64,000 bases of DNA from Halobacteriovoraceae bacterium (GTDB lineage Bacteria > Bdellovibrionota > Bacteriovoracia > Bacteriovoracales > Bacteriovoracaceae). A program made the translations under genes and the position numbers. The stretch lies in contig PASP01000006.1 of the NCBI GenBank assembly GCA_002712005.1, positions 180,822-244,821 of the forward strand. The letters run 5' to 3'. This document shows positions 1 to 64,000 of this stretch, piece after piece; positions within the stretch are counted from its first letter, which is position 1; every line of letters begins with the position of its first letter. The notes below the pieces were generated by a model that was not told the DNA's origin, made no database searches, and saw only the letters and a list, made by a program, of their open reading frames with translations.

Positions 1-903
1 AGACTCGGGATAGGGATTAAAGGGTATCAGATTCACCATCGATGGAAATCGAGAAACGATATCGGCCAAGGCATCAGCGTGCTCGAGGGAATCATTGTGA
101 TCACCTAAGAGAAGATATTCAAAGTTGATTCTTTTACGATGATGCCAGGGATAGCCTTCAAGTATTTCAAGTAGTGAATCAATACTCCATACTTTATTTA
201 CCGGCATCATCTGGGTTCTCTCCTTTTCAAAGGGAGAATGAAGACTGATTGCCAAATTAACCGGAGGTAATTCCTGCCAGCGTTTTAATCCTGGAGCATG
301 GCCCACTGTGGATACTGTAATTTGTTTTGGCCCTAAGCCAAGCCCAGGGAATTCTAAGAAGCTTTCAATAGACTCTTTGAGAACATCAAAATTATGAAGG
401 GGCTCCCCTTGTCCCATAAAAACAATATTTGGGGTGCTGGGATGACCAAATTTATCCTTGAGATGATTCCAAACGAAGAGGTATTGGCCTAGAATTTCTT
501 CTTTTTTAAGATGGCGAGTGAGACCAGTGGTTCCCGTAAAGCAGAACTTACAGCCCATAGCACAGCCTACCTGAGAACTTAGACACAAAGTATATTTCTT
601 ATGAAAAGGGACTGCGACACTTTCAACCTTTGTCCCATCACTGAGTCGAAAGAGATATTTTATGGTTCTATCATCTTTTGATTCTCTAATATCTTCAGCA
701 ATTAAAGGAAGAAACTCAAAGGTTTCATTAATTTTGTGAAGGAGCTTATCAGAAATTTCAGAATCACTCTTTAGAGGAAGGGATAATTTACTTCGTATGA
801 TTTCAGAAAAAATTCTCTTTTGAGGGCCTAATTTTGCCCCTTCGTCACACCACCACTGACAAATCTCTTGATAGGAATAAGAAAGTAAAGGAACTCTTTT
901 CAT
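1..903 (-). CDS. rlmN: 23S rRNA (adenine2503-C2)-methyltransferase, partial (3' end outside window)
   Basis: Radical-SAM enzyme that methylates A2503 of 23S rRNA, and in many bacteria A37 of some tRNAs. About 300 codons are present; the C-terminus lies beyond base 1. Translating the minus strand shows the RlmN/Cfr iron-sulfur motif CAMGCKFC (CxxxCxxC) near residue 115, followed by FTGTTGLTRHL, then the SAM-binding stretch FMGQGEPLHN and the later S-x-H segment AISLHSP. The order and spacing are typical of RlmN. The start used is the ATG at 903 (MKRVPLL); an in-frame ATG at 915 would add four residues, and neither has a strong ribosome binding site. RlmN rather than Cfr is inferred from being a lone chromosomal copy. 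Confidence 0.9.
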   Translation of the reverse strand, partial: MKRVPLLSYSYQEICQWWCDEGAKLGPQKRIFSEIIRSKLSLPLKSDSEISDKLLHKINETFEFLPLIAEDIRESKDDRTIKYLFRLSDGTKVESVAVPFHKKYTLCLSSQVGCAMGCKFCFTGTTGLTRHLKKEEILGQYLFVWNHLKDKFGHPSTPNIVFMGQGEPLHNFDVLKESIESFLEFPGLGLGPKQITVSTVGHAPGLKRWQELPPVNLAISLHSPFEKERTQMMPVNKVWSIDSLLEILEGYPWHHRKRINFEYLLLGDHNDSLEHADALADIVSRFPSMVNLIPFNPYPES

Positions 904-964
904 ATGGCGTATCATGCCTGATCGGCTTCACTTTGTCATGATGACAAGGCCTAAATTAAAGGCC

Positions 965-990
965 AAAAAAAAGCCCCTATTAAGGGGCTT
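965..990 (-). terminator. Rho-independent terminator of the Lys-tail protein gene
   Basis: Perfect 8-bp stem AAGCCCCT / AGGGGCTT (971-978 and 983-990) with loop ATTA. Read on the minus strand it is followed by a run of eight T. It lies just downstream of the stop at 999 and separates that gene from rlmN. Confidence 0.85.
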
Positions 991-998
991 AATTAAAT

Positions 999-1814
999 TT
1001 ATTTTTTCTTTTTAACCTTCTTCTTAACTTTCTTCTTTTTCTTTTTGGACTGGGCACCTTTTTTCTTTTTTAAACGAGTGATCCCAAAAACAACCGCTGC
1101 TGCCAAAAGACCGTAGAGGATAAGATCACCTTCACCACTTCCGCTAGATTTCTTTCTCTTTCTAGGGTCCCCACCAATGTCAAAAGCTCGCGCCGAATCT
1201 GGGATGATAGGACCATCTAGGAGGTCACCATTTTTTGTATTCGCTAATTTAAAATCAGTTGCTTTCGTATTCTTTTGTCTGAAAACTTTTAATGTAGAAA
1301 TAATACTTTCGAAAAGATCCTGATAAGCGGAATAATGATCTTTAGCAACAGAGAAAGTCACTGCGATTCCAAGGTCTTCTTTTACCGTGGCCATGTAGCG
1401 AGTATAGAATCCTGGCACCTCAGAGGCCATGTGTAGAGAATCTACCCATTTCTGATTATTCACATCATTGAGTTTGGTATACTTTGCTTCCGAGACTTGA
1501 GTCTTCCCACCTGGAAGGGTAAACGTCTTGGCCTTATTGAGATAGCTCTGATACTGCGTGAGAGAATCCTGAGAGCCTCTGATCTTAGCGGCAAGAATAA
1601 TAATCGCTTCTTTCTTACGATCTTTATTAGAACTTTGACAGACCCACTCCGTTCCTTCAAGAGCACAGTCCCAACCACTTGGGAGTTCAAACTCACAGTA
1701 TTGAGAGGTAAACTTTCTGGCCCATAAATTAGGCTGAATCAGCGTACAAACAGCAATTATTAAACTTATTCTTTTTAACCATTGCCCTTGCATTGGGCCC
1801 ATACTCAACTTCAT
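999..1814 (-). CDS. Secreted/membrane protein with C-terminal transmembrane segment and polylysine tail
   Basis: 271 residues, no family recognised. An N-terminal signal peptide is visible (hydrophobic SLIIAVCTLIQP ending near Ala32). A compact extracytoplasmic region with four Cys follows (YCEF, DCAL, VCQ among them). A second hydrophobic segment LILYGLLAAAVVFGI lies near residue 235, and the last 27 residues are almost all Lys (KKKKGAQ, then KKKKKKVKKKVKKKK). The layout suggests an exported domain held by a C-terminal membrane helix with a strongly basic cytoplasmic tail. The start ATG (1814) has a good AAGGAT ribosome binding site. It is probably monocistronic, with a strong terminator right after the stop. 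The function is unknown. Confidence 0.75.
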   Translation of the reverse strand: MKLSMGPMQGQWLKRISLIIAVCTLIQPNLWARKFTSQYCEFELPSGWDCALEGTEWVCQSSNKDRKKEAIIILAAKIRGSQDSLTQYQSYLNKAKTFTLPGGKTQVSEAKYTKLNDVNNQKWVDSLHMASEVPGFYTRYMATVKEDLGIAVTFSVAKDHYSAYQDLFESIISTLKVFRQKNTKATDFKLANTKNGDLLDGPIIPDSARAFDIGGDPRKRKKSSGSGEGDLILYGLLAAAVVFGITRLKKKKGAQSKKKKKKVKKKVKKKK

Positions 1815-1897
1815 ATTGAGATCCTTCTTAGTGATTTCCTAGTATTACTATAACCTATAGATTTATTTTAACCTAAGTCTGGATAGTTACAAGTTTG

Positions 1898-1926
1898 AAA
1901 AAAAGACCACTTTTATTGGGTGGTCT
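1898..1926 (-). terminator. Rho-independent terminator of the outer-membrane protein gene
   Basis: Stem AGACCAC / GTGGTCT (1904-1910 and 1920-1926), 9-nt loop, followed on the minus strand by seven T. It lies about 40 nt after the stop of the 1967-3163 gene. Confidence 0.8.
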
Positions 1927-1966
1927 CTCTTTAGACAACAATTTATGTCAGTTATATATAATGGAC

Positions 1967-3163
1967 TTATTGAGAATGCTGGGCCCTGGCCGTAAAGCCT
2001 TTATGAATAGTCTTCTTAGCATATTTCTTAATAATTTTGACTATCGAACGATTCAATGAGGTCTCATAAACAATCCCAGTTGCAATCAATTCATTACCGC
2101 CAAAGAAGTCAGTTTCATAGAAATCAAAGCGCATTCCCTTTTCGATATCTTGAGATACACCCTGATCAATTTGAACAAATCTTCCCTTTGGGCTCACTTT
2201 TAGTACTGTGGCCTCAATACTATATTCTTTAAAAGATTCTTTGGTTTTACTATTGGGATTCTTTTTAGGAGCACTCATTTTTACTAATTGAATTCCCAAA
2301 CGAGTTCCTTTATCGGTACTCTTTCCTGCCACAACCTGGGAGCCATAAAGATCCACTCTCCAAGAACCGATCGCCCAACCTACTTGGACTCGAGGAGATA
2401 TAATGGTTCGATTAATACTATTGTACATAAAGCTTGGAGCTCTCCCTTGGACAGGCTTTGAATCTGTATTATCAGTATATTCGTCAGAACCAATGGCATA
2501 GACCCCATCAATGGCCAAGGCAGCACTCATCGAAGTCCATGTGAATGCACTTTCTGCCATGAAATCGAGTTCAGGTGAAAGATTATTACCTGGCATTCGG
2601 TAAGCTCCTCTTAAATTGAGCATCCAATCTTTATCGAGAAGGTAACTTGCACCTAGGCCAACTTCAAAACTATTGCCAGAATCACCTAGAATAATTTCAT
2701 CTTCAGGAACTTCATTTAGATTTGCATAATCTGTATTCGTATAAGGAGTCTGTGATGCCAGTAGCTCAATTGAATAATAGAGCTTTTGAGACTGTTGCCA
2801 AGAATAACGAACCCCTAGGGTATAACTTTCTAGCCCACTATTGGAAGTCGTGACAGTATCTGAGTTGACTGTATATTCTGCAGACACACTTCTAAAGCCT
2901 ATCGCTCCAATAAATTGTAAACTTTCACCATAGCCATAGGTCAAAGTAAGTTTAGAATCAATGATAGAAAATGATTCACCATCATTAAGTTCTTGTTCAA
3001 GTCCAGAGTGATCATAAGATCCTGAGGAATTGAACATATCCACTTTTCCTTTTATTTCATACGCCCCCTCACCAAGGGGAGCAAAAGGAATACGATAATT
3101 ATGAGCGGCTACCTCAAAAAAAGGTAGCCCATAAAGGCATAAGAGAAGGCAATACTTTTTCAT
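1967..3163 (-). CDS. Putative outer-membrane beta-barrel protein
   Basis: 398 residues with a clear signal peptide (MKKYCLLLCLYGLPFFEVAA, cleavage likely before HNYR). The middle 280 residues alternate short polar and aromatic/hydrophobic strands (for example YTLGVRYSW, FEVGLGASYLL, WMLNLRGAYRM, PRVQVGWAIGSW), as in an outer-membrane barrel. The last 75 residues form a small separate domain (EATVLKVSPKGRFVQID... GIVYETSLNRSIVKII) resembling the compact C-terminal beta domains of FlgT-like proteins; that resemblance is only an impression. The gene stands alone between two minus-strand genes and has its own terminator. The specific function is unknown. Confidence 0.75.
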   Translation of the reverse strand: MKKYCLLLCLYGLPFFEVAAHNYRIPFAPLGEGAYEIKGKVDMFNSSGSYDHSGLEQELNDGESFSIIDSKLTLTYGYGESLQFIGAIGFRSVSAEYTVNSDTVTTSNSGLESYTLGVRYSWQQSQKLYYSIELLASQTPYTNTDYANLNEVPEDEIILGDSGNSFEVGLGASYLLDKDWMLNLRGAYRMPGNNLSPELDFMAESAFTWTSMSAALAIDGVYAIGSDEYTDNTDSKPVQGRAPSFMYNSINRTIISPRVQVGWAIGSWRVDLYGSQVVAGKSTDKGTRLGIQLVKMSAPKKNPNSKTKESFKEYSIEATVLKVSPKGRFVQIDQGVSQDIEKGMRFDFYETDFFGGNELIATGIVYETSLNRSIVKIIKKYAKKTIHKGFTARAQHSQ

Positions 3164-3199
3164 AGCTAAAAAACTCTTGAATCATTTATAAGTTAACAC

Positions 3200-3847
3200 T
3201 TATAGATTAACAGGAGTTTTCATTGTTGAAAAAGGGAGGTCCTCTTTTTCTGCATAGGCATTTGTCGTATTAAAAGAGTAGAGAATTTGACGAGGAATCC
3301 AACGACCTGGAATTTTCTCAAAGAGAACAATGTCTTGAGATTCCATTTGAAAAGGAGCATGCCCAAACTCAACCTGAGCCTTTTCAACGGCCATGGCCAA
3401 GAGTTGAGGATCATCACCCCTTCCTATAGGAAGAAAAGTTTGAAGATCATCTAAACCATTATGGCCAAGATTCTTATGTTTATGAAAAACACCACGTGCT
3501 TTTTTAACAGCGTCTTTTAAAACTTCCTGTGCGTAAAAGAGATCGACAGGAAGAACAGGCTTAAGAAAGAGCACATTCTTCTTTCCTGTCTGAAAGTCAA
3601 ATCCCTTAAAGTCCACATCCAATGGTTGGTCGTGACCAATGAAGTTGGACTCTAGATCTTCAGCACAGAGATCGACAAATTCTTCAAACTCATGATTTGT
3701 CATAGAGTCGACGCTAAAGGGAGGAAGTAGAGTCATTTGTAATAAATCAGTCTTCTCATATTTTGAATCAAAACGTCGGCGAAAAGAATCAATTTTCTGA
3801 AAAGAATGGGTGGATGCCTTGAAGGTAAGGCCAATAAAGAGTTGCAT
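3200..3847 (-). CDS. 2H-phosphoesterase (LigT/2'-5' RNA ligase)-like protein, catalytic histidines replaced
   Basis: 215 residues. The fold signature of the 2H superfamily is present in two halves: QMTLLPPF at about residues 37-44 where active enzymes have H-x-T/S-L, and TFLPIGRG at about 137-144 where they have the second H-x-T/S motif. A C-terminal strand (DIVLFEK... QILYSF) matches the usual 2H ending. Both catalytic His positions look lost (Gln in the first motif, none in the second), so it may bind rather than cleave nucleotides or RNA. The start chosen is the ATG at 3847 with AAGGAG 8 nt upstream; the longer reading begins with GTG at 3856, which is too close to the same ribosome binding site. 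Family assignment is inference from motif spacing. Confidence 0.6.
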   Translation of the reverse strand: MQLFIGLTFKASTHSFQKIDSFRRRFDSKYEKTDLLQMTLLPPFSVDSMTNHEFEEFVDLCAEDLESNFIGHDQPLDVDFKGFDFQTGKKNVLFLKPVLPVDLFYAQEVLKDAVKKARGVFHKHKNLGHNGLDDLQTFLPIGRGDDPQLLAMAVEKAQVEFGHAPFQMESQDIVLFEKIPGRWIPRQILYSFNTTNAYAEKEDLPFSTMKTPVNL

Positions 3848-3973
3848 ATTGAACACTCCTTGCCAGGGTCACTGTCTAATCTTCTATCCATGAAGATAAA
3901 TGCCCTAACAATAGAGTAAATTCCTATGAAATTTATGGCAAGGAAAAACCTAATCTTGTGAAAAACTTAACAT

Positions 3974-5365
3974 CTAAGCGGCTTTCTTAGTACCTACTTT
4001 CAGGTCTTTGGCCATTAACCAACTTTGATACTCGGTTTCAGATGCAATATCCTCTCCATAGGGAAGAGTTAAATAATTTGCCCAAAAACCATCTTTTATA
4101 TCGAAGGAAAACTCACCGCCATGCTCGCGACACAGACTCTCCACAGCTGCCAATCCTAATCCTTGGGAGCTATTTTGATGGGCCTGTGCTTGGATAACTT
4201 TTGAAAGACCTTCACTTAGTTCAAAAGGATTATCTCCTAAGTGATGAAAGTCATTTTTCATCTTCATAGAGAGTTGATGAAAATCACCATCAAAAATAAT
4301 TTCTATATTTTGCGCTTTGGCCTCACGGGCATTTTTTAAAAGATTCGTTAAAATCCTATAAAAGGAAGCAAAAGGTAAGCTTGGAGAAGAGAACTCATGG
4401 GAATGGCCTTGATCAAAGACGCCACTATAAATTATTTCCACTCGTGTTTTTTCACCAAAGAAAGATTGAATCTGAGAATGAATGAGATCTTTCATTTCAT
4501 TAAAAGGCATGTAATCAAAGCTGTGATTAATATTCTTATGCTTAAAACCAAAGTGGTCACTTAATAGATTCTGTAAGGCCATCACTTCATTTAATAAAGG
4601 TCCTAATTCTTCTTTTTCTAGTCCCTTTCCTTTACTTAAACGATAGGTAAGCTTAAGAGAAATACCATAGAGATGATTGATCATATCGTGAAAGAAGTAA
4701 CGATCTTTTCTATTTTGATTATCAAAATCAGTATAGCGATCTCCCTCTTTAACCATAGTTTTTAAGAAATGGGTAAAACTCTCTGATTTTAAAGAAGGCC
4801 ATTGGCGATTTTGAATAAACGAGGGAAAGAGCGCTAAGGCAAAGACCTGTCCAAAGAATAGAGGGAGAAAGAGAGACTGCTCTTGTGAGAATTCAGAAAA
4901 GTGGGGCTTAATAAACGAAGGTCCTAAGAAATGAAACCATCCATATGTAAGGGTTAGAAGATAGAAATAAGTTTGAAATCTATGCTCCCCTTCTTTTTCA
5001 CCGATTCTCCATAATTTAGAGAGGGCCAATACACCGGTCAACGCAGGTAGAATACCAAGAAAGGCCGCTCCATTATCTTGAAAATCATAGGCCACCCCTA
5101 AGTAGAGTAAGCTCTGACCATATAGCGCTACTGGATAATATTTGGAAAAGGGTAAATACTTTATTGACTCTGAAACTTTAAAGAAACAAATAAAATTATA
5201 GGCCACTAAAATTGCAGTAAAGGGATAATCTAATAGAAATAATCCCATTCCCCCATTAGGAATTCTAGAAAAGGCCACACCACAAGAAGTCACGAGGGCA
5301 AAGAAGAAAAAAGTAGATAAGAAGCTTTGTTGAAAGTGAAGAGCTTGTAGAAATCTCTTTGTCAT
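3974..5365 (-). CDS. Membrane-bound sensor histidine kinase
   Basis: 463 residues. The N-terminal 185 residues contain several hydrophobic helices (FLSTFFFFALVTS, FTAILVAYNFICFF, ALYGQSLLYLGVAY, FLGILPALTGVLAL, TYFYLLTLTYGWFHFL, LFLPLFFGQVFALAL), so the sensor part is embedded in the membrane. The phospho-accepting helix contains HDMINHLYGI (His about residue 226), followed by the ATPase N-box NLLKNAREA and G-box GLGLAAVESLCREHGG. No receiver or regulator gene is adjacent, so the partner is unknown. The start chosen is the ATG at 5365, preceded by AAGG; an upstream in-frame TTG (5380) is possible. It lies directly downstream of eno with a 13-bp hairpin between them that covers its ribosome binding site. 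Confidence 0.8.
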   Translation of the reverse strand: MTKRFLQALHFQQSFLSTFFFFALVTSCGVAFSRIPNGGMGLFLLDYPFTAILVAYNFICFFKVSESIKYLPFSKYYPVALYGQSLLYLGVAYDFQDNGAAFLGILPALTGVLALSKLWRIGEKEGEHRFQTYFYLLTLTYGWFHFLGPSFIKPHFSEFSQEQSLFLPLFFGQVFALALFPSFIQNRQWPSLKSESFTHFLKTMVKEGDRYTDFDNQNRKDRYFFHDMINHLYGISLKLTYRLSKGKGLEKEELGPLLNEVMALQNLLSDHFGFKHKNINHSFDYMPFNEMKDLIHSQIQSFFGEKTRVEIIYSGVFDQGHSHEFSSPSLPFASFYRILTNLLKNAREAKAQNIEIIFDGDFHQLSMKMKNDFHHLGDNPFELSEGLSKVIQAQAHQNSSQGLGLAAVESLCREHGGEFSFDIKDGFWANYLTLPYGEDIASETEYQSWLMAKDLKVGTKKAA

Positions 5366-5368
5366 ATA

Positions 5369-5400
5369 GACCTTACCCAAGTTTAGGCTTGGGCAAGGTC
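5369..5400 (-). promoter_or_regulatory. Hairpin between eno and the kinase gene, masking the kinase ribosome binding site
   Basis: Arms of 13 nt at 5369-5381 and 5388-5400 pair with one mismatch (a G-U-compatible position) around a 6-nt loop. The structure begins 10 nt after the eno stop and ends 3 nt before the kinase ATG. On the minus-strand RNA the 3' arm contains GGTAAGG, the only Shine-Dalgarno-like sequence for the kinase. There is no T-run after the stem, so it looks more like a translational or RNA-stability element than a terminator. Confidence 0.6.
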
Positions 5401-5410
5401 GTTACTTGAT

Positions 5411-6752
<1,342 letters not shown>

Positions 6753-6865
6753 GGCACACTGGCTATAGGGAGCGCTTGTTCAATGGAATGTATATTCTAT
6801 GACAAGGTGCTCTTTATTCCATAAGGATAATATAAGGACAAAATTAGGATATCTTTAGAATAGAC

Positions 6866-7675
6866 TTAGGAATAACGCCAAAAAAGAAAGTCTGAAATTT
6901 TCTTATACTCCCATTTTTCAGTGAGGGTATTTCGGTACTCAAATTCTTGGTCTTTAATCGTTGGCGCTGCTGTAGTAGATGAAGTAGGACTTCTTTGATC
7001 CCTATTCCATTGAAGTCGATTTTCTAATTGAGCCGCCACATATTCAGTTGGAGAAATACATTTCGCCTCTAAAACTTCTTCAATAAATTCTCCAATCAAA
7101 GGATAGTGAGTACAGCCAAGAATAACTTCACGCCACCGATATTTCTTTAATGGAGTCAATAACTCTAATAAGCGTTCTTTAAACTGAGGCAAATCTCTAT
7201 TTGAAATTAGGGATTCCACCAAAGGCGCTAATTCAAAAATGGTTTCAACTTTTACCAGTTGCAACGGATCTCGTAATTCAAGGAGAGATTTGAAACGCTG
7301 ACTTTCAAAGGTATTGGGAGTGACCAACGCTCCTAAGCGTTCATTTTGAAAATCTTTTTCTGGGGCCTTATTGATATAATTCAAATAGGGTTCAATACCA
7401 ATAATAGGCAGGGAGAACTCTTCACGCATCTTGTCTATGGCCATGGCCGTAGCCGTATTACAGGCCATGACAACCGCATCACAACCCCTTTGTTCAAACC
7501 AATGAATAATTTCCTGACAGCGCTTTTGAATTAACTCTAAGGGCTTATTTCCATAGGGCATCACCAAGAGATCTGCTACATAGTGAAATTTCCAATCGGG
7601 ATGGGCTTGAGACAAGAACTGAAGAATGTCGAGCCCACCGTGACCACTATCGAATATACCTATACTCTTAGACAT
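6866..7675 (-). CDS. murI: Glutamate racemase
   Basis: 269 residues; makes D-glutamate for peptidoglycan. The two catalytic cysteines and their surroundings are clear: VVMACNTATA near residue 73 and ILGCTHYPLIG near residue 184. The N-terminus carries the family's GIFDSGHGGLD. A following VADLLVMPYG corresponds to the usual xxDxxxxPYG loop. The start ATG at 7675 has no clear ribosome binding site. It is divergent from the thioesterase gene at 7803. Confidence 0.95.
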   Translation of the reverse strand: MSKSIGIFDSGHGGLDILQFLSQAHPDWKFHYVADLLVMPYGNKPLELIQKRCQEIIHWFEQRGCDAVVMACNTATAMAIDKMREEFSLPIIGIEPYLNYINKAPEKDFQNERLGALVTPNTFESQRFKSLLELRDPLQLVKVETIFELAPLVESLISNRDLPQFKERLLELLTPLKKYRWREVILGCTHYPLIGEFIEEVLEAKCISPTEYVAAQLENRLQWNRDQRSPTSSTTAAPTIKDQEFEYRNTLTEKWEYKKISDFLFWRYS

Positions 7676-7802
7676 TTATTTAAACCATTAGCGTTATATA
7701 CAATAATCAAACTTAATAAGTTTTAAAATGATGGCCAATGCACTAGAGCTTGTCTACTTTGTTTTATGGAACTCAAAAAGATAACAAACGAGCTACAAAG
7801 TT

Positions 7803-8297
7803 ATGAGAATTAAAATTCCCCTTCCCCCACCCATCTTAAAGGAAAAGGCCCTCTCACAGGAGCCCCATTTTAGCAGTCAAATAAAGCTGAGGGTTGGAGA
7901 TATGAATTATGGCAATCATATGGGAAATGATACGGTTCTCTCTTTGGCCCACGAGTTTAGAGTTCAACTCTTTGATCAATACGGCCAAAATGAACTCTCC
8001 TTCTTTGGTAAGGGCATCATTATGGCCGATAGTGCTATCCAATATCGTGCCCAAGGATTTTGGGGTCAAATTATTAAAGCGCATCTCTGGTATATCCCAA
8101 CGAGTCAAATGCGCTTTGACCTCTATTACAGATTATTTACTCATGGTACGTCTCACGAAGAGGAAGACATCGCCTATATTAAAACAGGACAAGTCTTCTT
8201 TGATTATGAACAACAGAAAGTATCTTCTCCCCATGGTGATGATTCTTTAAAATATATGAATTTTTTAAAAGAGCTCAATGTAGCAGCTCTTATTTGA
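7803..8297 (+). CDS. Hotdog-fold acyl-CoA thioesterase family protein
   Basis: 164 residues. The motif DMNYGNHMGNDTVLSLAHEFRV matches the active region of the small 4HBT thioesterases (usual form: D-x-Y-G-H-V/M-N/G-N...), followed by strands MADSAIQYRAQGFWGQIIKAHLWY typical of a hotdog fold. The likely reaction is hydrolysis of an acyl-CoA or acyl-ACP thioester in the cytoplasm; the substrate cannot be told. It is followed after 9 nt by the 8307 gene, so the two are probably co-transcribed. Confidence 0.8.
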   Translation: MRIKIPLPPPILKEKALSQEPHFSSQIKLRVGDMNYGNHMGNDTVLSLAHEFRVQLFDQYGQNELSFFGKGIIMADSAIQYRAQGFWGQIIKAHLWYIPTSQMRFDLYYRLFTHGTSHEEEDIAYIKTGQVFFDYEQQKVSSPHGDDSLKYMNFLKELNVAALI

Positions 8298-8306
8298 GTA
8301 CGAATT

Positions 8307-9110
8307 ATGTTTAATTTTCTCTTTAATAAATTGAATGAAAAGGACATGAGATCTTTCATTAATCAGTGGAATATAGATCAATGTGATTCTTTGGCCATTT
8401 CGGTGAATACTTCTGAATTTTCCAATAGCCTAGGAAATATGCAAATTGAAAGTAGTTTTCAAGGTGATAGAAACCAGAGAATGGTCCAATGGGCAGAAGG
8501 GCTACCCGGCCAAGAAAAGGCCTTTAGTCAAATTGCCCTTATTGAAAATCAAAAAATGATCAAAAAAGGGAAAATCAATAAACTCAACAAAGAGAGTTCA
8601 GACTTACAAAATATAATGGCCGGAATCCTCCATCTCCACATGATTCGATCTAGAGAGCATCTGATTGAGTGGGCCAAAACTTTGGCCACAGATTCAGAAA
8701 AGAAAGAAGCGATGAACTCAACCCTTATCCAAGGGGAAGATAAGGCCCTTGAATGGATGCGAGTAAGTTTACTAGTACTTAATAAGGCCCTTGAAGATGC
8801 CATAAAAGATACGAATTCCACCATTCAAATGATGCTCTTTAGCGGCAATACGAAGGCTAGAAACGCAGGCCATTTTTGCTTTAAGTTAAGGATCTATAAT
8901 TTGGATATAGAAATTAAAGAAAGTTCTGATCCTCAACAGCCCCCCGTCCTAACGGTCTGGGATAAGAAGAATGAAGAGGAATTTAAAGCTTCCCATCAAG
9001 TTCTTAAAACACCATTGAAAGTACTCATTAACCCTATTCTCGATGAAATAATAAAAGTTCTTCCCCTAGTAGAAATTTTGGCCAAGAAAAGAGTTATCCA
9101 TAGTGAATAG
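8307..9110 (+). CDS. Hypothetical cytoplasmic protein
   Basis: 267 residues with no signal peptide or membrane helix and no recognised family. It is mostly alpha-helical by composition in the middle third (around QNIMAGILHLHMIRSREHLIEWAKTLA), with a mixed C-terminus. It starts 9 nt after the thioesterase stop and ends 2 nt before the stop of the convergent hybrid kinase, with no terminator visible between them. Codon use is like its neighbours, including frequent NNG-GCC pairs, so it is a real resident gene. No function can be given. Confidence 0.7.
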   Translation: MFNFLFNKLNEKDMRSFINQWNIDQCDSLAISVNTSEFSNSLGNMQIESSFQGDRNQRMVQWAEGLPGQEKAFSQIALIENQKMIKKGKINKLNKESSDLQNIMAGILHLHMIRSREHLIEWAKTLATDSEKKEAMNSTLIQGEDKALEWMRVSLLVLNKALEDAIKDTNSTIQMMLFSGNTKARNAGHFCFKLRIYNLDIEIKESSDPQQPPVLTVWDKKNEEEFKASHQVLKTPLKVLINPILDEIIKVLPLVEILAKKRVIHSE

Positions 9111-9112
9111 GA

Positions 9113-12100
9113 CTATTGCTTAGAGTTTTGGACTTCTTTTAGAATTTTCTCTTTATTGATGGGTTTTTGAATAAAGCTATCAAAGCCTTTTTCAAGTAAG
9201 GCCTTCCCCTCTTCATCGGAAGAAGCGGAAAGAAGAACAATTCTTTGTTCTAAATGACCATGATCTTTTTCAAGCTGACGAATATATTCAACAGCAACAT
9301 CACCATTCATTTCCGGCATATTGAGATCCATGAAAATAGTGTCGTAGACTTGCCCATTTTTAAATTGAGATTCAATCTTCTCAACGGCCAACTTTCCATT
9401 TTCCACGACCTCTAAGTCAATATCCTCTTTCCTTAAAAGAAGTTTAAAGAGAATTTGCATATCAGATGAGTCGTCGGCCAGGAGAACGCGAGAACTCGGG
9501 GCGGTAGTTTCAGCACTTACGGCTTCTTCTTCTTTAGAGATATTGGAGTTATTGGAGATATTGGAGATATTGGAGATATTAGAGATTTCAGGGATATCCT
9601 CTTTAGGGGTATGGGGCGTATCTTTTGAGATATTACTTTCTTGGATATTTTGCATCTGCCGCTCTCCTTCAACCTCAGTATTTTCTTCACTTTTTGAAGA
9701 TTCATTCGTACTTTCCTGATAACTGGAAGAATAAATATCTGTCCAAGCCTCAAGGTCAGCACCACCAATCATATCCACAATATATCCACAAAATTGGTCA
9801 AGATCAAAAGGTTTAGTAATTAAACATTCGACACCTAGCTTCTTGGCCACATTTTCCGAAATACCATCAATCGCTGCCGACATAAGCGCAACAGGAAGAT
9901 CAGGTATTTCTTTCTTTACGGCCTTAGTCAACAAGATACCATCTCCTTCACTCATACGAATATCGGAGATGACTAAGTTAATTCGATATTTTTGAATAAG
10001 AAATAGACCTTCCACTCCATTTTTTGCCACCATACAATTATAGCCATTTGCGGAAATAGACTCCTGTAAAAGATTTCGTATGGCATCTTCATCATCAACG
10101 ATGAGTACGGTCTTTTTAGTAGGATCCAATTTCTTATCTAATGAGGTTAATTGGTTGGGATAGAGTATGGAGATGGCCCTATTTTCAATTTCCTCAGGAG
10201 AACTCTGGGCCGGTAAAATATCGTAGATATTATTTCTTAACCACTGAGGATCAACCCCTTCGACATTATCACTTAAGAGAATAACAGGAATAGAACAGAG
10301 ATGCCCTTCTGTATATTCTAGCCATGCAGAGAGTCCATCTTTAACCGGCATTTCATGATCCAGAATAATGAGGTCAGGATTATGTTTATCGAGATATAAG
10401 AGGACTTCTTCTCCATTGGTTGCCTCTGCAACTTTATAAGAGGAATCACTAAATATTTTTCGAATTCTCTTTCTAAAGAGTTCGTCGTCATTGGCAATGA
10501 AGATAATTCGAGATGTATCTTCTCTAGAGGAACTTTCTGTAACTTGAGCCGAACTTTGAAGGAGACGGGGCAGACGAATGGTAAAAACAGCTCCCTCTCC
10601 TTCTTCAGAGTCAACTGATATACCACCATTATGAAGCTCACAAATATTCTTAACAATGGTAAGTCCCAGACCTGTACCTATTTTACGATCATTTTCACGG
10701 GCCTGCTCAAACTTATTAAAAATAGAAGCCAACTTATTTTTGGGAATACCAGGTCCTGTATCGGATATTATAAGCTCAAGACCGAGATTCGTTCCTTCAT
10801 AGACTTGTTGAGTTTCATAAGTCCTAATCCTTATATCAATTCTTCCTTCTTCAGGAGTGAATTTAAGAGCATTTCCTAAAATATTGGAAACCACTTGAAC
10901 CACACGTCCATAGTCAGCAATAATATCGTAGGATGTATCTCGATCGATATGAACGAGAATATTCTTTTCTTTCGCCTTTAAATAGTAGGCATCAACAACA
11001 TTATCTATGAGATCATCAACTTTAAACTTTTCGAAATCGAGTTTAATTCCCCCTTCGAGACGAGCAAGATCTAAGAGGTCAGTAATGAGATTCAATGCAA
11101 TACGAGCTGAGTTCTTACTTCTTCTCACTAAGTCATGGGTAACCCCAGTGAGGCTATCTTTTTCTTCTTCCATGATAAGATCCATAGAAGTCTCAATTAC
11201 CGCTAAGGGGTTTTTAAGGTCATGGGAAACGATGGCCAAGAGGTCATCTTTATCTTTACTTACTCTTTCAATTTCTGCTTTCTGCTCTCTAAGGTCTTCA
11301 AGAAGATGAGACTTTGAACTCAGTGCTTGTTCAGCTTGATCTCTGGCCTCTCTAATTCTTCGCTCAGACTTTCGAAGAAAACGAGTTCTCTCATTAACCT
11401 GTCTAATCATACCTTGAAAGGTTAGGGCCAAAACTCCAATTTCATCTTGGGAGTGAACATCAATAGAAATATCTTGTTCTCCATTCGTGTAGAGCTGGGC
11501 CTTATGAGTAATTTCTTGTAAGTCCCGAAAGAGGTACTTAAGCATGGGCCAGGCCAGAAGAGGAAGAAGCGAAACTAAGAGAATAATAAGGAGAATTTGT
11601 TTCTGATTAAAAGATCGTATAAAGCTTGGTAAATTAATCGTTGGGACGGTATAAACTACACCTGCTAAGAACTTCCCTCCGATTTCAACTCTTCTATAAA
11701 AGAGATAAACAGGCTCTTTGCGATATAAGGTAATCGTCTTATTAATCGATTTATTCCCACGAAAAAAGAATTCATCAATATCCAATTGGGGAAATTCATC
11801 ACGAATGGAATAAGGAATCTTTGAGGTATGGGACAATCTCTTAATTGGATTAGGATGATAAATAATATGACCTTTTATATCAAAGAGAACAAGATCGGCT
11901 TCATCACCAGAGAGCTCTTGAAAACGGCGAAAATGATTATCCACATCGATTCCCATAACAAGATACTGGGAACCTTTATCAATTTTGACTCTCATGACAG
12001 AGATATCTTTCTCTAGGGGCAGGCCTTCAGAGCGTACAGGCTTAGGAGGATAAATACTCTTTCCTAACCCAATTACAATCGGACGAGTCAGATCTTTGGG

Positions 12101-12475
12101 AAGAAGAGGATCGATTTTTCCTTTATAGGGACTGAAATTATAGGAATCAATTAGACTGCCATTTTTTGAATAGATCTGAATGAAGAATAATTCTTTATAA
12201 TTCTTAGAAATGGCGAGTAAGTTATCTGGAGTAATTTCAGAGAGGGATAAATTATAAAAGATGGAAGCAGCTTGATTCATCTCATCGAAGTAACGAATAG
12301 ACTCTTCAGCAATTCGACGACTTTGGATATCGAGAATACCAAAATTCTGCTCATCGTACTGGGCCTGACCTGAAAAGAGGATTACTCCCCCCACACTCAA
12401 GGCAGAAATCAGCACCATAACAAAAATCATTACCGTGGCCTTCAAGGCCACAGAACGTTTAATAAACTTAAACAC
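9113..12475 (-). CDS. Hybrid sensor histidine kinase with three receiver domains
   Basis: 1120 residues. Order: short cytoplasmic N-terminus, transmembrane helix (about 12-35), periplasmic Cache-like sensor (about 40-290), second helix (ILLIILLVSLLPLLAWPML, about 294-312), HAMP, coiled coil (365-410), HisKA with the phospho-accepting His418 in IVSHDLKNPL, and HATPase with NILGNALKFT, DTGPGIP and TGLGLTIVK. Three receivers follow: Asp706 (LIILDHEMP), Asp838 (LVISDIRM) and Asp1050 (TIFMDLNMPEMNG). The first receiver lacks the usual Lys near its end (ILPAQ instead of a KP motif) and may not switch normally. Receivers 2 and 3 are joined by an acidic linker with an ISN repeat. The start is GTG (12475) with a weak ribosome binding site. 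A palindrome covers its likely -10 box. Confidence 0.92.
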   Translation of the reverse strand: MFKFIKRSVALKATVMIFVMVLISALSVGGVILFSGQAQYDEQNFGILDIQSRRIAEESIRYFDEMNQAASIFYNLSLSEITPDNLLAISKNYKELFFIQIYSKNGSLIDSYNFSPYKGKIDPLLPKDLTRPIVIGLGKSIYPPKPVRSEGLPLEKDISVMRVKIDKGSQYLVMGIDVDNHFRRFQELSGDEADLVLFDIKGHIIYHPNPIKRLSHTSKIPYSIRDEFPQLDIDEFFFRGNKSINKTITLYRKEPVYLFYRRVEIGGKFLAGVVYTVPTINLPSFIRSFNQKQILLIILLVSLLPLLAWPMLKYLFRDLQEITHKAQLYTNGEQDISIDVHSQDEIGVLALTFQGMIRQVNERTRFLRKSERRIREARDQAEQALSSKSHLLEDLREQKAEIERVSKDKDDLLAIVSHDLKNPLAVIETSMDLIMEEEKDSLTGVTHDLVRRSKNSARIALNLITDLLDLARLEGGIKLDFEKFKVDDLIDNVVDAYYLKAKEKNILVHIDRDTSYDIIADYGRVVQVVSNILGNALKFTPEEGRIDIRIRTYETQQVYEGTNLGLELIISDTGPGIPKNKLASIFNKFEQARENDRKIGTGLGLTIVKNICELHNGGISVDSEEGEGAVFTIRLPRLLQSSAQVTESSSREDTSRIIFIANDDELFRKRIRKIFSDSSYKVAEATNGEEVLLYLDKHNPDLIILDHEMPVKDGLSAWLEYTEGHLCSIPVILLSDNVEGVDPQWLRNNIYDILPAQSSPEEIENRAISILYPNQLTSLDKKLDPTKKTVLIVDDEDAIRNLLQESISANGYNCMVAKNGVEGLFLIQKYRINLVISDIRMSEGDGILLTKAVKKEIPDLPVALMSAAIDGISENVAKKLGVECLITKPFDLDQFCGYIVDMIGGADLEAWTDIYSSSYQESTNESSKSEENTEVEGERQMQNIQESNISKDTPHTPKEDIPEISNISNISNISNNSNISKEEEAVSAETTAPSSRVLLADDSSDMQILFKLLLRKEDIDLEVVENGKLAVEKIESQFKNGQVYDTIFMDLNMPEMNGDVAVEYIRQLEKDHGHLEQRIVLLSASSDEEGKALLEKGFDSFIQKPINKEKILKEVQNSKQ
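9537..9590 (-). repeat. 9-bp tandem repeat inside the hybrid kinase gene
   Basis: About five units of a 9-bp sequence (plus strand GAGATATTG and variants) encode the repeated ISN tripeptide of the linker between receivers 2 and 3. Because units are 3 codons long, gain or loss of copies keeps the frame. Confidence 0.75.
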
Positions 12476-12494
12476 CCCGTAAATCCATTTTAAA

Positions 12495-12518
12495 AGAATG
12501 ATTTATTATAATCATTCT
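12495..12518 (-). promoter_or_regulatory. Palindrome centred on the -10 box of the hybrid kinase gene
   Basis: Perfect 9-bp arms AGAATGATT / AATCATTCT around a 6-nt centre. A consensus TATAAT lies in the centre on the minus strand (12510-12505), and another on the plus strand (12507-12512). It is 20 nt upstream of the kinase start codon, so it may be an operator for a dimeric regulator; no clear -35 is seen. Confidence 0.5.
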
Positions 12519-12633
12519 ATCGACAAATAGGTGAAATTACTTAAATAAAAGTGATTTTAAACGATACGGACAGGAATCTGCGTAGCAAAAAAGGTTTTTA
12601 CTTAAATCAACCGAAATAGAGGATGTTATTTAT

Positions 12634-12765
12634 TTAGGCTTCTGTTTCAGAATTTTCTGAATCAGCACTTTCAATTTTAGCCTCAGTGAGGGATGCATAG
12701 AACATATAACTAAAACCAATCAAACAAATAATACCGGTACCGATGGCCCAAGATCCAAAGAACAT
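12634..12765 (-). CDS. Small membrane protein, 43 residues
   Basis: The reading frame from ATG 12765 to TAA 12634 encodes 43 residues: a hydrophobic helix (GSWAIGTGIICLIGFSYMFY) followed by an acidic Glu/Ser-rich tail ending ETEA. A good ribosome binding site GGGAG sits 7 nt before the ATG, which supports it being real. The predicted topology is a single-pass inner-membrane peptide, in the style of small accessory subunits of respiratory enzymes, but no such enzyme is adjacent. It occupies the middle of the 370-bp gap between the hybrid kinase and the pseudopilin gene; the rest of that gap holds only the palindrome at 12495. Confidence 0.6.
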   Translation of the reverse strand: MFFGSWAIGTGIICLIGFSYMFYASLTEAKIESADSENSETEA

Positions 12766-12849
12766 TATAAACTCCCAAAATGTTTAGGATGGTTAGGTCG
12801 TAGTTTATCAAAAATTCAAAGTTCCGGTCAATCCCAAAGCTATAGAGCT

Positions 12850-13752
12850 TTGCATAACAAAGGCTTTTCCTTAGTTGAAGTCATGGTGGTTTCCGGAATT
12901 CTCGGTGCTTTGGCCTATTTTGCGATGAGCATGATTGAAAATAATAAGAGGGCCCAAAAAGACGTGGAAAATCGATTTATGGCCACAACTTTGAGTTCAG
13001 AAATTCAAACCCTACTCAAAAGCCCAGAAAATTGCTTAAAGACTTTTGAAAATCAAGGCCTGAGCTATCAAGAAATGAGGAAGCATCAAAATTCGAATCA
13101 GTCTTCCACTCCTATCCCTATAGGAATTAGTGCCATAAAAAAGAAGAAGAATCTTCATGCAAAAGACACGAATCCAAAAGAAATCACCTTCATCGATGCT
13201 TTCTCCCTCGCTACAAATTCATCCCGACAAAAACCGCTTGAGATTGATAAGCTACAGCTCAAGATAAGAGCGTATGAAAATCTATCGGAGGGGATTCACC
13301 AAGAAATCGACACAGATGCCCTCTTGCACTTCAGATGGGATAAAGGTTCTACGACCAGAAAATTTCCCCTAAGTTTGAGTTTTGATGAATCAGGTAAGTT
13401 GGTGAGTTGTTCCAGTGGAGGTACTTCTACTGAGACCCAACTCACGATCTTAGACCCTACCAAAGAAGAAAGGTGGCAGGATCTAAGTGGAAACGAAGCG
13501 TGCGAGAAAAGAGGATTACGCTGCTTGAACACTTTCTCCCATAACTACGCAACACGTGTTTATGGACAAATAGGCCTCGATAATTTGTGTCAAACCAATT
13601 ACAACCGTGAATTAAGGGGAGTCCAACAAGGCGCGAACCTATCGCCTATCCATAGTTGTGATGCTGCCCTTGGAACTTTTGAAACGTACACCCTAGATAA
13701 GAAAGGTCTCCAACTCACGTGTATGGGAATTTTCATGGCCTATTGCTATTAA
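12850..13752 (+). CDS. Type IV pilin/type II pseudopilin-like protein
   Basis: 300 residues. The N-terminus has a short basic leader ending in Gly, then FSLVE and a hydrophobic helix VMVVSGILGALAYFAMSMI. This is the class III signal cut by prepilin peptidase between Gly and Phe, with Glu at position 5 of the mature protein. The body is larger than a major pilin, and the C-terminal third is Cys-rich (EACEKRGLRC, LCQTNY, SCDA, LTCMGIFMAYCY), suggesting disulfides. It is likely a minor or pseudopilin-like surface protein. The start is TTG (12850), giving a 5-residue leader; no ATG or GTG is available upstream in frame and the ribosome binding site is weak. No pilus genes are adjacent. Confidence 0.75.
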   Translation: MHNKGFSLVEVMVVSGILGALAYFAMSMIENNKRAQKDVENRFMATTLSSEIQTLLKSPENCLKTFENQGLSYQEMRKHQNSNQSSTPIPIGISAIKKKKNLHAKDTNPKEITFIDAFSLATNSSRQKPLEIDKLQLKIRAYENLSEGIHQEIDTDALLHFRWDKGSTTRKFPLSLSFDESGKLVSCSSGGTSTETQLTILDPTKEERWQDLSGNEACEKRGLRCLNTFSHNYATRVYGQIGLDNLCQTNYNRELRGVQQGANLSPIHSCDAALGTFETYTLDKKGLQLTCMGIFMAYCY

Positions 13753-13888
13753 AACGCCCATTTTTATAGGGGCCTTAAAGGCATTTGAATAACTTAGACG
13801 TACTCCATTTCAATAAAATTAACTGATTTGGCGCAATTTATAAATTCTTCCATAATGACGTTGCTCACCCTATGGACGAGGAAGAAAT

Positions 13889-14752
13889 ATGCCCAAACTC
13901 AAGAACCATCACCAATTTTGGAATAGAGAAGCTAAGGGATTAGGCCTCGATAAAAAAAATCTTCATTGTGGGCGCTATCAAGAGGCACTCCTCTTTCCTC
14001 TAAGTGACATCTTTCCAAAACTTTTTTTTCTAAAAGAATTAAATGAATCTTGGAGCGAACTCTTTCACGTTCTATGGGATGAGAACTCAGCGAAGAAATG
14101 GAATCAAAATCTTGATCACAAGAAACTTGAAATCCTTCTCAAGAGTTCTTGGGATTATCTAGATCATCATGAAAAAGAGGCCGTATTTATCTTTAGAATG
14201 AGGACTTTCTTCAAAGAGATGAAAAATGATGAAATCGGTTTAAAAAAGATTGTAGAAAATTGTAAGGAGCTTCTCCATCTGGCAGACCAATGGGAGAAAA
14301 TAGATACACTTGCCACACAGAAAAAGAGCCCGCTTCGATCCCTTGGTCAAAGTTATCTTCTCTTTATTTTAACTTTAAATAATTCAGTCTACAGCCCCAC
14401 CCATCAGAAGAAAATTCTAGAATTGGCCCAAGCCTATGGAAAGAAAGCCCAATGGGAAGTTGAAGAAAGTGCTATGGAGGATCATCCCTATTTTGGACTC
14501 CTTTTTTGTCTTCTTCATGTGGCCAAGGGGGAATGGGATAAGGCCACACAGACTCTTCATAAACTCAGTCAAAGATATCCTGATCCAAGATTTTACCAAG
14601 TCTTAATGAAGCTCTATATAAAAATAGACCTCCCCAATGTCGCCCACTACTTTGAGAAGAAACTTAAGGCTTCTCAAAGATCAGCAGAAGAAGACTCTTC
14701 TTTTGGCTTGGATTTAAATTCAGACTTAAGAGACTTGGCAAATGCTGCATAA
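13889..14752 (+). CDS. Hypothetical helical-repeat cytoplasmic protein
   Basis: 287 residues, no signal peptide. It is rich in amphipathic helices with TPR-like spacing towards the end (YFGLLFCLLHVAKGEWDKATQTLHKLSQ... PRFYQVLMKLYIKIDLPNVAHYFEKKL). I do not recognise the family; a divergent TPR or similar solenoid is plausible. The start has a strong ribosome binding site (GAGGAAG, 4 nt before ATG). The last 79 bp overlap the 3' end of the convergent FecR/Sel1 gene, so both C-termini are encoded by the same DNA. Confidence 0.75.
   Translation: MPKLKNHHQFWNREAKGLGLDKKNLHCGRYQEALLFPLSDIFPKLFFLKELNESWSELFHVLWDENSAKKWNQNLDHKKLEILLKSSWDYLDHHEKEAVFIFRMRTFFKEMKNDEIGLKKIVENCKELLHLADQWEKIDTLATQKKSPLRSLGQSYLLFILTLNNSVYSPTHQKKILELAQAYGKKAQWEVEESAMEDHPYFGLLFCLLHVAKGEWDKATQTLHKLSQRYPDPRFYQVLMKLYIKIDLPNVAHYFEKKLKASQRSAEEDSSFGLDLNSDLRDLANAA
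14650..14679. promoter_or_regulatory. 10-bp stem hairpin at the convergent gene overlap
   Basis: Perfect arms CTTTGAGAAG (14650-14659) and CTTCTCAAAG (14670-14679), 10-nt loop. It contains the stop codon of the minus-strand FecR/Sel1 gene (14674-14676) and lies inside the coding sequence of the plus-strand gene. No T-run follows, so it may pause RNA polymerase or protect the 3' end rather than terminate on its own. Confidence 0.5.
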
Positions 14753-16278
14753 GAACTATCGGCTTTAAGATTTCTCAAGTCCTGATCTTCTTCAATCGTG
14801 GCCCAATCATTGAATCCACCAGAAATCGCCATTCTTAAATACTGTTTTGATAAATCAATTTTCTTCTCTTTTGAATAGATACAAGAAAGGTTATAACAGC
14901 CATAGGCTTCATCCATAAAACAAGCTTTAGTATATTGCTTCTTCGCTTGGTCTAAGTCCTGTTGAGATTGAAACATATAACCTAGATTGGAGCATGCTGC
15001 CCCTGATCCCAGTTCACAGCCTTTTGCATACATTTCCTTGGCCCTTATTTTCTTATCCACCTGCTCAAGAAGAATTCCAAAATTCAAACAGGCCGTTGCA
15101 TTATCTGTTTCACAGGCCTGCTCAAACATGGTTAAAGAAGAGTCAAAGTCCTCAAGTCCGTGAAGAATACTTAGAGATTTCTGTAAGTACTCAGCTGCTC
15201 TTTGATCATTGAGCCCCTCATCTCCACTTTTATCACTCTTATAAATTTCCCATAAACTATAGCAAGCGTAAGCACTCTTCTTCTCACAAAGAGTTCTGAT
15301 ATGAGAGAGCCCACTTTCTTTATTTCCAAATTCGTGCTCAACTCTTCCTACCCAAACACAGGAACGAGAGTCGCCAAAACTACAGGCCTTATTAAATAGG
15401 CCGAGAACAATATTCTTGGTTTCCGCAATCTTCCCATTTTTGAGAAGATAGAGGGCCAATTGAGAACAACCTTCGGCAACTTTCTTATCACACTGATTTT
15501 GCCATTTCTTAGGTTCACCTTGTAATTGCGAATCTTTAAGTTCATCCCCTTTAACGGTAATCATTTTGTTAACTAAGGAGTCCACACCAACTTTTTCTAT
15601 AGCAGGCTCATGCAGAAGTTCTTCTATTTCTTTAGTCGTAGCATCGAGTTTCCAATTAATATGCTTATACCAATCCGGAGGAGTTAGCATGGGAGAAGCT
15701 CCATCCGTAGTGAAAACAACCCCCTCCTCACTAGTAAGGGGAATACCAGTTTTCTTATCTTTGTGCTTGGCCAGAACAACCCCACTTCTAACTGCAACGA
15801 GAGTTTCCCCATTTTCTGTTGTATGGATAAAGAACTCAGTTCCCCGAATCCCCATGGATGCACTCTTAGTCTTAACCTTCAGGCGATTCTTATCTTTATT
15901 CTTATTAATATAGTGAACAAGAATATTTCCTACTTCGAGAAAGAAGAATGTCTTTTCTTCATTTGCATCTTCCCGATCTGGTTTCTTTCCCTCGAGTTTT
16001 AATTGGCTCATGGGACCAACTTTCATTCGAGAACGATAGCCTTCTCCAAAACCCAATATAACTAAGCCCTTTGATCCTGATTGAACCTGGTCACCGGCCA
16101 AAAGAAAATCACCTTTAAAAACCTTTCGTTTTTCCCCCCCTCGTTCCATAGAGACATCGCCCTTGCGAAAGATAACTTTATAGAGATCGGGTGCCGCATT
16201 TACACTCTGGGATAACAAAAGGATCAGAGGGATAAAGAGCGAGAGATGAGAAAAATAAAAAGTCTTTAGCGTTTTCAT
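14674..16278 (-). CDS. Exported FecR-domain protein with Sel1-like repeats
   Basis: 534 residues with a signal peptide (LSLFIPLILLLSQSVNAA). Residues about 35-190 form a FecR domain: the GDVSMERGG and GDFLLAGDQVQSGSKGLVIL segments, then SASMGIRGTEFFIHTTENGETLVAVRSG, a stretch highly typical of FecR-domain proteins outside the iron system. From about residue 260 on come Cys-containing Sel1/TPR-type repeats (CSQLALYLLKNG, CSFGDSRSCVWVGRVEHEFG, CETDNATACLNFGILLEQ, CELGSGAACSNLGYMF). It is likely a periplasmic scaffold protein. There is no sigma/anti-sigma pair nearby, so classical FecR signalling is unlikely. The C-terminus overlaps the convergent gene. Confidence 0.8.
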   Translation of the reverse strand: MKTLKTFYFSHLSLFIPLILLLSQSVNAAPDLYKVIFRKGDVSMERGGEKRKVFKGDFLLAGDQVQSGSKGLVILGFGEGYRSRMKVGPMSQLKLEGKKPDREDANEEKTFFFLEVGNILVHYINKNKDKNRLKVKTKSASMGIRGTEFFIHTTENGETLVAVRSGVVLAKHKDKKTGIPLTSEEGVVFTTDGASPMLTPPDWYKHINWKLDATTKEIEELLHEPAIEKVGVDSLVNKMITVKGDELKDSQLQGEPKKWQNQCDKKVAEGCSQLALYLLKNGKIAETKNIVLGLFNKACSFGDSRSCVWVGRVEHEFGNKESGLSHIRTLCEKKSAYACYSLWEIYKSDKSGDEGLNDQRAAEYLQKSLSILHGLEDFDSSLTMFEQACETDNATACLNFGILLEQVDKKIRAKEMYAKGCELGSGAACSNLGYMFQSQQDLDQAKKQYTKACFMDEAYGCYNLSCIYSKEKKIDLSKQYLRMAISGGFNDWATIEEDQDLRNLKADSSYAAFAKSLKSEFKSKPKEESSSADL

Positions 16279-16486
16279 AATGATGCCTTTCTAGAAAGGG
16301 ATATAAATAAGTGTCTGATTTTATTTTAAAAGGGATTGAAGAAATTCAAAATCATAGGAATAAAATTGCCCACTAAAAGGATAGGATAATCAAAAGAATA
16401 GCCACAATTACAAATATTTATCCCCTAGTTTAAGAATTCTAAAACTTAGGCATAAGATAAAATCTGTTGCCTAAAAATTGTGGACT

Positions 16487-16520
16487 TTCATATTAATATA
16501 TAATAATATATTAATATGAA
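16487..16520 (+). promoter_or_regulatory. 34-bp palindromic operator covering the -10 box and start codon of the ArsR-type repressor
   Basis: Perfect 15-bp arms (TTCATATTAATATAT and its complement) separated by 4 nt. A consensus TATAAT (16499-16504) lies inside, and the ATG of the repressor (16516) lies in the right arm. The size, AT content and position fit an autoregulatory operator for the ArsR-family protein encoded immediately downstream. The likely transcription start is within about 5 nt of the ATG. Confidence 0.8.
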
Positions 16521-16803
16521 TGACTTAATGGAAAAGGCTTCTCATGTGGCCAAAATACTCAAAAACTTATCTCACCCTAAAAGACTTATTCTTATGTGTG
16601 AGTTATCCCAGGAAAGTTTGAATGTTTCTCAATTGCAAAGCAGAGTGCAGCTTGGTCAAAGTTCAACGAGTCAAATCCTTAAAGGTCTTACAGATCAGGG
16701 ACTCATAGACTATGAACAACGAGGAAAAGAGCGCTTCTACTTTTTAAAGGACGAGAAGATAAGAACTTTGATCGAATCGCTCTATGACATTTACTGCAAA
16801 TAA
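16516..16803 (+). CDS. ArsR-family repressor, BigR/SqrR-like persulfide sensor
   Basis: 95 residues, a single winged-helix domain: VAKILKNLSHPKRLILMCELSQESLNVSQL..., recognition helix QSSTSQILKGLTDQGLIDYEQRGKERFYFL. It has exactly two Cys, Cys28 and Cys94, 66 residues apart. The characterised persulfide sensors SqrR (Cys41/Cys107) and BigR (Cys42/Cys108) have the same spacing, and the metal-binding motifs of arsenic or zinc ArsR proteins are absent. I infer a reactive-sulfur-responsive repressor that binds the palindrome over its own start and controls the two YeeE/YedE genes that follow after 29 nt. A second in-frame ATG lies at 16528. There is no ribosome binding site; the mRNA may be leaderless. 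Confidence 0.88.
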   Translation: MNDLMEKASHVAKILKNLSHPKRLILMCELSQESLNVSQLQSRVQLGQSSTSQILKGLTDQGLIDYEQRGKERFYFLKDEKIRTLIESLYDIYCK

Positions 16804-16832
16804 CAGATCAAAAAGAAGAGGATAAACACAAG

Positions 16833-17261
16833 ATGGAAATCATAAACTTCACTCCACTCTCGGCCTTCATAGGGGGCATCTTAATTGGTCTAGCGGCTTT
16901 CCTACTGCTCTTATTAAATGGAAGAATCTTTGGCATCTCTGGTATCGTCTCTCAAATTTTCTCAAAGGATAGGGACAATAGGAGCTGGAGAATAAGTATT
17001 GTTCTTGGTTTATTAGCTGGTGCTTTTTTGATCCACCTCTTCATAGGTACGCCCGAAAAAATGGAAACCGTTAGTAATATGCGACTCATTATCGGAGGAA
17101 TTCTTGTTGGAATAGGAACTCGCTTAGGAAGCGGTTGTACCTCTGGACATGGAGTCTGTGGCATTTCTCGCCTATCCATGCGCTCAATTATGGCCACCTT
17201 GAATTTTATGGTTTGGGCCATCATCACAGTCTCTATCTTTGGTAGTGGATTTTCGAACTAG
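16833..17261 (+). CDS. YeeE/YedE (sulfur transport) family membrane protein, first half
   Basis: 142 residues, four hydrophobic helices (AFIGGILIGLAAFLLLLL, ISIVLGLLAGAFLIHLFIG, LIIGGILVGIGTRLG, LNFMVWAIITVSIFG). The family signature GSGCTSGHGVCGISRLS, with the two Cys needed in characterised YeeE thiosulfate transporters, sits near residue 100. It is the N-terminal half of a YeeE/YedE (DUF395) transporter, split here into two adjacent genes as in the PmpA/PmpB arrangement seen in BigR-controlled operons. Predicted role: movement of thiosulfate or related sulfur species across the inner membrane. Confidence 0.9.
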   Translation: MEIINFTPLSAFIGGILIGLAAFLLLLLNGRIFGISGIVSQIFSKDRDNRSWRISIVLGLLAGAFLIHLFIGTPEKMETVSNMRLIIGGILVGIGTRLGSGCTSGHGVCGISRLSMRSIMATLNFMVWAIITVSIFGSGFSN

Positions 17262-17271
17262 AGGATTTATT

Positions 17272-17718
17272 ATGAGATTTATTTCAGTCTTACGTACTTT
17301 TAGTATTGCCCTACTTTTTGGAGCGGGTTTAGAAATTTCCCAAATGAATCGTCCTAGAAAAGTCATTGGGTTTCTCGATGTCTTTAACCAATGGGACCCT
17401 TCTCTTATTTTTGTCATGATAGGAGCAATCCTTACCAATGGACTTCTCTATATGATTTTTATTAAGAAAGGAAGAATAGATAAAGAAAGGGGACCTCTAT
17501 TTGCTTCCGAGTTTATGCTTCCCCAAAAAAAGAAAGGAGATTTTCCTCTCTTTATAGGATCCGCCCTCTTTGGAATCGGCTGGGGTTTATCGGGATTTTG
17601 CCCTGGTCCTGCCTTAAGCGGCCTCTTTCGTCTTCAAAGTGAATTAATCCTAGTGGCCATCTCCATCATCGCTGGTTTTCTGCTCTATGAAGTAAGTCAG
17701 CTAGTAAAGAAAAACTAA
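17272..17718 (+). CDS. YeeE/YedE (sulfur transport) family membrane protein, second half
   Basis: 148 residues, four hydrophobic helices. The signature GIGWGLSGFCPGPALSGL near residue 110 is the second-half counterpart of the YeeE Cys motif. It pairs with the gene 10 nt upstream to make a complete split YeeE/YedE unit. The start chosen is the ATG at 17272 with AGGA upstream; an overlapping GTG at 17239 would add 11 residues. No sulfur dioxygenase (Blh/ETHE1) or quinone oxidoreductase (Sqr) gene, common partners in such operons, is present; a terminator follows. Confidence 0.9.
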   Translation: MRFISVLRTFSIALLFGAGLEISQMNRPRKVIGFLDVFNQWDPSLIFVMIGAILTNGLLYMIFIKKGRIDKERGPLFASEFMLPQKKKGDFPLFIGSALFGIGWGLSGFCPGPALSGLFRLQSELILVAISIIAGFLLYEVSQLVKKN

Positions 17719-17750
17719 AAAAAAGGAGAGCCCAAACACTCTCCTTCTTT
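17717..17750. terminator. Bidirectional Rho-independent terminator between the YeeE/YedE operon and tyrS
   Basis: Stem AAGGAGAG / CTCTCCTT (17723-17730 and 17739-17746) with an 8-nt loop. An A-run lies on the left and a T-rich stretch on the right, so it can work for both convergent transcripts. Confidence 0.85.
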
Positions 17751-17776
17751 CTTAATATAAATTTTGAGATCAATAC

Positions 17777-19045
17777 CTACTTAAAGGTGACAACGCAATA
17801 ATTCTTCTTTCCTTTTCTAAACACAAGAGAACTCTCACTGGCCAGATCCTTAGAAGTCACGACGTAATCATCTCCTGCCACTTGAATATTATTGAGGTAA
17901 ACCCCCTTTTGTCCTACCGAGCGACGAGCTTCACCCTTTGATTTAAAAAGAGGAAGTTCTGATAAGAGATCAAGAATAGGGATACCGGCTTCAAGAGAGT
18001 CTCTTGTCATTTCAACAGAAGGAACATCGGCAAAAATACTTGCGACTTCTTTATCCGTCACCTTTTCAATGGTTCCGCCAAAGAAGAAGCTAGTCGCTCT
18101 CATGGCAGCATCAAGACCTTCACTGCCGTGGGCAAAGCGAACGACTTCCGTAGCCAGGGCCTTTTGAGCGGCCCTTAAATGAGGTTCACTTTCCGTTTTA
18201 GTCTTAAGCTCTGAAATCTCATCTAGAGAAAGAAAAGTATAGTAAAGGAGATATTGAATCACTTTACTATCATCGCTATTTAGTAGGAATTGATACATTT
18301 GATAAGGACTTGTTTTATCGGCATCAATATAAATCGCTCCCCCTTCAGATTTACCAAATTTCTTTCCAGAAGAATCAGTAACAAGAGGAGTAACCGCGCC
18401 ATAGACTTGCTTTGAGTGAAGTTTTCTCGTGAAATCAATTCCAGCAGTTATATTTCCCCACTGGTCACCCCCTCCCATTTGAAGGGTTACATCAAACTCA
18501 TGGGCCAAATGAGCGAAGTCACAGGCCTGAATCATTTGATAACTAAATTCTGTATAGCTAATACCAGCTTCAGAATTAATACGAGATTTTACTGATTCCT
18601 TGGCCAACATATCAGAGAGACGAAAACGTTTTCCTACAACACGTAAGAATTCAAGAAAGCTAAATTTTCCAATCCAATCATAGTTATTAACGAGAACAGC
18701 TGCATTATCTCCATCAAAACGAAGATATTTAGATAACTGCTTCTTAAGGGCCTCTACATTCTGATTGAGAATATCCCCTTCTAAGAGATTTCTTTCAGCA
18801 CTCTTCCCCGAAGGATCACCAATCATTCCTGTGGCACCCCCAACTAAGATATAGGGAGTATGACCAGCATCTTGAAGACGTTTCATGGTAACGACACTTA
18901 AGAAGTTACCTATTTGAATAGAGGAAGCTGTAGGATCAAAACCAATATAGAATTTAACTTTTTCTTTATCTAGTTTCTCATAGATATCTTCATTTGATAC
19001 ATTTTCAATAAGACCACGATACTTTAATTCTTCCGATAATTTCAT
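17777..19045 (-). CDS. tyrS: Tyrosyl-tRNA synthetase
   Basis: 422 residues. Class I synthetase charging tRNA-Tyr. Seen: IGFDPTASS then QIGN at residues 44-47 in the place of the HIGH motif, GGATGMIGDPSGKSAER, the tyrosine-binding EFSYQMIQACDF and QMGGGDQWGNITAG, the KFGKS motif near residue 230, and a C-terminal S4-like RNA-binding domain (GEARRSVGQKGVYLNN). The replacement of the first His of HIGH by Gln is unusual among the TyrRS I know. The start ATG has AAGGAAG upstream. Confidence 0.97.
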   Translation of the reverse strand: MKLSEELKYRGLIENVSNEDIYEKLDKEKVKFYIGFDPTASSIQIGNFLSVVTMKRLQDAGHTPYILVGGATGMIGDPSGKSAERNLLEGDILNQNVEALKKQLSKYLRFDGDNAAVLVNNYDWIGKFSFLEFLRVVGKRFRLSDMLAKESVKSRINSEAGISYTEFSYQMIQACDFAHLAHEFDVTLQMGGGDQWGNITAGIDFTRKLHSKQVYGAVTPLVTDSSGKKFGKSEGGAIYIDADKTSPYQMYQFLLNSDDSKVIQYLLYYTFLSLDEISELKTKTESEPHLRAAQKALATEVVRFAHGSEGLDAAMRATSFFFGGTIEKVTDKEVASIFADVPSVEMTRDSLEAGIPILDLLSELPLFKSKGEARRSVGQKGVYLNNIQVAGDDYVVTSKDLASESSLVFRKGKKNYCVVTFK

Positions 19046-19075
19046 CTACACTACTTCCTTAACTTCGTTTTTTAT

Positions 19076-19606
19076 TTATTCATTCCAATGGTACTTCGTC
19101 ACTTGATAAAGAGCTCCATCAACTTCCATCTGCGCTATTCCCGTAACAGGAAATGGCCCTAACCATAGGGTGCCCGCATCCGCAAAAGCTTCTTTGTAAA
19201 CTTCATAGACTTGGGTACTAATAGCAGCGGCGGTGATACGACAGGTTAGAGTCTTCCCAACAGGAAGCTCTAAATATTCGTGAACTCCACCAAATTGTAA
19301 ACAAAGTCCAACCATGACTCCGGCCGTTTCCATTGTAATAATGGAGCTTTCGTCGAGGACTTCTGTATGTTCAGCAACCATCTGTCCCTCAGTAAAGAAC
19401 TGAGTAAGCTGAGTCATAGAACCTTGATCGTAGTGAGTATACCTCATCTTTAAAGAAGATGCTTGAGAATTTACGCGACCAGAATATTCAATCAAGTCAC
19501 CTACTCTCTGTGACGATGCTTCTGCAGAAAAAGTAAAGATGAAGAAAATTGAAAAGCAAAGTGTAAAGCAAAGAGAAAAGAATCTTAAACGTCCTAAAGC
19601 ATGCAT
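19076..19606 (-). CDS. Secreted hypothetical protein
   Basis: 176 residues with a long signal peptide (hydrophobic core FSLCFTLCFSIFFIFTFSAEA, cut likely after AEASS). The mature part, about 140 residues, looks beta-rich with two Cys (LCLQFGG, TCRITA) and no recognised motif. It may act in the periplasm. The start codon is immediately preceded by a compound hairpin that holds the G-rich stretch which could serve as ribosome binding site. It is 30 nt upstream of tyrS, so it may be co-transcribed with it. Unknown function. Confidence 0.65.
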   Translation of the reverse strand: MHALGRLRFFSLCFTLCFSIFFIFTFSAEASSQRVGDLIEYSGRVNSQASSLKMRYTHYDQGSMTQLTQFFTEGQMVAEHTEVLDESSIITMETAGVMVGLCLQFGGVHEYLELPVGKTLTCRITAAAISTQVYEVYKEAFADAGTLWLGPFPVTGIAQMEVDGALYQVTKYHWNE

Positions 19607-19608
19607 AA

Positions 19609-19654
19609 AAGCCCCCAGATAAATAGATAGTACTCTATTTTTAAACGGGGCTTA
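19609..19654 (-). promoter_or_regulatory. Compound hairpin just upstream of the secreted protein gene
   Basis: Outer arms AAGCCCC (19609-19615) and GGGGCTT (19648-19654), and an inner stem AAATAG / CTATTT (19622-19627, 19637-19642). On the minus strand the outer arm is followed by TTTT and then ATG of the 19606 gene. It could be an attenuator or hide the start region. Confidence 0.45.
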
Positions 19655-19671
19655 CAGATTGTAAATAAAAC

Positions 19672-19695
19672 TGCATAACTTAGGCGCTATGCAGC
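19672..19695 (-). terminator. Likely terminator of the thiolase gene
   Basis: Stem CTGCATA / TATGCAG (19672-19678, 19689-19695), loop of 10 nt, followed on the minus strand by TTTTATTT. It lies about 40 nt after the thiolase stop codon. Confidence 0.65.
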
Positions 19696-19734
19696 TTTAA
19701 CTGGAATCTTAAGGAATTATGAAATAGGAAAGCC

Positions 19735-21006
19735 CTATTTTTCAACAATGGCCGTTACACCCATCCCACCGGCCGTACAAACGCTAATAAGTCCGCGACC
19801 ACTGCCTTTTTGATTAATCATTTTTGCAAGAGAGCCAACAATTCTCGCCCCCGTTGCTCCAAAAGGATGGCCTAAGGCCAAAGAACCACCAAAAACATTT
19901 AATTTTGAACGATCAATTGAACCAAGGGCGCCTTCAAGTCCAAGTTTCTGTTTACAGAAGTCCTCGTCCTCCCAAGCTTTTAGCGTACAAAGAACTTGAG
20001 CAGCAAAGGCCTCATGAATTTCATAGAAGTCAAAATCCTGTAGAGTGAGTCCGGCCTGTTTTAAAAGTTTAGGAACCGCATAGGCAGGGGCCATAAGTAG
20101 ACCTTCATCACCTACGTAATCCACAGCAGCACTTTGCCCATAGCTTAAGTAAGCCTGTACCTCTAAACCGTGTTCTGCTGCATATTCTTCAGAGCAAAGA
20201 AAAACACAGGCGGCTCCGTCTGTTAAAGGAGTGGAATTGGCGGCCGTTAAGGTCCCCATTTCACTGCGATCAAAACAAGGCTTAAGTTTTGCCAATTTAT
20301 CTAGGCCCGTATCCGGTCTTAAAATACCATCACGCTCAAGGCCACCAAAAGGAATAATTAAATCGTCATAGAAGCCGTCATTATAAGCTTTTGCTGCTTT
20401 TTGATGAGACTCATAGGCCAATTGATCTTGGTCGGCACGAGCAATCTTCCAGCGCTTGGCCATAACTTCGCATGACTCTCCCATGGAAAGTCCCGTACGC
20501 GGCTCTTTAATTGCTGGTAGAACAGGCAAAAGGTCACTAGGTCGCAGCCCGGCCAAGGCCTTAAGCTTATCCCCAGTGGAACGAGAATAATTAATTTTAC
20601 TCAGGGTATCCGAAAAGGACTTCTTAAATTCCACAGGAATATCTGAATTTGTATCGCAACCACCGGCAACGCCAGATTCCATCATTCCTGTAGAGATTTT
20701 GGCCGCAATAATCAGGGCCGCTTCAAGAGAAGTCCCACATGCCTTTTGAAGATCTGTTGCAGGAGTATCATAGCCAAGTCCAGCATCAATAGTACATTCT
20801 CTGGCCAATGAAAAATCAGAGGAGTGCTTACTAACTGCACCTAACATCACTTCCCCAATGGGTAATTGATCAAGCCCTAGATCATTCTTAAGACCCTCTA
20901 ATGCTTTCGTCATTAAATCTTTATTTGAATATTTTAAATATTTTGTACCAGAGCGCGCAAAGGGAATTCTCTTTCCTTTTACGATACATACTTTTCTTCC
21001 GTTCAT
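19735..21006 (-). CDS. fadI: Acetyl-CoA acyltransferase (thiolase), FadI-like
   Basis: 423 residues, within the range of FadI/mitochondrial trifunctional beta-type thiolases. Catalyses the last, thiolytic step of fatty-acid beta-oxidation, or the reverse condensation. Hallmarks: N-terminal RIPFARSGT, nucleophile Cys in LQKACGTSLEAA near residue 89, MGESCEVMAKRW, NEA-type motif as YEIHEAFAAQVL, and the C-terminal GGSLALGHPFGATGARI and CTAGGMG with the second catalytic Cys. Ribosome binding site GGATGGAG upstream of ATG. No fadJ-like partner is in the window. The gene symbol is by similarity of length and motifs and is less certain than the family. Confidence 0.9.
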   Translation of the reverse strand: MNGRKVCIVKGKRIPFARSGTKYLKYSNKDLMTKALEGLKNDLGLDQLPIGEVMLGAVSKHSSDFSLARECTIDAGLGYDTPATDLQKACGTSLEAALIIAAKISTGMMESGVAGGCDTNSDIPVEFKKSFSDTLSKINYSRSTGDKLKALAGLRPSDLLPVLPAIKEPRTGLSMGESCEVMAKRWKIARADQDQLAYESHQKAAKAYNDGFYDDLIIPFGGLERDGILRPDTGLDKLAKLKPCFDRSEMGTLTAANSTPLTDGAACVFLCSEEYAAEHGLEVQAYLSYGQSAAVDYVGDEGLLMAPAYAVPKLLKQAGLTLQDFDFYEIHEAFAAQVLCTLKAWEDEDFCKQKLGLEGALGSIDRSKLNVFGGSLALGHPFGATGARIVGSLAKMINQKGSGRGLISVCTAGGMGVTAIVEK

Positions 21007-21129
21007 GCTCCATCCTTTTGTTTAATTAAGTTATATTGAGTTGTCGATAGTTTTAGATTTCAATCATTATAAAACAGCTTAGTCATGGAACAAACTTCGG
21101 TAAGAAGATCCCATAGACCTAGATCAAGA

Positions 21130-22482
21130 TTACTCAAAAGAAACACGATCCACACTTAAGAAGGGAAATTGATAACGGTACTGATCAAACCATCCATCAC
21201 TTACACAGGCATGTCCCCCTAAGCCCCAGCCTTCACCCCAACTATTGGCCACGACAGTACAATGCTTACCCTGCTTGGCCCATAATTTTTGGGGGAGATC
21301 CATAACCCCTACCAAGACGAGGGCATGTCCAGCCGCGTGACGAGATGGGGAGAGAATTCGAAACTCATCGGGCTCTCCATTTAAAAAGACATATCCCTCG
21401 TTTTCAAAGAAGGCGTCATTTAAGCGAAATCCACCTATCACAGGTTTTCCCTCACGTATGGCCGTTTGAATTTCTTGCCTGGATTTTAATTTTGAGAAAG
21501 ATTGTACTTTGGCCTGTCCCAGCTTACAGCTTGGAGCAAGGGGAATATGAGTTTCATTATTTTGTTTATCCATTTGTGTGTAAGGACAGTGGTCTTCACT
21601 GGGAATACGGAAGCGAAATCCATTCAATGGCCAAGAACCCTTTTTGGAACAGGGAGACTTCTGACACTTAGGTTTAGAAGCGTAATAGAAGAATTGCTCC
21701 GATAGATCTTTTTCACCAACTTGAGGATAGGCCAAAATCTCCATGGCCCGAACAGCGGCAAAAGCAGAGCAGGTAGATCTCTTTCCTTGGGATCGAATAG
21801 GCAGACGAAAAGAAGGAGAGAGAATATTATAATCAAGCTTTAAAGAATCAAGCTCTTTAGTTTTATTCTCAGAAATACTTTGAGAAGCGTCTGACTGCGC
21901 CTCTGTTACTGAAATCGTTTCTTTTTGAAAATCAGATAAATTGGTGAGATCTTCCTTTAAAGCGGGTAAGTTCTTCTTTAATTTTAGTTTTTCTCTATGC
22001 CAAAGATCTAGAATTTCTTTCTTCTTTTGGATCAACTTCTTCTCAAGTTTTTGCGTGTTCTCAACCCATCTCGTTTGCTGGCCTTTCTTTTCATTCATCC
22101 ATGATGAGCTAGATTTCTTTGCGAGCACTTTATCCTTTTTATTCTTTGCAAGCCACTTCCTTCTCTCTTCCAAAAGAGCAGCGACTTTGGCCTCTCCAAC
22201 GGTTTGTGGGGGTTTCTTTGTCACTTTTGTTTGCTGGTTATTTCCTTTCTTCCTCTCCTTTTTATCTCCTTGGAACGACTCTTTTTCCCTAGTGTCCCAT
22301 TGAAAATCTAGAGAGAAATCCTTTTTAAGCTGAATATTCAACTGCTCTATAAAAAGGCGTTCATGGTCAGGCTTTTTTAAAGGAGGTATCGGACTTTGCG
22401 TTCTTGCTTGAAGGTTAAGAATATAGGTGGCGATGAATCCCAAGAAAATGACTCTTGAGAAATTCTGTAGCAGATGAATCAT
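21130..22482 (-). CDS. Secreted papain-like (C1 family) cysteine protease
   Basis: 450 residues. The signal peptide/anchor (FLGFIATYILNLQA) is followed by about 190 residues of charged, Lys/Gln-rich sequence that is probably a propeptide. The catalytic domain starts near residue 222: Gln232 (oxyanion hole) and Cys238 in SQGKRSTCSAFAA, His386 in HAAGHALVLVGV, Asn413 in VANSWGEGWG. All four C1 catalytic residues are in the right order and spacing. It has extra Cys in the domain, likely disulfides. This is the type of exported protease expected in a prey-degrading bacterium (inference). Its promoter region carries a palindrome across the -10 box. Confidence 0.9.
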   Translation of the reverse strand: MIHLLQNFSRVIFLGFIATYILNLQARTQSPIPPLKKPDHERLFIEQLNIQLKKDFSLDFQWDTREKESFQGDKKERKKGNNQQTKVTKKPPQTVGEAKVAALLEERRKWLAKNKKDKVLAKKSSSSWMNEKKGQQTRWVENTQKLEKKLIQKKKEILDLWHREKLKLKKNLPALKEDLTNLSDFQKETISVTEAQSDASQSISENKTKELDSLKLDYNILSPSFRLPIRSQGKRSTCSAFAAVRAMEILAYPQVGEKDLSEQFFYYASKPKCQKSPCSKKGSWPLNGFRFRIPSEDHCPYTQMDKQNNETHIPLAPSCKLGQAKVQSFSKLKSRQEIQTAIREGKPVIGGFRLNDAFFENEGYVFLNGEPDEFRILSPSRHAAGHALVLVGVMDLPQKLWAKQGKHCTVVANSWGEGWGLGGHACVSDGWFDQYRYQFPFLSVDRVSFE

Positions 22483-22500
22483 AAATTATCCTAGTCGAGA

Positions 22501-22529
22501 AAAGCTTATTCATTATAAACAAGCTTTTC
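22501..22529 (-). promoter_or_regulatory. Palindrome over the -10 box of the papain-like protease gene
   Basis: Perfect 8-bp arms AAAAGCTT (22501-22508) and AAGCTTTT (22522-22529) flank a 13-nt spacer that contains TATAAT on the minus strand (22518-22513). The start codon lies 18 nt downstream, with AGGATA as ribosome binding site. It is a good candidate operator for regulated protease expression. Confidence 0.5.
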
Positions 22530-22641
22530 TTAATAGATAAATAAATCCTCTAAAAAAAAACGACAGTCTTCACGTCTCCCTCTAATTTGATCAAGAATTA
22601 AGTTATTTCCAACTCATCTTGCTTAGGCCTATTATAGATTT

Positions 22642-23664
22642 ATGAAAAATCTCATTCGCCTTCGGCAGAGTTTCTTTTACCGACTTATCCTTCTAAGCTT
22701 TGTTCTTTATATAGAAAGCGGTCTTGCCTATGTGGGAGAAATTACCTCACTGCAAGGTCAAGTTCGAAGTCAGCAACAACCCCTCGAAAAAGGGGCAAAG
22801 ATTAATGCTCCTGATCTAATAGAGACCTTAAATCAATCCGTGGTAGAAATACTGCTCACTGATGAAACGCGAATCATTCTTGGAGCGAATACCAAACTCA
22901 AATTGGAAAAAGTTCAACATCAAGAAATGGTAAGAAAAGATCACTTCATTCTCTTAAGAGGAAAATTACGCGTCCATATGAAAAGAAAGAGAAGACTTGG
23001 GGAAGAAATTATTTATAGTACGGCCATGAATCAATTCAATATATTCTCAACTGACTTTATTATTCAGACTTATGAAATTGAATCAACTCCCAGCACGGAT
23101 GCCCTCGTACTTAAGGGAAATATTGAAGTCTCTGGAGCAGGCTTTGAACCGTTTAGCTTAAAAACAGGAGAATACTTCAATTCCCAAGTATTGGTTCTCA
23201 AAGGAAAGCAATCCCTAATGAAACTCAATGATTTTGGAATTGAACATTTTGAAAAAATTGATCTTGAAAACTCAGCTCATCAAAACTTCTTCCCTCCTCT
23301 CTATGATGCTCATTCCTCTTCACTAAAACCTATTGTCTTTCAAAACCCCACTTCCCACACTCTTAGCGCAAAAGAGAGTGATCGAGGGCAAACGAAACAA
23401 GTTCCCACCCGTAGGCTCCCCCTCAAAAGAGTCGTGAGAACAAGTCCCCCTCCGAAGAGCGTAGATTATACCCATGAGAGATATAACTATGATGTCGAAA
23501 GAGAGCCTCAAGATATCCAAGAGGTCTTGGTCAACAGAAGAATCAACCTTGAAAAGAATCGATGCTTTGGCTTTCGTTATGAACGCATCAGAGTTTTAAA
23601 TAAATATACGGATAAGAGAATTAGATTTGAGAGAAAGTGTGATGAGTTCCAATACCATTTATAG
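22642..23664 (+). CDS. Exported FecR-domain protein
   Basis: 340 residues with an N-terminal signal peptide (FYRLILLSFVLYIESGLA). Residues about 30-190 form a FecR domain (VGEITSLQGQVRSQQQPLEKGAKI, TDETRIILGANTKLKLE, FILLRGKLRVHM, FSTDFIIQTYE... DALVLKGNIEVSG). The rest is a Pro/Arg-rich linker and a short basic C-terminal region with two Cys (RCFGFRYERI, RKCDEFQ). It probably acts in the periplasm or on the envelope. A TATTAT box ends 6 nt before the ATG and there is no ribosome binding site, suggesting a leaderless transcript. It overlaps the next gene by 23 nt. Confidence 0.78.
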   Translation: MKNLIRLRQSFFYRLILLSFVLYIESGLAYVGEITSLQGQVRSQQQPLEKGAKINAPDLIETLNQSVVEILLTDETRIILGANTKLKLEKVQHQEMVRKDHFILLRGKLRVHMKRKRRLGEEIIYSTAMNQFNIFSTDFIIQTYEIESTPSTDALVLKGNIEVSGAGFEPFSLKTGEYFNSQVLVLKGKQSLMKLNDFGIEHFEKIDLENSAHQNFFPPLYDAHSSSLKPIVFQNPTSHTLSAKESDRGQTKQVPTRRLPLKRVVRTSPPPKSVDYTHERYNYDVEREPQDIQEVLVNRRINLEKNRCFGFRYERIRVLNKYTDKRIRFERKCDEFQYHL

Positions 23665-23983
23665 ATCTGTTATATTCATCCTATTGACTTACACCTTATC
23701 AGGGTGTGGCTCTTTAAATATATTTCAGTCAGATAAGGATAAACACTCCCAATCTCTCCACCAAAGCCCTACTGATAGGAAGAGTCACTTGGGCCCTGAA
23801 TCAAGAAAGGGCGAATCATCCCCTAGTCAGCTGAGCCACTATCCCTGTAAGATATTAAAACACCCCACTGATCATCTCTTTAGAATTGAAATTAAGGGAA
23901 TGCCCATCAACAAGAACTACTATATTTATGATGAGGCCAATAAAATCACTCATCTTCTCAAAGCCGAAGGCAAGTGTAAGTAG
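23642..23983 (+). CDS. Small lipoprotein
   Basis: 113 residues from the ATG at 23642. Signal peptide IYRSVIFILLTYTLSGC with a clean lipobox LSGC, so Cys is lipidated and the mature part starts CGSLNIFQSDKDK. The mature protein is about 90 residues, polar at first, ending in a small domain with two further Cys (YPCKILK, EGKCK). The residue after Cys is Gly, which favours outer-membrane sorting. It overlaps the FecR-domain gene by 23 nt, so the two are translationally linked and may work together. A longer start at 23627 is possible. Confidence 0.7.
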   Translation: MSSNTIYRSVIFILLTYTLSGCGSLNIFQSDKDKHSQSLHQSPTDRKSHLGPESRKGESSPSQLSHYPCKILKHPTDHLFRIEIKGMPINKNYYIYDEANKITHLLKAEGKCK

Positions 23984-24016
23984 TCGATCCATCCCTTAGG
24001 CCTTATAATACACTCT

Positions 24017-24856
24017 ATGGATATAAATCAGAAAATTACCATCCTTAGCGATGAAAAAGCAGCTCTTTCCCAAAAGGATGCCGACAAACACATTCGAAGA
24101 GAGACTTGCTATACCTGTTGGAGAAAGAAGTCTCTTTGCTTTTGTGAGCATATTAAACCCTTCCCAACCCAAACTGAATTTGTTTTACTCATGCATCCCA
24201 AAGAGGCCAAAAAGCAAAAATTAGGAACAGGAAGACTTAGCCATGCGGCCTTAATCAACTCACAAATCATAACAGATGTTAATTTAGACCATAATCAGCA
24301 GATGAAGGATTTACTTGCCGACCCTACTCGCCATGTCATGCTCATGTATCCCGCAGCAGATGCCGTATCTATTGATGAAAGCGAAGAGTACCCTACTGTT
24401 TTACAAAGAGAAATTATAGATAAGAAAAAGAAGTTAACTCTTCTCTTACTCGATGCTACATGGCCATGTGCAAAGAAAATGATGAAGCTTAGCACCTGTC
24501 TACATCATCTCCCCAAAGTAAGCTTTACTCAGACTTACAAAGGGCGCTTTCTTATCAAACATCAACCCAATGAAAATTGCCTATCTACATTAGAGACCAT
24601 TTATCACAGTATTCAAGGTCTAAAGCGCATGGGTCATGAAAAAGAACTTATAAATCAAGACCCCCCCTTGGAAAATAATTTATTGGAACTCATGGATAAA
24701 ATGATCGCTTTTCAAATCAAGTGCGCAACCGATCCCAATATCCCCAGTTCTCGCGGTACTAAATCTAAAGTTAGACCTACCCAGGTAAGAGTTCGGGCCA
24801 AGAGGCATCGACTCTTTTATTATGACCTAGAAAAAAGCCCAGTGGGTGACAAATAA
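24017..24856 (+). CDS. DTW-domain protein (tRNA-uridine aminocarboxypropyltransferase)
   Basis: 279 residues. The DTW/TapT family adds an aminocarboxypropyl group from SAM to uridine in tRNA (acp3U). Seen: the Cys cluster CYTCWRKKSLCFC near residue 32, HPKEAKKQKLGTGRLSHAAL, and the name-giving motif as DATWPCAKKMM near residue 152. The C-terminal basic tail (RGTKSKVRPTQVRVRAKRHR) may help RNA binding. A TATAAT box ends 7 nt upstream of the ATG and no ribosome binding site is seen. It is followed after 21 nt by glutathione reductase. Confidence 0.88.
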   Translation: MDINQKITILSDEKAALSQKDADKHIRRETCYTCWRKKSLCFCEHIKPFPTQTEFVLLMHPKEAKKQKLGTGRLSHAALINSQIITDVNLDHNQQMKDLLADPTRHVMLMYPAADAVSIDESEEYPTVLQREIIDKKKKLTLLLLDATWPCAKKMMKLSTCLHHLPKVSFTQTYKGRFLIKHQPNENCLSTLETIYHSIQGLKRMGHEKELINQDPPLENNLLELMDKMIAFQIKCATDPNIPSSRGTKSKVRPTQVRVRAKRHRLFYYDLEKSPVGDK

Positions 24857-24877
24857 GTTAAGGCTAAAGGATATATT

Positions 24878-26266
24878 ATGACGAAGAATTCAGACTACCA
24901 ATTTGATCTCATTGTCATCGGAGGAGGATCCGGTGGAGTCCGTTCTGCAAGATGGGCAGCTTCTCTAGGAGCGAAAGTGGCCATTTGTGAAGAGGATCGC
25001 TACGGAGGAACTTGTGTACTCAGAGGATGTATCCCTAAGAAAATGATGGTCTATGCTGGACACTTTTTAGATGACCTGCACACCGCAAAAGATTATGGGC
25101 TCGATATTGAATTTAAATCTCATGACTGGAATGGCTTTAGAGAAACAAGAGAAAAGGAACTCTCCCGCCTAAGTGGTCTCTATCAAAAAATGCTTGAAAA
25201 GAATGATGTCAAAGTCTTCCATCACAGAGGAAAGCTTGTCGACAAAAATACCGTAGCTGTAGGTGAAGAAAAGATCACCGCAAAGAATATCATCATTGCC
25301 GTCGGCGGAAGGCCGTGGCGCCCTGAAATTGAAGGAAAAGATTTGGCCATTGATTCTAATGGATTCTTTCAACTTACCCAAAGGCCTGAAAAAGTAGTGA
25401 TCAACGGAGGTGGCTTTATTGGAGTTGAGTTTGCTTGTCTTCTCAACCACCTCGGCAGTGAAGTTCACATGGTTTTGAGAAGTAATTCAATCCTTAGAGG
25501 TTTTGATAAAGAGGCAGCTTCTTTCTTACAAAAGAGTATGGAAGAAGCAGGGATTAAATTTCATCTTCAAAAGAATATAGAGAAAATTGAATTAGATAGC
25601 GAAGCTGGAAAAATCAAAAAGGTCACTTTAAAAGAAGAAGGCACAGGCCCTGAAGTACTTCACGTCAATGAAGTTATCTTGGCCACTGGTCGAGTCCCTA
25701 TGACGGACTCTCTAGGTCTTGAGAGTGCAGGAATTATTACAGATCAAAAAGGGGCTATTGTTGTTGATGAATACTCGAAGACGAATATTGAAAATATCTA
25801 TGCCGTGGGAGACGTTACCAATCGTATGAACCTCACCCCGGTGGCCCTTCAAGAAGGAATGCAAGTTGCGGAGGAACTCTACAATCAGACCAAGGTTCCT
25901 ATGACTTATGAAAATATTCCATCGGCCGTATTTTCCAGTCCTCCCCTCTCTACAGTGGGGATGACAGAAGAAGATTGTCAGTCAAAGAAACTTGACTATG
26001 AAGTCTACACTTCTTCTTTTAGACCTCTAAAATACACCTTAGGCGAGCGGCAAATTAGAACATTCATGAAAATGATAGTTAATAAGAAAGATCAAAGAGT
26101 CATCGGACTCCATATGGTTGGAGATGATGCTCCTGAAATTATTCAAGGTTTTGCCGTGGCCCTTAAAGCTGGAGCAACAAAGGAAATCTTTGATCAAACG
26201 ATTGGCCTCCACCCAAGTAGTGCCGAGGAGTTTGTAACCATGCGAACTCCACGATCCAATGAATAG
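24878..26266 (+). CDS. gor: Glutathione-disulfide reductase
   Basis: 462 residues. FAD/NAD(P)-dependent disulfide reductase. The FAD motif is VIGGGSGGVRSARWA; the redox pair is in GGTCVLRGCIPKKMMVYA, the form with x-R between the cysteines' variable positions found in cyanobacterial and plant-type glutathione reductases. The NADPH-binding GGGFIGVEFACLL, ATGRVPMTDSLGL and YAVGDVTNR follow. The C-terminal catalytic IGLHPSSAEEFVTMR supplies the His-Glu dyad. It reduces GSSG using NADPH in the cytoplasm. It sits 21 nt after the DTW gene and before a strong terminator. Confidence 0.93.
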   Translation: MTKNSDYQFDLIVIGGGSGGVRSARWAASLGAKVAICEEDRYGGTCVLRGCIPKKMMVYAGHFLDDLHTAKDYGLDIEFKSHDWNGFRETREKELSRLSGLYQKMLEKNDVKVFHHRGKLVDKNTVAVGEEKITAKNIIIAVGGRPWRPEIEGKDLAIDSNGFFQLTQRPEKVVINGGGFIGVEFACLLNHLGSEVHMVLRSNSILRGFDKEAASFLQKSMEEAGIKFHLQKNIEKIELDSEAGKIKKVTLKEEGTGPEVLHVNEVILATGRVPMTDSLGLESAGIITDQKGAIVVDEYSKTNIENIYAVGDVTNRMNLTPVALQEGMQVAEELYNQTKVPMTYENIPSAVFSSPPLSTVGMTEEDCQSKKLDYEVYTSSFRPLKYTLGERQIRTFMKMIVNKKDQRVIGLHMVGDDAPEIIQGFAVALKAGATKEIFDQTIGLHPSSAEEFVTMRTPRSNE

Positions 26267-26300
26267 AAATTAATATTTTCTAAAAAATCATTTCGATATA

Positions 26301-26332
26301 AAAAAAGAGAGTCTTAAAGGACTCTCTTTTTT
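26301..26332. terminator. Bidirectional Rho-independent terminator after gor
   Basis: Stem built on GAGAGTC (26307-26313) and GACTCTC (26320-26326), extended by an A-run on the left and a T-run on the right. It serves the convergent gor and GNAT genes. Confidence 0.88.
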
Positions 26333-26366
26333 ATTAAGAATTAAAAATAAAAATTAGGGATATAGA

Positions 26367-26807
26367 TTAAACTTTACGTTCCCACTCTACAATCTGGCCA
26401 TCTTCTTTGGACTTAGCCGTCTTCCTATAACCATGACTTTCATTTAAAGAATACATACGAAAGTTGTCTATACGACAGTAGTGCTTGATTGTTTTAGCTC
26501 CTAATTCTTTGGCCTTCTTCTCAAAGAATTCTTTGATTTGATGATTGTAGCCAGAGCCTTGGTGATTAATTTTAAGTCCTGTATTCTTCGTTAGCAAAGA
26601 GCCGTCTTCTAACATAAAGAAAAGAGCAGCTACAATTTCATCGTCATCATTCTTTGCACCAAAGAGGGACCACCCCTCCTTAACTTCCTTCTTTATCTCT
26701 TCGAGATTCCAATTGAAGTCGGGTGAGTCACTGAAGGCATCAATTGTATAATCATAGATTCTTTGAATTTCTTTGGGTTTGCCTGCAGGAAAAAAATTTA
26801 AACTCAT
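26367..26807 (-). CDS. GNAT-family acetyltransferase-like protein
   Basis: 146 residues, the length of a single GNAT domain. The central strand ALFFMLEDGS is followed by LKINHQGSGYNHQIKEFF, matching the acetyl-CoA pyrophosphate loop (Q/R-x-x-G-x-G/A), then KELGAKTIKHYCRIDN and a final SLNESHGYRKT segment typical of the N-x-x-S/A...Y/F-x-x-x-GF/Y ending. The substrate is unknown. The start ATG has a GGACGGA ribosome binding site. It lies alone between two terminator-bounded units. Confidence 0.7.
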   Translation of the reverse strand: MSLNFFPAGKPKEIQRIYDYTIDAFSDSPDFNWNLEEIKKEVKEGWSLFGAKNDDDEIVAALFFMLEDGSLLTKNTGLKINHQGSGYNHQIKEFFEKKAKELGAKTIKHYCRIDNFRMYSLNESHGYRKTAKSKEDGQIVEWERKV

Positions 26808-26903
26808 ATAATTCCGTCCGTGGTGAGGTTAGGGCCTCTATTTTCAAACCATCGATTGGGGAGGCCAGACCAATTATATTCTTATTATATAAAGAAAGGG
26901 GGA

Positions 26904-27215
26904 TTATTTCATTTGACTGACATAAGCAGCAAGATCTGCAATATCTTGATCAGATAGATCTTTTATAAAAGGTAACATTTTAGGGTTCTTACGATCTGTC
27001 CCCTCTTTAAAGAGTTTAATCGTAGAGATGATATACCAGTCATATTGACCAGCAATCTTAGGCGCTTGTTGAGAAGGATCACCCATTCCGTCTTCTCCAT
27101 GACATTGAACACAAGTCTTATAAAGAGTAGCACCTCTTTTCGCATCTTGGGCCATGATATTTTGAGAAGTAATACTGATGAATGCAGTAATTAGGGTAAG
27201 TGTGAGCAATTTCAC
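26904..27215 (-). CDS. Class I cytochrome c (periplasmic, about 10 kDa)
   Basis: 103 residues from GTG 27215. Signal peptide VKLLTLTLITAFISITSQNIMA; heme attachment CVQCH near residue 33; axial Met in NPKMLPFIKDLSDQD; the ending DIADLAAYVSQMK is the usual last helix of these cytochromes. It is an electron carrier of the periplasm and would need the CcsA/CcsB system encoded at 31-34.5 kb for heme attachment. The GTG start is chosen because GGAGG sits 5 nt before it; the TTG at 27227 lies in front of that site. Confidence 0.92.
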   Translation of the reverse strand: MKLLTLTLITAFISITSQNIMAQDAKRGATLYKTCVQCHGEDGMGDPSQQAPKIAGQYDWYIISTIKLFKEGTDRKNPKMLPFIKDLSDQDIADLAAYVSQMK

Positions 27216-27316
27216 GACATCCTCCAAAAAATTGAATAAGAAGTTATACTGCTAATGTAACGGGATTTCAGGATATCGGCAACAATTTTAGTAGGTTGAA
27301 GAGGAAAGTCTAATTT

Positions 27317-28009
27317 ATGAAGCCGCAGCATAAAAAAATTTATTTGATAGGACCCTTATTAGATCAAATGGATTCGATTCAAATTGAATCTGCAGATTTA
27401 GTCATCTTCATTGATGCTGCAATTAGTTATCGAGATAGAGTCCACTTCACATGCAAGAGTATTTCTCTCGGAGATGGAGACGGAATCCCATGGGACAAGG
27501 GAGACTTTAAAAAAAATGACAAAGAAAGCTACAAAGGAAGCTACAAAGAAACGCTCGATATCCTCGCCCCCACAGAAAAAGACGAAAGCGACTTCAAACT
27601 CGCCCTCAATCACATAGAGACTCAGTTCCCTAGCCTTCCCAGCATAGAAATGACGGCCATAGGTCTTTGGGGTGGACGCTTAGATCATCAAATCAGCATT
27701 TTTGGTGAATTCATAAGCTTCCTCAATCTTCAAAAGAATAAGTGTGAGCAAGAGATTATCGTCACTTTTCACAATCACAACTTAGAGAAAGTGGCTTACC
27801 TCACCAATCGGTCACAAGAAGATTACTCTCACCATGGATTATTCTCTCTCTTTTGCTTAGAAAAGCAGAAATTTAATATGACAGGACAAGTGAAATATCC
27901 TCTGAATGATCAGTTTCTCTCCCCTCTTAGTTCCCATGGCCTCAGTAACGAAGCCCATGGAGAATTTAAAATTGAGAGCGACCAACCCTACCTTATTTTA
28001 TTTCCCTAA
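27317..28009 (+). CDS. Thiamine pyrophosphokinase-like protein
   Basis: 230 residues. Thiamine pyrophosphokinase motifs in order: LVIFIDAAISY (usually aaDgGa), SLGDGDG (usually GDfDS), then TEKDESDFKLAL (usually KDxTDxExAL) and GLWGGRLDHQISIFGE (usually GGRxDHxxxN). The family fold therefore looks present, although the first two motifs are divergent, so activity on thiamine is not certain. No TPP riboswitch or thiamine gene is adjacent. A short in-frame tandem duplication encodes SYKGSYKE near residue 75. Ribosome binding site GAGGAAAG upstream of ATG. Confidence 0.65.
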   Translation: MKPQHKKIYLIGPLLDQMDSIQIESADLVIFIDAAISYRDRVHFTCKSISLGDGDGIPWDKGDFKKNDKESYKGSYKETLDILAPTEKDESDFKLALNHIETQFPSLPSIEMTAIGLWGGRLDHQISIFGEFISFLNLQKNKCEQEIIVTFHNHNLEKVAYLTNRSQEDYSHHGLFSLFCLEKQKFNMTGQVKYPLNDQFLSPLSSHGLSNEAHGEFKIESDQPYLILFP

Positions 28010-28036
28010 AGCGATGACCTTGCAAAGCTCATCGCT
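28010..28036. terminator. Hairpin between convergent genes, possible terminator
   Basis: Stem AGCGATGA / TCATCGCT (28010-28017, 28029-28036), 11-nt loop, directly after the TAA of the 27317 gene and before the convergent acylase stop. It has only a weak T-run, so termination strength is doubtful. Confidence 0.5.
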
Positions 28037-28050
28037 CTATGAATTTCAAT

Positions 28051-30393
28051 CTATTTCTTTGGAGTAATTTCTAATCGACTGTGGCGTTCATCTTTATCAA
28101 GACTTCCTTTTAAAAGACTCGCTCGATAGGCCCCATCCTTGAAGAGCTCCCACTGATTGGAAAAGAATGGACTCTTCCAGTGACCACTATTTCCCGTAGG
28201 AAGTACGGCCAGGGAGTCCTCGGGCCGATTGAAATCGATAAGTCTACGTGAAGAGGGACCGGCCTTAACCGTGTGATCTTCACGACAACCTACTCTGCGT
28301 AAATTATTGATCGTATCCATTGCTCCAGATACGGGATAGGGGCCAAGATTGAAAATTTTCCCCAACCATTTACCTCCTTTTGAAAGTGGATGAGAAATGG
28401 TGAGAGAATGCAGCTGTCCCCACTCGGCCTTAGACCAATCCCCAAATCGGTTATTGAATTGGGACACTGTCTTCTCAAAAGCAGAGCGAATTTCGTGATA
28501 AGGATTGTCTCTTAAAATGCGCTTTCTCACGTGTTGCGCATAGAAATTGGTATCACAATATTCGAGATAATATTCTTTAATGGGAAGGAGAAGTTCTTTA
28601 CCCGTGAGCAAAAACGTATTTTGAAAAAGGGAGGCGGCAACTGATTCTTTATTAAATCTTCCGTCCCACTTCTTAAGAAGTTCAAGGGCAGAGCGGATCT
28701 CTTCACTTTTCTTTCCCTTATATAACTCATAGGCCTTAAGAATTTGATCTCTTACAGGAAAAGTGAGAATCGAGGTACTCGAAGTTTGCAAATATTTATT
28801 CTCTTCTAAACTCCATTTATCCTTGGCCATAAGAAGAGAATGAATGGTCTCATAGCGATCACTTGGTTGATAATAACCAGGGTAATCACCTTCCACAGGC
28901 CGATGGTTTGCCGAGGCAATAACACCAGATTCAGGATTAATAAGATGGGCCCTCTCATCAAATTCAACATCCCCTAGCCACTCATAAAGACCTTCACTGC
29001 CTTCATAGATAAGATCACCTGTCATATGCTCAGGCCTTAAAGGAAGGGAACCAAAGAGAAAGCGTGCAATATTTCCCTGTGCATCGGCGTAGATAATATT
29101 GAGCCCTGGGCTCTTTGCCAGAGATAGAGCGTTATAGAATTCATCATAAGACTTAGCATTCATCATTTTATAAAAGGCCAAAGGGGCTTGATTGGCCTCG
29201 TGAAAGTGACCCCACTTCATGGCCAACTTTCCCTCCATCAAAGGATGAACTTTATCGAGGATGGGGCCATGAACTCCCCAAAAGAGATCGAGTTCATGAT
29301 CGTCTTCTCCCTTGATTTTTATAACTTCATGCCGCTTTTCCATAGGCAACCATTGACCTTTATAGTGAAGATTATCGCCTTTGATTTCTTCTCTATAAAA
29401 ATCCATGTCATCAATATAAGAAATGGTTACCCCCCAACCCAAATGCTGATTGTGTCCCATTGCTGCAAAAGGAACCCCTGGAACAAAGAGACCAGCAAAG
29501 GGTCCTTCTCCCCAATCGACAACACTTTCGTACCAAATTCCAGGTAGGGAAAATTGAACGTGGGGATCAGAGGCCAAAATAGGTTTTCCCGACTTTGATT
29601 TCTTTCCAGAAAGCGCCCAAGCATTACTGCCGTCAAACATCCCAATATTTTCTTCCAACCAGAGATGGGCCTTTTGCCATATCTGAGAATCGTGACGATT
29701 AACTTTTTGAGAGACTCTCTTTGTTTTCTTTTTGAGGGGACGAGTTCGCAGTGAATTGGTATAGTCTTCTCCCTTTTCTCTTTTAATTTTATCTAATAAG
29801 AGATCCACTTTAAAAGACTGAGCAAAGCTATAGGACATATATCCCAACATTCCATAACCATCTAAGAGATCAAATTTCTTAGGCACCATTCCCAATAATT
29901 TATACTCATATGGCCAATTTCCCCGATCAATATATTGATTAACCCCATCGTAGAATGCATCCATAAGAGTTTTTAGGCGAGGATCTATTCCACCATTGGC
30001 CACCTTCTCTTGAACTCCATAGATAAGACCAAGGGAGCGAAATAAGATATCCACTTCTAGTGCCGCCTTGCCAAAGACTTCAGAAACCTCTCCCCGAATC
30101 ACTCGACGAAGAAGATCCATTTGAAAGAGTCTATCCTGGGCCATAATAAGACCTAGAGCACGATAGAGGTCTTCTTCATTTGAGGCCTGAATATGGGGAA
30201 TCCCAAATTTATCATAATCTACTTGAACCTTTTCTTTTAAGCGAAGGAGCTGAATTTCACCAGAATACTGAGGCTCTCCTAAGTGAGACCACCAAGCATA
30301 GAGACCAATAGATAAGATTGATAAAATAATCAGAATAGGGGCCACAATATATAAGATTTTTTTGTATAATGAACGGGAAGACTGCAGTGACAA
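28051..30393 (-). CDS. Penicillin acylase family (Ntn-hydrolase) protein
   Basis: 780 residues from TTG 30393. An N-terminal hydrophobic anchor (ILYIVAPILIILSILSIGLYAW) leads into the A-chain-like region (VQVDYDKFGIPHIQASNEEDLYRALGLIMAQDRLFQMDLLRR, a hallmark opening). The self-cleavage/nucleophile Ser (about residue 256) is in DGSNAWALSGKKS, followed by LASDPHVQFSLPGIWYE and GVPFAAMGHNQHLGWG. The family hydrolyses amide bonds of beta-lactams, acyl-homoserine lactones or other N-acyl compounds; the substrate is unknown. The TTG start with AGGAG 5 nt before it is preferred to the ATG at 30426, which would leave only 5 bp to the divergent gene. Confidence 0.9.
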   Translation of the reverse strand: MSLQSSRSLYKKILYIVAPILIILSILSIGLYAWWSHLGEPQYSGEIQLLRLKEKVQVDYDKFGIPHIQASNEEDLYRALGLIMAQDRLFQMDLLRRVIRGEVSEVFGKAALEVDILFRSLGLIYGVQEKVANGGIDPRLKTLMDAFYDGVNQYIDRGNWPYEYKLLGMVPKKFDLLDGYGMLGYMSYSFAQSFKVDLLLDKIKREKGEDYTNSLRTRPLKKKTKRVSQKVNRHDSQIWQKAHLWLEENIGMFDGSNAWALSGKKSKSGKPILASDPHVQFSLPGIWYESVVDWGEGPFAGLFVPGVPFAAMGHNQHLGWGVTISYIDDMDFYREEIKGDNLHYKGQWLPMEKRHEVIKIKGEDDHELDLFWGVHGPILDKVHPLMEGKLAMKWGHFHEANQAPLAFYKMMNAKSYDEFYNALSLAKSPGLNIIYADAQGNIARFLFGSLPLRPEHMTGDLIYEGSEGLYEWLGDVEFDERAHLINPESGVIASANHRPVEGDYPGYYQPSDRYETIHSLLMAKDKWSLEENKYLQTSSTSILTFPVRDQILKAYELYKGKKSEEIRSALELLKKWDGRFNKESVAASLFQNTFLLTGKELLLPIKEYYLEYCDTNFYAQHVRKRILRDNPYHEIRSAFEKTVSQFNNRFGDWSKAEWGQLHSLTISHPLSKGGKWLGKIFNLGPYPVSGAMDTINNLRRVGCREDHTVKAGPSSRRLIDFNRPEDSLAVLPTGNSGHWKSPFFSNQWELFKDGAYRASLLKGSLDKDERHSRLEITPKK

Positions 30394-30431
30394 GATAACT
30401 CCTACTCTAAAGAAAACGGAACCCATCTAGT

Positions 30432-31142
30432 ATGACTAAAAATATTCATAAAGACCATGCCTCAAAGCAAAAGCGTTTCCCTCTGATTGACTACACCCGG
30501 GGATTTGCCGTCTTACTCATGATTATTTTCCACTTCTCCTATGATCTCTCGGCCTTTAACTTTGTCCATATCGACTTTCAGAGAGATCTCTTTTGGTGGA
30601 TCTTCCCCCGAGTTATCGTTTTTTTCTTTCTCTATGCTATGGGACAATCTCTGGAGCTCGTGCACCAAAGCTCCATACAAATTAAAAAAGTTGGAAAGCG
30701 TTTTGCTAAAATTGGCTTCTTTGCCCTTTGTATCTCAACCTTCACTTATTTTGCCTTCCCTAAGAATTGGATCTACTTCGGAACTCTCCACTGTATTGCT
30801 CTAAGTTCGGTATTGGTTCTTCCCTTTGTGGGACGTCCAAAACTTACGGCCTTGGCTTCGGCCCTTATGCTAGTCCCCCTTCTTTGGGGCTTTCAATTGC
30901 CATGGTTTAAATTAGGTCATGCCTCTATGGATTATATCCCCCTCTTTCCCTGGATCGGGGTTGTTTTCTTGGGACAATTCTCGACTCATCTAGGCCTTCA
31001 TCGATATGGCCCTAACTCAATGAGTCTAAAATCCCTTCTTCTCCCGTTAGAGCTTATGGGACGACACTCTCTCCTTATTTATCTTATCCATCAACCTGTA
31101 TTATTTGGTCTCGTTAAGTTGTATCATGTTGCGACGTATTAA
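30432..31142 (+). CDS. DUF1624/acyltransferase-type membrane protein
   Basis: 236 residues with about six hydrophobic helices. The opening RFPLIDYTRGFAVLLMIIFHFSYDL and the ending FPWIGVVFLGQF... LELMGRHSLLIYLIHQPVLFG are signatures of the DUF1624 family, related to heparan-alpha-glucosaminide N-acetyltransferases. It is probably an inner-membrane enzyme that acylates an envelope sugar, but the substrate is unknown. The ribosome binding site is weak. It is transcribed divergently from the penicillin-acylase gene, with only 38 bp between the starts. Confidence 0.8.
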   Translation: MTKNIHKDHASKQKRFPLIDYTRGFAVLLMIIFHFSYDLSAFNFVHIDFQRDLFWWIFPRVIVFFFLYAMGQSLELVHQSSIQIKKVGKRFAKIGFFALCISTFTYFAFPKNWIYFGTLHCIALSSVLVLPFVGRPKLTALASALMLVPLLWGFQLPWFKLGHASMDYIPLFPWIGVVFLGQFSTHLGLHRYGPNSMSLKSLLLPLELMGRHSLLIYLIHQPVLFGLVKLYHVATY

Positions 31143-31247
31143 CGAATTAGACTCTTCTCTGACATTCGTAAGAATTCCAATCGTTCATTGAGGTTATGGG
31201 AATAAAGGTGTAAAAAAGGCTAAACATTTTTAAGGCTTTAGCTAGAC

Positions 31248-32909
31248 ATGACAATCAACACCCAAAAAATAGAAAAGACCCTAGGCGGTTTAAAATTCGC
31301 CGTAATTCTTCTCATTCTCTTCGCTCTTCTTATGATCGTGGGAACCTTTTGCGAAAGTTACTATGGAACAGACTTTGCGAATCGAGTGATCTACAAGACT
31401 TGGTTCTTTATGCTTCTTCAGTTTGGGATGTTTATTTCTATTATTTTTGCAGCCTTCTTACGTCTTCCCCCTAAGAAAAGACTCTATGGCTTTTATACCA
31501 TTCACGCAGGTCTCATCCTCATCGGAATGGGATCTTTCATGACTTACTATGCCGGTGTGGATGGCAGTATTGTGCTTCCTCCAAACTCTCCTTCTCGTGA
31601 AGTTATTCTAAGTGATGATATTATTAAAATGCGCTTTGAAAATGACGGACGAGTCGTAACCTATAAACTCCCTTACACATCTTTTGGAACGGATATTGAT
31701 GAAGAGTACGAAGATATTAAGTTAAGACGCTATCTTCCTTTTGCTGATAAGAAATTTAAATGGTTGGAAGCTAAAGAAAGCTATCCCAACACCGAGCCTA
31801 TTCACTCAACCCAATACTTCTTAAAGAATGCCTTTGTTACACAGGACCTTACCCTTTCCCTCCACCCCGAGGCCATAGACTTTGAATCGAACGCGACCTT
31901 AGGTCCCCTTACTGTACACTACCTTCCTTCTTCACTAGCGAAGTGTTTTGCCAAAGATAACCCATCAAAACTCATCTTATGGGATAAACAAGAAGAGAGC
32001 TGCTTTACTCCAGAAGAAAAAGAGATTTCAATTCAAAAGACCAAAGAGGGCAATCGTTTTCTCGTCTATCAAAAAGAGAATATCTATTTTAGTTTCTTTC
32101 CCGACATGAGCCCATGGCCACTTGATGAAAAGATGCAGGTCATACGCGGGGGAAGTTTACGAATTTTTTCTAAGAAGCTCTTTGAAGATTCACCTAATCT
32201 CTTTCTCTTTGGAACTGCTACTTCCTGGTTTGACAAAGATGAAGGCACTTGGAATTACCAAAATTTTGCCACCGGTAAAAAGGAAGACAAGACTGTCATT
32301 CTCCCGTGGATGGGTCTTGAAGTCACCATGCTTGATCATAAGGAAAGAAAAGTTCCTGGCCTTGTTCCCACTGAAGTCCTTCCTATTCAAAAGAATAACG
32401 AAATGATTAAAGGCCAAACGAGGGCCTTGGAGTTAGAAGTTCAGAATAAAAAGTATTGGGTAACTAACGACACCCCCGTCCAACTTCTTATCGATGGTAG
32501 AAAGGTTGTATTCTATCTTGAAAAAGAGAGCCTAACCTTGCCCTTTGAATTTGTATTAACCAAATTTAAAATGGAAAAAGATCCAGGAACCAATCGACCA
32601 GCGAGTTATGAAAGTTTTGTTCGTCTCTTCACAAGCGAAGGAACTCAAAATCATCATATTTATATGAATAATCCGCTCAAACATATGGGCTTTACTTTCT
32701 ATCAAGCTTCCTACTCTCAGGATCGCCAAGGAAATTATATTTCAACCCTGTCCGTAAACGTCGACCCAGGACGTCCATTTAAATATGCCGGCTCCCTCAT
32801 GCTTGTATTTGGAAGTATGTGGCATTACTTTCTCAACTATAGAAAGAGAAAAAAGAAAAATATTACTCCTCTTGTACCTGGTGTAGAAGACGATATTCAA
32901 AAGGCATAA
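31248..32909 (+). CDS. ccsB: Cytochrome c biogenesis protein CcsB (ResB family)
   Basis: 553 residues. The N-terminus has the ResB opening LGGLKFAVILLILFALLMIVGT and two further helices (WFFMLLQFGMFISIIFAAFL, GFYTIHAGLILIGMGSFM). A large extracytoplasmic domain (about 110-500) follows, with the ResB-type ending HMGFTFYQASYSQD and a last helix FKYAGSLMLVFGSMWHYFL. Together with CcsA, 15 nt downstream, it forms the System II heme-handling complex that attaches heme to apocytochromes in the periplasm. The cytochrome c at 26.9 kb is a possible client. Confidence 0.92.
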   Translation: MTINTQKIEKTLGGLKFAVILLILFALLMIVGTFCESYYGTDFANRVIYKTWFFMLLQFGMFISIIFAAFLRLPPKKRLYGFYTIHAGLILIGMGSFMTYYAGVDGSIVLPPNSPSREVILSDDIIKMRFENDGRVVTYKLPYTSFGTDIDEEYEDIKLRRYLPFADKKFKWLEAKESYPNTEPIHSTQYFLKNAFVTQDLTLSLHPEAIDFESNATLGPLTVHYLPSSLAKCFAKDNPSKLILWDKQEESCFTPEEKEISIQKTKEGNRFLVYQKENIYFSFFPDMSPWPLDEKMQVIRGGSLRIFSKKLFEDSPNLFLFGTATSWFDKDEGTWNYQNFATGKKEDKTVILPWMGLEVTMLDHKERKVPGLVPTEVLPIQKNNEMIKGQTRALELEVQNKKYWVTNDTPVQLLIDGRKVVFYLEKESLTLPFEFVLTKFKMEKDPGTNRPASYESFVRLFTSEGTQNHHIYMNNPLKHMGFTFYQASYSQDRQGNYISTLSVNVDPGRPFKYAGSLMLVFGSMWHYFLNYRKRKKKNITPLVPGVEDDIQKA

Positions 32910-32924
32910 TCTCATAGGATATTT

Positions 32925-34511
32925 ATGAAAAATAGAATGACCTTATTCGTAACTTTATTTTTAACCCTTCAATCTTCATTGATCTTACTCGCTCCCAGTG
33001 CGTATGCAGAGATTGAGCAAACTTACTTCTGTGATGACAAGCTTGGAGATACTCCTATCCGTCAAGGCGGTCGAGTAAAGCCTCTCTATGTCCACGCTGT
33101 AGATATGATGAAATACCTTACTGGAAAGAAGGGTTATGAAAACCTCTCGGCCGTGCAAACTTATTGCCTCCTAAGCCTTAAAGGTATGTCTCTCAAAAGT
33201 GATATCAAACTCGCGGCCAGAGTTGATCATGTAGAGGCGCAAGAGTACTTTGATCTTCCTGAAGGCCAAAAAACAATTCTATTTGATGATCTCATTGAGA
33301 GAATTCGTGATCTTCAAATTGAAACAAGACGGATAAAAGAAGAAACTGCTTATAAAAAGGCCATGACAAAACTTCTCAATCAAACTGGTCTTTACCAAGA
33401 AATCATTCAAGGAAATAATTGGCTACTTCCCGCCGTTACAGGAAATCGAACGGACTGGATTCCTATTACTTCTTTTTTAAGAGAAGACAAGATCTTAGAG
33501 GCCAAGGCCAATCAAGCTCAGAGTCCCTTTCAGAAAGTTATATTTGATGAAGTTGAACGCTTCGATAAAATTACCGATGCTCCCTACCATCTTGAATATA
33601 AGTATGCCAAAGCAAGACTCCCTATCATAGCTATGATGATTACTTTCTTGGCCCTCATAACACTAACAATCTTTAAGAAGTTTACGGCAACTTTGATCCT
33701 TGCAGGAATAACCATAGCTCTACAATTGGCCCTGATTACAATTAGAGTTCTCATTAGTGGAAGAGCTCCTATTACAAATATGTACGAAACCGTTATGTTC
33801 TCAGGCTTTGGAGCACTCTTTCTCTCTATGCTCATTGGTCACTTCAAAAAAGAAAAGGCCTTTATTTACGTAGGCCTAATGTTCAATGCCTGTACCCTAA
33901 TGATGATGAATTTTGCGACAGGAATGTTAAGTGATGCTATTTCTCCTCTGGTCCCTGTGTTGAGAGATAATTTTTGGCTCTCCACTCACGTGACAACTAT
34001 TATTCTCTCCTATGGTGCCTTGGCCCTTAGTTGGATCATGGCCAATACCGTTCTTATTAAAAGTAGCTTCGGAAAACTCACCAAAGCAGATGAAGTCTAT
34101 TATTCTGATCTTATCTATACGATTCTCAAATACGGAACGATTATGCTCGGAGCTGGAATTATTCTAGGTGGAGTTTGGGCCGACTACAGTTGGGGACGCT
34201 TCTGGGGCTGGGATCCAAAGAAGACTTGGAGTCTTATTGCCTTTGTCATCTATATGGCCATTTTACATGGGCGCTACACCAATTGGATTCCCAATAGCCG
34301 CTTCATCCCCCTTGTTGCCGGAGCATTTATGTCAATTATGATGGCCTGGTTCGGAGTCAATTATATCTTGGCCTCAGGTCTTCACTCCTATGGATTTAGC
34401 GAAGGTGGAGCTATTTTTCTAGGAAGCTTTTTCTTAGCGCAAACTTTGATTATAATAATCACAACATTAAAAAGTAATTTATCTAAAACAGTGGTCCAGG
34501 CCCATGAATAG
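32925..34511 (+). CDS. ccsA: Cytochrome c biogenesis protein CcsA (heme handling)
   Basis: 528 residues. A signal-like N-terminus (FVTLFLTLQSSLILLAPSAYA) precedes a 200-residue exported extension (TPIRQGGRVKPLYVHAVDMMKYLTG...), of the sort found before CcsA in several non-model phyla. Then come eight or so helices with TNMYETVMFSGF and the tryptophan-rich heme motif WGRFWGWDPKKTWSLIAF near residue 425, and His residues in the flanking helices (STHVTTIILSY, LHGRYTNW, LHSYGF). It conducts heme across the membrane and presents it to CcsB and the apocytochrome. It is co-transcribed with ccsB and probably the downstream kinase. Confidence 0.93.
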   Translation: MKNRMTLFVTLFLTLQSSLILLAPSAYAEIEQTYFCDDKLGDTPIRQGGRVKPLYVHAVDMMKYLTGKKGYENLSAVQTYCLLSLKGMSLKSDIKLAARVDHVEAQEYFDLPEGQKTILFDDLIERIRDLQIETRRIKEETAYKKAMTKLLNQTGLYQEIIQGNNWLLPAVTGNRTDWIPITSFLREDKILEAKANQAQSPFQKVIFDEVERFDKITDAPYHLEYKYAKARLPIIAMMITFLALITLTIFKKFTATLILAGITIALQLALITIRVLISGRAPITNMYETVMFSGFGALFLSMLIGHFKKEKAFIYVGLMFNACTLMMMNFATGMLSDAISPLVPVLRDNFWLSTHVTTIILSYGALALSWIMANTVLIKSSFGKLTKADEVYYSDLIYTILKYGTIMLGAGIILGGVWADYSWGRFWGWDPKKTWSLIAFVIYMAILHGRYTNWIPNSRFIPLVAGAFMSIMMAWFGVNYILASGLHSYGFSEGGAIFLGSFFLAQTLIIIITTLKSNLSKTVVQAHE

Positions 34512-34557
34512 ACTGGTCCATTAAGCTTTGATCTCATTATAAGAGGGGGCGCAGGTT

Positions 34558-36468
34558 TTGTTTACTTCAGATGCATACTCAGGCTTGCGCAAATCCGTTT
34601 TAGGAAGAAAGCTTCTTTTTTCAATCCTGCTTTTTTCCACCATTGTGACCCTCTTTTTAACGAGTTTTCAAATCTATTTAGATTACAAACAGGGCATAGA
34701 CGGTATCTATGATCGAATCGATCAAATCCGTCTTACCCAACTCGAGTCCTTGGCCCAAAATGTTTGGAATATTAATAATGATCAAATACGGATTCAGCTC
34801 AAAGGGCTTCTCGAAATAAAGTCTATAAAAAAGCTACAGATCATTTCACCTGATAATGAAAATATTTCGATTAGTAAGGATACTCAAATTGATGATCCTA
34901 TTGTGACGAGGATGCCCTTAATCTACAAGATAAAAGAGAAGGAAGTCGATCTCGGAATTCTTGAAATTGTCAGTGATAAATCCCACGTTCTTAAAGAGCT
35001 CCAATCAAAAATTTTCATTATCCTCCTCACTCAGGCCATGAAAACTTTTCTCGTCTCGCTATTTATTCTCTTTATCTACAATGTTCTGGTGAATCGTCAC
35101 ATTATTCAAATCAATGCTTTTGCCAGGGAACTCAGTTTAGAAAATATTGGACGACGGCTCAAACTCCATCGTGGTGAAAATGAAGATCACGACGAACTTG
35201 ATGACTTGGCCGATTCCTTTAATCTCATGCAAGAAAAATTCTCCAAAGAAATGGAACAGAGAAAGGAATTTGAAAAGCAGCTTAGACAGTCTCAGAAAAT
35301 GGAGGCCTTGGGAACTTTGGCCAGTGGGATTGCTCATGACTTTAATAATATTTTACAAGGTCTCTACAATGCTCTTTTTCTTTTAGAAGAAGAGGTCATC
35401 GATAATGCCGAGGCATTAGACAAATTAGAAACGGCCAATGGTCTCACCGATAGGGCCAGAGAACTCGTCAAACAAATCCTTATTTTTACCCGTCAAGAAG
35501 AAGGAACCTTTGATAAGTTCTCCCCCATTCCACCCATTCAAGATGTAGTAGAGATCTTAAGAGCTGCATCTAATAATAAAGTATCCATCGACTTCATCGT
35601 TGACCCTCCAGAGGGAAAACTCTACGGAGATCAAACTCAGCTCAAGCAAGTCATTTTAAATATCGGTAATAACGCCATACAAGCTGTAGAAGACCGTGAA
35701 CATCCCAAAGTTATTATTAAAGTATCTCCCATGGAGATTGTTTCTAAAACGGATCTTAATCTTGCTCCTGGCCCCTATCTAAAAATTGAAGTTATAGATA
35801 ACGGACTAGGGATTAAAGAGGATATTATTGACCGAGTGTTTGAACCATTCTTTACGACCAAAGAAGTTGGAAAAGGGACAGGACTTGGTCTTAGTGTGGT
35901 TCACGGAATTGTTCAAAGGCATAAGGGAGAAATCAAAATTGATAGTATTCCAGGCCAGTCAACTCACTTCTGCGTCTACCTTCCTCTCTTTATGGGTAAT
36001 GGCAATAACCAAAATTATGAATATACGGGAAAAGAAGATATCTTTCTTTTAAGTTCAGACCGTGAACTTATCACTCAATACTTACTCTCTCTGGAGTATA
36101 TGAATCATAGACCGCAAATCTGTGAAGACTTCGAAGCTCTCGTCTATGAACTCAAGCAAGCCCTAGGCCCTTACGAAGAAAATACTTCCACTCTCTTTCC
36201 CATTGTTATTATCGATGAGAAAGATAGAGACTTATTAGAAGAGAGAGTTGCAATTCTTAGAGAAATCTCTCCCTATATTCCCGTTATTTTCTTAGTGAAT
36301 GATCTTGAGAACTCTCCAGAGAGAATAGAAGAGTTATCTGCTATAGTTCTAAAAAGAAGTAAGAATACTTCTGAACATAATAACAATGACATGGCGATGA
36401 TACTCCTAACGAGAGAACTCAAGTATAGTATGGAAATCGCTAAGAAAGCCTTGAGTAAGGCAACTTAA
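34558..36468 (+). CDS. Sensor histidine kinase with C-terminal receiver-like domain
   Basis: 636 residues. Helix 1 (LLFSILLFSTIVTLFLTSF, about 19-37), an extracytoplasmic sensor of about 110 residues (LESLAQNVWNINNDQIRIQL...), helix 2 (about 153-177), HAMP, then HisKA with His260 in GIAHDFNNILQ (the FixL/NtrB-like form), N-box IGNNAIQAVEDRE, and GTGLGLSVVHGIVQRHKGE. The last 150 residues (DIFLLSSDRELIT... PIVIIDEKDRD... PVIFLVND) resemble a strongly diverged receiver. The start is TTG with AGAGGGGG 8 nt upstream. It lies 46 nt after ccsA, so it may be in the same operon; the sensed signal is unknown. Confidence 0.88.
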   Translation: MFTSDAYSGLRKSVLGRKLLFSILLFSTIVTLFLTSFQIYLDYKQGIDGIYDRIDQIRLTQLESLAQNVWNINNDQIRIQLKGLLEIKSIKKLQIISPDNENISISKDTQIDDPIVTRMPLIYKIKEKEVDLGILEIVSDKSHVLKELQSKIFIILLTQAMKTFLVSLFILFIYNVLVNRHIIQINAFARELSLENIGRRLKLHRGENEDHDELDDLADSFNLMQEKFSKEMEQRKEFEKQLRQSQKMEALGTLASGIAHDFNNILQGLYNALFLLEEEVIDNAEALDKLETANGLTDRARELVKQILIFTRQEEGTFDKFSPIPPIQDVVEILRAASNNKVSIDFIVDPPEGKLYGDQTQLKQVILNIGNNAIQAVEDREHPKVIIKVSPMEIVSKTDLNLAPGPYLKIEVIDNGLGIKEDIIDRVFEPFFTTKEVGKGTGLGLSVVHGIVQRHKGEIKIDSIPGQSTHFCVYLPLFMGNGNNQNYEYTGKEDIFLLSSDRELITQYLLSLEYMNHRPQICEDFEALVYELKQALGPYEENTSTLFPIVIIDEKDRDLLEERVAILREISPYIPVIFLVNDLENSPERIEELSAIVLKRSKNTSEHNNNDMAMILLTRELKYSMEIAKKALSKAT

Positions 36469-36534
36469 GCCTTTAAAATATTCTTAATTGAACATGAAGT
36501 TCATTCTATTTTGGTCAATGTGACAGGAGGTCCT

Positions 36535-36630
36535 ATGACAAAAGTAATCGTATCTTTAAGAAATAATCTCTCCCCCCTCAGCGTAACTTTTGGACTTTGT
36601 TTATTGTTTTTTGTATTCTCCTTTGTCTAA
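36535..36630 (+). CDS. Small membrane peptide, 31 residues
   Basis: A reading frame of 31 residues, ATG 36535 to TAA 36630: basic start (TKVIVSLRNN), then one hydrophobic helix (SVTFGLCLLFFVFSFV) that runs to the C-terminus. The ribosome binding site is a full AGGAGG 4 nt before the ATG, stronger than almost any other in this window, which argues that the peptide is made. It lies between the kinase and apt. The function is unknown; a single-pass inner-membrane peptide is predicted. Confidence 0.6.
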   Translation: MTKVIVSLRNNLSPLSVTFGLCLLFFVFSFV

Positions 36631-36668
36631 AAGCAAGCATCCTTAATAAAGCTTCCCTAAGGTAAAAT

Positions 36669-37220
36669 ATGACAAACCAATCTGATGCCCTTCAATTAAT
36701 TAAATCTAAAATCCGTACCATTGCCCATTGGCCAAAAGAAGGGATTATGTTTCGTGATATAACGACTCTTCTTGCGGACCCTGAAGGACTCAAACTTACC
36801 ATTGACGAATTAGTTGATCGTTATAAAGACAGAAATATAGATGTTATCTGTGGTATAGAAGCCAGAGGTTTTATCTTAGGTGCCGCGATGGCCTATGCTA
36901 TGGGAATTGGCTTCGTACCTATTCGTAAAAAAGGCAAGCTACCGGGAAAGACCTATTCACAAGATTATCAATTAGAGTATGGAGTCGATACCATAGAAAT
37001 TCATCAAGACTCTGTAAAAGAAAATCAAAATATTCTTCTAGTAGATGACTTATTGGCCACTGGCGGAACCGCCCTTGGAGCCTCTAAGTTATTGGCAAAA
37101 TGTGGTGCTAAAATTGAAGAGGTGTGTTTCATCGTCGACCTTCCAGATCTAGGGGGAGGCAAGAAACTAGAAGAGGCCAATATCAAGTGGCATGCCCTAG
37201 TAGACTTTGAAGGCGAATAA
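36669..37220 (+). CDS. apt: Adenine phosphoribosyltransferase
   Basis: 183 residues, normal length. It salvages adenine with PRPP to make AMP. Seen: KIRTIAHWPKEGIMFRDITTLL at the N-terminus (typical Apt opening), GIEARGFILGAAMAYAMGIGFVPIRKKGKLPG, YGVDTIEIHQDSV, and the PRPP-binding loop LLVDDLLATGGTALGA. Ribosome binding site AAGG upstream of ATG. The 250 bp after the stop hold no gene; only the promoter-like stretch before the 37471 gene is visible there. Confidence 0.96.
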   Translation: MTNQSDALQLIKSKIRTIAHWPKEGIMFRDITTLLADPEGLKLTIDELVDRYKDRNIDVICGIEARGFILGAAMAYAMGIGFVPIRKKGKLPGKTYSQDYQLEYGVDTIEIHQDSVKENQNILLVDDLLATGGTALGASKLLAKCGAKIEEVCFIVDLPDLGGGKKLEEANIKWHALVDFEGE

Positions 37221-37427
37221 GCTCTTCTTTACACAAAATATTGGCTCTTAAAGCCCCCTAAAGATAAAGATTTCTTCATAAGTTAACCAAATGTCTATTA
37301 TCACGAGAGCAGTTTTCCTGGTTCACCTATAAACCTATTGAATTTATAGGCAAATTAAAACTCACTAACCGTTTAAATTTACGTCTGTATTAATCTTTCC
37401 TTAAAATAGTTCGTTATAGTAGGAGAA

Positions 37428-37453
37428 TATACTATTTGTCTCAAAGCTGAGAC
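37428..37453 (+). promoter_or_regulatory. Candidate promoter with 5' hairpin for the HD-GYP-like gene
   Basis: A TATACT box (37428-37433) is followed by a perfect 6-bp hairpin GTCTCA-AAGC-TGAGAC (37438-37453), which would lie at the very 5' end of the RNA, then the GAGGAAG ribosome binding site of the GTG start at 37471. No good -35 is seen. Confidence 0.4.
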
Positions 37454-37470
37454 TGAGGAAGTGAGATAAC

Positions 37471-38775
37471 GTGAACGATTCATTACTCATTATTGACGAA
37501 CGAAATGATTATTTAAGTCTGATCGAAGTTATTATCGAATCAGAGTTTCAGGTCAATATCATAAAGTCCAAAAGCTATGACGAGGCCAATAAGTATCTCT
37601 ACGGTCGTAAAGATATAAAGGCCATTCTTTTTAACCTCAATGCAACTTGTACAACCCTTGAAAATACAAATCATATCCCACTCATCGCTTACGGTAAGGA
37701 TTTGGCCTTTTTAAAAGATAAGGAAACACCCTATGTGGAAAATCCTTTTGATGAGGAAAACCTTTATAGCGCCCTTGGACCCCTTCTCACGAATAAAGAG
37801 GATCACCTTCAGATAGAATTGGACGGAACAGATACACCTCTTAAGAAGGTTAATCTTATTACTCTCGGACTCTTTTCAGAGTTTTCATACGACCTCTACC
37901 TCAAATTAAGTGGGGACAAATTTATCCAGGTAGGAAAAGAGGGAAATGATGATCTCAAAGAAATTATTGAACACTACAAATCCAAGAAAATAACGCATCT
38001 CTATTTAAAAGAAAGTGACTATTATAAGTACCTTGATCATGCAAAGAGTATCATCAAGGCCAACCAATCTCTTTCGCGAGAAAATTCTAAGAAGTTTACA
38101 ACAATTGAAATATTTGACTTTGCTTTTCAAATCTCAAGAGATCAGCTTCAGGCCATAGGCTTGACTAAGTTCCAAGAAGAATTTGTCCATTCCGCCATGG
38201 AAGAACTCATTGTAGATTTAAAAGAGAATAAAACGATATATCAAAGAATTAAAGAGTTCTTTAAGGAACCCAATTATATCGTCGATCATTCACTTCTAAC
38301 CATTTACCTATGCAGTATGATTTTAAAGAAAATGGGCTGGTCAAATGAACAAACGATTAAACAAGTCATTTACGCCGGCTTCTTCCATGATATTTTTATC
38401 ACCGAAGAATTAGCTAGAATTAGAAACTTAGAAGAACTCAACTTAGACAGAGAAAAAAGACTCGTTCTCAATCATATATCCTCAGCAGCTGAAATCCTTG
38501 AAGGAATAAAAGGGATTAACAATGACGCTCACAAAATGATCATAGATCATCACGAGCTTCCAGACGGTACAGGATATCCTCATGGACTTACGGCCAATCA
38601 ATTACCGCCTTTGAGCTGTGTTTTCATTCTCGCACACTATATCGTTGATTATCTTTATGATGAAAACTTTGAAACAAAGAATCACACAACTTTTATTCAA
38701 CAAATGCAATCGGTTTGGGATCAAGGTAATTTTACGAGACCTTACAAATGTGCAAGGTCTCTCTTACTCGATTAA
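37471..38775 (+). CDS. Receiver-like plus HD-GYP-like signalling protein, degenerate
   Basis: 434 residues. The N-terminal 110 residues look like a receiver (LLIIDERND, AILFNLNA, PLIAYGKD), but the phospho-accepting Asp position reads Asn (FNLN). The C-terminal part from about residue 265 has the HD-GYP layout: DHSLLTIYLCSMIL, FFHDIFITEEL, NHISSAAEILEG and IIDHHELPDGTGYPHGL. The HD pair and the GYP motif are present, but the usual Lys of HDxGK is lost. It could still be a cyclic-di-GMP phosphodiesterase or a binding protein. The start is GTG with GAGGAAG 9 nt upstream. The stop overlaps the convergent gene by 4 nt. Confidence 0.78.
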   Translation: MNDSLLIIDERNDYLSLIEVIIESEFQVNIIKSKSYDEANKYLYGRKDIKAILFNLNATCTTLENTNHIPLIAYGKDLAFLKDKETPYVENPFDEENLYSALGPLLTNKEDHLQIELDGTDTPLKKVNLITLGLFSEFSYDLYLKLSGDKFIQVGKEGNDDLKEIIEHYKSKKITHLYLKESDYYKYLDHAKSIIKANQSLSRENSKKFTTIEIFDFAFQISRDQLQAIGLTKFQEEFVHSAMEELIVDLKENKTIYQRIKEFFKEPNYIVDHSLLTIYLCSMILKKMGWSNEQTIKQVIYAGFFHDIFITEELARIRNLEELNLDREKRLVLNHISSAAEILEGIKGINNDAHKMIIDHHELPDGTGYPHGLTANQLPPLSCVFILAHYIVDYLYDENFETKNHTTFIQQMQSVWDQGNFTRPYKCARSLLLD

Positions 38776-39554
38776 TTTCTACAATACTTTTTAACTGTAC
38801 TTTTTAAGCGATCCAGCTCGCTATCTTTTCCCGTATAGGGAACGAAATCACCATAGTAATAGTGGTGAAATGAAGTATCTCCCTCTTCATAATTATAAAC
38901 GGTTGTCGTTAATGGACTATTAGAGTCGATAACATTGAGTTCATAACCATTAGAGGTTTTTGTCATATCGATAACAAGCCAGGCGTGGGCAGTAATCCCC
39001 TTAATCTGTAATTTTTGATAAACGATATCACCTTGAGAAACTTGTTCATAAAGTTCATCCATCTTATCTTTCATACTCTCCGCAGAAACTTCACTACGAC
39101 CAGCTAGACCAACAACCCATTGTTGCATAATAATTCCATCGAATTTTTGCCACTTCTCCAACTGATCCTGAATCTCTGATGAGAATGCTCTTGAGAATTC
39201 AGAAAAACTTGAAAACCCTGGAATCGTAATAACTTCTCTACCTTTACGAATTTTCTTAATTAAGCGCTCAGCTTGTCTCTTGGTTGGTCTTCTTTGCTCG
39301 GGACGATATACCGTCAAGTATGCAGCATTTCTTTGAAAGCGAGAATGCCACCAACATACACCACCATTGATAAGCCCACCATGATTACGAAAACTCATTC
39401 GCGACTCATCTTCTTCTAGATATTCACGTATATAACTTCTTCCCTTTCTGTCTGAACAAAACTCATCGGCTGACTTAGAGGATGTAGCCGCAAAGGCCTG
39501 AGTACTTAAAAGAATAAGGGCCAAAGAGGCCAAGGGTAATCTTAGAAAATCCAT
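38772..39554 (-). CDS. Secreted putative cysteine peptidase-like protein
   Basis: 260 residues from the ATG at 39554 (AAGGAG upstream); an in-frame longer reading to 39623 lacks a good site. Signal peptide LRLPLASLALILLSTQAFAA. The mature protein contains Cys67 in GGVCWWHSRFQRNA at the start of a helix, His190 in GITAHAWLVIDM on a strand, and Asp210 in LNVIDSNSP on the next. Cys-His-Asp in this order, with the Cys after a Gly-rich turn, is the layout of papain-fold peptidases (C39, NlpC/P60 and transglutaminase-like), but I cannot name a family. Likely periplasmic or exported. Confidence 0.65.
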   Translation of the reverse strand: MDFLRLPLASLALILLSTQAFAATSSKSADEFCSDRKGRSYIREYLEEDESRMSFRNHGGLINGGVCWWHSRFQRNAAYLTVYRPEQRRPTKRQAERLIKKIRKGREVITIPGFSSFSEFSRAFSSEIQDQLEKWQKFDGIIMQQWVVGLAGRSEVSAESMKDKMDELYEQVSQGDIVYQKLQIKGITAHAWLVIDMTKTSNGYELNVIDSNSPLTTTVYNYEEGDTSFHHYYYGDFVPYTGKDSELDRLKSTVKKYCRN

Positions 39555-39851
39555 GGAGACTCCTTCATTTGGGGTTTTTATAAATATAGGGCAAGTGATA
39601 TCAAGGGAAGCTGTATTGCGCAATGCATTACATAAATTTTATACACCCTCTTATTCCTTTAGCATGGCCAAATATTTTAGAATACATAGGGAGAAAACAC
39701 TTTAATATTAGATACTTAAATAAAATTCTTCTCTCAAAAGAAAATCCTCCTCACCCGGAAGGACTAGTTAATATAAAATACTTAGGCCATAATAAATGGT
39801 GTTTATAGAATCAAATCATCCCATTTATTGGCCATTTTTAAAGGATAACCC

Positions 39852-40148
39852 ATGATCAAAAAATTGAGTTTCTCTCCCGTTATACTTCTTCTCAGTCTCT
39901 ACTCTTGTGGCACTTCACATACTTTAAGTGACGAAGCCTCCAATATAAATGTAGCTAAGAATCGTCCCAAGAATTGTTCCGTAGTAGGAAAGTTTAAAGG
40001 GACACATAAAGAAGGCTCAGTGGAACTCGCTAGAAACCAAGCTAGAAATATGGCCAGTAAGAAAGGGGCTACGGATATTTATTTTGATGAAGAAATTAAT
40101 AATGGAAGTTCATGGGTCGTTCATGCAACAGGATTTATGTGTAAGTAA
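39852..40148 (+). CDS. Small lipoprotein, DUF4156/RcsF-like
   Basis: 98 residues. Signal peptide FSPVILLLSLYSC with lipobox LYSC, so lipidated at Cys19. The mature part has CSVVGKFKG..., ELARNQARNMASKKGATDIYFDEE and a final HATGFMCK. This pattern (Cys near the start, a helix with RN-x-A...KGA, Cys near the end) is shared by the small outer-membrane lipoproteins of the DUF4156/RcsF type, in which the Cys form disulfides. Function unknown. The start has AAGGATAAC upstream. The 240 bp upstream hold no convincing gene. Confidence 0.72.
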   Translation: MIKKLSFSPVILLLSLYSCGTSHTLSDEASNINVAKNRPKNCSVVGKFKGTHKEGSVELARNQARNMASKKGATDIYFDEEINNGSSWVVHATGFMCK

Positions 40149-40283
40149 AAAGAAAGTTTAATATAGATTTTTAGAAGAAGGGTTTTCCATCCTTGGATCA
40201 CCCTTCTCAAACTCCGCGCCATCCTTGGCCAACTCTAGTTTAACATAAAAGACTAAAACCAAACAAAAGAGTAAAGCATAAGA

Positions 40284-40961
40284 CTATAGTTCCCATTTTT
40301 TAAAAGATACCTCTTTCAAATCTTGATCAGGCTTAGCATAGCTAAAGCGAATAGAATCACTTGCCTTGCAATATTCATCTAAACCAATAACCACCGCTGG
40401 ATCTATTTTATCTAACCAAATATGTCCATCTTCACCTAAGATAGAGGAATCTAAATAGATATTTTCAACACGGCCTATAATAAAGTGTGTCCCATTTTCT
40501 TCGATAGGAATAGATCGAACCCAGCGCATTGACCATTTAAGAAGCGCTTCTTTAACAAAGGGGGCTCTAAAGCCATCTAAATACTCTTCTTTTAGACCCA
40601 CCTCTTTAAACTCTGATCGATTTTCGGGATAACGGGCCGAAGTTTGGTGGGCCTTGTTTATAAAAGAATAGGAGACCGTATTCATAGTATATAAACCAGA
40701 CTTCCTAATATTAGTTAAAGTATGGCGATCAACACTATCGGGCCTTACGATAAAACCTATTAAAGCCGGATCTGCACCAAGATGGACAACAGAACTAAAA
40801 ATAGCACAATTCGTTTGAGACGGATTGTCCTCGTCAAATGTAGCTATAAGTGTAGTTGACTTAGGGCCTGTTAGAGAATTGATAAGCTTGGCATTAAATC
40901 GTGGGATAGATTCATCTAGCTTCTTACGAAAAGAGAGATCCATTTTTAAAAAATTACTCAT
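40284..40961 (-). CDS. Flavin reductase family (FMN-binding) protein
   Basis: 225 residues. The flavin reductase-like fold is indicated by TTLIATFDEDNPSQTNCAIFSSV, ADPALIGFIVRPDSVDRHTLTNI, SGLYTMNTVS and the late HFIIGRVENIYLD. Proteins of this family bind FMN as dimers and reduce flavin or act as oxidoreductases of unknown substrate. It starts 14 nt after the Sua5 gene with AAGGA before ATG, so the two form an operon. Confidence 0.82.
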   Translation of the reverse strand: MSNFLKMDLSFRKKLDESIPRFNAKLINSLTGPKSTTLIATFDEDNPSQTNCAIFSSVVHLGADPALIGFIVRPDSVDRHTLTNIRKSGLYTMNTVSYSFINKAHQTSARYPENRSEFKEVGLKEEYLDGFRAPFVKEALLKWSMRWVRSIPIEENGTHFIIGRVENIYLDSSILGEDGHIWLDKIDPAVVIGLDEYCKASDSIRFSYAKPDQDLKEVSFKKWEL

Positions 40962-40975
40962 TCCTTATTATAAGA

Positions 40976-41980
40976 TTAAGAATCCTCTAAAGTAAATGTT
41001 GTGGCCTTGGTAAGACGATTAATTATGCTCGACCAGAGTTCAGACTCTTTATCCGTAAGTTGGCGAGAGGATAAATCAATGAGGAAACATTTCCTCTTAT
41101 AAATTGCCTGACCTAAATCATTGGTACTCAGAGGTGTGCGCATTTGTGTATAGAGCTCTCTTGCCGTGACAAAGGGATCTAATGACAAAGAAATAAATTC
41201 GCAATCAGGATAGGAATGCTTTAATTGATCTTTTTTATCGGAACTACAATCAAGGAAACTAAGAGGATAGTCAGGACGATAATGAGCTTTAAACTGGCCA
41301 GGAGCTTCCACTTTTTCAGGACTTTTTTCAAAAGCAGTAAGTCCCTTTTCTATTTGAAATTCATTTCCTAAAACATTAGTAAGATCAGCACTAGTAATCA
41401 TTCCAGGTCTTAGTATAGTAACGATTCGCTCTGATTCATTCACGGAAATAATCGTCGACTCGATTCCCACCTCTGATGGAATATCTTCTACGACATAGAC
41501 ATCATCTTGCGAGAATTGAGAACTTACATGAGAGGCTTGAGTGGGGGAAGTTTTAGTGAATTTATTTGCACTCGGAGCCGCAATTCCAACAGCTTTTTGT
41601 TCAATAATTTTTAGAGTTAGTTCCGATCGTGGCATACGCAAGCCGACTGTATCTAAACCTGAAGTAATCAAAGAGGAAATTAAAGACGACTTCTGAACAA
41701 CTAAGGTTAAAGGACCAGGCCAAAATGCACGCGCTAAAATATCAAGGGTATCATTCCAATGTGAGCAATATTTCTTGGCCATTTCAATACTGGAAATATG
41801 AACAATTAAGGGATCAAAGAAGGGTCTCTCTTTAACAGAGAATATCTTTGAAATAAGCTCTTCATTATCAACCGGCGCGCCCAATCCATAGACGGTCTCA
41901 GTGGGTAGTGCAACAAGCTTTCCGGCCTTCCATGCAGATAAGGCATGAGATATTTGAGTTGAATTTGATGATTTGGCCAT
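40976..41980 (-). CDS. sua5: L-threonylcarbamoyladenylate synthase (Sua5 type)
   Basis: 334 residues, the long Sua5 form with YrdC-like domain (1-200) and C-terminal Sua5 domain. It makes threonylcarbamoyl-AMP for t6A37 modification of tRNA. Seen: GKLVALPTETVYGLGAPV, KIFSVKERPFFDPLIVHI, RAFWPGPLTLVVQKS, GLDTVGLRMP, IAAPSANKFTKTSPT and the VGIESTIISV strand, then RPGMI. The C-terminal half is linked by EAPGQFKAHYRPDYPL, the usual Sua5 hinge. It starts 5 nt downstream of the GT2 gene, so the GT2-sua5-flavin reductase genes appear to be one operon. Confidence 0.93.
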   Translation of the reverse strand: MAKSSNSTQISHALSAWKAGKLVALPTETVYGLGAPVDNEELISKIFSVKERPFFDPLIVHISSIEMAKKYCSHWNDTLDILARAFWPGPLTLVVQKSSLISSLITSGLDTVGLRMPRSELTLKIIEQKAVGIAAPSANKFTKTSPTQASHVSSQFSQDDVYVVEDIPSEVGIESTIISVNESERIVTILRPGMITSADLTNVLGNEFQIEKGLTAFEKSPEKVEAPGQFKAHYRPDYPLSFLDCSSDKKDQLKHSYPDCEFISLSLDPFVTARELYTQMRTPLSTNDLGQAIYKRKCFLIDLSSRQLTDKESELWSSIINRLTKATTFTLEDS

Positions 41981-41984
41981 AGTC

Positions 41985-42932
41985 TTAAACTCGCATTAGA
42001 TTCTTTCTATATGTCTTTCTATATGTCTTTAAACCAAAAAAAGCACCTATACAAGAGTTAAGAAATAAATGATAGGAATCCTTCACACCCAATCTAGGAA
42101 TAAGAGAGAGAAACTTAAGTAAACCAATATTTTGTTGGTTACCAATAAGAATTATATAGCAGAGATAGGCCAATTTACGGTCCCAAGAAAAGTGCTTCAT
42201 CAGAACATAAACGATATTATGAGCATTATTTCTTTGATTGAGATAGCGATTGAAGTGGGAGTGATTGCTATAGTGATTGACCTTAAGTTCTGGGTTAAAG
42301 ATGAGTTTTCCTTTGTTCTGAACATGTAGACATAGGTCTAATTCCCACTGAGAACCATTTCCCAAGTGATGTTCACTAGATAAGGCCTTATCAAGAAAGG
42401 GAAGCTCCTTCCTTCTAAAGGCCATATTAACACCTTTTAAAATAGAGACTTCCCTTCTTCCAAGAATATTCTGATGATGATTGCCGATAACTTTACCAAA
42501 ATAAGTTAACTGACCAACTTGTGAACAAGTTTTTGGATAAGATCTATCTTTCTCATGAACGATATAATCTGGACCTCCGACTCCAACAATACTAGGATCC
42601 GTAAATTCGTCACGTATGAGAGAGATCCAATTAGGAGGAGCTTCTGCATCATCATCTAGAAAGGCAACAATACCCTCTTTAATATGTTTGAGCCCTTCAT
42701 TTTCAGCATGAATGACTCCCGGCTGATCAACCTGATAGTGCTCTATTGGATAGTTGAAAAGAGTTAGATTCTTTTCCAACCATTGATTGGTTTCGAGATC
42801 GATATCGCGAGATATCACAACCACCCGATCAGGAAGAAGACTCTGTTTTTCCAAAGATTGGAGGGCCACTTTAAATTTCTGTAACCTTTTCCATGTAGGA
42901 ATAAGAACCGTTATAGGAGAAGTATTATTCAT
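41985..42932 (-). CDS. Family 2 glycosyltransferase
   Basis: 315 residues. GT-A fold: ITVLIPTWKRLQKFKVALQSLEKQ, PDRVVVISRD, ENEGLKHIKEGIVAFLDDDAEAPPNWI with the DDD metal/nucleotide motif near residue 93, GVGGPDYIV, KGVNMAFRRKE and the ED-like stretch GSQWELDLCL. Probably transfers a sugar onto a surface polysaccharide; the gene stands at one edge of the polysaccharide locus and diverges from the GT4 gene. A TAAAAT box ends 6 nt before its ATG and there is no ribosome binding site. The C-terminus is formed by a 12-bp tandem duplication (TYRKTYRKN). Confidence 0.9.
   Translation of the reverse strand: MNNTSPITVLIPTWKRLQKFKVALQSLEKQSLLPDRVVVISRDIDLETNQWLEKNLTLFNYPIEHYQVDQPGVIHAENEGLKHIKEGIVAFLDDDAEAPPNWISLIRDEFTDPSIVGVGGPDYIVHEKDRSYPKTCSQVGQLTYFGKVIGNHHQNILGRREVSILKGVNMAFRRKELPFLDKALSSEHHLGNGSQWELDLCLHVQNKGKLIFNPELKVNHYSNHSHFNRYLNQRNNAHNIVYVLMKHFSWDRKLAYLCYIILIGNQQNIGLLKFLSLIPRLGVKDSYHLFLNSCIGAFFGLKTYRKTYRKNLMRV
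42002..42025 (-). repeat. 12-bp tandem duplication in the GT2 gene end
   Basis: Two exact adjacent copies of TCTTTCTATATG (42002-42013, 42014-42025). They encode the repeated TYRK in the last residues of the glycosyltransferase. Confidence 0.8.
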
Positions 42933-43019
42933 AATTACATTTTACCAAAAATTAATTGAATAAGGTTAAATGATAATTCTTCCTACTTAATTTTTTCCTC
43001 CTGAGAACGAAAATTCAGC

Positions 43020-43025
43020 TATAAT
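43020..43025 (+). promoter_or_regulatory. -10 box of the GT4 gene, leaderless arrangement
   Basis: Consensus TATAAT ending 7 nt before the ATG at 43033; no ribosome binding site in between. No good -35 at 17 nt. Confidence 0.5.
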
Positions 43026-43032
43026 TTTCTTC

Positions 43033-44196
43033 ATGAAAATAAATTTCTTAGTGCATGATGGAATCCTAGAGGTTGGCCATACTCGGGCCATGATTGAAGT
43101 TCTTCGCATTTTAGGTGCAAAAGAAGAAGTATCAAAAATTCGAATCATTTGTCTTCATAGTGATCCTGTAGAAAAGCTCTTTCCAGAAAATCACGACAAA
43201 GTCGAAATTATAACCGTCCCTGGTAAAGGCATAAAACCTTTTCTTCTTAAATCTTTATTTTTTCAGATCTACACCTACCTCAATCGTAAAAAGCTCATAT
43301 CAGAGAGCGATCAAACCATTACAATGGGGATATGCTCTTTCATAGGAAATATTGTCAATATTCAGTTCTACCATCGAGACTGGGAAAAACTATACTTCAA
43401 ATATAATCAAGGCCCCTTTTATAAGAATCTTTATAAATTTATTCTTCTCAAGTATTTCAATCTTTGTGAAGATTATTACTATCAAAAGAAAAATCTTAGA
43501 TTTGGTTTCTTAAGTAAGTTTATTGAAAAACTCATGATTGATCGCTACAGGATTGAGGAGAAGAACTTTATAACGGCCTATTCAAGCGTCAACTTTTCAG
43601 AGTTTCTTCCACCAGAGGACTTTAATCTTGAAAAACAAAAAGACCTTCTCACTGAGCTCTCAAATCAATATCCCGGCTTAAAGAATTTAGATCCCAATCG
43701 TCCAACTCTCCTCTTTGTAGGTGCATTTGAAAGAAAAGGACTTCCTCGTCTCCTAAGAAATCTACCTAAAGATGTTAACCTCATCGTTATTGGAAAAGGT
43801 GAAGCCCATGGGAAATTCAAACTTCCTCAAAGAGAGGGTATTTTTCCTATATCCTATACAACAGAAATTTCAAAATTCTATCTCATTGCCGATGCGTTTG
43901 TCTTTCCTACTGTCTATGAACCATTCGGACTGGTCGTTACGGAAGCTGTCGCCAGCGGTACTCAGGTGCTTGTAACAAAAGAAAAGGTTGGAGCTTCAGA
44001 AATCGTAGGCTCCATGGAAGGTGTGAGCTTTATTGCTCAAGATGATGAGAATTTCAGTATGCAACTTAAGGCCCTTAAGAAATTAACTTTAGATAAAAGA
44101 ATGGAGTGGTCCCATTTAAGAAAAAAGGAATTGGTCTCTCTTACTTGGTTTAATTGCGCTGAATCTTGGTGGAGACTGTTAAATCAAAGTAAATAG
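43033..44196 (+). CDS. Family 4 glycosyltransferase
   Basis: 387 residues. GT-B fold. The C-terminal donor-binding domain shows RPTLLFVGAFERKGLPRLLRNL, LIVIGKGE, FYLIADAFVFPTVYEPFGLVVTEAVASGTQVLVTKEKVGASEIVG, in which the E-x7-E motif of retaining GT4 enzymes is plain. The N-terminus starts with INFLVHDGILEVGHTRAMIEVLR. It probably adds a sugar to an LPS or capsule precursor on the cytoplasmic face of the inner membrane. It is divergent from the GT2 gene and convergent with the SLBB gene. Confidence 0.9.
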   Translation: MKINFLVHDGILEVGHTRAMIEVLRILGAKEEVSKIRIICLHSDPVEKLFPENHDKVEIITVPGKGIKPFLLKSLFFQIYTYLNRKKLISESDQTITMGICSFIGNIVNIQFYHRDWEKLYFKYNQGPFYKNLYKFILLKYFNLCEDYYYQKKNLRFGFLSKFIEKLMIDRYRIEEKNFITAYSSVNFSEFLPPEDFNLEKQKDLLTELSNQYPGLKNLDPNRPTLLFVGAFERKGLPRLLRNLPKDVNLIVIGKGEAHGKFKLPQREGIFPISYTTEISKFYLIADAFVFPTVYEPFGLVVTEAVASGTQVLVTKEKVGASEIVGSMEGVSFIAQDDENFSMQLKALKKLTLDKRMEWSHLRKKELVSLTWFNCAESWWRLLNQSK

Positions 44197-44235
44197 AGCT
44201 TGGCTCTGATTAAATTCTTCGATTAAATTTTCTGA

Positions 44236-44772
44236 TTAATCTTTTACCTGTCTATAAAGAAGAATACTACTGAGCACAGTCAAGGCAACACCAAAGAGAG
44301 ACGTGTAATAAGCACGATCTTGGCGAAAGGTATCTTTTTCTACAAAGATAGTGTCTCCCGGCTTCAGTTTAAAATCCTCAAGGGCAAGATCACCACCCTC
44401 ACTCACATCAAACTGCAACTTTTCTCTCTTGCCTTCGCGGGTCGTGGTTACCACCACTGACTCCAAATTACTATTACTAGTAGGACCACCGGCCAAGGAT
44501 AGGCCATTAATTAAACTTGTATCTAAGGGAACAAAATGAAGTCCAGAATTTTTAATTTCTCCCCACATATGAACAGGAATAAGAACTTTCCCTTTCACCG
44601 ATGGAGAATAAAATATTGAACCGGCCTTCTTGCCCAAGTTATCCACTTCCGAAGGCAGAGCAAGCTCTCTAATATTATACTCCCCTTTTGAGGCTTGAGT
44701 ACTTGCCTTTTGGGCCCATGTCGGTACGGTTAAAAGAGAATAAATAAGTAAAGAGATACTAAACTTTTTCAC
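44236..44772 (-). CDS. SLBB-domain envelope protein (polysaccharide export related)
   Basis: 178 residues. Signal peptide SISLLIYSLLTVPTWA, one SLBB-type beta-grasp domain (GKVLIPVHMWGEIKNSGLHFVPLDTSLINGLSLAGGPTSN... DFKLKPGDTIFVEKDTF), and a C-terminal hydrophobic helix TSLFGVALTVLSSILLY. Wza-like export proteins have a polysaccharide-export domain plus two SLBB domains; here only one SLBB and no export domain are seen, so it may be an accessory that couples the outer pore to the inner-membrane machinery. The start is GTG with GGAG 7 nt upstream. Confidence 0.72.
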   Translation of the reverse strand: MKKFSISLLIYSLLTVPTWAQKASTQASKGEYNIRELALPSEVDNLGKKAGSIFYSPSVKGKVLIPVHMWGEIKNSGLHFVPLDTSLINGLSLAGGPTSNSNLESVVVTTTREGKREKLQFDVSEGGDLALEDFKLKPGDTIFVEKDTFRQDRAYYTSLFGVALTVLSSILLYRQVKD

Positions 44773-44860
44773 TAAACTACTCCAATCAGTTTTGATTCCT
44801 TATTATTATACAAAAAAATAGATATCTAGGTATAAAGATTCATAGATTTTTTTATGGGGG

Positions 44861-45117
44861 GCGGTGAGCGGTGATCGGTGATCGGTGTTCGGTGATCGGT
44901 GATCGGTGATCGGTGTTCGGTGATCGGTGTACGGTATCGGTATCGGTATCGGTGTTCGGTGCTCACTGCCACAGTCGCTGCCCACTGCCCACTGCCACTG
45001 CCCACCGCTCACTGCCCACTGCCCACTGCCCACTGCCCACTGCCCACTGCCCACTGTCCACTGCCCACCGCCCACTGCCCACTGCCCACTGCCACAGCCC
45101 ACCGCCCACTGCCCTAC
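44861..45117. repeat. Heptanucleotide inverted array, copy 1
   Basis: The first part (44861 to about 44960) is made of CGGTGAT/CGGTGTT heptads on the plus strand; the second (about 44962-45117) is made of CCCACTG heptads, which on the minus strand read CAGTGGG, that is the same C-R-G-T-G-R-K pattern inverted. The junction GTGTTCGGTGCTCAC (44952-44966) is shared exactly with copy 2. The halves can fold back imperfectly. This fills the 456-bp gap between the SLBB and NHL genes; no gene is seen in it and reading frames through it are low-complexity artefacts. Confidence 0.9.
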
Positions 45118-45228
45118 ACTTAAATTCTATGTGGAATATGAGAACAAAGGTAAAATATTCAAGTTATTAATTTTATTTACGATAAGTGAATAATACTAGC
45201 TTTAGGCGATCGGAAGAAATTAAAGATC

Positions 45229-46797
45229 ATGACTAAAAACAATCTTATTCACCATTTATTGATTCTTATAGGTCTAATCTTTTCCAGCTGTATCTCTATT
45301 TACGATAATGAAATTAATATCGTCCATCAGAAGAAAAATTCTCAGGGAGGAAGCTCCTCTACCGTAAAAAAATTGATTCTTGGCATTAATAACTACTTCT
45401 ATACTCAACCTAGTGACGTTTTCATTGGACCCGATGACAAAATCTATGTGGCCAGTGCAGGAAGCTCTAAGATTATAATTTATGACTCCGAATTTAACTT
45501 TCTTAATGAATTTGGTTCATTTGGAACAGCAGATGATGAATTTCAAAATTTATATTCCGTGGCCGTTAATAGTAAAGGAAGAATCTATGTTACCGATTAT
45601 ACAAACCACAAAATTAAAACCTTTGATTCACAAGGAAATTTTCTCTTTGCCACTGGCTCCCTTGGCTCTGGCAATGGTCAATTAAATTATCCCTTTGGTC
45701 TAGCTATAGACGAGCAAGATCGTCTCTATGTTGCCGATAGAAATAATCATCGGATTCAAATTTTTGATGAAAACGGTAACCACTTATCAAGTTTTGGTTC
45801 TAACGGTAGTGGAGATGGGCAGTTCATTAGTCCAACCGATATTTTTATTAATTCCCAGGGAAAAATATTTGTAACTGATACAGGAAATCATCGTGTGCAA
45901 ACTTTTTCAAGCCCCGGAGTCTTTGAAGCAGAGTTTGGTACAAATGGAACTGCAGATGGACAATTTACTTCACCAGCATCAGTTGTTGAACTAGGTAATG
46001 GAAATATTATTGTAAGTGATGATAGTCATCGCGTTCAATTTTTTGATCAGAACTTCAATCACCTCTTCACCGAAGGCGTTGCGAATACATTAGGAGATAA
46101 TGAAGAAGAGTTCTACTTACCTAAAGGACTTGCTCTATCAGACGAAAGCTTATTCATCGCAGACTATGGTAATAATAGAATTAAAGCTTACGATGGGCTT
46201 GGAAACTTTAAAAAAAGTTTTAGCGCTTCAGGTGATAAGAAGAGTCAATTCTATCTTACAACTGGTGTCGCAAGAAATAGTTTGGGAAATATATATGTTG
46301 CCGATTATATGAATAATCGTGTGCAAGTCTTTGATCAATATGGACAATTCCTACGAATCATCGGTACTCCAGGTTCAGCTGATGGTCAATTCTCTTTACC
46401 TATTGGAATCCATATTGATGAAAACGATAAAGTCTATATATCCGATTCAGGCAACAATAGAATTCAAGTCTTTAATGAGAATGACCAACACTTACTTAGC
46501 TTTGGAACTTCTGGATCAGCTGATGGGTCATTCGATACCCCTTATGATGTAGCAGTGGCTCCTGATGGCACAATATATGTTGCCGATAGAGAAAATCACC
46601 GGATTCAAAGTTTTGATAATCAAGGTAATCATCTTCTTACCATTGGAAATAGTGGCGTTAGCGATGGACAGTTCTCCAGCCCCGCAGCTGTGGCGCTAAA
46701 AGATAACTCCCTCTATGTAACCGACTCTTCAAATAATAGGATTCAGGTTTTTGACTTATCTGGAAATCATCTTCTAACCTTTGGCACGATGGGCTGA
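45229..46797 (+). CDS. NHL-repeat beta-propeller lipoprotein (interrupted by in-frame TGA)
   Basis: 522 residues before the stop. Signal peptide HHLLILIGLIFSSC with lipobox FSSC, then a polar linker (KKNSQGGSSSTVKK) and ten NHL repeats, each with the shape [A/T/S]D-x-x-N-[HN]-[RK]-[IV]-[QK]-x-F...G-x-x-L-x-x-[FI]G-x-x-G-x-x-[DN]GQF-x-x-P. NHL propellers bind proteins or glycans; here it is lipidated and exported, and sits among polysaccharide genes. The frame is closed by TGA (46795-46797), but the same frame continues for two more repeats, making 12 in all, the number for two six-bladed propellers. So the stop is either a recent nonsense mutation or a sequencing error. The ribosome binding site is weak. 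Confidence 0.85.
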   Translation: MTKNNLIHHLLILIGLIFSSCISIYDNEINIVHQKKNSQGGSSSTVKKLILGINNYFYTQPSDVFIGPDDKIYVASAGSSKIIIYDSEFNFLNEFGSFGTADDEFQNLYSVAVNSKGRIYVTDYTNHKIKTFDSQGNFLFATGSLGSGNGQLNYPFGLAIDEQDRLYVADRNNHRIQIFDENGNHLSSFGSNGSGDGQFISPTDIFINSQGKIFVTDTGNHRVQTFSSPGVFEAEFGTNGTADGQFTSPASVVELGNGNIIVSDDSHRVQFFDQNFNHLFTEGVANTLGDNEEEFYLPKGLALSDESLFIADYGNNRIKAYDGLGNFKKSFSASGDKKSQFYLTTGVARNSLGNIYVADYMNNRVQVFDQYGQFLRIIGTPGSADGQFSLPIGIHIDENDKVYISDSGNNRIQVFNENDQHLLSFGTSGSADGSFDTPYDVAVAPDGTIYVADRENHRIQSFDNQGNHLLTIGNSGVSDGQFSSPAAVALKDNSLYVTDSSNNRIQVFDLSGNHLLTFGTMG

Positions 46798-47067
46798 GCC
46801 CCTGGGCAACTCAGCAATCCTAGCGGTATTGACGTGGCCGATAATGGAGAAATTTTCGTAGCTGATACAATTAATAACCGTATTCAGGTTTATGATGATA
46901 GTGGAAGCTTTATTAAAACCTTCTCCTCACAAGGCTCACAAGAAGGTCAACTCTTCTACCCTTTTGGTATTCATATTGATAATGATGGAACCCTTCTTAT
47001 TTGTGATACCTATAATCACCGTGTACAAGGCTTCAATCAAGAGGGAGAAGTTATCAGTGTTCGGTGA
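46798..47067 (+). pseudogene. Remainder of the NHL lipoprotein gene (repeats 11-12)
   Basis: 90 codons in the same frame as the preceding gene, separated only by the TGA at 46795-46797. It opens with APGQLSNPSGI, which continues the NHL consensus exactly where the stop falls (FGTMG stop APGQL versus FGTPGSADGQF in repeat 8), and holds two further repeats (ADTINNRIQVY, CDTYNHRVQGF). It ends EVISVR, the last three residues being encoded by the start of repeat array copy 2. Whether the stop is read through is unknown; alone the fragment has no good start. Confidence 0.7.
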
Positions 47068-47230
47068 TCGGTGATCAGTGTTCGGTGGTCGGTGTTCGGT
47101 GAACGGTGGTCGGTGATCAGTGTCGGTATCGGTGTTCGTGTACAGTGATCAGTGTTCGGTGCTCACAGCCACTGCCCACAGCTCACAGCCACAGCCCACT
47201 GCTCACAGTCCACTGCTAGCTACCCACAGC
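47054..47230. repeat. Heptanucleotide inverted array, copy 2
   Basis: Same two-part build as copy 1: CGGTGAT/CGGTGTT/CAGTGTT heptads (47054 to about 47160), junction GTGTTCGGTGCTCAC (47152-47166), then CCCACTG/CTCACAG-type heptads to about 47230. It is more diverged than copy 1. Its left end provides the last codons and stop of the NHL frame, its right end the last codons (AVGS, stop TAG) of the convergent O-antigen ligase gene. It does not look like CRISPR, as there are no unique spacers. Confidence 0.88.
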
Positions 47231-48742
47231 CTTCCTATATTTAAAGTATTCCGAAACCCCCAACGCCGACCAAAACCAAAAAAAGAAAGATACAGGATTA
47301 AATGGGATCGAAACAGATCCCCAAGCAAATAGGGGAATAATAAGCACCATAGTGAAGCTTAGACTTACGATCTTAAATTCTTTATAGGCTTGCTTCTTTA
47401 TTAGACTGATCATCATGCTAAATAGAGTCGCATTGAGAGAGAAGATAAGTCCGATATAAAATAGAGCCCCTACCCCTAGCTCTAAGATCAAGAACGCATA
47501 TAAATTATCCATGGACCAAAAATACCAACTCGGCCTATCAATATACTGGGCTCTTCTTGCAGCAAAGGCAGGAAGAAAGTTCTGTGTCATTCCTAGACCG
47601 TAGCCAAAGGGAAGCTCAACACGCTTTTCTAAATTATGAAGAATTTCATTAAGTCCGGCACGATGGTCCGTTAAATTAGATTCCGTCATCCCTTCCCAGC
47701 GGGATAGGGCCCTTTCTATATTGAGTTCATCTGGTAGAGAAGATTGCAACGTACTATTTGAAAAAATTCCTACCCCGAGAAGTATGAAAAGAGCTGATGT
47801 TAACCATTTTGCTTTGAATTTACTGCCATAGAACTTAAAGAGCTGATAGAAAACAAAAACCCCAACTAATTTGAGGGTCGCACTTCTCACCTGTCCGATA
47901 AAGGAACTAAAGAGAATCACGGATATTCCAATAAAGAGTATGGCCTTAGCGAAGATTTGTTTTGGAAAATAAGAAGAAATTCTTTTTGGATTAAATAAGA
48001 GAAGAAGTCCACAACTTAGAAAATAAAAAAGACCCATACCACCAGGTACAAAGGTCGTTCCCCAAGGTCTGAAAGTTGGGCCAGTGAATCGACTATAAGA
48101 GGGAAAAAGACTCTTATAATTTTGGCTGATCCCATACATAAATTCTTCATTATACATATCCTGAACGATAGTAACACCAGCAAGTAATCCGAGGATTAAT
48201 GTAAACTTAAAGATATGCTTCTGGGCATGATCAGAATGGATATCAACAGGAAAGTTTAAAAAGAGAAAGAAGAGAAGCAAGGGAAAGAGATAGAATTTGG
48301 CCGTAGCTAAAGAGGCTAGAAAACCAGCTCCATTGGGATTAAATAATTCTAAACCAAACCAAAATAAATGGAGAATAAAGAATAAGCGCACCATATTAGG
48401 TGTAATCTCTTTAGAGAAGAAAGATCGTTTTATAATGATGGCCCTTGTAATTAAGAGAACTAAGAGTATATCAAAGATAAGTCTAAAGAGAGGATGATAG
48501 CCCCAAACAACCCTGCCCTGTCCTTCGAAAAGGGAAAAGATAATAAATGGCCAAATCATCGTATTAATTTCCTCTGTCACACAAAGGAGGGCCATACAGA
48601 TAAGCTGAACCAAATAAATATACTTAACCATAGGCGAACCAAGGAAATTGGCACCAATATTTAAGAAGGTGAAGAAATAGAAAAAAGTATTCAAAAGCTT
48701 AGAGAAAACTTTTTTCGATTGAATGCTTTGTGTTTCGGCCAT
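47216..48742 (-). CDS. O-antigen ligase/polymerase-like membrane protein
   Basis: 508 residues with about twelve hydrophobic helices and one long periplasmic loop (about 340-425: LPDELNIERALSRWEGMTESNLTDHRAGLNEILHNLEKRVELPFGYGLGMTQ...), the layout of the Wzy/WaaL (O-antigen ligase-like) superfamily. The loop carries a R-x-x-x-W and H-R-x-G pattern typical of such proteins. It is likely the polymerase or ligase of the surface polysaccharide made by this locus. Its last few codons lie in repeat array copy 2. It is divergent from the VanZ gene by 58 bp. Confidence 0.82.
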   Translation of the reverse strand: MAETQSIQSKKVFSKLLNTFFYFFTFLNIGANFLGSPMVKYIYLVQLICMALLCVTEEINTMIWPFIIFSLFEGQGRVVWGYHPLFRLIFDILLVLLITRAIIIKRSFFSKEITPNMVRLFFILHLFWFGLELFNPNGAGFLASLATAKFYLFPLLLFFLFLNFPVDIHSDHAQKHIFKFTLILGLLAGVTIVQDMYNEEFMYGISQNYKSLFPSYSRFTGPTFRPWGTTFVPGGMGLFYFLSCGLLLLFNPKRISSYFPKQIFAKAILFIGISVILFSSFIGQVRSATLKLVGVFVFYQLFKFYGSKFKAKWLTSALFILLGVGIFSNSTLQSSLPDELNIERALSRWEGMTESNLTDHRAGLNEILHNLEKRVELPFGYGLGMTQNFLPAFAARRAQYIDRPSWYFWSMDNLYAFLILELGVGALFYIGLIFSLNATLFSMMISLIKKQAYKEFKIVSLSFTMVLIIPLFAWGSVSIPFNPVSFFFWFWSALGVSEYFKYRKAVGS

Positions 48743-48800
48743 AAAGTAGAGAAAGTTATATTTATAAGTTAGTTACTATTATCTAATAGACCAAAAAAAA

Positions 48801-49133
48801 ATGGAAATGATTAAATCTTTATATATTCAGTATCATCAAATATTTCGCTATATCTCAAAGACCAACCTTTTTGGTTGGCTACCATTAGATGGCCTTCTCC
48901 ATTTTCTGGCCGGTCTGATCTTGATGATCATTTTTAATAAATGGCTAAAGAAGCCTACAAAAAGAATTCTTCTTATTCTTGGAATTCAAATTTTTAAAGA
49001 AATTTTAGATAGCTTCGCTCTTACGGCAACTTGGGAAGAAGCCCTCATCGATACGGCCCTTACCTTAGTATATCCTGTAATAAGCTTATTGATATTCTAT
49101 TTTCAGTCGAAACAAGAAAGAGACTTATATTAA
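48801..49133 (+). CDS. VanZ-like small membrane protein
   Basis: 110 residues. LPLDGLLHFLAGLILMIIFNKWL and LILGIQIFKEILDSFALTATWEEALIDTALTLVYPVISLLIFYF show the small VanZ-like layout: a His in the first helix, KE-x-x-D in the second and D in the third. The function in polysaccharide loci is unclear. It is transcribed towards the Wzz gene and its stop overlaps that gene's stop by 4 nt. Confidence 0.7.
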   Translation: MEMIKSLYIQYHQIFRYISKTNLFGWLPLDGLLHFLAGLILMIIFNKWLKKPTKRILLILGIQIFKEILDSFALTATWEEALIDTALTLVYPVISLLIFYFQSKQERDLY

Positions 49134-50629
49134 TCAAAGTCTGGTGTATTTCCAATTATCGTTAAATTATCAAAAGTTTTCTCTAATTCACTCTTATCGT
49201 AGATTTTATCATCTAAGAGATAGAGAAGAATCACGATGGATAAAAGAAGGACAATGCTACTTACGGTAGAAAAAAGAAGGGTTTTTACTTTACTTAGCTT
49301 TTTAAAGACGACTTTAGGTCCAAACTCATTTTCAAATTTTAGATCTGACACTACAGTGGAGTTGAGTAATCTCAGTTGAACAAGCTTCTCTTCAAGTAGT
49401 TTAATATATTCAGCAGAAGGCTTAATTTCATCGATCTTATTATCAATTTTTGTAAGCTTCTTACTAATAACTTCCTTCTTTGCAATCAAAGAATCATAAT
49501 CCTTCTTGGTTTTTTCATATTGTTCTTTTTTTACTTTATAATCAAACTCAGTAAAATTACTCTCACCTTCTTTTCTATTAATAAATTGAACCTCAGAAGA
49601 AACAGCTCGTCCGCGATCCCCCATAGACAAAAGTTTTTTCTGTACTTTCTTAAGCTCACTAGTAAGTTGGGCCAAAATTTGTTCATCTTGAGAACTAAGC
49701 TTTTGAGATACAACCTTGATAGCCCCAATATCACTCTCTAGTTTTCTAATTTTATCTTCCCATCTCTTACGTTTTTGGAAATCAATAATTTTAGAAGTAT
49801 CAATATTGGCCTGAGAGGCCTTCTTTGTTTCCCTTACTTTAGTCTCCATCAAATCTAGATCAAGTTTAAGACGATGAAAGAAGCGATTATAAGATTCAAT
49901 TTTAGATTTAATTTCAGATACTCTTTCTTCAAGAGATTTCTTCTCTTCACTTAGCCCCTGTAAATTGAAAGCTTGTAACTCTAACTTCTTTTCTTTAAGA
50001 AGCTGCTTAGAAACAGCAATTTGATCTTCAATTTTATGCTTAATGGTTTTCACACGACTATTTTCAATATAGCGTGAAATTTCCTTCAAGAGAAAAGTCG
50101 TCGTAAAGTGGTCACGAGTCATAACCTCTAAAGAAAAACGCGTCGTCACAATATGATCGGGTTTGATAGAAACGAAACTAAAAATAGCTCCTCTTACCCT
50201 TTTCTGAATACAACTTACTTTCTGATTACATGATGAGAGAAAGGCCTTCATATCAAAAGGTTCTTTACTATTGAGTCCACTCAGATCAAGTCTCATAAAA
50301 TCAGGATTTTCAATAATAATTTCAGCAAATTCTTGCTGAAAATCTAAGGATTTCAAAATACCTACGATATCCGTCTCAGTAAGACCACTTTTCTGATCAC
50401 CAATAACAGCACTCATTAGAGGGGTAGGTCCCGTATGATCCTCATTTATATTACTAAAGAATACTGAGCGCTTATGTATATTATTCTGATGATTAAAATG
50501 ATAAAGAGATAAACTAAAAACAAGAGCAGGAATCGCAATCGCTAAGTACCAATAACGACGAATAAGTTTTCCCATAAATGGGAAATTTAAAATCGTTGTT
50601 TCATGAAGAATTAAATTAAACTTTTTCAT
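49130..50629 (-). CDS. Wzz-type polysaccharide chain-length/co-polymerase protein
   Basis: 499 residues from ATG 50629. Helix 1 (WYLAIAIPALVFSLSLYHF) near the N-terminus, a long periplasmic part with strong coiled coil (about 180-430, KKLELQAFNLQGLSEEKKSLEERVSEIKSKIESY...), and helix 2 (LLFSTVSSIVLLLSIVILLYLLD) close to the C-terminus, followed by only 30 cytoplasmic residues. This is the Wzz/PCP layout with no attached tyrosine kinase. Its ATG overlaps the stop of the upstream ATPase-like gene as ATGA, so the two are translationally coupled. It regulates the length of the polymer made by the locus. Confidence 0.85.
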   Translation of the reverse strand: MKKFNLILHETTILNFPFMGKLIRRYWYLAIAIPALVFSLSLYHFNHQNNIHKRSVFFSNINEDHTGPTPLMSAVIGDQKSGLTETDIVGILKSLDFQQEFAEIIIENPDFMRLDLSGLNSKEPFDMKAFLSSCNQKVSCIQKRVRGAIFSFVSIKPDHIVTTRFSLEVMTRDHFTTTFLLKEISRYIENSRVKTIKHKIEDQIAVSKQLLKEKKLELQAFNLQGLSEEKKSLEERVSEIKSKIESYNRFFHRLKLDLDLMETKVRETKKASQANIDTSKIIDFQKRKRWEDKIRKLESDIGAIKVVSQKLSSQDEQILAQLTSELKKVQKKLLSMGDRGRAVSSEVQFINRKEGESNFTEFDYKVKKEQYEKTKKDYDSLIAKKEVISKKLTKIDNKIDEIKPSAEYIKLLEEKLVQLRLLNSTVVSDLKFENEFGPKVVFKKLSKVKTLLFSTVSSIVLLLSIVILLYLLDDKIYDKSELEKTFDNLTIIGNTPDFD

Positions 50630-51459
50630 TTTGAAAATATCCTCTGCCACCACTTCTTCTTCACTATGACAGTATCACTCTTATTTGTACCTATATCTTC
50701 AACCTTTTTTTCGAAATTATTCTTTTCTTCAAAGAGTAATCCTTTCATATTAATTCCGTAACCAAGGAAGAATTGTTGAAGTTCATCAATATCACTTTGT
50801 CTAGAAATTTTCTTTGAGACGATAATTGAAATAGATTCAAATTTCATTATCATTGGGAAATAGCGTTCTGAATCTAACTGTATCTTATGAAGTTCAGGTA
50901 CATCCCAGAATACTAAATCATAACTATCCACAATATAGTCAAATACTGAATCATACTCCCCTAATTCTTGATTAGCGGATAGATCCAACAGGTCATTTAA
51001 ATTGATAAAATCAAAGTGATTATAAAAGCTTTTCACCTTAATTTTATAATCTTCTCCAAATAGACTAGATTCATAGGTCTTACTAATAGAGACAATATCA
51101 CTAAATGCGCCTTGCTGTAGATTATCACTTACAATTGCAATCTTATAATCGTCTTTATGATCAAAGAAACAAGCAAGACCTAAAATCGTTTTCTGCTGAC
51201 TCGTTTGGTATCCAGTTGAAGAAATAGCAAAGGACTTAACCCCAGAAATATAATCTTCGTAAAAACTTCTACCTATTCTAAAAAGCTCTTGGTGATTGGA
51301 AACCTTATAAAAGAAGCGATTGCTTTTATTTCTAGGTTTAAACTCTTTTTGAGAAGTAGAATCATTTAAAAGTTTGAGATTGGATTTTGGCCCTTGAGTT
51401 TCATCCTCTTTTTTTAGAGAAAAGTCGACTTTATTGGGATTGTACTTAGGCTGCGCCAT
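50626..51459 (-). CDS. BY-kinase/CpsD-like ATPase homologue without P-loop, paralogue B
   Basis: 277 residues. The order of CpsD/CapB-type cytoplasmic partners of Wzz is recognisable: FRIGRSFYEDYISGVKSFAISSTG, where active enzymes have the SSxxGEGKST Walker A, here STGYQTSQQKTILG with no GKS/T; then YKIAIVSDN (Walker A' counterpart, usually LLIDxD), and DYIVDSYDLVFWDVPE (Walker B, usually DxxxxDxPP). The P-loop is thus lost. There is no C-terminal Tyr cluster. Residues 45-270 align throughout with the C-terminal half of the gene just upstream. It probably binds Wzz structurally. Overlaps the upstream gene by 14 nt and Wzz by 4 nt. Confidence 0.7.
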   Translation of the reverse strand: MAQPKYNPNKVDFSLKKEDETQGPKSNLKLLNDSTSQKEFKPRNKSNRFFYKVSNHQELFRIGRSFYEDYISGVKSFAISSTGYQTSQQKTILGLACFFDHKDDYKIAIVSDNLQQGAFSDIVSISKTYESSLFGEDYKIKVKSFYNHFDFINLNDLLDLSANQELGEYDSVFDYIVDSYDLVFWDVPELHKIQLDSERYFPMIMKFESISIIVSKKISRQSDIDELQQFFLGYGINMKGLLFEEKNNFEKKVEDIGTNKSDTVIVKKKWWQRIFSK

Positions 51460-52891
51460 CAGTAACCTCCCTTTTCGTCTTTCTCTTTGCAGAAACTTCC
51501 TCTTTAAACAGAACTCCCTTAACTGGTACTTGGTATTTTTGGAAGTAAGAAAGAAGAGAATCTAATTCCTTCCCTCTTGAAACTTCAGCGGCCATAATAA
51601 GCGTCAAGCTCTCAATAGACTGAACTATTGGAAAGAAAACCTCACGATAGCGGTTCATAACCTTAAGATCAGGCAGATCCCACAAAATAAGATCGTACTT
51701 TTCAAGTAAGAAGGATATAAAATCTTCTAAATGCTCACAATGATGAGAAAGGACCGTTAACTCACTATATTCAATAAAGTCATGTCCTTCACAATGAATA
51801 AAATTATATTCAACATTTTCATCACTATAGATATCACTTCGTAATTCTTTATTTTTTAAAATTTCATCATAGAAGCTATTTTTCATTTTATCTGTAATGA
51901 TACAGATATTTAAATCATCATGGTAATTAAAGAAAGATGTTAGACCAAATACTGTTTTTTGATTTTCTCTACTTAATTGATAAGAAGAAAACCCCATCGA
52001 ACGAATACCTGACTTAAAATCTCGCAGATAACTGCTCCCCACTTTGAAGAGTTCCATATGATCTTGTACACGATAATAGTAATGAGCACTCTTACGAGAT
52101 CTTTTCTTTTGCTTTCTTGTTAAACTATGTTTTTCATAGGATAGAGATTTTTCGACACTTGAATTTGGAGTTTGTTTTTCATCAGGAAATAATGTATTTG
52201 ATTCCAATGAAAGTTCATTTTCTTCAGATTTTAATCCTAATGTAACCCTCGCCTGCTTTTGATCTTTCTGCTTAGAAGGACCTAAATTTCCCATCAGAAA
52301 ATCGTCATTCATTTGATCTTCTAAATCAGAAAGTTCATATTGGCGTTGTACGAGTTGTTCGTCTTTTTCAACCAATGAGAGCTTCGCTTTATTTTCATTG
52401 GGTTCAAAAAGAAGTGAGACACGACTTGCATCCTCAACTCCAATCTTTTCAATAACCACTTTTGAAATATCTAAATTTGATTCAATATAGGATTTAAGAG
52501 ACTCAGGGGCTACCTCTTCTATTCCATTTTTCTTATAAACTTTAATAGAAGTGATATCTTCACTATCTGAACTTTGTTGAATTTTTTCATTCAACTCTGA
52601 ATCAATTTGAATATTCTTTTCAAAGTATTCTGACTTGAGAGTAAAGCCAGTTAGAGCAGCTTTAGCAAGCCCATGGGAAGTAGGACCTTGAAAGGATAGA
52701 TGTCCTTTTGACTCAAGATGCATATCCTGGATGTCACTGTTATCTCTGTTATTTTTTACAGAGCTTTCATAACTATCCGGTGAATGTTTCCATTTATTAA
52801 CTTTAGAAATAAGACTATCCTTGTTATTCCCATAGGTCTTTTCGTCAGAACCTATGGGAAATATTAGGATTGTCTTCAAAAAATCAGTCAA
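51446..52891 (-). CDS. BY-kinase/CpsD-like ATPase homologue without P-loop, paralogue A with N-terminal extension
   Basis: 481 residues as given from TTG 52891. The C-terminal 220 residues match paralogue B segment by segment (FKVGSSYLRDFKSGIRSMGFSS..., ICIITDK, LLEKYDLILWDLPD, VSRGKELDSLLSYF, VKGVLFKEE). The Walker A site again lacks GKS/T (SSYQLSRENQKTVFG). The N-terminal half is charged with a stretch (LKSYIESNLDISKVVIEKIGVEDASRVSLLFEPNENK) that looks like a small alpha/beta domain. The start is uncertain: no ribosome binding site precedes the TTG, and an 11-bp hairpin lies in codons 11-22 of that reading, so translation may begin further in (for example ATG at about residue 57). Confidence 0.65.
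   Translation of the reverse strand: MTDFLKTILIFPIGSDEKTYGNNKDSLISKVNKWKHSPDSYESSVKNNRDNSDIQDMHLESKGHLSFQGPTSHGLAKAALTGFTLKSEYFEKNIQIDSELNEKIQQSSDSEDITSIKVYKKNGIEEVAPESLKSYIESNLDISKVVIEKIGVEDASRVSLLFEPNENKAKLSLVEKDEQLVQRQYELSDLEDQMNDDFLMGNLGPSKQKDQKQARVTLGLKSEENELSLESNTLFPDEKQTPNSSVEKSLSYEKHSLTRKQKKRSRKSAHYYYRVQDHMELFKVGSSYLRDFKSGIRSMGFSSYQLSRENQKTVFGLTSFFNYHDDLNICIITDKMKNSFYDEILKNKELRSDIYSDENVEYNFIHCEGHDFIEYSELTVLSHHCEHLEDFISFLLEKYDLILWDLPDLKVMNRYREVFFPIVQSIESLTLIMAAEVSRGKELDSLLSYFQKYQVPVKGVLFKEEVSAKRKTKREVTDGAA
52827..52860 (-). promoter_or_regulatory. 11-bp stem hairpin at the 5' end of the paralogue A gene
   Basis: Perfect arms TTCCCATAGGT (52827-52837) and ACCTATGGGAA (52850-52860), 12-nt loop. 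It lies about 70 nt after the pheT stop on the same strand and has no T-run. Either an attenuator/regulator in the leader or a stem within the first codons. Confidence 0.5.
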
Positions 52892-52925
52892 TTAGGGGCA
52901 ATATGTATCGGCCAAATTGAGCGTA

Positions 52926-55364
52926 TTATGATTTTAGGGAGATAGAAGATTTTGCAAGATGACTTATGATGCTTTCTTCATATTCCTTAATTTTTTCACC
53001 CGGTAAAGTTTGCTGGTCATTATGAAAAATAGTCCTCATCGTGACAAATTTCTTATCATCAGAGTCAGGATTATAGATATCCACAACCTTAATTTCGACT
53101 AAGTCTTTATTCTTAATCTTCTTCAGCGCAGCAAGAACTTTATCAACACTCTCTGCTTTTTCCAATTCAACAGTAAAATCGAATCGACTTTCTGGAAATT
53201 TAGACAAAGGTTTATAAGATGTTTTATCTTTTGGTGCTCTTTCACTACAAGCAGTTAAATCGATAAAGGCCATGGAAAGATGACCCTTAATTTTAAACTT
53301 TCTTAGCACGAGAGGGTGAATAGAGAGAAGAACTCCATTCATTTTTCCCATAATTCTCATATTAAAGAATTCCTGGGGATGAACCCCCATCCACTGCTCA
53401 TCAACTAAATTATTTTTGAACTTAGGATGACGATCACAGAGATCATTTGGAATATTTAAAAATTGAGTCAGAGACTTCATTTCATCAACAAGTTCAAGAA
53501 AAGGAGATTTATCCTTAGAGTAAAACGCGACTCCAAGAATATTCTTTTCTTTAGAGAAACGGGCTTCATCATGATGATAGCTTCTCCCTAATTCAAAGAG
53601 GCGGAAACGATCTTTATTCTTACTATTTAAAGCCGCGACCTCTAAGAAAGAAGGAATTAAAGAATCTCTCATGCGATCATGATCTTGCGATAATGAATTA
53701 ATGACTTTTAGTTCATTAATTTCATTGGTCCATTCAGCTTTCTTGAGAAGCTTCTCCCCTATCATTGGATATGTATTGATTTCTAGCGCCTGAGCATGAA
53801 GGCTAAGATAATCTTGAGCTCGACGTTTCATGGAATGTAACGTAGAGAGACGAGTTGGACTAATATCTAAAAGAGGACCAGTCGGTGCAATATTATCGTA
53901 ACCAATAATACGTCCCACTTCTTCTATAATATCTGAACTGCATTCGATATCTTTAGTCGCTCGATAGCTTGGTACTTCAATGATGAGTGCAGAGTCTTTC
54001 TTTTGAACTTTAAAATCCAGAGATTCTAGTAATTCAACAATTCGCTTCGTTGATAATTCCTTACCTAGGGTTGAACATATCTCCTCGGAAGAACTCTCAA
54101 TAACCAGAGGCTGATAATCAGAGAGGTCCTGACCATCGTATTGAACTCCACCAATAACAGTGAGCTCAGGACACTGATCTTTGATCATTTCAAAAGTACG
54201 CAATAGAGTTCTATAGCAAAGTCTAGAGTCTAGAGTTTTTTCGTACCTCATAGAAGAGTCGGTTCGTAAACCAAGTCGAGTCGATGTTCTGCGAACAGAA
54301 TCGGATTTCCAATTGGCAACTTCGATAAAAATATTCTTTGTGGTTTCAGTAACTCCGCTATGAAGGCCACCCATAATACCTGCGATAACTAAGGGTCCCT
54401 TTTCATCAGCAATAACTGTATCCGTTGGGATCAGATTTCTTTCCCCCTCATCAAGAGTCGTGAAAGGCTTCTGGGCATCGTCTCCGGCCACTCTAATTTT
54501 AAGCGTGTCCCCTTGGATTTTATCGCGATCAAAAATATGAAGAGGCATACCGAGCTCAAGCATAACGTAATTAGAAATATCAACGATATTATTAATCGGT
54601 CTAAGACCAGTAGCGATAAGACGATCTTTTATAAATTGGGGAGACTCTCCTACTGAGATACCATTTACACTCAATCCAAAATAGGCAAGCCCACAGCTCT
54701 CTTCACTAACTTCAACTTTAAGAGGAGGAGTTTGATCATTGAAATTCTTCTCAAGAGAAGTTGACCAAGAATCGTCAAAAGAATTTTTAAGGGGCCTATC
54801 AAAGAGGGCACTAAATTCTCTGGCCATCCCATAGTGTCCCCAAAGATCAGGTCTATGAGTTAAGGATTTATTATCGATATCATAGAGAGTGTCTTCTCTT
54901 TTTTCCCAATACTCTTTTAGAGAAAGCCCAAGAGGTGCATCATCAGGAAGTTCCATAATACCAGAACTCGATTCAGAGAGCCCAAGCTCTTCTTCAGAAC
55001 AAAGCATCCCCTCCGAGAGAATCCCTCTAATCTTTTTGGGCTCTAGAGTAAATCCTACTGGTAGAGTCGTTCCAATAGGAGCAAAAGGAGTACGTAAACC
55101 AATTCGTACATTCTTAGCTCCACAAACCACTTTAAAGCTTTCACTATCACTAAGCTTGAAGCTAACGATATTAAGTTTATCTGCTTCCGGATGAGGCTCT
55201 ATATGAGTAATCTCAACTACTTTAATTTTTTTCCAAAATTGACCGACTTCTACAACTTCTTCTACCTCGGCAGTTCCCATTGTTAAACGAAGTCCGATTT
55301 CCTCAGCAGTTAAATCCTGAGGAACATCTGTAAAATCACGAATCCAGTCTAAAGATATAAGCAT
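52926..55364 (-). CDS. pheT: Phenylalanyl-tRNA synthetase beta subunit
   Basis: 812 residues, normal length. N-terminal EMAP/tRNA-binding domain (KVVEITHIEPHPEADKLNIV), B3/B4 editing domain (SLTHRPDLWGHYGMAREFSALF), B5 domain, catalytic-like core (NSLSQDHDRMRDSLIPSFLEVAALN... FELGRSY) and the C-terminal anticodon-binding fold (SKFPESRFDFTVELEKAESVDKVLAAL). It works as alpha2-beta2 tetramer with PheS, encoded 13 nt upstream. Confidence 0.97.
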   Translation of the reverse strand: MLISLDWIRDFTDVPQDLTAEEIGLRLTMGTAEVEEVVEVGQFWKKIKVVEITHIEPHPEADKLNIVSFKLSDSESFKVVCGAKNVRIGLRTPFAPIGTTLPVGFTLEPKKIRGILSEGMLCSEEELGLSESSSGIMELPDDAPLGLSLKEYWEKREDTLYDIDNKSLTHRPDLWGHYGMAREFSALFDRPLKNSFDDSWSTSLEKNFNDQTPPLKVEVSEESCGLAYFGLSVNGISVGESPQFIKDRLIATGLRPINNIVDISNYVMLELGMPLHIFDRDKIQGDTLKIRVAGDDAQKPFTTLDEGERNLIPTDTVIADEKGPLVIAGIMGGLHSGVTETTKNIFIEVANWKSDSVRRTSTRLGLRTDSSMRYEKTLDSRLCYRTLLRTFEMIKDQCPELTVIGGVQYDGQDLSDYQPLVIESSSEEICSTLGKELSTKRIVELLESLDFKVQKKDSALIIEVPSYRATKDIECSSDIIEEVGRIIGYDNIAPTGPLLDISPTRLSTLHSMKRRAQDYLSLHAQALEINTYPMIGEKLLKKAEWTNEINELKVINSLSQDHDRMRDSLIPSFLEVAALNSKNKDRFRLFELGRSYHHDEARFSKEKNILGVAFYSKDKSPFLELVDEMKSLTQFLNIPNDLCDRHPKFKNNLVDEQWMGVHPQEFFNMRIMGKMNGVLLSIHPLVLRKFKIKGHLSMAFIDLTACSERAPKDKTSYKPLSKFPESRFDFTVELEKAESVDKVLAALKKIKNKDLVEIKVVDIYNPDSDDKKFVTMRTIFHNDQQTLPGEKIKEYEESIISHLAKSSISLKS

Positions 55365-55377
55365 AGTATTTACCTAA

Positions 55378-56442
55378 TTAATAAGATTTAAATTGTTCAT
55401 TGAAACGAAGATCTCCACTATTGAGGTGGCGGATATCATCAATTCCATATTTCATCATAACGAGTCGATCAAGCCCAAGGCCGAAAGCAAAGCCGTTATA
55501 TTCCTCTGGATCAATATTCCCAGCTTTTAAAACATTGGGATGAATCATCCCACAAGGAAGAAGTTCAACCCATCCAGTTTGCTTACAAACACTACAGCCC
55601 TTACCTGAACAGATCAGACAATTGATATCGAGCTCAAATCCGGGCTCAACAAAAGGAAAGAAACCAGGACGTAACCTCACCTCTACTTCTTTTTTGAAAA
55701 TTTCTTTTAAAAGAACTTTCATGAAATAGATAAGATTCGATACTGAGATATTCTTACCCACCATCATTCCTTCTAATTGATTAAAAACAATTTCATGGCT
55801 GGCATCGGTTCTTTCACAACGAAACGCTGAACCAGGAGCAATGAAACGAAAAGGAGGAGTTCTTTCAAGCATTCCTCTCACCTGAATAGGAGAAGTATGG
55901 GTACGCAGCAGAAACTTTTCTTTAATCGAATCATCATGAGGATTATGAAACCAAAAAGTATCTTGCATATCACGTGCTGGATGAGTATCCGGAATATTCA
56001 GAGCTTCAAAATTATGAAATTCATCTTCAATATGCGGTCCATCTAAAACTTCAAATCCCATAGAGAGGAAAACATCTTCAATCTCTCTTTGAATAAGAGT
56101 TCTTGGGTGAAGACCACCACTATGAGGGGTTGAGGCCAAGACATCCGAGGTTAAAGAAAGATCCATTTTATTCTCAGCAAGCTTTTCATTGATACTGTCT
56201 ATTTCGAGGGCCTGAATCCTCTGACCAATAGTTGCTTGAATTTTATCTTTTAGAGTGTTGGCAACAGGGCCAATACTTTTTCTCTCTTCAGGTGAAGCAT
56301 TTCTCAATCCGGCCAAGACTTGAGAAACTTTTCCTTTCTTACCTAAGAATTCAGATTTTAAATTAAGAAGCTCGGCTTCAGTTTTAAGTTTTTGGATATT
56401 CTCCATAAACTCTTTTTCAAGGGTTTCGAGTCGATCGATCAT
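55378..56442 (-). CDS. pheS: Phenylalanyl-tRNA synthetase alpha subunit
   Basis: 354 residues from ATG 56442 (GAGG 6 nt upstream). A longer frame to 56502 exists but lacks a site. Class II motifs: GGLHPRTLIQREIEDVFLSMGFEVLDGPHIEDEFHNFEALNIPDTHPARDMQDTFW, RTHTSPIQVRGM, RFIAPGSAFRCERTDASHE (motif 2), FVEPGFELDI, and FGLGLDRLVMMKYGI (motif 3). Four Cys in CLICSGKGCSVCKQTGW form the usual zinc-like knuckle of this subunit. The N-terminal helices (1-85) form the coiled arm that contacts tRNA. Confidence 0.97.
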   Translation of the reverse strand: MIDRLETLEKEFMENIQKLKTEAELLNLKSEFLGKKGKVSQVLAGLRNASPEERKSIGPVANTLKDKIQATIGQRIQALEIDSINEKLAENKMDLSLTSDVLASTPHSGGLHPRTLIQREIEDVFLSMGFEVLDGPHIEDEFHNFEALNIPDTHPARDMQDTFWFHNPHDDSIKEKFLLRTHTSPIQVRGMLERTPPFRFIAPGSAFRCERTDASHEIVFNQLEGMMVGKNISVSNLIYFMKVLLKEIFKKEVEVRLRPGFFPFVEPGFELDINCLICSGKGCSVCKQTGWVELLPCGMIHPNVLKAGNIDPEEYNGFAFGLGLDRLVMMKYGIDDIRHLNSGDLRFNEQFKSY

Positions 56443-56517
56443 TAGATTCCTCATCAATTTAATTAAAGATGGCGCAGGCAATGCTTTGGCGGATTCTTTC
56501 ACTATTCATCAAAGAAA

Positions 56518-57060
56518 TCAAGCACATAATTGATTTGCCAGCATACAACGCACCTGTTCAAAAACCTCACAGGCCCTAGGGTCTTTATAGTCTGGATAGG
56601 CCCATTTAAAAGGAACCCAACAACCCGATTCCCAAGCATAAGTAAGCTCACCATAGACGCCTTCACCAAGGTAGAGACGATGTGAGTAAGGCTTCCCTGT
56701 AGCAAGGACCATCTGCTCCAAGGAAATATAACCGGGATCAAAGTTAAAACTGCGAGTCTTCCTTTGTCCCTCTTGAAAATGGTCTCTCTCGAGTTGGTCG
56801 GCCTTGATCTTCTGTGAAATCAAAGTCTCTCGTTCTTTTAAGTGAGTATCAAAGACAAAGAAGCGCTTAAGCCCCGCTCCCATTTCCTTCTCATAATAAC
56901 TATGCATCGAGTCGTTATCGTGAAAGAAGACCAGATCGTTGGAGATCCCTAGAGATCCTACCATTTCAATAAGGGCCTCTTCTTTATTGCCCCATATAGA
57001 TTCTTTATAAAGAATTGAGCAAAAACTATAAACTTTGGAAGAAGCTTTAAGTTCACTCAT
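56518..57060 (-). CDS. DUF4416 family protein
   Basis: 180 residues, a full-length member of DUF4416: NFDPGYISLEQMVLATGKPYSHRLYLGEGVYGELTYAWESGCWVPFKWAYPDYKDP is the family core. Proteins of this family are found with LPS or lipid sugar genes; the function is unknown. Located between the sugar kinase gene (5 nt) and pheS (75 nt). Ribosome binding site present. Confidence 0.85.
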   Translation of the reverse strand: MSELKASSKVYSFCSILYKESIWGNKEEALIEMVGSLGISNDLVFFHDNDSMHSYYEKEMGAGLKRFFVFDTHLKERETLISQKIKADQLERDHFQEGQRKTRSFNFDPGYISLEQMVLATGKPYSHRLYLGEGVYGELTYAWESGCWVPFKWAYPDYKDPRACEVFEQVRCMLANQLCA

Positions 57061-57065
57061 GGAAT

Positions 57066-58100
57066 TTATTTTTCATTCTTACTTGATTGAACAAGACGAA
57101 AGTAAAAATCGACAAGTTCTTTACGATTGACAGTAGCCGTTCCCTTTTTAGCAACGACGACTCTAGCTCCACAATTCCCAAGAAAAGCGGCCTCACTTAA
57201 AGTGGCTCCGGCCAAGAGACCAGCAGTTAAAAGAGAGATCGTCGTATCCCCTGCCCCACTGACATCATAAACTTCCTGAGCGGCCGTAGGGATGATTTCG
57301 ATTTCCTTCATTTGAATAGAACGATCCATTAAGGCCATTCCCTCTGGTCCGAGAGTGATGACCAATTTTTCCAACTCTAATTTATCCATGAGAAAACTGG
57401 CCATATCTTGAAGATTTAATTGAGAGTATGTTTTACCAAGATGTTCCACCATGAGCTTGGCCTCTTTAAGATTAGGCTTTAGCAAAGTACAGCCCTTGTA
57501 AAAAAGAGGGTCTGTGCTTACTCCAGGATCAACACATACCATTTTCCCTGCACTCTTTCCCATCTCAATAGAGTCTTTGATGACTTTCTCAGTTAAAGTC
57601 CCTTTAGAATAATCTTCTAAAATAAGGGCCGTATGATCTTCCAAGAAGTCTTGAACTCTTTGAAGTAACTTTGTTTCAACTTCAGGAGAAATATTCTGTT
57701 TATCTTCGTAATCAATACGACATACCTGTTGAGTGGATGTCGTGATCCTCTCTTTAAAGATAGTAGGTCTAGCAGCATCGCGAACGATACCCCATGTTTT
57801 GAGACCAGAATCTTCTAGAAGATCATCAAAACGAGGAGCACGTAGATCTTCTCCAATAACGGAACATAGAGTGCTATCGATTCCTAAATCTTTTAAGTTG
57901 TGACCAATATTTGCGGCTAACCCCAATTTCTCCCACTCTTTTTGGACTTCAACAACTGGAACTGGAGCCTCTGGAGAAATTCTTCGTACTTCTCCTTGCG
58001 TATATTTATCAATTCCAGAATCACCAACGATAGCGATGGGACCAATTTTATCAAATTGAGTAAGTAATTCATCAAAGCGAGCACGTTCCATTATTTTCAT
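57066..58100 (-). CDS. PfkB-family sugar kinase, HldE/RfaE1-like
   Basis: 344 residues. Domain of the ribokinase superfamily: GDSGIDKYTQGEVRRISPEAPVPVVEV (the exact RfaE1-type opening with R-x-S-P-E-A-P-V), LGLAANIGHNLKDLG, KERITTSTQQVCRIDYED, LILEDYSKGTLT, LLKPNLKEA, and the catalytic anion-hole DVSGAGDTTIS near residue 295. HldE's first domain phosphorylates D-glycero-manno-heptose-7-phosphate at C1 for LPS core. The nucleotidyltransferase second domain is absent, so the partner would be a separate gene. Placement next to a heptosyltransferase supports the role. Confidence 0.85.
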   Translation of the reverse strand: MKIMERARFDELLTQFDKIGPIAIVGDSGIDKYTQGEVRRISPEAPVPVVEVQKEWEKLGLAANIGHNLKDLGIDSTLCSVIGEDLRAPRFDDLLEDSGLKTWGIVRDAARPTIFKERITTSTQQVCRIDYEDKQNISPEVETKLLQRVQDFLEDHTALILEDYSKGTLTEKVIKDSIEMGKSAGKMVCVDPGVSTDPLFYKGCTLLKPNLKEAKLMVEHLGKTYSQLNLQDMASFLMDKLELEKLVITLGPEGMALMDRSIQMKEIEIIPTAAQEVYDVSGAGDTTISLLTAGLLAGATLSEAAFLGNCGARVVVAKKGTATVNRKELVDFYFRLVQSSKNEK

Positions 58101-58114
58101 TTCTTATTCCTTCA

Positions 58115-59167
58115 TTATTCAGGGATACGTAAGAGCTCCTCACAAGCTTCAAAGACGTCATCGATAGATACAGTGGCCATGCACTTATCTTCGCCCCATT
58201 TTTTAAAACTATTTTCAGTAGGGCAAAAAACTCGTACCCGCTCATCACGGTAGAAAGGCCCCCATCTTTTTTCTGATTGTACCTTGATTGGTGAATAAAG
58301 GGCAACTTGCTTCACACGAAGAGCATTGGCCATATGAGTGGTGCCCGTAGAAGGACCAATAAATAAAGCCGCTCCGGCCAGGACATGAGTATAGTGAATG
58401 AGTCCCTTCTTTGAACCATCGAGAAAGTAGGTATTGCGCAGAGTTTGTTCATTCATGGCCGATTTCATGCCTTCGACATAGGCCAAATCCCCAGGAGTAA
58501 AACTCACTACAATTTTATAGTCTTTGGCATATTTATCATTTAATCGATTGGCCAACTCTCCATAGTCTTCATTGGGCCAATTTAAAGTATGGCCTGACAT
58601 TCCAGGGTGTATAAGAAGAGGTCTTTTCCCTTCGAGAGGGAGTTCACTCACAATGGAATCAACTTGATCCCTATGCAATTGAAAACGAGGAGAAAGTTCA
58701 TTTTTAAATTTATCGAGGAGAGAATCATCAATATCGATCCCAAGCGGCTTAGCAAGATCCATATTATAAACACTCTCATGCTTTTCGACTTGGGATCGGG
58801 ACTGTCTTAGTCCACGATTTAAAAAGAGAAAACTCGGTATTTTTGAGACGAGCCCACCACGAAAAGGAATTCTTTTAAAAAAAGAAAAAGCTGTCGGCGT
58901 AAAGTCTCCGCCTAAGTGAAAGTATTGATCAGGGCAGAAGTCTTCAAAGATTTCCCTACACTTTTGCCATTTATTCTTGTGCTTATCTTTAGGATCAAGA
59001 AGATAGAGACTATCTATTCCCTCTACTAATTGAATTAAATCATAAGATCTTGGAGAGACGATAAAACCAATTTTAGCCTGAGGAAATTTTAATTTAATAA
59101 GTAAGCCCAGTGGAATACTGAGAAGAGTATCGCCAATGGCATCCGTCCTATTGATTAAGATATTCAT
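58115..59167 (-). CDS. Family 9 glycosyltransferase (heptosyltransferase-like)
   Basis: 350 residues. GT9 ADP-heptose transferase signs: MNILINRTDAIGDTLLSIPLGLLIK at the N-terminus, LLIHPGMSGHTLNWPNEDYGELANRL, and FIGPSTGTTHMANALRVKQVALYSP in the donor-binding half. Likely adds heptose to the LPS inner core. Its ATG overlaps the cmk stop by 4 nt (ATGA) and the sugar kinase starts 14 nt downstream, so these form one unit. Whether it is the WaaC- or WaaF-type is not clear. Confidence 0.88.
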   Translation of the reverse strand: MNILINRTDAIGDTLLSIPLGLLIKLKFPQAKIGFIVSPRSYDLIQLVEGIDSLYLLDPKDKHKNKWQKCREIFEDFCPDQYFHLGGDFTPTAFSFFKRIPFRGGLVSKIPSFLFLNRGLRQSRSQVEKHESVYNMDLAKPLGIDIDDSLLDKFKNELSPRFQLHRDQVDSIVSELPLEGKRPLLIHPGMSGHTLNWPNEDYGELANRLNDKYAKDYKIVVSFTPGDLAYVEGMKSAMNEQTLRNTYFLDGSKKGLIHYTHVLAGAALFIGPSTGTTHMANALRVKQVALYSPIKVQSEKRWGPFYRDERVRVFCPTENSFKKWGEDKCMATVSIDDVFEACEELLRIPE

Positions 59168-59865
59168 AGGTCTATATTATGCCCTTTGGCCTTTTCACGA
59201 GCAATTTCAATCAGGTGGTTTAAGACTTCAGAGGCCTTCATCTCACTTGTGTCAACAACTGTAGCTCCGTCGGCAACTTTAAGGGGGGCGACTTCTCGCT
59301 GGGTATCTTTACGATCCCTTTCCACTACATCTTCTAAAACTTGTTCTAAAGTCTCATTGGAGTCGGGATTATTTTCTTTTAATTGATCAAGTCTTCTCTT
59401 GGCACGAACTTCAGGACTCGCCGTAATAAAAATCTTACAAAAGGCATCGGGAAAAACAACAGTTCCTATATCACGACCTTCCATAACACAAATATTCTCA
59501 GCTCCAAGCTTACGTTGAAAATCGAGGAGAAAGCTTCGAACACTTGGAATTTGCGATATAACACTCGCATGAGTACTGACATGATGTTCACGAATAACCT
59601 TGGATAGGTTTTCCCCATTGATGATAATCAGCTCTTCAGCATTATCAGAATATTGAATCTCTAAGGAATTTAAAAAATTCTTAAGCTCAGGCCCTTCTTT
59701 AAATTCAACACCTGCCTTATCTGCAAAATATCCTAAGGCCCTGAACATGGCTCCAGTATCTATAAAGAGAAGGTTGAGTTGCGAGGCCAATTTCTTGGCC
59801 ATCGTTGATTTTCCCGAACCACTTGGTCCATCAATAGCAATCACTTGTGAATAGGAATTTGTCAT
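59164..59865 (-). CDS. cmk: Cytidylate kinase
   Basis: 233 residues. The P-loop is AIDGPSGSGKSTMAKKLA; DTGAMFRALGYFA, EGRDIGTVVFPDAFCKIFITASPEVRAKRR and DRKDTQREVAPLKVADGATVVDTSEM are the characteristic substrate and lid motifs. It converts CMP/dCMP to the diphosphate. First gene of the minus-strand unit that runs cmk - GT9 - sugar kinase - DUF4416 - pheS - pheT. A TATACT box ends 6 nt before the ATG and there is no ribosome binding site. Confidence 0.96.
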   Translation of the reverse strand: MTNSYSQVIAIDGPSGSGKSTMAKKLASQLNLLFIDTGAMFRALGYFADKAGVEFKEGPELKNFLNSLEIQYSDNAEELIIINGENLSKVIREHHVSTHASVISQIPSVRSFLLDFQRKLGAENICVMEGRDIGTVVFPDAFCKIFITASPEVRAKRRLDQLKENNPDSNETLEQVLEDVVERDRKDTQREVAPLKVADGATVVDTSEMKASEVLNHLIEIAREKAKGHNIDL

Positions 59866-59871
59866 AGCGTT

Positions 59872-59877
59872 AGTATA
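59872..59877 (-). promoter_or_regulatory. -10 box of cmk, leaderless arrangement
   Basis: TATACT on the minus strand (59877-59872), 6 nt before the ATG of cmk. No ribosome binding site between them. Confidence 0.45.
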
Positions 59878-59987
59878 CTCACTCTATTTTTTAGATTTTA
59901 AAATCTATACTCTAGCAAGAGCTGAAAGCTTGGGAAAGGAAAAGAGGTGACACTATAAGTCGTACAAAGAAATCAGATGGACACCAA

Positions 59988-61010
59988 TTAAAGGCGGACA
60001 ATATCGAGAGTGTAATCAGCGCGAGAAAGAAGAGCTTGATTCCCACTAACCTGAGACTCCCACCAAGAAAGAAGACGAAAGCTGGGATCAGGAAGAGTAT
60101 TCATTTTATTTAAGGAAATATAGGTCTGGGTATAACGAGGAGGAGTTGATTTAAGCGTGGTTCTGATACGTGAAGAAAGTCTTTGATAGGCCCTTCTCAC
60201 TTTATCCAAATAATGATTCTTAGTTCCAACCGGTCTACCTGTTCTTAAACGCCTCAGCGTAAATCCTGGCCCCATATTATAGGAAACAGTGGCATAGACA
60301 TGGTTACCTTTAAATCTCTTTAATAATCGACCTAGATAATAAGTCCCCAATTGAATATTGTGGGCCGGATCTTTACTCAATTCTATGGCCAACTCTGGAG
60401 TCAGCGGACGATCTAAGAGATGATTTAAATAATGGGCCGTACCAGGCATCAGTTGCATAAGCCCCATGGCCTGAACACGACTAGTCACTTGAGGCTTAAA
60501 ATGACTCTCCACCCACATAATAGAGACCACCCATAAAGGATCCACTTGATAGGTTTGAGCATAGAAGAAAGCGTAGTCTATATACTTATCTAAGCGCTCT
60601 CTCATTTTACGAGGGGTCGACTTGAGTACTTGACTACGAATATCAGAATATTCCAGCTCGTCTAGACGCCACAACGGAATATGATAAGCAAAGGAGCGTC
60701 CAGTTTGTGAGAAGTTCACATTTTCAAAGAAATAGTGACCTTTATTAAAGGCCGGCCCGTAAGTAGGACCTCTTAAAAGATCAGGGGTGAGAAACTTTCC
60801 AGAAACAGAATACTGAGCAGACTCGATAAGAGCATAGAATGAAAACATCAGAACAAGGGCCAAGATAAATGTCTTCCCCTTGGAGTTATTTTCTCCTTGA
60901 AGGATTTCACCTAATTCTAAAGAGACACTTCTCTCCTTTTGCCAATACTGAGCAAAGGGCGCATCCTTTCCAAAAAGGTCCTGTGGATTTAAATCAGATG
61001 AAATTTTCAT
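59988..61010 (-). CDS. Membrane-anchored lytic transglycosylase (SLT fold)
   Basis: 340 residues. Cytoplasmic N-terminus, hydrophobic helix TFILALVLMFSFYALIESA (about 48-66), then an extracytoplasmic SLT domain: VVSIMWVESHFKPQVTSRVQAMGLMQLMPGTAHYL with catalytic Glu near residue 168, NIQLGTYYLGRLLKRFKGNHVYATVSYNMGPG, and NHYLDKVRRAYQRL. It cuts peptidoglycan to 1,6-anhydroMurNAc ends. Ribosome binding site AGGTAA before ATG. Possibly used in wall remodelling during growth or prey wall entry (inference). Confidence 0.88.
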   Translation of the reverse strand: MKISSDLNPQDLFGKDAPFAQYWQKERSVSLELGEILQGENNSKGKTFILALVLMFSFYALIESAQYSVSGKFLTPDLLRGPTYGPAFNKGHYFFENVNFSQTGRSFAYHIPLWRLDELEYSDIRSQVLKSTPRKMRERLDKYIDYAFFYAQTYQVDPLWVVSIMWVESHFKPQVTSRVQAMGLMQLMPGTAHYLNHLLDRPLTPELAIELSKDPAHNIQLGTYYLGRLLKRFKGNHVYATVSYNMGPGFTLRRLRTGRPVGTKNHYLDKVRRAYQRLSSRIRTTLKSTPPRYTQTYISLNKMNTLPDPSFRLLSWWESQVSGNQALLSRADYTLDIVRL

Positions 61011-61317
61011 AGGCGTTACCTAACGTGGGGCCAAGGCAGTTGGCAACTTATATTATCAAGAATGTCCAATATACATGGGGCATTTGATAATTTTTCATGG
61101 TTTTAGCCCCTCTTTTAGGAACACCGTGTAAATTCTTTATCACCATGAGTCAAAACAAGGAGCATTTTCTTCCCCTGGCCATATAGGACATCAGCTTCTG
61201 TGCTAGGGAAGAAACTATCTAAAATTCTTTTTGCGCTCCTACTTTATACTTTCTAGGCCTTGGCCTATCATAGTTGAGATAAAATCTTGTTTTAAAATGA
61301 AAAAGGAAAGCCCTCAT
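61011..61317. other. Gene-free intergenic stretch
   Basis: 307 bp between divergent genes. I see no open reading frame with a ribosome binding site and no structured RNA. Plus-strand promoter-like hexamers (TATACT near 61246, TAAAAT near 61282) are present but without convincing -35 partners. Confidence 0.6.
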
Positions 61318-63378
61318 ATGAGTGAATCACTAAATCTCTTATCCGAAGAAAAATCTCTCTATCTCCAACAGCATAAGAATAACCCCGTTCAGTGGTACCC
61401 ATATGGACCAGAGGCCATTCAAAAAGCAAAGGACGAAAATAAACCTATCTTTCTCAGTATCGGGTACAGCTCATGCCATTGGTGCCACGTCATGGCCTCA
61501 GAGTCTTTCAGTGATCAAGATGTTGCTGACTTTCTCAATGAGAATTTCATCTCAATAAAAGTAGATCGAGAAGAATATCCCGACATTGACCAATATTATC
61601 AACAGGCCTGTCAGCTCTTTATCAAGACAGGCGGATGGCCCCTCAACGCATTCTTACTACCCGATATGCGTCCCTTCTTTGTAGGAACGTACTATCCAAA
61701 GGTCAAGAAAGGTGAAGGCGCGACTTTTATGGAACTCATTCAAGAGCTTCATCGTGCTTTCACTCAAGATAAGCAACAAGTTGAAACAAATGCTCTCAAT
61801 GTTACTGAGGCCATTGAAAAGGGTTATGGTCCAGGAGACCCGGTAGAGTTCCAAGGTCACTTTCCACCACCCATGGCCATATTAGATGCCATCAAAGAAT
61901 ATGCGGATCAAGAAAATAAGGGTTATGGCGAAGCTCCTAAATTTCCCCATTTTGCTTTCTATGAGTGGTGTGTGGAACAAATGCTTGAAGGAATGGTGGA
62001 AAAAGAATTTGGGCAACATATTGTCGACTCAATTGAAAGAATGCTCCTAGGAGGGATGAATGATCATGCCCGTGGAGGGATTCATCGCTATTCAACAGAT
62101 AATCAATTTATGGTGCCTCACTTTGAAAAAATGCTCTATGATCAAGCAGGACTGCTACGTCTCCTTTCAAAGTTTGGACTGGTTTACCCCTCTCCTATTG
62201 TATTTGATACCCTTATGAATACTCTCGAATATCTACAAACGGAAATGATGGATGATTCCGGTTTCTTCTTTAGTGCTCAAGATGCCGATAGCGAAGGACA
62301 AGAAGGCCTCTTCTTTACCTTTACTGAAGAAGAATTCGAAGAAGTGGTCAATACGGCCAGTAATGATAAAGATGACCTCACGTCTGAAATGGAACAAATC
62401 AAAAAATGGTTTCAAATAACAAAAGAAGGAAATTTCACCGGAGGACTCAATGTCATCTCCTTAAACCCCACCATGAGAAATGAAATCTACTCTCAAGAAA
62501 ATTGGGAAAAAATTAGAAGAATAAGAAGACAGATTCTTCAAGAGAGAAAGAAGAGAATTCCACCTGCAACAGATAATACAGGAGTTGGTAGTTGGAACTC
62601 CATGCTCTTATCTGCACTGGTAGATGTTATCCAATACTGTCAAGTTGATGCCATCAAAGGTAAAGCATCTCAGATTTTCAATAAGGCCCTTGAAGGCCAC
62701 TATCACAACTTTCTCATCTCAAAGAATAACCAGGGCATGATGCTTAGACATGTCACGACCCAAGAAACAGGCCTTCCCTATCTTGAAGACTTTGTTACAT
62801 TTAGCGAGGCCATGCTCCGTGTTTTTGAAATCACCGGTAATCCAACTTTCAAAGATAACTTTTCAGACACGATGAATTTCATTTTCAAAGAATTCTATGA
62901 TGAAGAAAATAAGAGAGTCCTCACAAGGCCTAAGGAACTTAATGATCATGAACTCTACCCTAATCAACCGATGGGTCCCTATGATAGTTCATTTAAATCA
63001 TTACCTATGACTCTTATTCAGCTCATCAAAAGGGGTCGCGTGCTCCTACAAGATCCGGACTTTGGTTCGGATCTTAATGACTACTTAGATGAAGCTAAAC
63101 ACTATATTCTTAAAAATCCTATTTCTGGTGGTGAAGGACTGCGTTCCCTAAGCTATCCAGAAGGTGCCTATAGAGTCATCAAAGCTCCAAGAACTTGGTT
63201 GCAAGATCCAAAATTTGTAGGTTTCATGGGCTACTTCCTACCGCGCTTTGTTCTAGACTGCACTAATGAAGAAGAAAACTCTCAAACATGGCAAATCTGT
63301 AACCTCAATGCCTGTGAGCTCCAAGGAGAAGGTGTTGAGAACTTTATCGAGACTTTAACTCCTAATAAGGCCAAATAA
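61318..63378 (+). CDS. DUF255 thioredoxin-domain protein (YyaL/SSP411 family)
   Basis: 686 residues from ATG 61318 (AAAGGAAAG 7 nt upstream); a longer reading begins at 61231 without a site. The N-terminal thioredoxin-like domain shows [50 protein letters not shown] with the CHWC motif typical of this family, then the long six-hairpin glycosidase-like region ([80 protein letters not shown]). Function unknown; the family is conserved from bacteria to man. It is followed after 9 nt by the CoA-transferase. Confidence 0.93.
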
Positions 63379-63387
63379 AAAGAAAGT

Positions 63388-64000
63388 ATGGAAACAACGG
63401 CTCCAAAGAAAACAAAGACAAATCGTCCCCTTGATGGACTTACTGTGTTGGACTTCACCTCTCGCCTTCCCGGCCCTCTGGCCGGTTACATCTTAGAACA
63501 GCTTGGGGCTCAAGTCATAAAGATCGAAAGTGAGTCTCATCCCGATCCTTTCAAGAATCTCAAACTTGGAGTGCAAGGAAGAGAGGTCGATGATGTCGGT
63601 TTTGAAAGTTGGTATAAGAATATGAATAAGAATAAAGAAAATTTTATTCTGACTCATGAAAATACAGAGCAACTCCAATCTCTTTGTAAAAAAGCTCATA
63701 TGGTTATTATGGGTTGGCCTAAGAAAGTCCAAGAAAAATACTCCGTAACTTTCGAGGACTTAAGTTCACTAAGTGGCTGGGGCAGCTATGTGGAGTTAAC
63801 TGCTTCTCATTATCATGAAAGACCTCTGCATGATCTGAATATAATGGCCGATCAAGGACTTCTTGGATTGCATATTAAACAATGGGAAAAGAAGAATAAA
63901 ACAGCAAAGCGAATCGCTCCTCCTTTTCTCCCCATAGCCGGTGCAACCTTTGCTCAATCCATTACTCAAAATCTTTTGGCCTGTGCTTTGAAAGGACTTA
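63388..64000 (+). CDS. CaiB/BaiF family CoA-transferase, partial (3' end outside window)
   Basis: 204 codons seen, open at the window edge. METTAPKKTKTNRPLDGLTVLDFTSRLPGPLAGYILEQLGAQVIKIES is the class III CoA-transferase opening (usual form: L-x-G-[VI]-x-V-L-D-x-[ST]-x-x-x-x-G-P-x-x-x-x-L-A-D-x-G-A-x-V-[IV]-K-[IV]-E). Family members transfer CoA between acids, or epimerise acyl-CoAs (alpha-methylacyl-CoA racemase). The usual catalytic Asp region (about residue 165-170 in the family) falls near the ADQGLLGLHIK segment, but the alignment is not secure. Weak ribosome binding site. Confidence 0.85.
   Translation, partial: METTAPKKTKTNRPLDGLTVLDFTSRLPGPLAGYILEQLGAQVIKIESESHPDPFKNLKLGVQGREVDDVGFESWYKNMNKNKENFILTHENTEQLQSLCKKAHMVIMGWPKKVQEKYSVTFEDLSSLSGWGSYVELTASHYHERPLHDLNIMADQGLLGLHIKQWEKKNKTAKRIAPPFLPIAGATFAQSITQNLLACALKGL

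Follow-up and report, generated by a model that had tools for sequence, protein, structure and literature searches.

A 2.4-kb segment in which two bipartite heptanucleotide arrays enclose an NHL-repeat lipoprotein gene is very probably an insertion with the arrays as its ends. It lies in a window of 64,000 nucleotides of genomic DNA from a Halobacteriovoraceae bacterium, the window being the whole stretch analysed in this study. We propose, with a probability of about 0.6, that the arrays are two ORF-less copies of a bipartite element and that array, gene and array entered the operon as one unit, the array pair having moved the NHL gene. It was apparently this array pair that introduced a foreign gene into a polysaccharide operon. 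Furthermore, PF05635 genes are, with near certainty, associated with inverted short tandem arrays of period 7-8 in several phyla, and these heptad-flanked genes provide a likely identity for the arrays of the window. Heptamer arrays and the PF05635 protein family are each already known; the coupling between the two and an array pair bounding a cargo insertion are new as far as the open-access papers searched are concerned, in which we found no literature linking PF05635 to tandem arrays.

Table 1. Positions of the arrays, the enclosed gene and the neighbouring genes in the window
Feature	Position	Strand	Remarks
Left flanking gene, SLBB-type (weak Pfam match), genus-conserved	44236-44772	-	
Putative inserted segment, array-NHL-array	44861-47219	.	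Missing from five congeners with adjacent flanking genes
Array 1, bipartite inverted heptad array	44861-45117	.	Tandem Repeats Finder and pattern matches
Array 1 junction, GTGTTCGGTGCTCAC	44952-44966	+	Exact match
NHL-repeat lipoprotein gene (putative cargo)	45229-47067	+	Lipobox by eye
Array 2, bipartite plan of array 1	47054-47219	.	Shorter and more degenerate than array 1
Array 2 junction, GTGTTCGGTGCTCAC	47152-47166	+	Exact match
Right flanking gene, multi-span membrane protein	47216-48742	-	O-antigen ligase/polymerase-like by eye

It had been proposed in a sequence-only reading of this DNA that two arrays with a shared bipartite and inverted plan are present, and this was borne out by Tandem Repeats Finder and by the pattern CRGTGNNCRGTGNNCRGTG, which has 29 matches in the window, every one of them inside the two arrays, with none expected from shuffles. 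Both arrays begin with CGGTGNN heptads on the plus strand and continue through a common centre, GTGTTCGGTGCTCAC, into similar heptads on the minus strand. In array 1 (~257 bp), plus-strand CRGTGNN units extend to about 44966 and are followed by ~20 inversely oriented units, which read CAGTGGG on the minus strand; array 2 measures ~166 bp. The period-7 calls are 44862-44961 (CGGTGAT) and 44978-45114 (CTGCCCA) for array 1, and 47053-47161 (ATCGGTG) and 47161-47208 (GCTCACA) for array 2. The CRGTGNNCRGTGNNCRGTG matches of the left halves are on the plus strand and those of the array 1 right half on the minus strand; in array 2 the right half is more degenerate. The 15-nt junction, claimed to be exact in both arrays, indeed occurs exactly twice, with no occurrence expected. 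The span previously given for array 1 was correct, whereas array 2 ends not at 47230 but at about 47219, within the final codons of the right flanking gene, whose AVGS-stop is array sequence. The period-7 tandem arrays of the window are largely intergenic, and array 2 overlaps two gene ends.

The evidence for an insertion comes from the genus. Clear orthologues of the SLBB-type gene are present in each of the other six genomes, and both flanking genes are kept in five of them (G001, G002, G003, G005 and G006); in G004 no copy of the membrane-protein gene was found in the interval from the SLBB gene to the next conserved genes. In all five testable congeners the flanking genes directly adjoin each other at a distance of 20-70 bp, and neither the NHL gene nor the arrays are present between them; it is on this basis that we regard the block as an insertion. 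The same junction in the source genome holds 2.4 kb with an array at both edges. The suggested role of the arrays as cassette ends is therefore supported by a comparison of presence and absence in related genomes that had been set beforehand as its test and that came out as predicted. No target-site duplication was evident by eye at this site, at which the congeners are too diverged. Within the segment there is no transposase gene, in agreement with the earlier view that any mobility would be non-autonomous, and this fits an array pair without an ORF of its own.

The single gene between the arrays is, as had been recognized, a lipoprotein gene; however it is broken by an in-frame TGA at 46795-46797, at a position where the NHL repeat consensus has serine. 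Past this codon the frame remains open for a further 85 codons and ends within array 2, at 47065-47067. The TGA is either a nonsense mutation or a sequencing error, and the in-frame TGA together with the frame running on into array 2 suggests that the gene is probably decaying. The six congeners all lack a homologue of the NHL gene, and gene and arrays are not in a constant order across relatives. The right flanking gene gave no Pfam match.

Bipartite heptad arrays are found at about five sites in the 3.96-Mb source genome, two of them 2 kb apart, and at none in the six congeners; such arrays are rare, and they are paired and not spread everywhere at random. In an alternative history, ordinary horizontal transfer and recombination would have delivered the NHL gene, and the arrays would have inserted separately on each side of it and would not be the ends of one unit. 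The gene is foreign to the genus, as such a history would have it, and array elements often occupy intergenic gaps without cargo, both in published cases (PMC4679880) and at cyanobacterial loci studied here. We nevertheless consider it unlikely, as the edges of the insertion are marked by array alone and the chance that two of ~five sites fall 2 kb apart round a foreign gene is, by our own estimate, roughly 1 in 100. Even less can be said for tandem repeats grown locally by replication slippage and unrelated to mobile elements. Tandem repeats do expand by slippage, and the length and fair uniformity of array 1 would agree with this, but slippage leaves unexplained the inverted halves with their exact common centre, the fact that relatives have an empty site, and the inverted array-PF05635 association across phyla, and we give this explanation hardly any weight.

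It had also been suggested that each array can form a long imperfect hairpin. While such folding is possible, neither array folds as DNA more stably than its dinucleotide shuffles (z = +1.4 and +0.2), and a special hairpin was rejected. These results bear on a further explanation, according to which the arrays are regulatory or RNA-processing hairpins that are cut by RNase III or act in termination, as in 23S rRNA intervening sequences. The arrays are placed between operon genes, and PF05635 takes its name from proteins whose genes lie in intervening sequences of 23S rRNA, the ends of these sequences being paired; both points would suit this explanation. However, in addition to folds (with DNA parameters) no stabler than shuffles, the window arrays have no Rfam match, terminator-like sites in the region show no excess over shuffles, and a structure of this kind could be a side effect and not the cause of the presence of the arrays; we therefore regard this explanation as improbable.

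Returning to the arrays as element copies, a finding beyond the sequence-only reading was made at the end of another contig, C12 (L153), where a 101-codon gene with a match to PF05635 (23S_rRNA_IVP, E 2e-13; alias four helix bundle protein, TIGR02436) has inverted CRGTG heptads on both sides, an arrangement that recurs in several phyla. This is the sole PF05635 gene of the source genome. Contig C16 begins inside the heptad repeat of C12, and therefore the two contigs are probably adjacent and split by the array; the flanking gene of this locus has no homologue in the congeners. No PF05635 gene is present between the arrays of the window, and therefore these are at most ORF-less relatives of PF05635 array elements. 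The matches to the junction GTGTTCGGTGCTCAC listed from a scan of all GTDB contigs look like chance 15-mers, of which several hundred are expected in 257 Gb, and among them a single 3-unit heptad match was seen at one locus only. Two distant relatives have one isolated 3-unit heptad match each. At four array sites of the source genome, runs of 6-11 G (or C) were noticed at the outer edge (window 44855-44861; L153:8880-8886; L154:121-132; L154:7718-7727), at all four on a constant side relative to the heptad orientation.

The association of PF05635 genes with arrays was examined at the best-scoring PF05635 locus of each genome, picked regardless of repeats, by counting arrays of period 6-9 at most 250 bp from the gene and, as controls, in windows 1-1.25 kb away at the same loci. 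Arrays were present at 45 of 54 gene sides versus 3 of 54 control windows in the cyanobacterial phylum (p 2e-17), at 15/58 versus 1/58 in Bacteroidota, where they are more degenerate (p 2e-4), and at 12/26 versus 3/26 in a mixed set of other phyla (p 0.013), with p-values that treat loci as independent although related loci were kept separate. A simpler test, based on three stacked units in which five or more columns are invariant, gave 77/112 sides versus 2/112 controls. In both the cyanobacterial phylum and Bacteroidota, the left flank was nearer to the reverse complement of the right flank than to the right flank itself at 25 loci versus 2, and the array unit varies between loci with the inverted partner following it. 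Clean arrays are seen, for example, in the L275 type (AGTGAAC/ACTGTTC). Median array lengths of 30-32.5 bp (period 7) and 35-37 bp (period 8) fit 4-5 units; a strict rule of exactly five units was weakened by unbiased seeds, which mostly have 3-5 conserved units. PF05635/TIGR02436 is present in 116 of 148 sampled Bacteroidota genomes and in 129 of 292 from the cyanobacterial phylum, and copies reach 16 to 18 matches per genome; a set of 14 control genomes gave no match to PF05635.

To our knowledge, neither a role nor a spreading mechanism has been agreed for the heptanucleotide arrays found in cyanobacteria and in giant sulfur bacteria, and we know of no function of the PF05635/TIGR02436 four helix bundle family outside rRNA. 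Direct repeats of the TAACTGA heptamer have been described in Beggiatoaceae, Cyanobacteria and Bacteroidetes, with a patchy spread (MacGregor 2015, PMC4679880). Regulatory roles were proposed and a possible mobile repeat-binding protein was raised without naming one; no encoding element was named and no connection with PF05635 was drawn in that work (PMC4679880). In our cyanobacterial sample, PF05635 is found in 48 of 52 genomes with YAACTGR arrays versus 81 of 240 without (p 2e-15) and, among genomes of at least 3.2 Mb, in 47/50 versus 28/57 (p 2e-7), the counts having been tallied by hand and including a few weak PF05635 matches. Inverted TAACTGA arrays directly flank the PF05635 gene at seven loci (L328-L331, L335, L345 and L346), and array-only bipartite copies without an ORF also occur in cyanobacteria, for example upstream of minD (L305). 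The cyanobacterial TAACTGA heptamers belong among the PF05635-flanking arrays. This link points to a specific candidate for the repeat-binding protein, previously only postulated, and it would also represent an unusual mobile-element design. The window arrays resemble the TAACTGA and STRR heptamers in being degenerate heptad tandem arrays that are mostly intergenic, patchy across phyla and often beside start codons, and the TAACTGA core CAGTT/CAGTG resembles the CRGTG of the window. They differ in that the window unit is CRGTGNN, the exact TAACTGA direct repeat being absent, and in that the window arrays are bipartite and inverted and as a pair bound a gene.

Several loci carry signs of mobility. 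PF05635 units split conserved operons, with gene names assigned by eye from translations, as nuoC-unit-nuoD (L367), 3-hydroxyacyl-CoA dehydrogenase-unit-thiolase (L362, L373) and odhB-unit-lpd (L376). At L365:3-2261 (reverse-complemented), a PF05635 domain and its arrays are in frame within a 752-codon DNA methylase frame, an arrangement that resembles an intein-style insertion. In one genome (G230, L348-L356), near-identical PF05635 copies on one chromosome are in units bounded by TIRs TAACTGACGTTACGC, and therefore another transposase probably moved them, which suggests hitch-hiking; these multi-copy loci were dropped as evidence of element ends as their bounds are the TIRs. That some PF05635 copies are in TIR-bounded units, for which the mover may be another transposase, counts against the explanation that we favour for the window arrays.

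It could also be argued that a REP-associated tyrosine (Y1) transposase moves the arrays in the manner of REPINs. There is one Y1 transposase in the source genome, and in a family relative (L202, 140-1784) exactly inverted 13-mer arrays, AGCGGTTTGGGTG and CCAAACCGCTCAC, enclose a PF05635 gene as well as a weak RAYT-like ORF at 1022-1600. However, the Y1 gene of the source genome is flanked by a non-heptad repeat, GGTGCCATGCAC..., and a RAYT was rejected as mover in this genome on that ground; moreover, no RAYT-like ORF was seen at the other array-flanked PF05635 loci examined in a partial scan. We consider this explanation very improbable. In the flanks of the Y1 gene, at L226:1140-1190 and 1925-1955, there are copies of a GGTGCCATGCACTTTTGGTTTCG repeat that could be REP-like and is unrelated to the heptads.

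According to the explanation that we favour, the window arrays would belong to a broad class whose coding members consist of one PF05635 gene between inverted short tandem arrays. The block would have entered at a junction of two operon genes much as a composite transposon does, the arrays forming its ends and the NHL gene being carried along as cargo. The PF05635 protein may read or bind the arrays and bring the two ends together, and it may act in trans on ORF-less arrays, with the strand-transfer chemistry perhaps coming from the host or another partner. Such reading is suggested by the five chains of 2gsc, the only solved relative found, and by its homologue Avd, which is a pentameric nucleic-acid-binding protein; an array of ~31 bp (period 7) or 35 bp (period 8) would offer 4-5 repeats to a pentamer. 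As a tentative joint reading, in which we place somewhat less than even confidence, PF05635 proteins would represent a widespread and undescribed minimal mobile element, comprising a ~115-codon gene between inverted arrays of ~4-5 units of 7-8 bp, in which a homopentamer would read the arrays with roughly one repeat per subunit, and which would have spawned ORF-less arrays, the cyanobacterial and Beggiatoa heptamers, able to move cargo genes in pairs, as in the window.

The arrangement shares features with several known systems. Like 23S rRNA intervening sequences, the C12 locus is a small insert with inverted ends and a PF05635 gene; in contrast, the window site lies between protein genes and not in rRNA, its ends are tandem arrays and its copies are without a PF05635 gene. 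As in composite transposons or MITE pairs, two element copies bound a foreign gene and relatives have an empty site, but the segment lacks a transposase and recognized terminal inverted repeats beyond the arrays. With REPIN/RAYT systems it has in common dispersed, short inverted palindromic repeats and, as proposed here, ORF-less copies mobilized in trans, though here there are tandem heptads and not two REPs, and the local RAYT has another repeat. Avd, the accessory protein of diversity-generating retroelements, is homologous to PF05635 (PMC10053308); unlike in Avd systems, no reverse transcriptase and no template or variable repeat was seen at these loci.

In Bdellovibrionota, the phylum of the window, arrays were found at 5/40 sides versus 1/40 controls, which is not significant, and many multi-copy PF05635 genes are without recognizable arrays. 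Both results count against the explanation that we favour, though individual loci of the phylum stand out, such as L202 with its exactly inverted 13-mers. These multi-copy genes often form divergent pairs with a palindromic spacer (L192, L193, L206, L207 and L215-L219, in Bdellovibrionota-like genomes); at L192, the only one of these loci read in detail, both start-codon regions fall within the long palindrome that makes up the spacer. Larger PF05635-type proteins with flanking 9-mer arrays were also observed (L233, L239 and L240). The L240 protein is a 'four helix bundle suffix domain' protein (TIGR04258), and the coding sequence itself looks partly array-derived at L233 and L239.
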